Below are positions 1 through 25,129 of a stretch of 25,129 nucleotides of DNA, one piece after another. The position numbers and the translations under genes are program-made. The DNA comes from a virus. The notes beneath the pieces were generated by a model. The model was not told the DNA's origin and searched no databases. It was given only the letters and a program-made list of their open reading frames with translations. The first letter of the stretch is position 1. Each line of letters starts with the position of its first letter. Location of the stretch: IMG/VR virus record IMGVR_UViG_3300035670_001170, positions 1-25,129 of that record; one strand, 5' to 3'.

Positions 1-2
1 GG

Positions 3-224
3 GAGGGCTGGGAGCCTGTCCCTAGCTTTGACCTGACCAATGACCTATTCCGGCAATCGCTGGCACTGAAACGCTCCAAAGGGGGCGCAGGGCTGTCATC
101 CCTTCGGGCGTGGCTGGCATGGAGGGCGGTGCAGTCGTATTTCGGGGAGCAGGCGTGGGATCGGGCCGACAAGAGCGATCGGATCAACTATGGAAAAATA
201 GAGGTAAAGTGGGATGCTCGGTAA
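3..224 (+). CDS. Unknown phage protein, C-terminal part (cut by window start)
   Basis: One frame is open from the first bases to a TAA at 222-224, giving about 73 residues of an incomplete protein. It is rich in Trp, Arg and Gly (it contains SLRAWLAWRAVQSYFGEQAW) and ends KIEVKWDAR. The other two forward frames have stops within the first 40 bases. It overlaps the endolysin start by 11 nt, which is typical of translational coupling and supports it as a real gene. The family is not recognised. Its position just before a lysis gene suggests a late structural or lysis-cassette protein, but this is inference. Confidence 0.55.
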   Translation, partial: EGWEPVPSFDLTNDLFRQSLALKRSKGGAGLSSLRAWLAWRAVQSYFGEQAWDRADKSDRINYGKIEVKWDAR

Positions 225-615
225 AATCTACGGATTGCAGAAATTAGCCCATGTTGATCCACGCCTTGCGGATATCGTCCGAGAGCTTGGGCGGTATGTC
301 GATGGAGTTCAGGTGGTCTGCGGCCACCGTGGCAAAGAGGATCAGGACAAGGCTTTTGCCGAGAGAAAGAGTAAGGTCAAATGGCCGAAGAGCAAGCACA
401 ACAGCTTGCCCGCTAGGGCTGTGGATTTGGCTCTAGTCAGGCGGGGAGCTATTGATTGGAACGCATCCCAAGATTGGTACTACATCGCTGGCCTGATCCG
501 TGTGATCGCCTCGCAAAAGGGCGTAGAGGTCAGGTGGGGTGGTGATTGGGATGGGGATGGGGACTTCAAAGAGGAAAAGTTCAAAGACCTTCCCCACTTT
601 GAATTGCGGGTTTAG
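214..615 (+). CDS. Phage endolysin, M15-type L-alanyl-D-glutamate / D-Ala-D-Ala peptidase family
   Basis: This 133-residue protein resembles the M15 zinc peptidases that phages use to cut peptidoglycan cross-link peptides at lysis. The sequence shows an N-terminal GLQKLAHVDPRLADIV segment as in M15 endolysins. It has a zinc-ligand block SKHNSLPARAVDLAL (His and Asp near residues 62 and 71) and a C-terminal LPHFEL with the third His ligand. The length is normal for the family. There is no signal peptide or membrane segment, so it should need a holin, and no certain holin is seen nearby. It overlaps the preceding gene and ends 3 nt from the end of the converging leftward operon. Confidence 0.85.
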   Translation: MLGKIYGLQKLAHVDPRLADIVRELGRYVDGVQVVCGHRGKEDQDKAFAERKSKVKWPKSKHNSLPARAVDLALVRRGAIDWNASQDWYYIAGLIRVIASQKGVEVRWGGDWDGDGDFKEEKFKDLPHFELRV

Positions 616-618
616 CGT

Positions 619-810
619 TCATTGTTTCACCACATTGATCTTGATCCCGCTCACGGTCAGCTGTCCCTTTTTGTCCGTGGAATGGGTCAGCCATTTCAGC
701 AATTCGCCTTTGACCATGTTCCAGCCATCGGCATCTATCGTGATGCTTTTGATGCCCATCCTCACCATGCGGGCGCAGGTTTTAAGGATTTCCTCACCGT
801 CCATATTCAT
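619..810 (-). CDS. Small hypothetical protein, last gene of the leftward operon
   Basis: A 63-residue protein, MNMDGEEILKTCARMVRMG and onward, with no recognised domain. Its start overlaps the stop of the preceding gene (807-1172) by 4 nt (ATGA type), so it is translationally coupled to it. A GAGGATGAGCAATG context places a GAGG Shine-Dalgarno 7 nt before the ATG. Its stop lies 3 nt from the end of the endolysin gene on the other strand, so the two transcripts converge without a spacer. It lies downstream of the last recognisable attC site. It could be phage backbone or the remains of a terminal cassette. Confidence 0.6.
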   Translation of the reverse strand: MNMDGEEILKTCARMVRMGIKSITIDADGWNMVKGELLKWLTHSTDKKGQLTVSGIKINVVKQ

Positions 811-1172
811 TGCTCATCCTCCTTTGGTTCTTCAATCCTGTTTCCTACTACTTCTATCTCCGATGGATGGAGCCTAAACACCCCACCCCACCTGACGAAA
901 AACTTTGTACTCTCGTGGTAGCTGGCGATAGTCCACTCGCCACGAATTTTGATCCAGTACAGGCCGCTAGATAGTTTCATCATTTCCGGCTTCATCGTAT
1001 GTTGGGCTATGCTTTGTTTAAACCGCTTCAATTCTGCTACTAGCTCTTCTAGTTGATCTATAAACCCTTCGAGCTCGCCACCCTTGAAAAACACCTCCTC
1101 TACATATTCACCTGTGTCAAAGCCTACTTCTACACACTTCCCATTTATTGGGTATCTTGTTGTGATGTTCAT
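807..1172 (-). CDS. Hypothetical protein with central coiled-coil-like helix
   Basis: A 121-residue protein of unknown family. Residues about 33-55 (GELEGFIDQLEELVAELKRF) look like an amphipathic or coiled-coil helix. The C-terminal half (LYWIKIRGEWTIASYHESTK) looks like a small beta domain with aromatic residues. Such small proteins are common in phage early regions, but I do not recognise this one. It starts inside the stop codon of the 56-residue ORF upstream (TGA/ATG overlap) and overlaps the next gene, forming a coupled three-gene block. The block follows attC site A on the same strand. Confidence 0.65.
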   Translation of the reverse strand: MNITTRYPINGKCVEVGFDTGEYVEEVFFKGGELEGFIDQLEELVAELKRFKQSIAQHTMKPEMMKLSSGLYWIKIRGEWTIASYHESTKFFVRWGGVFRLHPSEIEVVGNRIEEPKEDEQ

Positions 1173-1339
1173 CTTTTCATTTCCTTTTCTGCTATGTATT
1201 TTTTATGTGCGTCTAGTACCACTGCATCCAAGCATCCAGCACAGTCGATACGGCCACAATTCCGACTGAGGCACATTGTTGGGTGGTGCTCTAGATCATG
1301 TATCATTCCGCTATTCACCTCTTCATACCATCGTTCCAT
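1169..1339 (-). CDS. Small Cys-containing protein (56 aa) directly after the cassette array
   Basis: I read this ORF directly: it begins MERWYEEVNSGMIHDLEHHP and carries a CLSRNCGRIDCAGC cluster of four Cys, a possible metal site. It is coupled to the next gene by a TGA/ATG overlap at 1169-1172. A GCGAGGAA Shine-Dalgarno sits 7 nt before the ATG. That leader is nearly identical to the leader of the HNH cassette, which also follows directly on an attC core. So this gene either opens a sixth cassette lacking a recognisable attC, or is the backbone gene where the array was inserted. Confidence 0.7.
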   Translation of the reverse strand: MERWYEEVNSGMIHDLEHHPTMCLSRNCGRIDCAGCLDAVVLDAHKKYIAEKEMKR

Positions 1340-1355
1340 AAAATTCCTCGCATCA

Positions 1356-1440
1356 GCCTAACGCTTAGTTGTGCTGCGCTTGCGTCTAGAGCCAATTGCG
1401 CAGAGACGCAAGCAAGTGTCAGCACCAACGGTTGTTAGCC
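1356..1440 (-). other. attC site A (85 bp), end of cassette 5
   Basis: Read on the minus strand it begins GGCTAAC (R'', imperfect) and ends GTTAGGC (R'). The L'' box GTTGGTGCTG pairs with L' CAGCACAAC, leaving one G unpaired. This is the extrahelical-base signature of attC hairpins. An inner stem GCTTGCGTCT/AGACGCAAGC closes a 16-nt variable terminal loop. The R'' box has one change that breaks a pair with R'. It lies 16 nt after the stop of the 72-residue cassette gene. Confidence 0.9.
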
Positions 1441-1456
1441 TTCAAACTGTAAACCT

Positions 1457-1675
1457 TCACCACCTTTTTTCATATTCTTTACCACACCAAGGGCAGTAAG
1501 TTGGAAACACACAAACCAGCTTATCTTTCCCCCATGTTCCATCTTTTTTCTTGATTGCAACATACGCTCCAAGTTTTGGCAGAACTCGCCCCGTAAACAG
1601 CAATACAGTATCTAGAACCATTTTCTCTTGATCCGTATTGTTTCTGTTTTGTAGCTCTGTTATGCAGTCACACAT
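1457..1675 (-). CDS. Cassette 5 gene: small Cys-motif protein (72 aa)
   Basis: Starts MCDCITELQNRNNTDQEKMV with CxC at residues 2-4 and ends with YCPWCGKEYEKRW, a CxxC with Cys at 61 and 64. Together these could bind one zinc. A central KKKDGTWGKDKLVCVFPTY segment looks like beta strands. It resembles small zinc-ribbon proteins found in many phage genomes, but no named family is claimed. Shine-Dalgarno AAGGAG lies 9 nt before the ATG, inside the cassette leader that follows attC site B. It is the only gene between sites B and A. There is no promoter in the cassette, so expression should depend on transcription from the right. Confidence 0.75.
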   Translation of the reverse strand: MCDCITELQNRNNTDQEKMVLDTVLLFTGRVLPKLGAYVAIKKKDGTWGKDKLVCVFPTYCPWCGKEYEKRW

Positions 1676-1692
1676 TCAGATTCTCCTTGTAA

Positions 1693-1746
1693 GCCTAACG
1701 CTAAGTTAAGGCGCAACTGTGTTGTCGCCTTCAACGATTGTTAGGT
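1693..1746 (-). other. attC site B (54 bp), end of cassette 4
   Basis: Minus-strand R'' ACCTAAC and R' GTTAGGC match the consensus RYYYAAC and GTTRRRY. L'' GTTGAAGGCG pairs with L' CGCCTTAAC with one G left out, and the terminal loop is 12 nt. The cassette gene (1706-2044) reads through R'' and L'' and stops in L', so the attC encodes the protein's last residues. Confidence 0.92.
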
Positions 1747-2044
1747 TGTTCCCTTTTATACGTTGACCACACAAACTGCAATAGTTCTCGCCTCTCGAAT
1801 TAACGACTTGGTTGCATCGAGGACACATTTCAATAGTAAAGTTAATCGTCCCATCTGATAGATTAGGATGCACCACCTCTGCGGCATCATTCCCGTACCA
1901 TTTTGATCTACAATTACACGCATTCGTGAAGGCTTGTAGGCATTCCACCATAAATTGGCGCAAAATGAAGTCAGGTGTGTTTGACTCGTTTTCTTTGCTG
2001 TGTCTGTTTAGCAATGATTCCAGTTCTTCTTCAAATTTGCTCAT
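1706..2044 (-). CDS. Cassette 4 gene: zinc-ribbon phage-type protein (112 aa)
   Basis: The N-terminal half contains TPDFILRQFMVECLQAFTNA followed by a KWYG motif. This pattern recurs in small hypothetical proteins of many siphophages and podophages. The C-terminal half has CPRC (Cys 74, 77) and CSLCGQ (Cys 89, 92), a four-Cys zinc ribbon. The function is unknown. The last residues (LTIVEGDNTVAP) are encoded by attC site B, so this gene and its attC are physically fused. Shine-Dalgarno AAGGATG precedes the ATG. A phage-typical gene in an integron cassette suggests cassettes are assembled from phage genes. Confidence 0.8.
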   Translation of the reverse strand: MSKFEEELESLLNRHSKENESNTPDFILRQFMVECLQAFTNACNCRSKWYGNDAAEVVHPNLSDGTINFTIEMCPRCNQVVNSRGENYCSLCGQRIKGNNLTIVEGDNTVAP

Positions 2045-2066
2045 AGTAGCTCATCCTTTTTAATCA

Positions 2067-2118
2067 ACCTAACGCAGAGGCAAGCCGTGCGTAGCATCGG
2101 CTTCACCGTCTGTTAGGT
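2067..2118 (-). other. attC site C (52 bp), end of cassette 3
   Basis: Minus-strand R'' ACCTAAC and R' GTTAGGT are exact inverse cores. L'' GGTGAAGCCG pairs with L' CGGCTTGCC, with one extrahelical G and one T-G wobble. The loop is 10 nt. The stop codon of the DUF7448-like gene lies in R''. It is the shortest site of the array. Confidence 0.9.
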
Positions 2119-2511
2119 GCTGGCGGTTAAAGGTTTAGCAACACATTCAAAATCAACCGACTCCGAATAAAATCCGTCTGATTCACCAAACCACCGAATT
2201 GTCACATATCCGTTTATTGTGGCGAACTTGTAAAAAGTCCATGTTTCGCTTCCGTATTCATCTGCCTCATGTCCTTCTGGTGGTTCTTGGCTACATTCTT
2301 CTGCCATCAACAAAGGTGCGCCAACAAGATCCGAAAGATCACCGCAAATATCGTCAATGTTTACGGATTCGCAACAATCTTGTTCATGAAACATTTTGTA
2401 CTGCGCCCCATCAGAGCAAGTAAACAAGATTTCATCGCTTCCGTTTTGTTTGCAAGCGGTTAATGTTTTGCCAAGCAATTCGGAAACATTGCATCTGTCG
2501 CTGTATCCCAT
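2113..2511 (-). CDS. Cassette 3 gene: DUF7448-like protein (132 aa)
   Basis: The central block, with SDEILFTCSDGAQYKMFH, then QDCCESVNIDDICGDLSDL, then GAPLLMAEECS, and the later TWTFYKFATINGYVTIRW and SESVDFE, is the pattern I associate with DUF7448. That is a family of unknown function common in phages. This is recall and has not been searched. The protein starts with GYSDRCNVSELLGKTL, and the fold looks all-beta. The Shine-Dalgarno CGGAGAATGAAA precedes the ATG. The TAA stop lies inside the R'' core of attC site C. Confidence 0.8.
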   Translation of the reverse strand: MGYSDRCNVSELLGKTLTACKQNGSDEILFTCSDGAQYKMFHEQDCCESVNIDDICGDLSDLVGAPLLMAEECSQEPPEGHEADEYGSETWTFYKFATINGYVTIRWFGESDGFYSESVDFECVAKPLTAST

Positions 2512-2543
2512 TTTTCATTCTCCGTTTTAAGTTTGTTCCATGC

Positions 2544-2620
2544 ACCTAACGCCAAGTTGTGCCGCCAACTTTGCATCAATTTATGGTCTCAAAGTTGGTC
2601 GGCACCAACGTCTGTTAGAC
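2544..2620 (-). other. attC site D (77 bp), end of cassette 2
   Basis: Minus-strand R'' GTCTAAC and R' GTTAGGT. L'' GTTGGTGCCG pairs with L' CGGCACAAC with one extrahelical G. An inner 9-bp stem CCAACTTTG/CAAAGTTGG, offset by an unpaired A, closes a 16-nt loop. The HNH gene runs 32 nt into the site and takes its last ten codons from it. Confidence 0.93.
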
Positions 2621-3053
2621 TATGCCTAATTACAGCTTCGTGCTTGTCGAATTCTGTGACTCCCATTGGTGCTTTTGAATCCAGTATAAAGTTTGCAGAA
2701 TGGCTGATGACATCAATCATGGCGAACCTAAAAGCGATTCTGAAATTTCGTGAATACCGATGGCATCGCTCAATTTGCTTTCCAAGCTCCTGTCTAAATT
2801 GCTTTATTGTCATCCCGCCCTTCCAGTTATTGCATTCCCTGCAAGCTGGAAAAAGATTCCAATCGTCATTTAGCTCAAGGCTTGGCAATTGTGCGGCAGC
2901 TCCTAGCAAAACTATGGAGTCCTGCAATACTAGCGGAATGCCGTGATCCACCTGCATTGTTTTCATGCTTATAGAACAACCGCAATATGCGCAGCTATGC
3001 GACCACTCATCAAGCAGGGATTCTCGTTTCTTTTTTGGTATTGCTTTTCGCAT
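2589..3053 (-). CDS. Cassette 2 gene: HNH endonuclease (154 aa)
   Basis: Residues 21-78 form a standard HNH/zinc module: CAYC (Cys 21, 24), catalytic-type DH (36-37), Asn 66, then CRECN (Cys 71, 74, Asn 75) and Lys 78. HNH proteins nick or cut DNA. In phages they serve as homing, packaging or anti-competitor nucleases, and some in bacteria are defence effectors. Which applies here is unknown. The remaining C-terminal 75 residues have no recognised domain, and the last ten codons come from attC site D. The Shine-Dalgarno GAGGAA lies in the cassette leader directly after attC site E. Confidence 0.88.
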   Translation of the reverse strand: MRKAIPKKKRESLLDEWSHSCAYCGCSISMKTMQVDHGIPLVLQDSIVLLGAAAQLPSLELNDDWNLFPACRECNNWKGGMTIKQFRQELGKQIERCHRYSRNFRIAFRFAMIDVISHSANFILDSKAPMGVTEFDKHEAVIRHSLTDVGADQL

Positions 3054-3073
3054 CTGTTAAGTTCCTCGCATTA

Positions 3074-3151
3074 GCCTAACGCTTAGTTGTGCTGCAAGCT
3101 CGGCACTACTTTATTGATCTCCGAGCTTGTCAGCACCAACGCCTGTTAGGT
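3074..3151 (-). other. attC site E (78 bp), end of cassette 1
   Basis: Minus-strand R'' ACCTAAC and R' GTTAGGC. L'' GTTGGTGCTG pairs with L' CAGCACAAC with one extrahelical G. An inner stem CAAGCTCGG/CCGAGCTTG (9 bp) closes a 17-nt loop, with an unpaired A below it. The upstream gene stops 1 nt before the site. Confidence 0.93.
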
Positions 3152-3152
3152 A

Positions 3153-3311
3153 CTATTTTAATTTACCTTTTCGTCCTTGCTTGTTGCAAATTTCCTCGCT
3201 GGTCATTCCCAGTATTTTCCCATCTGGTTTGCACCAAGGATCATCAACAACTTTACATTTAGTTGCGTCTAACTTGCAGTATTCAGCGTGTTTGCAGTTG
3301 CAGCTGTTCAT
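3153..3311 (-). CDS. Cassette 1, third gene: Cys-rich small protein (52 aa)
   Basis: From the ATG at 3311 the product is MNSCNCKHAEYCKLDATKC and onward: five Cys in the first 19 residues and two more later. It ends in a basic tail (QGRKGKLK). The frame is also open upstream to 3407, but that part lies within the preceding gene. The ATG at 3311 has a GAGAAG site 5 nt before it and gives a 29-nt overlap. It may be a small metal-binding protein; the family is unknown. It stops 1 nt before attC site E. Confidence 0.55.
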   Translation of the reverse strand: MNSCNCKHAEYCKLDATKCKVVDDPWCKPDGKILGMTSEEICNKQGRKGKLK

Positions 3312-3480
3312 GTAGCTTCTCAATTTCAACCTCAATCCTGAATGTTTCTCCAGCATAATCGCAATCCCAATCCCCAAATTTTGCAAGACATCTTTCGGCT
3401 TGGGCAATTACCATTCTTTTTGTGAGCATAAGATTTTCAATCTTAAGTAAAATCACTTTATTATCATTCATCATGTTCAT
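3283..3480 (-). CDS. Cassette 1, second gene: small helical protein (65 aa)
   Basis: The product reads MNMMNDNKVILLKIENLMLT and onward, ending EVEIEKLHEQLQLQTR, and looks mostly helical with a coiled-coil-like C terminus. An AAGG site before 3480 fits best with the third Met (3474), so the real start may be two codons later. It overlaps the preceding gene's stop (ATGAATGA type) and the next gene's start, so cassette 1 is a three-gene mini-operon. No family is recognised. The segment is very AT-rich. Confidence 0.6.
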   Translation of the reverse strand: MNMMNDNKVILLKIENLMLTKRMVIAQAERCLAKFGDWDCDYAGETFRIEVEIEKLHEQLQLQTR

Positions 3481-3655
3481 CCTTGAAATTTTTGCAGGTT
3501 GTTATGTCTTGATTCCTCATAGCCATAGAGTATAGCAAACACCAGTGATCTTCTTTGAAAATGCAACACATACAGGATGCGGTGTATTTTTTTGCCTTTG
3601 TAAAATTTTTCCTAGAAATCATACCATTTTTCCTTAATATAAGGTTTACACTCAT
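3464..3655 (-). CDS. Cassette 1, first gene: small Cys-containing protein (63 aa)
   Basis: The first gene after the array boundary, with a strong Shine-Dalgarno (GAGGAGG) 7 nt before the ATG. It is basic at the N terminus (RKNGMISRKNFTKAKKY) and has CMCC, then C at DHWCLLY and C at TTCKNF, so five Cys in 63 residues. No family is recognised. The G+C content is the lowest in the window, which suggests a different origin from the backbone. Confidence 0.6.
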   Translation of the reverse strand: MSVNLILRKNGMISRKNFTKAKKYTASCMCCIFKEDHWCLLYSMAMRNQDITTCKNFKDEHDE

Positions 3656-3689
3656 TTTACATCCTCCTCAATCCAACCGAAGGTTGTGT

Positions 3690-3696
3690 ACCTAAC
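3690..3696 (-). other. Upstream boundary of the cassette array (lone R'-type core GTTAGGT)
   Basis: On the minus strand GTTAGGT stands 15 nt after the stop of the zinc-protein gene (3712-3966), without an L' box or R'' partner upstream. Cassettes begin with TTRRRY after the cut G, so this is what the start of the first inserted cassette should look like at an attI or at a secondary G|TT target. The left flank (TTTAGATATGTGGGTG on the minus strand) belongs to the phage backbone. Composition becomes AT-rich just after this point. Confidence 0.65.
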
Positions 3697-3711
3697 ACCC
3701 ACATATCTAAA

Positions 3712-3966
3712 CTATTTTCCCGATATTGTGGTGCTATCGGGTAGTTTTCCAAAATACTCCGCTGTCGGGTGTTTCCCGACTAGCGACAAATGATAACAAG
3801 ACTGACATTCCCCACCCCAAGCTACTTCCCCACAGGTGGGGCAGGGCTTGTGGCGTGTAGCGGGCTTGGGTGGCTTGCGGGCCAACCGCCTCCGCTCGTG
3901 GTAGGTGCATAGGCCTGCTAGTTCATCATGCCCTAGTCGTGGGCATCGCTGGATGATGCACCTCAT
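3712..3966 (-). CDS. Small zinc-binding protein (84 aa), last backbone gene before the array
   Basis: The start at 3966 is chosen because it overlaps the stop of the preceding 48-residue gene (ATGA) and has a GGAGCG Shine-Dalgarno. The longer open frame upstream is a shadow of that gene. Residues 3-23 (C-x4-C, then GLCTYHERRR) match the small zinc motif often seen at the front of phage HNH or DNA-binding proteins. A second set, CPTCG (42, 45) and CQSC (54, 57), forms a zinc ribbon. It ends 15 nt before the array boundary. A DNA or RNA contact role is plausible but not shown. Confidence 0.7.
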   Translation of the reverse strand: MRCIIQRCPRLGHDELAGLCTYHERRRLARKPPKPATRHKPCPTCGEVAWGGECQSCYHLSLVGKHPTAEYFGKLPDSTTISGK

Positions 3967-4109
3967 TTCACGCTCCGAATATAGCTCAACAGGCGCATCA
4001 ATGCCCTGCTCCGATCTAGCCCCTGCTTGCTTGGCTGGTCTAGCTTGGTCAGCTCGCAGACAAGCCAATAGGCCCGTTCTAGTCGCTTGATTCGTGTGAT
4101 CTCATTCAT
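3963..4109 (-). CDS. Small helical protein (48 aa)
   Basis: I read this ORF directly: MNEITRIKRLERAYWLVCEL and onward, ending LMRLLSYIRSVK. It is basic and helical. It begins inside the end of the RusA gene (an 8-nt ATGAATGA overlap) and ends in an ATGA overlap with the zinc-protein gene. This end-to-end coupling on both sides is the evidence for it. The function is unknown. Confidence 0.65.
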   Translation of the reverse strand: MNEITRIKRLERAYWLVCELTKLDQPSKQGLDRSRALMRLLSYIRSVK

Positions 4110-4533
4110 CGGTCGGCTCCTTGATGGTTATGACCATGTAGGGTGGTTCTAGGGTTTGGGCCTTGCGTTTCGGGGCGATGCTTCCGACCGTGGCCGACAC
4201 ACGGCTCACATGGCGAAACGAATCATCCTCGATGATGCCGGAATCCACCAGCGTATCGAGCAGACTGGTCAACATATTGTCTAGATCCCTACGACCGTAC
4301 AGGCCGAAAAACATGACACCGATCCGCACAGGATAGGCCGACACAGGCTTCAGCTCTGCCTTGAGTTGCAAGACCAAGCCCTTGTGCCAGTCGTAGTATT
4401 TCGGGCTAGGGATGTTCACCAGCCTTTGCCCATGAAACGCTATCATGCGCCCATTTTTCTTGCTCGGAGGGGTGGCGATGCCCCAGCCTTGGAGCCTTAT
4501 GCGTTGCGCCACAGATACCCCACAGGCATCCAC
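4102..4533 (-). CDS. rusA: RusA-family Holliday junction resolvase
   Basis: This 143-residue protein has the RusA layout. An N-terminal PPSKKN segment (22-27) is followed by the catalytic block GRRDLDNMLTSLLDTLVDSG (80-99) with Asp 83, Asp 85 and Asn 86. IIEDDS (100-105) then supplies the further acidic residues. RusA dimers cut four-way junctions formed by phage recombination. With the ERF and SpoVG-like genes upstream in the same operon, it completes a strand-annealing recombination set. The start at 4533 overlaps the upstream membrane-protein gene by 37 nt and its Shine-Dalgarno is weak; a GTG seven codons later is an alternative. Confidence 0.88.
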   Translation of the reverse strand: MDACGVSVAQRIRLQGWGIATPPSKKNGRMIAFHGQRLVNIPSPKYYDWHKGLVLQLKAELKPVSAYPVRIGVMFFGLYGRRDLDNMLTSLLDTLVDSGIIEDDSFRHVSRVSATVGSIAPKRKAQTLEPPYMVITIKEPTDE

Positions 4534-4691
4534 CGCCCAGCTACTAGGATGTGCTTTTTCCCGAACAGCCGTAGGGTGCTTTGTGTGCTCGTGGGGGTGA
4601 GATTATGCCCCTTCCAAGGCCGATCTACCGACCACGACACAAGCCGCCACAAGGCAAAGAGACAAGCCACGAATAGGACGATATACATCAT
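4497..4691 (-). CDS. Small membrane protein with one N-terminal transmembrane segment (64 aa)
   Basis: The start at 4691 overlaps the stop of the HTH gene (ATGA) and has a GGAGGG Shine-Dalgarno 4 nt before it. The protein begins MMYIVLFVACLFALWRLVSW, a hydrophobic helix, followed by a polar basic tail ending RWMPVGYLWRNA. The longer open frame upstream of 4691 is a shadow. The role is unknown. Small inner-membrane proteins in early operons sometimes act in superinfection exclusion, but nothing here proves it. Confidence 0.65.
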   Translation of the reverse strand: MMYIVLFVACLFALWRLVSWSVDRPWKGHNLTPTSTQSTLRLFGKKHILVAGRWMPVGYLWRNA

Positions 4692-4894
4692 TTCACCCTC
4701 CGCAGTTGGTAGGCTCGGAACCGTTTGCCGTTGACATCTCGCCACTCCGAGCGCAGGGCATAACGCCCCAGATCGGTGCGCTTCAATTCGGTCAAGCGGG
4801 CCGAGAAGTTGTAGATTCCTAGAACCGTCCAAGCATCAAGCGGTGTCACCCACTGACGCAAGAGCATGGCCTTGAGGTCGCTCACCTGTGACAT
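4688..4894 (-). CDS. Small winged-helix/HTH DNA-binding protein (HTH_39-like)
   Basis: From the second Met (4894) the protein is 68 residues. LKAMLLRQWVTPLDAWTVLG then IYNFSARLTELKR matches the phage HTH family in which a TPLEAL-type helix precedes an RLAARI-type recognition helix. A beta wing (YALRSEWRDVNGKRFRAYQL) follows. I chose 4894 because GGGGAA stands 5 nt before it; 4906 is also possible. It is likely a small regulator or accessory factor of phage recombination or replication. It overlaps both neighbours. Confidence 0.7.
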   Translation of the reverse strand: MSQVSDLKAMLLRQWVTPLDAWTVLGIYNFSARLTELKRTDLGRYALRSEWRDVNGKRFRAYQLRRVK

Positions 4895-5316
4895 ACTGTT
4901 CCCCATTCTGGTGTCGTGTGTTGCCGGATATAGTCGCAGATCAATTTGAGCCTAGAACGGAAAGCCTGCCAGCTCTCCCGATGTGCATCCATCGGATGTT
5001 CGCCATCCATAATAAGCCGATGGCTAACCTCGTCTTGGGCGTTCTCGCATGATATCCATGCAAGCCACCATAAGTCGTCTGGATCAACATCATCCGATGC
5101 CGTGGCCTTGTCGATACTCTGAATATAGGCGATGACATCGGCCTTTTCATGGGCTGGAAGCACCCCGATCACGCAGTAGCACCGCAGGCAAATCTCGTCA
5201 TCTTTGCGTACAAATTCGCCCATGTCAAAGCACCCTTTGGCCTGTTCCCGCCTCTCGTCAGAGGCGATTTCGTGGCGAATGAGGAAATCCAGCGGGGTGA
5301 TCGGTTTGATGATCAT
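4882..5316 (-). CDS. Hypothetical early protein (144 aa)
   Basis: The start at 5316 (MIIKPITPLDFLIRHEIA) overlaps the stop of the 30-residue membrane ORF by 4 nt. The open frame upstream of 5316 is that ORF's shadow. The protein is acidic and Trp-rich (DVDPDDLWWLAWISCENAQD) and has a CLRCYC motif near residue 45. No family is recognised. It sits between the SpoVG-like and HTH genes. Confidence 0.7.
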   Translation of the reverse strand: MIIKPITPLDFLIRHEIASDERREQAKGCFDMGEFVRKDDEICLRCYCVIGVLPAHEKADVIAYIQSIDKATASDDVDPDDLWWLAWISCENAQDEVSHRLIMDGEHPMDAHRESWQAFRSRLKLICDYIRQHTTPEWGTVCHR

Positions 5317-5405
5317 TGCATCACCGCCATGATGGAGTGACCAGCGAAATAGACAGCCGCAAGGCCGAGTAAAAACCAACTGGCGATATAAAGCATTTTA
5401 TCCAT
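5313..5405 (-). CDS. Micro-membrane protein (30 aa)
   Basis: The sequence AGGAGGAAGCT directly before an ATG at 5405 is one of the strongest Shine-Dalgarno sites in the operon. The ORF reads MDKMLYIASWFLLGLAAVYF and continues to MAVMQ, a single hydrophobic helix. Its TGA overlaps the next ATG, so it is coupled to the gene at 4882-5316. The function is unknown. Confidence 0.6.
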   Translation of the reverse strand: MDKMLYIASWFLLGLAAVYFAGHSIMAVMQ

Positions 5406-5414
5406 AGCTTCCTC

Positions 5415-5786
5415 CTAGAATGGCAGATCGTTGTCGTCGGTCGTGTTGTACGCATCAGCCTTGGCCTTGCTGTGGGCGGATTGGGCTGGGGTCAGATTGG
5501 CCTTGGCTTGGGCGTGGTCTAGCTCCTCCATGATGGCATGATGGATGGCCTCACGCCCCTCCTTGGTGATCGAGAAGGCGATGTCCGTGTATTCCTTCGG
5601 AATCTTGGCCTTGGCTTTTTCGCTGTCCGTAGCCTTTCGGCTGGGCATTGAGATGAATAACCCCTTGCTTCCGTTGATGACACGGATGTCACGGATCAGT
5701 AGCCAGCCATCTACGGTGATGGTAGCGTATGCCGCTAGATTTCCGGCATTGTTCATTTTTACGACTGTCGCTTTGATGTCCATCAT
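5415..5786 (-). CDS. SpoVG-family DNA/RNA-binding protein with SSB-like acidic C-terminal tip
   Basis: Residues 2-75 follow the SpoVG pattern: a strand ending in ATITVDGWLLIRDIRVINGS, then KGLFISMPSRK, then a region equivalent to the family's D-I-A-F-S-I end. SpoVG proteins bind nucleic acid in bacteria and occur in phages near recombination genes. After a low-complexity Ala/Lys/Gln linker, the protein ends DDNDLPF, very like the acidic D-D-I-P-F tip by which SSB proteins recruit partners. This, and the place next to ERF and before RusA, suggests it serves as the phage single-strand binding protein. The start overlaps the ERF stop (ATGA), with an AAGGAG site. Confidence 0.8.
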   Translation of the reverse strand: MMDIKATVVKMNNAGNLAAYATITVDGWLLIRDIRVINGSKGLFISMPSRKATDSEKAKAKIPKEYTDIAFSITKEGREAIHHAIMEELDHAQAKANLTPAQSAHSKAKADAYNTTDDNDLPF

Positions 5787-6328
5787 TTCGCTCCTTTAGC
5801 TTCGTTGTAAATTGCCTTGCGTTCACCAGCTGGGACATCCCCAGCGGTCTCGTATCCATGCAAGCCGAGGGCGTCGATACCACGCTGACCGAGTGCGTCC
5901 ATGGCCTTGATGAATCGGGCTGTCTCATCGTCTGGTCGGCTCATAGCCCGCTCACCATCATCGTCCTCGTCCGATCCGATGCAGGCGATGGCCTGCAGGG
6001 CGTACCGACGGAGGTAGGTCGTGGCTGACCCGATGGCCTGTGGATCGGTTTTTCCCAGCTGGCAAGATATCACATCGCCCAGCCATTGGCCTGATGTGTG
6101 GATCAGGCGGGTCTCCACCGCCATCACCGAGCCATCCAGCCGAGGCGATTGAATCACAGCGATGCCGTGGGCATTCAGGTGCGGGAGCGTTGCGTCTATG
6201 ACTGCTGGCAGATCGGCATATCGGCTCCGGAAATGGGGATTGGTTGCGCCCTTGTGGGCGTGGCTCATGGCCGCTTGGGCTTTGGCGAGTGCCGCAGCAA
6301 TCTGGTCTATACCTTCGCTTGCTTGCAT
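5783..6328 (-). CDS. erf: ERF-family single-strand annealing recombinase
   Basis: This 181-residue protein shows the ERF core. KGATNPHFRSRYADLPAVID (residues about 27-46) is followed by LPHLNAHGIAVIQSP and then by GSATTYLRRYALQAIACIG near residue 102. ERF proteins anneal complementary DNA strands during phage recombination and genome circularisation. An acidic DEDDDGE stretch follows and links to a small C-terminal domain. The start has GGAG 8 nt upstream and overlaps a 55-residue ORF by 22 nt. It is the first recognisable gene of the recombination set in the leftward operon. Confidence 0.9.
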   Translation of the reverse strand: MQASEGIDQIAAALAKAQAAMSHAHKGATNPHFRSRYADLPAVIDATLPHLNAHGIAVIQSPRLDGSVMAVETRLIHTSGQWLGDVISCQLGKTDPQAIGSATTYLRRYALQAIACIGSDEDDDGERAMSRPDDETARFIKAMDALGQRGIDALGLHGYETAGDVPAGERKAIYNEAKGAK

Positions 6329-6474
6329 TTGCGATGCTCCTTCGCCATCATGAGTGTGATTCTACCAGCCTCTGCCGCAGAGACATGGGAGCCGATCAGG
6401 TGGGGCTTGGCGAGCTTCTTCATCTCGGCTAGATCAGCAGCAAAGAGCTGGCAGGCTTGTTTTTTGGTGTCCAT
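6307..6474 (-). CDS. Small early protein (55 aa)
   Basis: I read this ORF directly: MDTKKQACQLFAADLAEMKK and onward, ending KEHRKCKQAKV. It is helical and basic. It starts with a TAATG overlap on the preceding gene and ends 22 nt inside the ERF gene. No family is recognised. The overlaps on both sides and the lack of any other gene in the gap support it. Confidence 0.6.
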   Translation of the reverse strand: MDTKKQACQLFAADLAEMKKLAKPHLIGSHVSAAEAGRITLMMAKEHRKCKQAKV

Positions 6475-6623
6475 TAGCGACTCCAGTAGATGCGCTCACC
6501 AGTCACAGGATGCTCGACCACACCAGCACCACCGTCACGCTTTGCTTGGGCGATGGAATCCTTGGCGGAGACACCTTTGATTTTCTTTGCCACTGTGTCG
6601 TTCGTGTTGTAGTTCATCCACAT
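6474..6623 (-). CDS. First gene of leftward early operon, small protein (49 aa)
   Basis: The open frame extends to 6776, but the leftward promoter (-10 at 6669-6674) lies inside that extension, so the longer starts cannot be used. The ATG at 6623 has GAGGT 5 nt before it and gives MWMNYNTNDTVAKKIKGVSA, ending HPVTGERIYWSR. The function is unknown. The leader between the predicted transcript start and the ATG is about 40 nt. Confidence 0.65.
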   Translation of the reverse strand: MWMNYNTNDTVAKKIKGVSAKDSIAQAKRDGGAGVVEHPVTGERIYWSR

Positions 6624-6668
6624 ATCGTACCTCGTTTTTTTGTCGGCTTGATTGCCGTCCATGAGATC

Positions 6669-6697
6669 AATATAGCATAGGGATTTTTGAAAGTCAA
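6669..6697 (-). promoter_or_regulatory. Leftward early promoter
   Basis: The minus strand shows TTGACT, a 17-nt spacer and TATATT, a near-perfect sigma70-type promoter. An A-tract region directly upstream is a likely UP element. It should drive the whole operon from 6623 to 619, including the cassette array. The spacer contains TCCCTATG just before the -10, a motif also present in the opposing promoter and a candidate operator. Confidence 0.8.
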
Positions 6698-6700
6698 TAC

Positions 6701-6737
6701 TTTTTTGAAAAAAAATAAAAAAATTTTTTGAAAAAAA
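6701..6737. repeat. Duplicated A/T-tract between divergent promoters
   Basis: TTTTTTGAAAAAAA occurs at 6701-6714 and again at 6724-6737, 23 bp apart, about two helical turns. Each copy is nearly a palindrome around its G. It lies between the -35 boxes of the two divergent promoters and should be bent DNA, acting as UP elements or a binding site for a regulator or nucleoid protein. Confidence 0.6.
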
Positions 6738-6741
6738 TATC

Positions 6742-6770
6742 TTGACATTCCATTCCCTATGTCGTATATT
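6742..6770 (+). promoter_or_regulatory. Rightward early promoter
   Basis: TTGACA, a 17-nt spacer and TATATT form a strong promoter with a predicted start near 6777, about 30 nt before the first rightward gene (ATG 6808). The spacer holds TCCCTATG close to the -10, as in the leftward promoter. It drives the regulation and replication genes. Confidence 0.85.
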
Positions 6771-6807
6771 ATCCACAGGTCAACACACCACATCAAACGA
6801 GGATACC

Positions 6808-7116
6808 ATGACCAATACAATCATCATCAGTGCAACAACCACCACCCGCAGACCTGACGCCATCTCCCGATTCTATGGCGAGGCGGTGCAGGTGCGACCG
6901 ATTGAGCTGGATACGGATTATGACGGAAAATATATGCAGGTTCCCGAGCAACTGATGGACATTGTTGGCGACAAAGAAGTCGCATTGTGGAATTATGATT
7001 GGGAGGATGTCCACATTCTCTCTATCGACTGCATTGCAGGCCGGAATCTGCGTATGCCGAACTGGCTGACGATCTGGGGCCGCTCATTCACCCACATCGG
7101 AATCGTGGTAGCATGA
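6808..7116 (+). CDS. First rightward early gene, unknown protein (102 aa)
   Basis: The ATG at 6808 is preceded by ACGAGGATACC (GAGG). The open frame upstream contains the promoter and is not coding. The product begins MTNTIIISATTTTRRPDAIS and has Trp-rich stretches (ALWNYDWEDV, MPNWLTIWGRSF). No domain is recognised. It is coupled to the HTH gene by an ATGA overlap, so a regulatory or takeover role is possible. Confidence 0.65.
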   Translation: MTNTIIISATTTTRRPDAISRFYGEAVQVRPIELDTDYDGKYMQVPEQLMDIVGDKEVALWNYDWEDVHILSIDCIAGRNLRMPNWLTIWGRSFTHIGIVVA

Positions 7117-7334
7117 GTTTTGCCGACGACATCATTGAGCTGGAGCATTTGCTCCGGCTCTCTCGCCACCAGCTGGGGCCTCATCTGGGGCTAGGGGCTG
7201 GGACGCTACGGAACTACACGCTAGGCAAGAGTACGAAACCGAACAGGTACACAGCCGCAATCGTGGCCTACGAATTGAAGCTGGCACGAGAGCGGGAATA
7301 CACACGGCTCAAGGCCGTACTGGTGAAGAAATGA
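7113..7334 (+). CDS. Small XRE/Cro-like helix-turn-helix protein (73 aa)
   Basis: The start at 7113 overlaps the previous stop (ATGA); the longer open frame to the left is a shadow. Residues about 9-40 (LEHLLRLSRHQLGPHLGLGA then GTLRNYTLGKSTKP) fit an XRE-type HTH in which the recognition helix is followed by the common G-x-S-x-P turn. A helical basic tail (ELKLAREREYTRLKAVLVKK) follows. The place near divergent promoters and the size suggest a Cro-like early repressor, possibly acting on the TCCCTATG motifs. That target is inference. Confidence 0.7.
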   Translation: MSFADDIIELEHLLRLSRHQLGPHLGLGAGTLRNYTLGKSTKPNRYTAAIVAYELKLAREREYTRLKAVLVKK

Positions 7335-7359
7335 AAAGAGTACAAAAACAGGAGACAAA

Positions 7360-7542
7360 ATGAAACGGATCATCATCGCAATCGCAATCAGCGCATCCAT
7401 AGCCTCGGCCTACGGCTGGAGCCTCGTGGAATGCAGGTATGAGCATCTGAACGGCTACGGATCTGGGTACATGGGTATCTACGAGAAGGATGGTCAATAC
7501 ATGACCATGTGGTTTAAACGCTGGTGCCCTAGCTACCTGTGA
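7360..7542 (+). CDS. Small secreted or periplasmic protein (60 aa)
   Basis: MKRIIIAIAISASIASAYGW is a short signal peptide with a basic start, a hydrophobic core and an A-S-A-type cleavage site near residue 17. The mature part is about 43 residues, rich in Tyr and Gly, with two Cys that could form one disulfide. An AGGAGAC Shine-Dalgarno precedes it. The function is unknown. An early exported protein could act on the envelope, for example in exclusion. Confidence 0.65.
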   Translation: MKRIIIAIAISASIASAYGWSLVECRYEHLNGYGSGYMGIYEKDGQYMTMWFKRWCPSYL

Positions 7543-7548
7543 GGGGTC

Positions 7549-8544
7549 ATGGAAGAGGAAAACGACAGTACACTCAAAGCCCCATTTCCTTGGTTCGGGG
7601 GAAAGAGCAAGGCCGCTTCGCTCATCTGGTCTAGGATCGGCTCCGACATCGGAAACTATGTCGAGCCTTTTTTTGGCTCTGGTGCGGTGTGGCTCGGTCG
7701 CCCTGCCGAGTTCAGCGGCTGGGCCACGGCAAACGATCTGGACGGTCTAGTGGTCAACTTCTGGAGGTCGGTGCAACTGTCTCCTGACGAGACAGCGGAG
7801 GCCGCTTGCCACCCTGTTTTTGAAGCCGACCTACACGCTCGGCATCTGGCTCTAGTCAATGTGAAAGACCAGCTCCAAGGCCGTCTCATGGCCGATCATT
7901 GCTACCATGACCCTGTGTTGGCAGGGTGGTGGGCGTGGGGTGCTTGCGTCTGGATCAGGGGCGGGTGGTGCAGGGGCGATGGGCCGTGGAGGAATGTGGG
8001 CGGGATTTTTCAGAAGGCTGGTGCGGGTGATGGTGGTGTTAGACGCAAGCTCCCGCATCTGGGCAATGGCACGGGCGTGAACCGTCAGCTCCCGCATCTG
8101 GGCAATGGCACGGGCGTGAACGAGGCACGGCTGGAGTGGATCAAATCATGGTTTGCCGACCTGCAAGATTCCCTCCAGCCTCTTCGCCTCGCCTGCGGGG
8201 ACTGGAGCCGGATCATGTCGGTGGGTACGATGACCCGCAACGGAGTGGCGGGCGTGGTGCTTGATCCGCCATACAGCCAGACGGATGCGGTCTACAACAG
8301 GGACAGCTCCACCGTGGCTCATGCGGTCAGGGAATGGGCCAAGGCCAACGGCAACAACAAAGCCCTGCGTATAGCCCTATGCGGGCATGAGGGCGAACAT
8401 AACGAGCTGGAGGCAATGGGCTGGACGGTGGAGACATGGGACAAATCAGGCGGCTATCAGGGCGCAGACGACCGAGAGCGCATCTGGTTCAGCCCGCACT
8501 GCATCGCAGAGAAAAAGGGGGTGGAACAGATCGCAATGTTTTAG
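7549..8544 (+). CDS. dam: DNA adenine methyltransferase (D12 class, Dam-like)
   Basis: The 331-residue protein has the D12 N6-adenine methylase order. The S-adenosylmethionine-binding start PFPWFGGKSKA (12-22) is followed by VEPFFGSGAVWLG (38-50), then ANDLD (61-65) and the catalytic DPPY (239-242). The target-recognition region around 120-195 is unusual in carrying a 13-residue tandem repeat (KLPHLGNGTGVN type, 166-191). Phage adenine methylases protect DNA from host restriction and can time packaging or expression. No cognate nuclease is adjacent, so it looks like an orphan enzyme. The starting ATG lies 7 nt after the previous stop. Confidence 0.92.
   Translation: MEEENDSTLKAPFPWFGGKSKAASLIWSRIGSDIGNYVEPFFGSGAVWLGRPAEFSGWATANDLDGLVVNFWRSVQLSPDETAEAACHPVFEADLHARHLALVNVKDQLQGRLMADHCYHDPVLAGWWAWGACVWIRGGWCRGDGPWRNVGGIFQKAGAGDGGVRRKLPHLGNGTGVNRQLPHLGNGTGVNEARLEWIKSWFADLQDSLQPLRLACGDWSRIMSVGTMTRNGVAGVVLDPPYSQTDAVYNRDSSTVAHAVREWAKANGNNKALRIALCGHEGEHNELEAMGWTVETWDKSGGYQGADDRERIWFSPHCIAEKKGVEQIAMF
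8044..8121 (+). repeat. 39-bp tandem repeat (two copies) inside the methyltransferase gene
   Basis: Two in-frame 39-bp units at 8044-8082 and 8083-8121 differ only near their 5' ends (CGCAAGCTCC against CGTCAGCTCC). They encode RKLPHLGNGTGVN and RQLPHLGNGTGVN. Related HLG-type repeats occur at the same place in other phage D12 methylases, as I recall. Copy number can vary by slippage and could alter target recognition. Confidence 0.9.
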
Positions 8545-8597
8545 TATATTTGATTGAAGTGCTGTAGGAATCTTGCAAATACCCAGCATTGAAATAC

Positions 8598-8669
8598 GAC
8601 CGTCCTATGTGGCTCGCAAGAGCAAGGCCCCGCAAGAGCCTCTACACACATAGGCGGTCTTTTCGTTTT
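8598..8669 (+). terminator. Branched hairpin with U-rich tail (terminator or structured RNA)
   Basis: GACCGTCCTATGTG at 8598-8611 pairs with CACATAGGCGGTC at 8647-8659, giving 13 pairs with one bulged T. TTTTCGTTTT follows. The loop of about 35 nt is itself structured: GCTC-GCAA-GAGC forms a GNRA-capped hairpin and GGC/GCC a second. A further hairpin, AGTGCTG with CAGCATT, lies upstream at about 8558-8590. This occupies the whole gap between the methylase and the next gene. It may end the early transcript or form a small RNA. Confidence 0.65.
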
Positions 8670-8679
8670 GGAGTTTGAC

Positions 8680-8931
8680 ATGGAGAGGACAATCAAAAGC
8701 AATACCAGCAAACACGGTGTAAAGTGGGTCATCATAAAGGAAATGGATGAAGATTCAAGAAATAGAATTGGATTATTCTCTCATACTTTGGAAGAATTTG
8801 CAATGTCTATTACATGCTCTTCTGATGTGGAGGATTCCTCGTGTGTGTTGAGCTATGAGGCGGTCTTGGCTTTGCATGAGTATTTAGAGGATGTAATAAA
8901 CGAACATAAAAACAGAAAGAATCATTTATGA
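8680..8931 (+). CDS. Hypothetical protein (83 aa)
   Basis: The ATG at 8680 has GGAG 8 nt before it; a TTG at 8668 in frame is less likely. The product reads MERTIKSNTSKHGVKWVIIK and onward, with two Cys and an acidic-helical C terminus (EYLEDVINEHKNRKNHL). It is AT-rich compared with the methylase. No family is recognised. It is coupled to the replication gene by an ATGA overlap. Confidence 0.65.
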   Translation: MERTIKSNTSKHGVKWVIIKEMDEDSRNRIGLFSHTLEEFAMSITCSSDVEDSSCVLSYEAVLALHEYLEDVINEHKNRKNHL

Positions 8932-9581
8932 GTTTTGGATACATAAAACTTCACAGACAGATCATGGACACCGAGGACTGGCTTCATGAGCCATTCACTC
9001 GTGGGCAGGCGTGGATAGATATGCTGATGCTTGCCAACCACACAAAAGGCTCAATTCGTGTTCGTGGAATAATTGTTGATTTAGACCGTGGACAACTTGG
9101 CTGGAGTGAGGAAAATTTGGCTCTTCGCTGGAAATGGTCTCGCGGAAAAGTCCGTAGATTTTTTTCAGAATTAGGGTCTGAAACGGTACAAAGAATAGTA
9201 CAGCAGAAAAACAATGTAAGTTCAGTAATTACAATACTTAACTACGACAGGTACCAAGGCGATGATACACAAGACGGTACAGCAGACGGTACACCAAACG
9301 GACACCAGAAAGACACCAAACGGTACACTAACAATAATGGTAATAATGGAAAGAATGAAAAAAATAGAGATAGAGCAGGCTTTCAGCCACCGACAGAGGG
9401 CGATGTTTTGGAGGTAGCCAAGTCATACGGAGACGACCCGCAAACATCCCACATGATGGCTGTGGCGTTTTTTGCATATTGGCAATCTGCAGGATGGAAG
9501 CGCAAAAGCGGAATGATGAAAAACTGGCAAGCAGGATATCGTCTATGGCGACTCAACGAAATCAAAAGGAGCATGAAATGA
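8928..9581 (+). CDS. Phage replication initiator-like protein (217 aa)
   Basis: MSFGYIKLHRQIMDTEDWLH and the following block FTRGQAWIDMLMLANHTKGS match the N-terminal winged-helix part of phage replication proteins that precede a DnaB or DnaC gene. Next comes a helix-turn-helix-like segment (ALRWKWSRGKVRRFFSELG). A low-complexity Asn/Gly/Asp linker (residues about 110-145) leads to a DnaD-like C-terminal helical part (DPQTSHMMAVAFFAYWQSAG, then MMKNWQAGYRLWRLNEIKR). It likely binds the phage origin and loads the helicase encoded next. It is coupled to it by an ATGA overlap. Confidence 0.78.
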   Translation: MSFGYIKLHRQIMDTEDWLHEPFTRGQAWIDMLMLANHTKGSIRVRGIIVDLDRGQLGWSEENLALRWKWSRGKVRRFFSELGSETVQRIVQQKNNVSSVITILNYDRYQGDDTQDGTADGTPNGHQKDTKRYTNNNGNNGKNEKNRDRAGFQPPTEGDVLEVAKSYGDDPQTSHMMAVAFFAYWQSAGWKRKSGMMKNWQAGYRLWRLNEIKRSMK

Positions 9582-10801
9582 CCGACATCCAAAACGAGCG
9601 CATGATGCTTGCGGTCTGGGCGAACATAGTCCAACAGCCTGCAGGCGTATCGGCTGGAATGTTCACCAGCCGCCCTTTGGCGGGAATAGCGAGGCTCTTT
9701 GAGCGTGGCCATTGGTATCCGTCCAAGGAAATGCTGGAGGCCCAACAATCCACACAGGAGGACTACCTGCAGGCCGTGGAATCGTACCACGGAAACGACC
9801 ATAGCGGAAATGTCAGGCGGCAATTTCTGAAAAACCACGCTAGGCGGGAATTGTTCGAGACCACCAGACGGACGCTCCACCGTCTGCAGGACATGGGCGA
9901 CACACTTGATGGCTTGGTGTCGGTTGACGACGCCACAGGCATTTACCATGGCTCGGAGCTTGAGGCGAAGGTCATGGCCGACATACCACCTGCAGACCAC
10001 GCCATCGGGTTCGGGATGATGGATTACCAGCTACGGATGACTATGGCAGGCGATGTCATCACCGTAGCCGGACGGAGCGGCACAGGAAAAACCGCCATAG
10101 GCCTGCAACTCATGCAAGGGGCTTGGGAGCGATCAGGGATCAAGAGCCTGTTTTTTAGCCTAGAGATGTCATACGGAGCAATCGCCAACCGTCTGCACGA
10201 CATAGCCTACTACCGAGACCACGATACCAGCGAATGGGAGAGCTTGCGGGAACGGTGCTATGCCCATTGGTGCGAGGTCAAGCGGGAGCAGAGCTATGGC
10301 GACCTGTGCCCAGAATGGCTATACGAGGATGCAAGCGCACTCCACATAGACCGGATGGAGGACAGGATCAATGCCGCCAAGGGAATAGACCAGAGCATCG
10401 GCATCGTTTGTATCGACTATCTGCAGCTGGTCAGGGCCAACGCCAAGGACAGAAGAAACGAGGTGAGCGAGGTAGCAAGACGGCTGAAAGCTATCGCCAA
10501 GGCTTGCGGGGTGATTGTCATCAGCCTATGCCAGACGAGCCGAGAGGGAAAAGACGGAAGCGAAAAGGTTAGCCTGCACCACCTGAAGGAATCGGGCGAC
10601 ATTGAGGAGGCCTCGGATGTCGTCATAGGCGTATGGCACAGCAAATCCAGCAATGCGGTCAACTATCAGGACATCAAAAACCGCAGGGCGGGAACACACC
10701 CAGAAGCGAGGCTCCACAAGTGCGGGGTCTATTATCGGGATTGGAAGCCTACCGACACCGAGCAAATCACAAGCAGCTATACGCCAGAGTTCAATTTTTA
10801 G
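9578..10801 (+). CDS. dnaB: DnaB-like replicative helicase
   Basis: The start at 9578 overlaps the previous stop (ATGA); the open frame to 9479 is a shadow. The 407-residue protein has a helical N-terminal domain (1-115). A RecA-fold motor follows, with Walker A GRSGTGKT (165-172), the DnaB-typical FFSLEM (192-197), Walker B IGIVCIDYLQLV (274-285), and SLCQTSREGKDG and LKESGDIEEASDVV later. It unwinds DNA at the phage fork as a hexamer. It is somewhat shorter than bacterial DnaB (about 470), as is usual in phages. The pairing with the initiator-like gene forms a replication module. Confidence 0.93.
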   Translation: MTDIQNERMMLAVWANIVQQPAGVSAGMFTSRPLAGIARLFERGHWYPSKEMLEAQQSTQEDYLQAVESYHGNDHSGNVRRQFLKNHARRELFETTRRTLHRLQDMGDTLDGLVSVDDATGIYHGSELEAKVMADIPPADHAIGFGMMDYQLRMTMAGDVITVAGRSGTGKTAIGLQLMQGAWERSGIKSLFFSLEMSYGAIANRLHDIAYYRDHDTSEWESLRERCYAHWCEVKREQSYGDLCPEWLYEDASALHIDRMEDRINAAKGIDQSIGIVCIDYLQLVRANAKDRRNEVSEVARRLKAIAKACGVIVISLCQTSREGKDGSEKVSLHHLKESGDIEEASDVVIGVWHSKSSNAVNYQDIKNRRAGTHPEARLHKCGVYYRDWKPTDTEQITSSYTPEFNF

Positions 10802-10810
10802 GAGGACAAT

Positions 10811-11035
10811 ATGCCGAATTTGCAGGATAATTACAAAAAAGACGGTCTAACCCTGATCCGATGCCATGTCGGGGACAAATGGGACATATACGAAGCCCAG
10901 CTCATGGGCAGGAAGATCGGGTATGAGGTGGTAGCAAAATTCGGTAAAAAGGGTTTTTCAGTCAAGACTTTAGCCGATGCTAAAGCCAAGTGCCGTTCTT
11001 TGGGCGAGCGTATAGGCATAGAAGCCCCTTTCTAG
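10811..11035 (+). CDS. Hypothetical protein (74 aa)
   Basis: The helicase stop codon overlaps the AGGAGG Shine-Dalgarno of this gene. The product is basic, MPNLQDNYKKDGLTLIRCHV and onward, with a compact alpha/beta look, ending ERIGIEAPF. No family is recognised. A GC-rich hairpin (TAGGGGTGG with CCACCCTA, 11033-11053) begins in its stop codon but has no U-tail, so it is not called a terminator. Confidence 0.65.
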   Translation: MPNLQDNYKKDGLTLIRCHVGDKWDIYEAQLMGRKIGYEVVAKFGKKGFSVKTLADAKAKCRSLGERIGIEAPF

Positions 11036-11126
11036 GGGTGGGGTGCCACCCTAGTACCACCCAAAGCGAAGCGCCCGCAAATCGCACGGAATCGGGCAAG
11101 GAATGGAAACCACAAAAGAGGATGAA

Positions 11127-11312
11127 ATGCAAGACGAAACCAAAGATCAACCGTTTATCGTGATGGACATCCCACAAGAGGACGTATCCGCATGGGTTCA
11201 ATTCATAAACAACCCTATGGTGATACCGACAATATACCACGAAAACCTGAGCAGTAGAGAACGGTTTTGGCTCAAGATCAGGTACAACGGAGCCTTGGAG
11301 CCAGCGGAATGA
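11127..11312 (+). CDS. Hypothetical protein (61 aa)
   Basis: The ATG at 11127 has AGAGG 5 nt before it. An upstream in-frame ATG at 11103 lies inside a repeated leader and is less likely. The product MQDETKDQPFIVMDIPQEDV and onward is acidic and has no recognised domain. It is coupled to the following membrane ORF by an ATGA overlap. Confidence 0.6.
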   Translation: MQDETKDQPFIVMDIPQEDVSAWVQFINNPMVIPTIYHENLSSRERFWLKIRYNGALEPAE

Positions 11313-11428
11313 GAATAGCCAAAATGAAAGTGTTTTTAGTTGAGCAACTGCAATTTTTGGCGATATTTTGGCCTTATTTGGTATTCGGTGGGGTCATATG
11401 TTTCTTTGAGGCGCTAAAGCGTTTTTGA
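11309..11428 (+). CDS. Small single-span membrane protein (39 aa)
   Basis: I read this ORF directly: MRIAKMKVFLVEQLQFLAIF then WPYLVFGGVICFFEALKRF. A basic start, one long hydrophobic helix and a basic end are seen. Its start overlaps the stop of the previous gene. The size and topology would allow a holin-like or other envelope role, but it is far from the endolysin, so no function is assigned. Confidence 0.6.
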   Translation: MRIAKMKVFLVEQLQFLAIFWPYLVFGGVICFFEALKRF

Positions 11429-11437
11429 GACAAATTT

Positions 11438-11453
11438 GGAATGGAAACCACAA
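11438..11453 (+). repeat. 16-bp leader repeat upstream of two small genes (other copy 11100-11115)
   Basis: GGAATGGAAACCACAA occurs exactly at 11100-11115 and at 11438-11453. Each copy stands just before the Shine-Dalgarno of a small ORF (AGAGG before 11127, AGGAG before 11466). It looks like a duplicated 5' untranslated leader, either a past gene duplication or a shared translational control site. Confidence 0.75.
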
Positions 11454-11465
11454 TAGGAGTGAAAA

Positions 11466-11675
11466 ATGGAAAAGAAAAAGCTAACAACGACCGTCAACAT
11501 AGATGTGTCTATTGAGCGGATCGGGGAATATGGTACTAGGGTCACGATCAGACCCAGAAGAAGAGGCGACAGGCCGCTGGTATACGAGATTGAGGGTGGT
11601 AAGGAGGACTATATTGAAATCAATCAAAAAAATCTGAAATCCATCGTAAAAGAGTGGCGATTTATCCACGGATGA
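11466..11675 (+). CDS. Hypothetical basic protein (69 aa), last gene before the late promoter
   Basis: The ATG has AGGAG 8 nt before it. The product MEKKKLTTTVNIDVSIERIG and onward is beta-rich and basic (TIRPRRRGDRP), ending IVKEWRFIHG. No family is recognised. It shares its leader repeat with the gene at 11127. A hairpin and terminator region follows. Confidence 0.65.
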   Translation: MEKKKLTTTVNIDVSIERIGEYGTRVTIRPRRRGDRPLVYEIEGGKEDYIEINQKNLKSIVKEWRFIHG

Positions 11676-11752
11676 TGTATATTTGATGCAGTGTTGAGGG
11701 CACTAGTTGGTCTTGAGAACGCCAATTCTCTTGACCGATTGTTCGATTCCTT

Positions 11753-11786
11753 GAAAGCTACTCCATTCGGGGTGGCTTTCTTTTTT
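11753..11786 (+). terminator. Intrinsic terminator before the late region
   Basis: GAAAGCTACTCC pairs with GGGGTGGCTTTC (12 positions, two T-G wobbles) around an ATTC loop and is followed by six T. Upstream, GGTC-TT-GAGAA (11709-11719) pairs with TTCTC-TT-GACC (11726-11736), a second hairpin. It ends the rightward early transcript just before the late promoter. Confidence 0.88.
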
Positions 11787-11787
11787 A

Positions 11788-11816
11788 TTGACATCGTGTT
11801 AAAAAAAGCGTATTTT
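11788..11816 (+). promoter_or_regulatory. Promoter for the late (packaging and head) operon
   Basis: TTGACA, a 17-nt spacer with an A-run and TATTTT lie directly after the terminator's T-tract and about 40 nt before the small terminase ATG. The near-consensus form suggests the host RNA polymerase can use it without a phage activator. Confidence 0.8.
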
Positions 11817-11856
11817 GTTAACAGATTTCTCCGATAACAACGGAGCATCGGACAAA

Positions 11857-12255
11857 ATGGCAGACCAAAAACGCAAAGTCGGTCGTCCCTCAACTTATGA
11901 TCCAGCCTACTGCGATCGTATCATTGAATTTGCCAGAGAGGGAAAACTACCAGAACAATGGGCCGCAAGGCTTGGTACGACAAAGCAGAGCCTGCATAAT
12001 TGGGCCGACGAACATCCAGAATTTTTTGACGCATTTCAAAGGGCGAAGCTCCTTTCTCAGGAATGGTGGATGAATCTGGCCCAGACCCAAGCCCTCAATC
12101 CATCGGCTCAATACAATTTCAATGCCGTAAAATTCATGCTATCAGCCGCATTCGGAATGCGTGAGGGAACCGATGTAAAGCAAGAAATTTCAGGTGCGAA
12201 CGGTGGGCCTGTGTCTCATTCCGTGAGCGTCCAATTCGTGGAGCCTCCCAAGTGA
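11857..12255 (+). CDS. terS: Terminase small subunit
   Basis: The ATG at 11857 is used because the open frame further left overlaps the promoter. The 132-residue protein begins with a basic KRKVGRPSTYDPAYCDRIIE. An HTH follows (GKLPEQWAARLGTTKQSLHN), then WADEHPEFFDAFQRAK, the usual order in phage small terminases. The small subunit recognises the packaging site and feeds DNA to the large subunit. The next gene begins in its stop codon. Confidence 0.88.
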   Translation: MADQKRKVGRPSTYDPAYCDRIIEFAREGKLPEQWAARLGTTKQSLHNWADEHPEFFDAFQRAKLLSQEWWMNLAQTQALNPSAQYNFNAVKFMLSAAFGMREGTDVKQEISGANGGPVSHSVSVQFVEPPK

Positions 12256-13484
12256 CAGCCGCACCAGCCTTGCAGATGCCGCAATGGTCTAGAGACCTTT
12301 GGGGCGATTATCGCTATTTCGTGGCCTACGGTGGTCGTGGTGGCGGGAAGTCTTGGGCCATCGCCCGCTTCCTTTTGTTGCTTGGGGCATCAAAGCCAAT
12401 CAGGGTGCTTTGTGCGAGAGAGCTACAGGTATCCATCCAAGAGAGTGTTCACAAGTTGCTGGCCGATCAGGTGGATGCCTTGGGCCTTGGTGCGTTGTAC
12501 GAGGTCTTGCAGACGGAGATCAGGGCGAAGAACGGAACGGAGTTTATCTTCAGCGGGATCAGAAACAACCCAACGAAGATAAAAAGTATGGAAGCGATTG
12601 ATTTCTGCTGGATTGAAGAGGCTGAAAAAGTCTCGAACAGCTCATGGGAGATATTGATCCCAACGATCCGCAAGCCCGACAGCCGTATCATCATTTCGTT
12701 CAACCCATCGGAGAAATCCGACCCGACCTATCAGCGGTTCATCGCATCCAACCCTCCCAAAACCATAGTCAAAAAGGTATCATGGCGAGATAATCCGTGG
12801 TTCCCCGAAGAGCTTGCCGCAGAGCGTGATTATCTGGCGAAGGTTGACCCCGATGCTCATTCCCATATCTGGGAAGGAGAGCCTGTCTCACGCTCCGACA
12901 CGCAAGTATTCCGTGGTCGGTGGAGGATTGAATCATTTGAACCGAAAGCGGATTGGGATGGGCCTTATTTCGGTTTGGACTTTGGCTTTGCTCAAGACCC
13001 ATCGCATGGCGTGGAGGTCTGGAAGCATGGATCCACTCTCTATTTCCGGCACGAGGTTCGTGGTGTGGGTGTCGATATTGACCGACTGCCGGAAATGCTT
13101 TTACGCCTCGGAGAAAAGGCTTGTGAACGCCCTATCAGGTGCGACAACGCAAGACCCGAGACGATAAGCTATCTGCAACGGCACGGCTACTCTAGGGCCA
13201 TCGGATGCCGCAAGTGGCCCAACAGCGTAGAGGATGGCGTGGCGTGGCTCCGATCCCATGAGCTGGTGATACATCCCGATTGCCGACACCTCGCAGACGA
13301 GGCTAGGCTTTATTCGCACAAGGTGGACAGGCTCACAGGCGACATCCTGCCGGAGATCGTGGACGCAAATAACCACGGCTGGGACGCTGTGCGTTATGCT
13401 TTGGAGCCTCTTATCTTCGGTGAGCGGGACGGTTTAGTAAACAAAAATCTGGCGACCTTCGGGAAGTCAAGAGGGCGCATTTGA
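12252..13484 (+). CDS. terL: Terminase large subunit (PBSX/Terminase_3-type)
   Basis: It starts with GTG at 12252, overlapping the terS stop by 4 nt. The 410-residue motor-nuclease has Walker A GGRGGGKS (27-34), Walker B-like FCWIEEAE (118-125) and the coupling motif IISFNP (147-152). The nuclease domain has Asp 243 in YFGLDFGFAQDP and Asp 298 in CDNARPE. It pumps DNA into the prohead through the portal and cuts it. The length is typical for the family. Confidence 0.95.
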   Translation: MTAAPALQMPQWSRDLWGDYRYFVAYGGRGGGKSWAIARFLLLLGASKPIRVLCARELQVSIQESVHKLLADQVDALGLGALYEVLQTEIRAKNGTEFIFSGIRNNPTKIKSMEAIDFCWIEEAEKVSNSSWEILIPTIRKPDSRIIISFNPSEKSDPTYQRFIASNPPKTIVKKVSWRDNPWFPEELAAERDYLAKVDPDAHSHIWEGEPVSRSDTQVFRGRWRIESFEPKADWDGPYFGLDFGFAQDPSHGVEVWKHGSTLYFRHEVRGVGVDIDRLPEMLLRLGEKACERPIRCDNARPETISYLQRHGYSRAIGCRKWPNSVEDGVAWLRSHELVIHPDCRHLADEARLYSHKVDRLTGDILPEIVDANNHGWDAVRYALEPLIFGERDGLVNKNLATFGKSRGRI

Positions 13485-15523
13485 TGGATGACAAAATTCA
13501 CGAAATCAGGGAAGCGATCAGCGAATATCAGGATGCCTACAGCTCCGACTATCAGGACATTCGGGATGATCTAGAGTTTGCCTCGCTCAAGCAGTGGGAA
13601 GTAGATGATGCCGACCGTCTGAATCTGGTGATGGATCACATCGGCAAGCATAAGAATTTGATCGTAAACCCCATTCGCTTGCACCCCTTCGGCTTCGGCA
13701 TCACAGCCGACGAGATGTTGACACCCGAAGATGTTTCCCGCATAAACGCCCATTTGGGCCGAATCCAGCAGGACGGCAACTTCTACTCCCAAGCCGCCCA
13801 AGCGATGGAGCACAGCGTACTTGGCGGGCGTGGCTTCATGATCGTGGGCGATGATTGGAAAACCTACAATGGTCTGCAAAAGAAAATCACTTTCACTTGC
13901 CCTCTTGACCCCACCAGCGTGTTCATTGACACCGCAAGCGAGAGCATTGACGGAAGCGATGCCGAGAACGCTGGGTTAATCGCCTACATGGGCGAGGCTC
14001 AAGCCAAGCGGCTTTTCGGTATTGAGGATTCAAAGGTTTGGGATGTCGTCCCATCTGGCCTAGTCATTCCGTCCGATTGCGTCCCTACGGTGAGCTACTG
14101 GAGTAGGGCAAGCGAGTCTAGGGATGTGGTTTACATCCAAACCGCCAAGGGCATCATCGGTATCTATGGTGAGGAATTGCTGGCTATGGGGCCGATCCCT
14201 GTGGAGGCGGTCGTTGGCACTCGCAAAGAGCGGGCTACCTATGTCAATTACACGCAGATCGTGGGCAATGAGATCATCAGCGAGGCAAAGATTGACAGTC
14301 CATTCATCCCCGTGGTTCCGTTCTATGGGGAGTCGTCCTATGTCGTGGAAGCGGGAGGCCTGAAGGTCAAGCGCAAAGGCCTAGTCTATCGTCTGCGGGA
14401 TACCCAGAAGCTCGTCAATCTTGGAGTGAGGGCCGAGGCCGAACGCCTTGACATGGCTCCGAAATCACCTTGGATCGCCACACCCAAACAGGTGCTTGGG
14501 AATGCCCAGATTGCAGAGATGTGGGAACGCTCCAACGAAGAGAACCGAGGCGTCCTGATCTACGAGCCGGATCCCAATGCACCAGCCCCACAGCGGGCGA
14601 ATACGAGCGCAGGCACAGCGGAAATCCAAGCCACCCGAAAGGGGATGCAAGCCGACATGAGCGAACAACTGGGCTATGGGGCGGTCAATTTCGGAGCTGG
14701 CAAAAACGAGGCTTCGGGCTTCGCCATCAGCCTCATGCAAGAGACAGCCGATTACCAGAGCGCAAGCTATGTGCAGAATTGGGAAGCGAGCGTTATTCAG
14801 GTCGGGCGTATTGTGTGCAATATGTACCCCAGCATCTACCCCGAAAAGATGCCTGTCAGCTTCGAGACCAAGTCCGGAAAGCAAGCAGGTTATGTCGGGC
14901 CTTCCGATATTTCCGGCAAGCTGAATGTCACGGTCGTGACGAGCGCAAGCTATCAGCAGAAACGCAGGCAAGGCTCACAAATCCTGTCCACCCTCGCAGG
15001 CCAAAGCCCCGACTTCATGTCTGCGATGGCTTATGACATCGTGCGGGATTCGGGTGTGAGTATCTCCGATGATGCTATGGAAATGCTCAAGCGGATGCGC
15101 CCAGCCCACCTTACAGGCGAGGGGCCTGATCCCGAAGCAATCAAGGTCATGGAACAGCAAGCCGCAACCATCCAAGAGCTACAACGCACGATGGAACAGT
15201 ACGAAGCCCTTATCGGTCAATTCCAAGCGAAGGAATTGGGCGATGACCGCAAGGCAAAAATCACCCTTGCCGGTAAAGTCATTGATTCCCAGACGCAAAT
15301 ATTGCTTGAGCAGATGAAGCAAGACGGCAAGATGGACGAATTGCAGGCTAAGAATATCGCCGACATTGTGGCGAAGATTTATGACAACAGTCTAAAAGAG
15401 GTTGAACTGGAGACTCAGCAAGGTGGTGTGAAGGTCAACTACACCAACCCGATGAGCGCATTCACCCCGATGGCGAGTGGCCCGCTCGTGGTCGGCAATC
15501 AAGGGCGACCGACGGCTGGATAG
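13484..15523 (+). CDS. Portal protein, P22-like
   Basis: The ATG at 13484 overlaps the terL stop (TGATG); a TTG one codon earlier is possible. The protein has about 679 residues, near the P22 portal (725). It begins DDKIHEIREAISEYQDAYSS then DYQDIRDDLEFASLKQW, as in P22-type portals. A long helical C-terminal region from about residue 550 (IKVMEQQAATIQELQRTMEQ) fits the barrel helix. Twelve copies form the DNA channel at one head vertex. It lies between terminase and scaffold, as expected. Confidence 0.88.
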   Translation: MDDKIHEIREAISEYQDAYSSDYQDIRDDLEFASLKQWEVDDADRLNLVMDHIGKHKNLIVNPIRLHPFGFGITADEMLTPEDVSRINAHLGRIQQDGNFYSQAAQAMEHSVLGGRGFMIVGDDWKTYNGLQKKITFTCPLDPTSVFIDTASESIDGSDAENAGLIAYMGEAQAKRLFGIEDSKVWDVVPSGLVIPSDCVPTVSYWSRASESRDVVYIQTAKGIIGIYGEELLAMGPIPVEAVVGTRKERATYVNYTQIVGNEIISEAKIDSPFIPVVPFYGESSYVVEAGGLKVKRKGLVYRLRDTQKLVNLGVRAEAERLDMAPKSPWIATPKQVLGNAQIAEMWERSNEENRGVLIYEPDPNAPAPQRANTSAGTAEIQATRKGMQADMSEQLGYGAVNFGAGKNEASGFAISLMQETADYQSASYVQNWEASVIQVGRIVCNMYPSIYPEKMPVSFETKSGKQAGYVGPSDISGKLNVTVVTSASYQQKRRQGSQILSTLAGQSPDFMSAMAYDIVRDSGVSISDDAMEMLKRMRPAHLTGEGPDPEAIKVMEQQAATIQELQRTMEQYEALIGQFQAKELGDDRKAKITLAGKVIDSQTQILLEQMKQDGKMDELQAKNIADIVAKIYDNSLKEVELETQQGGVKVNYTNPMSAFTPMASGPLVVGNQGRPTAG

Positions 15524-15538
15524 CCGGAAAGGATTACC

Positions 15539-16393
15539 ATGTCAGAGCAACTTGAGACAGTCAAGGAAACGGCAACGGAAACGACCAATCCCGAAGTCGT
15601 GCAATCCACCCAACAGGTGGAAGCCCAAAGCCAGCAACCCGAAGAGAAGCAGCCGTGGCAAGTCGCCATGGAAAGCTACGACAAGCGGATTGCAGACATT
15701 GAGGCGAAACATCAGGCCGAAATCCAACGGATGCAGCACGGAATGAATAAATCATTCGGCAAGCTCCGGAATCAGGTGGACACCTATCGCAAGATGATAG
15801 ATACCATCGTTCCAGAGCCGAAGCGTGAGCAGTTCACGGACGAGGCACAATTCCAGCAGGCGAAGAAAGTGGTAGAACCAATCCGCACCCAGTTCTCGCA
15901 ACTGGAGGAGCAGACACAAAGGGCCGAGCGTGAGGCGGTTGAGGCCGAACAACGGAACACCCTAGTCCAAAGCGTGGTGAGCAAGGTGAGTGCCTTGCCT
16001 GCCGAGCGGGCTGGGGAGATTTCCCAACGGTATCAACAGGCTTTGCAGATGGGTCAACAGATGGGCGTGGACATGGATGTGGACAACGACATCCTGCAGT
16101 TCGTTTCGTCCGTTGACAATGGGGCCGATGTGTTGGATGCGATCTACCAAAACCCGCAAACGGTCTTGACCCTCAAAGCTCAGCCGCTTATGGGAAAAAT
16201 TGCCATGTTGATGAACATCAGCAAGACAGCTCAAACTCTGCCATCGGTGACCCCATCGGCTCCGATTGCGGCACAAGCTACGGTATCGGAACCAGCCCGC
16301 CCCATCAAGACATCGGGGTCGGGCCTCAAGGCTCCGACATCGGCACGGACAGCGCAGGAGTATCTACAGATGCGACTCGCACAACGCAAATAA
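15539..16393 (+). CDS. Scaffolding protein
   Basis: The 284-residue, Gln/Glu/Lys-rich, mostly helical protein (MSEQLETVKETATETTNPEV and onward) has an acidic disordered start and long coiled-coil-like stretches (RTQFSQLEEQTQRAEREAVE). It ends basic, LQMRLAQRK. The size is close to the P22 scaffold (303), and the position between portal and coat supports the call. Scaffolds guide coat assembly and leave the prohead before DNA enters. AAGGA precedes the start. Confidence 0.8.
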   Translation: MSEQLETVKETATETTNPEVVQSTQQVEAQSQQPEEKQPWQVAMESYDKRIADIEAKHQAEIQRMQHGMNKSFGKLRNQVDTYRKMIDTIVPEPKREQFTDEAQFQQAKKVVEPIRTQFSQLEEQTQRAEREAVEAEQRNTLVQSVVSKVSALPAERAGEISQRYQQALQMGQQMGVDMDVDNDILQFVSSVDNGADVLDAIYQNPQTVLTLKAQPLMGKIAMLMNISKTAQTLPSVTPSAPIAAQATVSEPARPIKTSGSGLKAPTSARTAQEYLQMRLAQRK

Positions 16394-16411
16394 ACAACAA
16401 AAGGACACAAA

Positions 16412-17635
16412 ATGGCTACTATCCAAACCAGTTCGATCGTTCTCGGCCAAGTTGCCGAAATCCTCCACGACACCTCGTTCATGTACAAGAATGCGTACAA
16501 GAATGTGGGCAAGGACTTCACCCGCAACAGCGGTGACTCCATCACCATCCCCAAACCCCACCGTCCCGCTGTCGGCACTTCTGCTGACATGACTGGTACG
16601 AGTCGTACTATGGTGGAAAGCTCCACCACGCTGACGCTTGTGCGTCGCAATGCAGCTGTGGATCTCACCTCTGCCGAGATGACTTACAAGCTCGGTGGCG
16701 AGGATCTGTTGCGTGAGCGTGTGACCATGCCCTTGGCAAAGCGTCTGGCTCGTGAGATTGACCTTGTCGGCCTTGATTGCCTCAATAAAGCTGGTGGCAA
16801 GGTCGTTGGTCGTTCCGACTACACCAAGGCTCTGTCCTATGCCGAAGCCGCCCAGCTGAATGCCGCCCTCGGTCGTGGCCTAGCTCCTGAGGATGGCCGT
16901 GTGTGTGCTCTGTCCCATGACGATTGGGCTGGTGCAGCTGCCAACATGGCGAGCTACTTCAATCCCCAGACCGTCCTGTCCGACACGATGAAACGTGGTG
17001 GCGTGGCTGGTGATCTGGCTGGCATGATGTGGTATCCCACCGCCTCCGCTCCCAGCTTCACCATCGCTTGCGATGATGCCGTTGGTGCGATCAACGACGG
17101 TTCCATTGCCGAAGGTGACACCACGCTCGTCATGAACACGCTGGGCACTGGCAAAATCTATGCTGGCCAATCCTTCACCGTGGCCGACTGCTACGAGATT
17201 GACCCAGAGACCCAGACCAGCACCGGCAAGCTGTACCAGTTCGTTGTTGCCTCCGATGCGACCATCTCCGGCAATGCCGCCACCGTGACCGTGTGCCAAG
17301 CCATGTACACGACCACCACCGACCGCACCAAGGCGAACATGAACAGCCTGCCTGTCAACGGCAAGACTGTGACCTTCCTTGAGGGTGCGATCTCCAAGGC
17401 TGGCAAGCGCATCTTTGCATGGCATCCGAATGCGCTCTTGTTCGCTTCCGTGGATCTCTACAAGCCCAAGGCTGGTGTGCTGTCCGAGTCCATCTCCCTT
17501 GACGGCCTGAATATGCGCCTCGTGGACTACGGTGATGGCATCACCGACAGCTACGGCACTCGCTTGGATATCGAGTTTGGCTTTGCCGCCATCTATCCCG
17601 AGCTGATTGCTTCCACCGCTGGTCAGCTGATCTAA
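16412..17635 (+). CDS. Major capsid protein, P22 coat-like
   Basis: The 407-residue protein resembles the P22 gp5 coat family. It has an N-terminal arm SSIVLGQVAEILHDTSFMYK, then a GDSITIPKPHRP segment, and a long run through LTLVRRNAAVDLTSAEMTYK. The middle part has an Ig-like look (beta-rich, Thr/Val-rich, residues about 220-310), as P22 coat has an inserted domain. Codon choice is strongly biased to C-ending codons compared with neighbours, as expected for the most abundant product. An AAAAGGACAC leader precedes it, and a terminator follows the gene. Confidence 0.88.
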   Translation: MATIQTSSIVLGQVAEILHDTSFMYKNAYKNVGKDFTRNSGDSITIPKPHRPAVGTSADMTGTSRTMVESSTTLTLVRRNAAVDLTSAEMTYKLGGEDLLRERVTMPLAKRLAREIDLVGLDCLNKAGGKVVGRSDYTKALSYAEAAQLNAALGRGLAPEDGRVCALSHDDWAGAAANMASYFNPQTVLSDTMKRGGVAGDLAGMMWYPTASAPSFTIACDDAVGAINDGSIAEGDTTLVMNTLGTGKIYAGQSFTVADCYEIDPETQTSTGKLYQFVVASDATISGNAATVTVCQAMYTTTTDRTKANMNSLPVNGKTVTFLEGAISKAGKRIFAWHPNALLFASVDLYKPKAGVLSESISLDGLNMRLVDYGDGITDSYGTRLDIEFGFAAIYPELIASTAGQLI

Positions 17636-17642
17636 CGAATCG

Positions 17643-17676
17643 GGGAGGGGCTTGAAATACAGCCCTTCCCTTTTTT
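17643..17676 (+). terminator. Intrinsic terminator after the coat gene
   Basis: GGGAGGGGCT pairs with AGCCCTTCCC (10 positions, one G-T) around an 8-nt loop, followed by six T. It sits in the 56-nt gap between the coat gene and the next gene. No new promoter is evident before 17692, so it probably lets part of the transcription through and keeps coat mRNA in excess over downstream genes. Confidence 0.85.
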
Positions 17677-17691
17677 CCACTCGGAGGAATA

Positions 17692-18099
17692 ATGCTCAAT
17701 TCAAGAACGCAAAAGGCTCTCAAGCCTCAAACCCTGTCAGCCGCTACGGCTGTATTCAACGATGCAAGCACAAGCACAACCGCTGTCCCGCTTGATGTGG
17801 TCGGCATCCCTGTTCTGGCCTTGTCGGTCGGTGCGGTCGGTGTCTCCACTACCTCGCTGACGGTCTCCATCATGTCCACTTCTGCCCTTGGCGTGACCCC
17901 TACAGCCATGACAATCGGTGGAGCGAATCAAGTCTCTATCGTCCCTGTTGAGGGTGCTTTGAGGCGGATCCGGACGGATGAGCCTGTTCCCGAGGGACAT
18001 CAGGTCATCATCGGCATCACCTCCATCGGAGGTACTACGGTTGCGGCCGCCAATGTGATCGGTGAAACACCAGACGCTGGCAAATCGGACGGACGGTAA
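17692..18099 (+). CDS. Hypothetical head-associated protein (135 aa)
   Basis: The Thr/Val/Ser-rich beta protein (MLNSRTQKALKPQTLSAATA and onward) has repeated T-S-L-T-V-type strands and a GHQVIIGITSIGG stretch near the end. It has a good GGAGGAAT Shine-Dalgarno. The place straight after the coat gene suggests a decoration or head-completion role, which is inference. No family is recognised. Confidence 0.65.
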   Translation: MLNSRTQKALKPQTLSAATAVFNDASTSTTAVPLDVVGIPVLALSVGAVGVSTTSLTVSIMSTSALGVTPTAMTIGGANQVSIVPVEGALRRIRTDEPVPEGHQVIIGITSIGGTTVAAANVIGETPDAGKSDGR

Positions 18100-18102
18100 A
18101 AC

Positions 18103-18381
18103 ATGGTCAAGGTCTACCCACCGCATCAAGACAAGGGCGAAAGAATCCACAGCAGACTGATCCCAGAAAGCGATTTGAGCGCATGGCTAGGTCGTGGGTG
18201 GACGCTTGACTATTTGGTCTCCATCGGTGAGCGTTGCGTCGTATGCGATGATGCCACGCCACCACCAGCCCTAGAAATCATTGAGGGAAGTGCTTATAGC
18301 CTGCAAGAGCAAGAAGACGAAGTCAAGCAAGAAGAAGTGAGCGAACCTAAAAGGCGGGGTCGTCCTCGCAAGGGAATCTAG
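18103..18381 (+). CDS. Hypothetical protein with AT-hook-like C terminus (92 aa)
   Basis: The N-terminal part is MVKVYPPHQDKGERIHSRLI. A short CVVCDD motif and an acidic Gln/Glu stretch follow, and the protein ends KRRGRPRKGI. That ending is the AT-hook core R-G-R-P-R-K, which inserts in the DNA minor groove. It lies between a head gene and the tail-adaptor gene. It could touch packaged DNA or be a small neck protein; the role is unproven. Confidence 0.65.
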   Translation: MVKVYPPHQDKGERIHSRLIPESDLSAWLGRGWTLDYLVSIGERCVVCDDATPPPALEIIEGSAYSLQEQEDEVKQEEVSEPKRRGRPRKGI

Positions 18382-18383
18382 AC

Positions 18384-19070
18384 ATGGCAACGGCAAGGGA
18401 ATACTGCATCAATGCGCTCATGGACGCAGGTATCGAGGGTGATTCCACAGGCATATCAGCGGATAGTGTAAACAGGGCATTGAGGACGATGAACCGCCTG
18501 CTGGGCGAGTGGTCTGCCATGCGCCTGCTCAAGGGAACGCTGACGAGTGGGAGCTACACGACCAGCGGGGCGAGCCTGACGGTCGGGCCTACTGGAAACA
18601 TCAGCACGACCACCCGCCCTGTGCAGGTGGAAAGCGTACAAGTGTCCAGCGATTCGGGTGCGACCTATGCACCTCTCCGGATGGCTACCCAGCTGGATTA
18701 CACGCAACTCGCCACGGTGTCGGGTTCACCTTGCTACTATATCTACACCCCAAGCGCATCCACGGCATCGGATGGCGTGGTGCAGATTTTTCCCACCCCA
18801 AGCGGGAGCTATACATACAAGGTCAACTACCTGTCGGAGTTCGGGGATTATGGCCTGAATGACGAGGTGAATTTGCCTCGTGAATTGTGCGACCTGCTGG
18901 AATCCGGATTGACTAGCCGAGTGGCTAGGATGTTCGGTTTTCCGAGGGTGGATTTTGATGCCGAATATCAGCGAATCCTGTCCGTTGTGATGCTCAATAA
19001 TGTATCTTTTGGTAAGATGAGATTGAGTGCGAACCTCCGCACAAATAGAGGGTCAGCCTATGATTTGTAA
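18384..19070 (+). CDS. Tail adaptor / packaged-DNA stabilisation protein, P22 gp4-like
   Basis: The 228-residue protein begins MATAREYCINALMDAGIEGD, then DSVNRALRTMNRLLGEWSAM, the helical opening of P22-type head-completion proteins. The C-terminal half has VNLPRELCDLLESGLTSRVA then a FDAEYQRIL-type helix, also typical. It should sit under the portal and accept the tail hub. It is longer than P22 gp4 (166) because of a Ser/Thr-rich beta insert (about 52-140). The next gene encodes the gp10-like hub. Confidence 0.72.
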   Translation: MATAREYCINALMDAGIEGDSTGISADSVNRALRTMNRLLGEWSAMRLLKGTLTSGSYTTSGASLTVGPTGNISTTTRPVQVESVQVSSDSGATYAPLRMATQLDYTQLATVSGSPCYYIYTPSASTASDGVVQIFPTPSGSYTYKVNYLSEFGDYGLNDEVNLPRELCDLLESGLTSRVARMFGFPRVDFDAEYQRILSVVMLNNVSFGKMRLSANLRTNRGSAYDL

Positions 19071-19085
19071 AACAGGTGCGACCCT

Positions 19086-20540
19086 ATGGAAATCAAACTA
19101 AATCTATCGGCTGGCGATTCCCGACACAGGTCAAGGGATGTCAGCTATCAACAGCGAATAAACTGGTTTCCCGAGCGTCAAAACTACGAGGGCGCAACCG
19201 AGGAATGGAGCCTCGTGCAGATTGAGGGTTCTGCCGAGTGGCTTGATGTCGGTGGGGCTTCCCGATGCCGTGGCCTCAAGAAAGCTGGCAACGGATCGCT
19301 TTATGGGGTCTGGGGTGCGAATGTCTACGAGGTCAAGGACTACCTAGGCACACCGACCGCATATTTGCGGGGAACGGTGGCGAGTGCCAACAGCCCTGTA
19401 TGGATGGTTGACAACGGTGTCCACATGGTCATCACGGACGGCAACCAAATGTACCTGCATGAGCTGGGAAGCTCCAATGGCATCACCTCGCCTAGCTATC
19501 CATTCACGGCTCCGAGCCATGTGGACTACATCGGTGGCTATGTCGTGTGCATCCGAAATAGCGGCTCATTGCTGGAGCGTGGACGGTTCTACTACTCCGA
19601 TCTGTTGGATGCCACCAGCTGGCCTGCCCTCAATTATTTCACAGCCGAGGACTTTTCCGATCCTCTCGTCTCCCTTGTCGTGAGGGATGGCGAGATTTGG
19701 CTGTTCGGCTCAAGCACTTACGAGGTCTGGGGGCTTACAGGGGATGCCAACCGTCCCTTCACGCGCATCGGTGGAAGCGCAAGAAAAATCGGTATCAGCG
19801 GTCGGTATAGTGCCGCTGTCATCGGTGGCTCCATCTTGTGGGTCGGAAGTTCCAAGGCTGGGGCTGATGGCGTTTACATGGCTAACGGCTACGAGGCCCA
19901 ACAGATCAGCGATGTCACTATTTCCCAATTCCTGTCAGGTGCGGCTGTGGCCGATGTCATCGCTTGGACTTATCAGGGCAACGGACATACATTCTATGTA
20001 TTGCAGTTCACCACCGAGGACACTACTCTGGTCTATGACCTGACGACAGGCAAATGGCATCGCAGGGAATCGCAAAAGCAGGACAATACCTTCGGGCGGT
20101 GGAATCATTGCTATGCCGAGTATGCTTTCGGCAAGACCCTAGTGGGCTTCGGGACGGCTGGGGTGATCGCCTACCTAGATGCGGACGAGTTCACGGAAGC
20201 GGACGACAGCCCCATCGTAAGGACATTTGTAAGCAATGGGACGATTGCCAATGGTCACCCGATCATGTGCAGGGAGTTGGTCGCCTACTTTGATGCGGGC
20301 CAAATCACCGACCCCAGCACCACGCCTTACGCCATGTTGCGTGTGAGCCGAGACGGTGGCTACACTTGGTCGTCCTCACGGTGGCGGGACTTCGGGGGTA
20401 CAGGCCAATATGGGCGTTCATGCAAATGGACACAGCTGGGCATCGCTCGTGAGTTCACTTTCGAGATCGTGGTATCAGCAAATTGCCGGTCCACCCTTGT
20501 CGGTGCGTATGCCGATTTTGAGCGGGGTGTGGGCCGATGA
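19086..20540 (+). CDS. Tail hub / packaged-DNA stabilisation protein, P22 gp10-like
   Basis: The 484-residue, mostly beta protein starts MEIKLNLSAGDSRHRSRDVS with YQQRINWFPERQN soon after, a pattern of P22 gp10-type proteins. Repeated blades with Trp/Gly (VWGANVYEVKDYLGTPTAY, IWLFGSSTYEVWGLTGD) suggest a propeller-like body. The length is close to P22 gp10 (472). In P22 this protein joins the adaptor to needle and tailspikes. It overlaps the next gene by 4 nt (ATGA). Confidence 0.75.
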   Translation: MEIKLNLSAGDSRHRSRDVSYQQRINWFPERQNYEGATEEWSLVQIEGSAEWLDVGGASRCRGLKKAGNGSLYGVWGANVYEVKDYLGTPTAYLRGTVASANSPVWMVDNGVHMVITDGNQMYLHELGSSNGITSPSYPFTAPSHVDYIGGYVVCIRNSGSLLERGRFYYSDLLDATSWPALNYFTAEDFSDPLVSLVVRDGEIWLFGSSTYEVWGLTGDANRPFTRIGGSARKIGISGRYSAAVIGGSILWVGSSKAGADGVYMANGYEAQQISDVTISQFLSGAAVADVIAWTYQGNGHTFYVLQFTTEDTTLVYDLTTGKWHRRESQKQDNTFGRWNHCYAEYAFGKTLVGFGTAGVIAYLDADEFTEADDSPIVRTFVSNGTIANGHPIMCRELVAYFDAGQITDPSTTPYAMLRVSRDGGYTWSSSRWRDFGGTGQYGRSCKWTQLGIAREFTFEIVVSANCRSTLVGAYADFERGVGR

Positions 20541-20863
20541 ACAGGGTGGAGCTACCTTCCATCCCAACAGGCCTGACTAGGGCATGGGATGTGGCGTTGA
20601 GGGCATTGCTTGGCGGTGCTCGTGGGTCATGGGGTGATGCCGATGGTCTATTGACCGATGTGGACGACTTCAAATGCACGAGGGCAGGGCGCATCGTCTG
20701 GGTCTCTTTTTCAGGAACAGGAAATCAAACCGTCTCGCTCCCTTGGAGTGTGGAGGGTGCAGTGAGTAATTGCGATGGCGGTACAGCTGTCATCAGCGGA
20801 AGCACGATAACGATAACAGCGGCAGGAGCCTACACGGTGTCCATGGTCGCAAGGGTGGTATGA
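20537..20863 (+). CDS. Small hypothetical tail-region protein (108 aa)
   Basis: The start overlaps the gp10-like stop. Residues MNRVELPSIPTGLTRAWDVA are followed by a Gly/Thr/Val-rich beta C-terminal half (SLPWSVEGAVSNCDGGTAVI). No family is recognised. Its place between tail hub and ejection genes suggests a virion or tail-tip protein. A tail-needle homologue is not evident, because it lacks long coiled-coil heptads. Confidence 0.6.
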   Translation: MNRVELPSIPTGLTRAWDVALRALLGGARGSWGDADGLLTDVDDFKCTRAGRIVWVSFSGTGNQTVSLPWSVEGAVSNCDGGTAVISGSTITITAAGAYTVSMVARVV

Positions 20864-20864
20864 T

Positions 20865-21701
20865 ATGATTGGTTTGGCTTTGTCGCCTTTGGCGTGGGGT
20901 GCTGGTGCTTTGGCGTCGCAAAAGAATCCTCTCGGTGCGGTGTCTAGGACTCTTGATTTCGGAGGTCAGGAGAGGCAACAGAATGAGATCATTCAGCAGG
21001 CTCTAAACCAAGGCCGTCAAGACCTTGCGGCAAGCCAAGCGCAGGCTATGGGGACGCTGACCCCTTACATGGGCATCGGAACAGGAGCCGCCCAACAGAT
21101 TCAGGGTATGCTTGGTGGAGTGAATGAGGCCCAGTACATGGCGCAGGCCCAGCCGGAATTTGCGTATGACATGCCATCGTACACCACGGAGCAATTCCTA
21201 GACCCAAGCATCCAATACCAAATCCAGCAGGCCCAACAGGGTATCGACGCAAGTGCTGCAGCAAGGGGCGGGCTTTTGAGTGGGGCCACCCTCAAGGAGT
21301 TGCAGAGCCGAGGCATGCAGATCGGACAACAGGGCTGGGCCGATGCTTTCCAGCGGGCTATGGCGATGGGACAACAGGCTAGAGCCGACCGTGGCTTCGC
21401 CTATCAGCAGTATGCCGACAAGGCCCAACAGGCCCAGCAACAGGCCGCCCAACGGCTGGCGATGTTCCAAGCGAAGCTCGGTGGCCTCGGATCGCTTGCG
21501 TCCATGGGGGCGCAGACGGCTGGCAATATCGCAGGGCTTCAATCCGACTATGGACAGAGCCTAGCCAATATCGCAATGGCGAGTGGAACGCAACAAGCCA
21601 ACGCTGTCCCCATGAGCTGGGGAGATAGGGGCTTGAAGGCCTTGGGTGTGCTTGGCGAAGTCGGTGCTACGGCTCTTGGTACTTCACTCGGGAGGGGCTA
21701 A
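20865..21701 (+). CDS. DNA ejection protein, P22 gp7-like
   Basis: The 278-residue Ala/Gln/Gly-rich protein has a hydrophobic start (MIGLALSPLAWGAGALASQK), long Gln-rich helices, and FLDPSIQYQIQQAQQGIDAS then AARGGLLSGATLKELQSRGM. That block is the hallmark I recall for phage DNA-transfer proteins of the gp7 type. Such proteins leave the head with the DNA and help form a channel through the envelope. It is the first of three ejection-type genes in a row. Confidence 0.78.
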   Translation: MIGLALSPLAWGAGALASQKNPLGAVSRTLDFGGQERQQNEIIQQALNQGRQDLAASQAQAMGTLTPYMGIGTGAAQQIQGMLGGVNEAQYMAQAQPEFAYDMPSYTTEQFLDPSIQYQIQQAQQGIDASAAARGGLLSGATLKELQSRGMQIGQQGWADAFQRAMAMGQQARADRGFAYQQYADKAQQAQQQAAQRLAMFQAKLGGLGSLASMGAQTAGNIAGLQSDYGQSLANIAMASGTQQANAVPMSWGDRGLKALGVLGEVGATALGTSLGRG

Positions 21702-21702
21702 T

Positions 21703-22860
21703 ATGGCGGTCTACAATCCTATCCAATACCTGAGCCAGATCAGGAATCCAGCCCCTACGGAGTGGAGTGCGGCACCATTCATCAAGGCATTTGCTACGGG
21801 CATTGACGCAGGGCAGGCATTGAGGCGCAACGACCTGCAGAACCAAGAGCTTGCCGTCCAAGCCGCAGAGCGTCAACGGCAGGAGGAGGAGCGTCAGCGC
21901 ATCGCCAACATTGCGGCACAATCGCAGGGTGAGGCTGGGGCGTTCGGTCGTCTCATGATGGGCGTGAACCCGCAGATCGCCCTGCCTTATCTGCAGATGG
22001 ACGAGGCCCAATTCAAGGCCGCCCAACAGGCTGAGCGTCAACGATTGGAGGACGAGGCCGAAGCACAGAAGCAAGCCGCCAAAGAGCAATCCATTGTGGA
22101 GGCTCAAAAGCGGTTCAATGCCGCCATCCAATCGGGCGATATCAATGAAAAGATGATCGCTGAAAACGAGCTCAGGGTATTGCTGGGCAATGCGCCACTT
22201 TCGGCAACCTACTACCAAGGGCAAGAGCAAGAGCGTCAGATGCGCCAAGAGCAACAGGAGACGAAACAGGCCCAATGGGAAAAGGAGTTTACAGCCAAGC
22301 AGGAATCTGAGGCATGGAGGCGGGCCGAGGCCGAATTGAACAGGGCGATGAAGAGCGAGCAATTCCTGAAAAAGATGGAGCAGGATGACAAGCAGTTTGC
22401 CCAGCGTCAGGCCCAGATGGTAAAACAAGCCGAACAGCGCAAGGAAAAGGAAAAGACAGAGCCATCGTTCAAAACCTTGGGCGGGGATGATGCAAACAAG
22501 GTCGCAGGGCTTGGAGATGTGCTTGACCTTATCGAGCAATTCAGGGAAATGGAGGATCAATACGGATCGCTTGGAATGGCAAAGCAATGGGCAACACCAA
22601 ATTCCAAATACAACAACATGATGGCCGCCTCTGTGGAATTGTTCGGTCGTGTGCAATCTGGTGGTGCGATCCAAGGGACTGAAATAGAGACATTCGGTAA
22701 TTTGCTCAAATGGTCTCCCACAGGAGAGTCGTACCAAGAAAAGTTGGATAGATTCAAAAAGATTATTGAGAATAAACGAAATTCCATTATGACCAAGGGT
22801 AAGAGCGAATTTGAACGGACGCAAGGGCAACCTCGTGGAACCACGGAAGGGAGTTTCTAA
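21703..22860 (+). CDS. DNA ejection / injection protein (385 aa), coiled-coil rich
   Basis: The ATG at 21703 follows the previous stop by 1 nt, with a GGAGGGG site ahead. The protein starts MAVYNPIQYLSQIRNPAPTE, and residues about 45-260 are almost continuous Gln/Glu/Arg-rich helix (AAERQRQEEERQRIANIAAQ, QEQERQMRQEQQETKQAQWE). Near the C terminus, SVELFGRVQSGGAIQGTEIE and FGNLLKWSP fit phage injection proteins. The position matches P22 gp20. It overlaps the next gene by 1 nt (TAATG). Confidence 0.68.
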   Translation: MAVYNPIQYLSQIRNPAPTEWSAAPFIKAFATGIDAGQALRRNDLQNQELAVQAAERQRQEEERQRIANIAAQSQGEAGAFGRLMMGVNPQIALPYLQMDEAQFKAAQQAERQRLEDEAEAQKQAAKEQSIVEAQKRFNAAIQSGDINEKMIAENELRVLLGNAPLSATYYQGQEQERQMRQEQQETKQAQWEKEFTAKQESEAWRRAEAELNRAMKSEQFLKKMEQDDKQFAQRQAQMVKQAEQRKEKEKTEPSFKTLGGDDANKVAGLGDVLDLIEQFREMEDQYGSLGMAKQWATPNSKYNNMMAASVELFGRVQSGGAIQGTEIETFGNLLKWSPTGESYQEKLDRFKKIIENKRNSIMTKGKSEFERTQGQPRGTTEGSF

Positions 22861-24578
22861 TGGCTAGCAAGTTTACGATCGAGAGCAAGCGTACAGGCAA
22901 ACGCATGGATGTCTGGGCCGACAGCCCAGAGGATGCTGTGCAGATCGCCATAGCCAAGGCCAACGAGAACGAAAACCAGTTGCCCTACACTATGGAGGAT
23001 GTGGAGTACATCCCGAAAAAGACCTACAATGAACCAAGCGACAAGGCCATTAGGGCCGTGGGCGAGACGGTGGCTAGAGAGGGCGTTCCAGCCCTTGCTG
23101 TTCGTGGTCTGTTCCCTGCATCCGTATCGGTTGCCGAGGAGGATGGCGGGCCTGTAAAACAGGTGCTTGCGGGTGTTGCCGATGCGGCCGCCAATCTTGC
23201 CGGACTGCCAGCCAAGGCGGCAGGGGTCTTGGGTCGCTTAGGTGCTTTCGCCATGCGCCATCCTGCCATGGCCGACATCGGAATGCAGACTGGAATCGGA
23301 GCCACCCAAGGTGTGCTATCGGGTCAGGGTGCTGTCGCTTCGGGTGCGTTGTCTGGTGGTATTGCCGGAGGTGTGCAAGGTACTGCAGGGGCGGCTAGAC
23401 TGCTCAAGGAGATGGGGCCGCAGGGGTACGCCAAATTTGCGAGTGAGCTGACAGGCTCCGACCCAGAGGCCTTGCTTGCATGGTCAAAAGGCAAACCCCA
23501 GCAAAAGGCCATCCGAGAGGCGGCAGAGACGACAGGCGAGATCGGGCAGAAGATTCTGGACGACCTCAACAATGTGAATCTCACGAATGCCGACAGGCCG
23601 GAGGTGATTGAAGCCCTCAATGGCAAGACGGTGGACTTGGGAAACACGATCCAAGCGATGCGGGACAGGTTGAACGAGGTAGCTCCGGGTTCAAAGGGGC
23701 GAGGATTGAGCGATCAAGAGAAAATTGTGCATGATAAGATAAACAGCGTTTTGAAGTACCTTGAGGGAGAAAAACCAAAAGCGAAGAAGAAGCCTTCGGC
23801 ATCGCAATCGTATCTTAGCGGCAGGCGCATGGAGGAATCCATAGAGCCGAATACATCCGGCTATTCTACCGTAGTGGACGCCAACGAGGGCAGACGGCTT
23901 CGTGGTGCTTACCTTGACCAGATGATTGATTTTTCAGCCGAGGGGCTGGATCGGTCAACGGCTGGGATGCTCAACGAGGTGCTGAAAGCGGGGCGCACCC
24001 AGCTGAAGGATGACCTCATTGAAGCGGGCGGGCCACAGTACAAGGATGCTATGGCGAGGTGGTCGCAAAAGTTGCAGGCTCGTGAGAAGTTGGCAAGGCT
24101 TTTCGGGCGTGACCAATTCACCCAAGAGCAACGAGTGGAAAAGACGCTGGACAATATCTTCAACCGCAACAAATCCAAGCAACAGGAAGTTTTGAAGGCC
24201 TATGATGATGCTTTCGGGCGTGAGTATTCCGAGCAACTCAGAAACGCTTTCTTTGCTAAATCCTTGGGCGTGACTGAGTTCCAGCCGAAACCCTCATGGG
24301 TTCCGACACAATATACAGGCCGATCCAATCTTGGCCTTGGCATCATGGCATCGGGTGGGTCGGGCATGGCCTCTTTGGGTATGCCAGCTGTCGCACCGGG
24401 CTTGATTCCGTTGACGGCTTCGGCTTGGTCTCCGAGAGCCGCTACATTCACTCTATCAATGATGCAAGCGGCTGGAGCCGGAAAGCCCATCGGTGGTAAA
24501 TTGGCCCAGACGATCCAAGCGGTTAATCCTGTACTTCAAAACCTATTCAGGTCGCAAGCGCAACAAGGAAAGAAATAA
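22860..24578 (+). CDS. DNA ejection protein with hydrophobic Gly/Ala region (572 aa), P22 gp16-like position
   Basis: An N-terminal domain of about 55 residues (SKFTIESKRTGKRMDVWADS) is followed by a hydrophobic Ala/Gly-rich stretch from about 95 to 180 (AGVADAAANLAGLPAKAAGV, GALSGGIAGGVQGTAGAARL). That stretch could insert in membrane. A helical middle and a second Gly/Met-rich hydrophobic segment near 490-530 come next. This fits the largest ejection protein, which in P22 (gp16) helps DNA cross the inner membrane. No enzymatic motif was seen. It overlaps the tailspike start by 1 nt. Confidence 0.65.
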   Translation: MASKFTIESKRTGKRMDVWADSPEDAVQIAIAKANENENQLPYTMEDVEYIPKKTYNEPSDKAIRAVGETVAREGVPALAVRGLFPASVSVAEEDGGPVKQVLAGVADAAANLAGLPAKAAGVLGRLGAFAMRHPAMADIGMQTGIGATQGVLSGQGAVASGALSGGIAGGVQGTAGAARLLKEMGPQGYAKFASELTGSDPEALLAWSKGKPQQKAIREAAETTGEIGQKILDDLNNVNLTNADRPEVIEALNGKTVDLGNTIQAMRDRLNEVAPGSKGRGLSDQEKIVHDKINSVLKYLEGEKPKAKKKPSASQSYLSGRRMEESIEPNTSGYSTVVDANEGRRLRGAYLDQMIDFSAEGLDRSTAGMLNEVLKAGRTQLKDDLIEAGGPQYKDAMARWSQKLQAREKLARLFGRDQFTQEQRVEKTLDNIFNRNKSKQQEVLKAYDDAFGREYSEQLRNAFFAKSLGVTEFQPKPSWVPTQYTGRSNLGLGIMASGGSGMASLGMPAVAPGLIPLTASAWSPRAATFTLSMMQAAGAGKPIGGKLAQTIQAVNPVLQNLFRSQAQQGKK

Positions 24579-25129
24579 TGGCTATCGTATTCAATCCGTT
24601 TTTCAGGTATTGCGATGCAAACAACGCACCCCTAGACGGTGGGCGGTTGGTATTCCTTGACCCCGACACGCAGAATGCAAAGAATGTCTACTCGGACGAA
24701 TCTGGGAATGTGAGCCTTGGGGCCAACATCACCCTAGACAACGAAGGCATGGTTGACAACGCCAACGGTGTCTGGTTAGGCTCTGGCGACTACACCTGTC
24801 GGGTGCAGGAATACGCAGGGCTGGACGGCAACGGAGACCCGACTTATACCACGCTCTACGAGATTGAGTACATCGCAGGTGTGCCAGCCTCTTCGGGCGG
24901 TGGAGATACCCAAGCCACGGTGGCGAACATGGCCGCCCTTCGGGCCATCCCTTCGGCATCGGCCTATTCCTATGTCTACCTCATGGGCTACTATACCGCA
25001 GGAGATGGCGGTGGCGGTTGGTTCAAGTGGGTGGTGAATGACACGGCATCGGACGACAGTGGCATCATCATCGCCCTAGACGACAGCCCAGCCTTGGGGC
25101 GGTATTACCGATCCGTTCCGTCCATCATT
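24578..25129 (+). CDS. Tailspike / tail fibre, N-terminal part (runs off window)
   Basis: The gene is open from the ATG at 24578 to the last base, 184 residues visible. Residues 1-115 (AIVFNPFFRYCDANNAPLDG, then GRLVFLDPDTQNAKN and later GSGDYTCRVQEY) look like the P22-type head-binding domain. After a Ser/Gly linker, TVANMAALRAIPSASAYSYV then YYTAGDGGGGWFKW is the usual opening of a right-handed beta-helix (pectate-lyase-like) receptor-binding domain. It likely recognises or degrades surface polysaccharide. The enzyme part lies beyond the window. Confidence 0.85.
   Translation, partial: MAIVFNPFFRYCDANNAPLDGGRLVFLDPDTQNAKNVYSDESGNVSLGANITLDNEGMVDNANGVWLGSGDYTCRVQEYAGLDGNGDPTYTTLYEIEYIAGVPASSGGGDTQATVANMAALRAIPSASAYSYVYLMGYYTAGDGGGGWFKWVVNDTASDDSGIIIALDDSPALGRYYRSVPSII

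Follow-up and report, generated by a model that had tools for sequence, protein, structure and literature searches.

Phage accessory genes in an integrase-less attC array of a P22-like virus record, and DUF7448 as a cassette in several phage contigs

An array of attC sites carrying phage-type accessory genes was found in a P22-like podovirus, and one of its gene families, DUF7448, is flanked by attC sites in this and six other phage contigs. The window, by which we mean the whole stretch of DNA analysed, is a linear virus record of 25,129 bases, which may be partial. The array differs in base composition from the phage backbone, its cargo has been replaced with respect to a sister phage, and another of the DUF7448-carrying contigs encodes a likely IntI-type integrase. 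The reading that we consider probable is that these cassettes belong to a pool circulating among phages, that an integron integrase working in trans would insert them and that they would be expressed by read-through from a phage operon.

The attC array and its cargo

The carrier was assigned as a P22-like podovirus by its gene content (Table 1), which also includes RusA and a DnaB-like helicase. On the minus strand, a single long operon-like run of genes extends from approximately 6.8 kb to 0.6 kb, with the array inside it. A DNA adenine methyltransferase-like gene (7549-8544) contains internal near-repeats (RKLPHLGNGTGVNRQLPHLGNGTGVNE), and more repeats are present in the copy of the sister phage.

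Between positions 1356 and 3151 the five attC sites are interspersed with small genes; they lie on the minus (gene) strand at spacings of 250-455 b, as in a CALIN (at least two attC at cassette spacing). All of them show R''/R' boxes of the form RYYYAAC...GTTRRRY, with one R'' mismatch in attC E, an imperfect stem and, on the gene strand, the canonical extra base (in L''). Sites were detected by R-box plus stem, a score of 7 or more being strict and the loosening of one R-box position relaxed. The strict search recovered four sites (expected 0.0 per Markov-simulated window) and the relaxed one added attC E, with a false expectation of about 0.45 per window, or about 0.5 per contig. When folded as single strands, the five sites were more stable than their shuffles (z -3.1 to -5.7). 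No match to attC was obtained in the window with Rfam. In the sister record (L097, 11677-11824), short tandem repeats within a replication gene (GGTTGAACGCAGGTTCAAC) mimic R boxes and set off the detector falsely.

That the sites might be chance inverted repeats or terminators is an explanation to which the false calls of the relaxed detector, and the fact that attC-like sites can act as terminators, lend some ground. It is largely refuted and now seems extremely improbable, given the strict expectation against the sites found, the depth of the folds, the canonical asymmetry in all five and the 93% conservation of attC B in the sister phage.

Neither intI nor attI was found in the window, where the integron integrase model TIGR02249 gave 0 matches. 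The array is therefore a phage CALIN, a kind already published, CALINs being present in both virulent and temperate phages (Qi et al. 2023, PMC9892861). The exact pattern of its long attC type had zero matches in 84,980 species genomes and, among viral contigs, was found in the sister phage only; the attC DNA of the window was also absent from the named phages and plasmids searched. Upstream, the array is bounded by a lone R-type box, a possible attI/attG-like entry point, followed by a 33-b leader common to the sister phage, in which a complete attC precedes it. This leader, with its CAACC-TTCG-GGTTG hairpin (window 3640-3696, minus strand; L097 7556-7600), is identical in the two phages and different ORFs come after it. 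An empty site was not found.

Table 1. Features of the window, with coordinates on its 25,129 bases
Feature	Positions	Strand	Details
Downstream flank	807..1360	-	Leader TTAGGCTGATGCGAGGAA, also present behind attC A, followed by ORFs of 54 and 121 aa; no additional attC
attC E, last of array	1356..1440	-	One mismatch in R''; fold z -3.3
72-aa cassette gene	1457..1675	-	Weak match to phrog_7033, E 8e-6
attC D, aadA-like short site	1693..1746	-	Fold z -4.1
Zinc-ribbon gene (TPDFIL...KWYG), 112 aa	1706..2044	-	N-terminus matches phrog_31227 (8e-11) and phrog_18819 (4e-9)
attC C	2067..2118	-	Fold z -3.8
DUF7448 gene, 132 aa	2113..2511	-	PF24240 E 9e-29, 100.4 bits (cut-off 27); phrog_2650 E 5e-48
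attC B	2544..2620	-	93% identical to a sister-phage attC that comes after an unrelated gene
HNH endonuclease gene, 154 aa	2589..3053	-	phrog_2118 E 3e-23
attC A	3074..3151	-	Fold z -5.4 (minus strand)
Cassette 1	3153..3689	-	Leader with CAACC-TTCG-GGTTG hairpin and three small ORFs (3464-3655, 3283-3480, 3153-3407)
Lone R-type box GTTAGGT	3690..3696	-	Upstream array boundary, then 33-b leader common to sister phage
Erf-like ssDNA annealing protein	5783..6328	-	phrog_2324 E 5.5e-36
Terminase large subunit	12252..13484	+	Relatives in 265 viral stretches
P22-like portal protein	13481..15523	+	
Major head protein	16412..17635	+	phrog_283 E 5.5e-41

The initial annotation had described a DUF7448-like gene, a TPDFIL...KWYG zinc-ribbon gene and an HNH gene as cassette cargo of phage type, and both points were borne out. 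The three genes alternate with the attC sites, the HNH gene lying just beyond the interval 1706-2511 to which that description referred, and they match PHROG profiles; relatives of DUF7448 were found in 104, of the TPDFIL domain in 29 and of HNH in 85 phage records. The C-terminus of the HNH protein (LTDVGADQL) is encoded by attC B. The zinc-ribbon protein carries TPDFIL at residues 23-28, KWYG at residues 48-51 and two CxxC pairs (CPRC and CSLC), and no Pfam zinc-ribbon model reached its cut-off; a single-protein search with it gave no matches, and a profile built for it retrieved 80 loci. The families present mainly in phages are thus those of DUF7448, TPDFIL and HNH, whereas the three ORFs of cassette 1 gave no convincing family with Pfam or PHROG profiles.

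DUF7448 and its recurrence as a cassette

DUF7448 is a viral family. The 104 isolate-phage records, obtained by tblastn, range over Bacillus, Escherichia/Salmonella and Pseudomonas phages, of which we take the Bacillus phages to be SPO1-like and the Escherichia/Salmonella phages to be T5-like, judging from names and genome sizes. In bacteria the family is rare, with 3 positive genomes among 398 Pseudomonadota and none among 14 controls. In named phages the gene stands among early genes; it adjoins nrdF, dUTPase and thyX in Bacillus phage KLEB27-1 and DUF551 in one Pseudomonas aeruginosa phage. The AlphaFold (AF2) model of the protein is mainly beta and fairly confident (pLDDT 81), with structural relatives spread over phages and giant viruses; no significant relative was found by a fold search of the PDB, so the fold yields no function.

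A profile search of genomes for DUF7448 gave 29 loci in bacterial or archaeal contigs, two of which (L102 and L103) had attC on both sides. Their candidacy as bacterial chromosomal cassettes was rejected, since the whole contigs, 41 and 42.5 kb long, encode portal, head and tail proteins and represent a pair of related phages. Each carries approximately seven attC, and the array genes include DUF7448 (in both), a DUF551-type gene and a methyltransferase. Among the 29 loci there was thus no clear case of a DUF7448 cassette in a bacterial chromosome. In these gamma and omni phages (L102, 5241-7314; L103, 5909-10553), the cassette genes oppose the canonical attC polarity yet run with the phage operon: the polarity is non-canonical at all gamma sites and at five of the seven omni sites, two being undecided, and attC-encoded tails such as HNVELTG were observed.

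The 80 closest relatives of DUF7448 in IMG/VR included five that were flanked immediately on both sides by attC (L149, L158, L160, L176 and L212), L158 being the same contig as L102. Phage hallmarks were encoded in the other carriers: TerL in G413 (L149), a head maturation protease in G414 (L160), TerL and portal in G415 (L176) and portal in G416 (L212). With the window, DUF7448 stands between attC in seven phage contigs, which represent six lineages when the related pair is counted once. The attC sequences and the GC content (0.37-0.62) vary among the carriers. Twelve of the 13 attC folded from the other arrays and the sister phage were more stable than shuffles (z -2.7 to -8.3), one G416 site having z -0.45. 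The array of G414 (L230, 11378-16377) has unusually long attC-like sites (54-133 b), cassettes of DUF7448 and a methyltransferase, and an adjoining XerA-like tyrosine recombinase.

As controls, none of 80 viral loci found with the zinc-ribbon (TPDFIL) profile was attC-flanked, and 80 terminase loci (909 kb) gave no convincing attC-flanked case; an array beside the terminase of L080, a single weak pair of non-canonical sequences, was judged to be chance. For five of 80 against none of the 160 pooled controls, with the L080 pair left out, the Fisher p was about 0.004, and against the TPDFIL set alone 0.06; both values are rough, as the IMG/VR loci are not fully independent. The attC-borne proteins were scattered over a tree built from 97 DUF7448 sequences (6 changes for 7 rows), a poorly resolved topology whose starred branches force only 2 changes.

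Shuttling between phages, as proposed in the initial annotation, would be expected to place one cassette gene in several phage contigs that are not related to each other, as observed for DUF7448. That part of the proposal is supported; the part given to the integrase does not follow from the window, which has none. Recurrence as a phage cassette holds for DUF7448 and not, in 80 loci, for the zinc-ribbon family. Homologues confined to bacterial chromosomal cassettes, which would have spoken against the idea, are not what was found, as DUF7448 is mostly in phages and all the attC-borne copies found here are in phage contigs.

Cargo turnover and candidate routes of exchange

The sister contig G001 (36,450 b; L096/L097) shares 43% protein identity with the window in the helicase and 67% in the MTase. 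It bears four attC of the same family at another location, just upstream of the common MTase gene, and different cassette genes, namely an 80-aa phrog_1578 protein, a 68-aa protein, a DNA methyltransferase and a 154-aa protein. Over 266 aa, the methyltransferase cassette shares 50% identity with that of G414, an AT-rich phage contig. The conservation of attC B exceeds that of the core MTase gene (73-79%), with unrelated genes on either side, and the attC plus leader blocks are 86-94% identical between the two phages, with unrelated ORFs in between. The GC content is 0.42 in the array and 0.54 in the backbone of the window; the corresponding values in the sister are 0.41 and 0.56. This difference is suggestive of imported cassettes. 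A second leader (TAATGCGAGGAA) is repeated after attC A, attC E and attC 3 of the sister.

Integron integrase models had no match in the window, in the record of the sister or in most of the carriers, some of these records being fragments. On G415 (L231) a likely IntI-type integrase of 342 aa is encoded at 15643-16671 on the minus strand, adjoining the DUF7448 cassette and near TerL and portal. It scored 212 bits to TIGR02249, below the cut-off of 265, with the integron-specific insertion region aligned, and its best PDB match was the Vibrio cholerae integrase labelled there as IntI4 (2a3v; 143 bits against 75 for Xer). Judged by these comparisons, G415 is likely a phage-borne integron with a divergent IntI; as this gene is near the DUF7448 cassette, a phage-borne IntI is a candidate mover in this group, the other being a host IntI. 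The recombinase beside the G414 array resembles XerA more than IntI and was for this reason left out of the integron integrases. Recombination of phage attC sites with IntI1 has been published (Qi et al. 2023, PMC9892861).

The phage accessory genes (DUF7448, TPDFIL zinc ribbon, HNH and small ORFs) form the cargo of the integrase-less attC cluster. We propose that the cassettes would be drawn from a pool circulating among phages, and that an integron integrase supplied in trans by the host or a co-infecting phage would place them through folded single-stranded attC. Read-through from the minus-strand early phage operon would express them. We infer the integrase step and the expression; a direction of transfer and any fitness benefit would likewise be matters of interpretation. 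Exchange of cassettes between phages is the best, though inferred, reading of the data as a whole.

Two features are not accounted for by a simple shuffling of cassettes: the leader travels with the attC, and different ORFs that end in a type-1 attC lie behind one and the same leader, as in both cassettes with the TTCG leader. Homology between window and sister crosses the R' cut point, in that attC A, attC E and a sister attC share the leader that follows them, so homologous recombination fits better here than free shuffling of cassettes. The Erf-like protein of the window is a candidate alternative shuffler of the attC repeats, and recombination between attC-leader blocks, aided by it, is a real alternative or additional route. 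In its full form, in which the array entered the phage once and the cargo was then swapped at these repeats and not by an integrase, it would account for the conserved blocks around unrelated ORFs. It leaves unexplained the presence of DUF7448 in arrays of other phages with unrelated attC sequences, and the retention of attC folding despite changed loop stems; we hold it to be possible and somewhat doubtful.

Capture of a bacterial chromosomal integron fragment, with genes that look phage-like because bacterial cassettes often hold such genes, was judged rather unlikely. Such fragments have been documented in Vibrio phages (PMC9892861), the array differs from the backbone in GC, and two of five genes in a control chromosomal array also matched PHROGs, so that such matches alone are no proof of phage origin. 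The viral distribution of DUF7448 argues against capture, as do its structural relatives in phages and giant viruses, the finding that the only two attC-flanked loci among the 29 are phage contigs, and the absence of the exact long attC pattern from the species genomes. Still less likely is that the cassettes constitute a counter-defence pool, in which the MTase would act against restriction and DUF7448, HNH and the zinc ribbon against other defences. Methyltransferase cassettes are present in the sister, omni and G414 arrays, and five MTases in phage cassettes led Qi et al. (2023, PMC9892861) to propose counter-defence; these enzymes are the only cassette cargo with a plausible anti-defence route, already proposed there. 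For the cargo of the window, PADLOC gave only a weak PtuB-type HNH similarity and no match to other defence or counter-defence models, and DUF7448, with no solved relative, stands beside nucleotide metabolism genes in the Bacillus phage.

Relation to known integrons and significance

The array shares with sedentary chromosomal integrons and mobile cassettes the single-ORF cassettes, the R''-L''-L'-R' layout of attC and attC that are alike within the array. Unlike these, the window has no intI or attI, its carrier is a phage and expression is presumably from a phage operon. Loot et al., in 2024, reportedly described attG-mediated integration of cassettes outside integrons; a likeness to it is that the window array starts at a lone GTTRRRY box and not at a full attI. 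With the phage CALINs of Qi et al. the array has in common attC without integrase in a phage genome, DNA methyltransferase cargo and no nearby helper integrase. It goes beyond them in its cargo, which is of phage accessory genes, in the recurrence of one family among the cassettes of several unrelated phages and in the cargo turnover seen in a sister; their main text (PMC9892861) mentions neither HNH nor a DUF family. Phage CALINs are thus known; in the open literature searched, no description was found of a phage gene family that turns up repeatedly as attC cassettes in phages unrelated to each other.

Tentatively, phages might pool and swap cassettes of phage genes during co-infection, some of them with their own IntI, and DUF7448 and methyltransferases might spread in this way as counter-defence, a proposal to which we give limited credence. 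As the same leader and attC type surround different phage ORFs, cassettes may also be formed in cassette-bearing phages. The usual view of integrons is that of a device which serves bacteria for resistance and adaptive genes, phages being carriers at most. A cassette gene of a viral family that recurs in unrelated phages indicates that phages may use this device for accessory genes of their own. DUF7448 and the named phage genomes provide concrete material with which to test the exchange of cassettes between phages, and offer an opening on the origin of gene cassettes.
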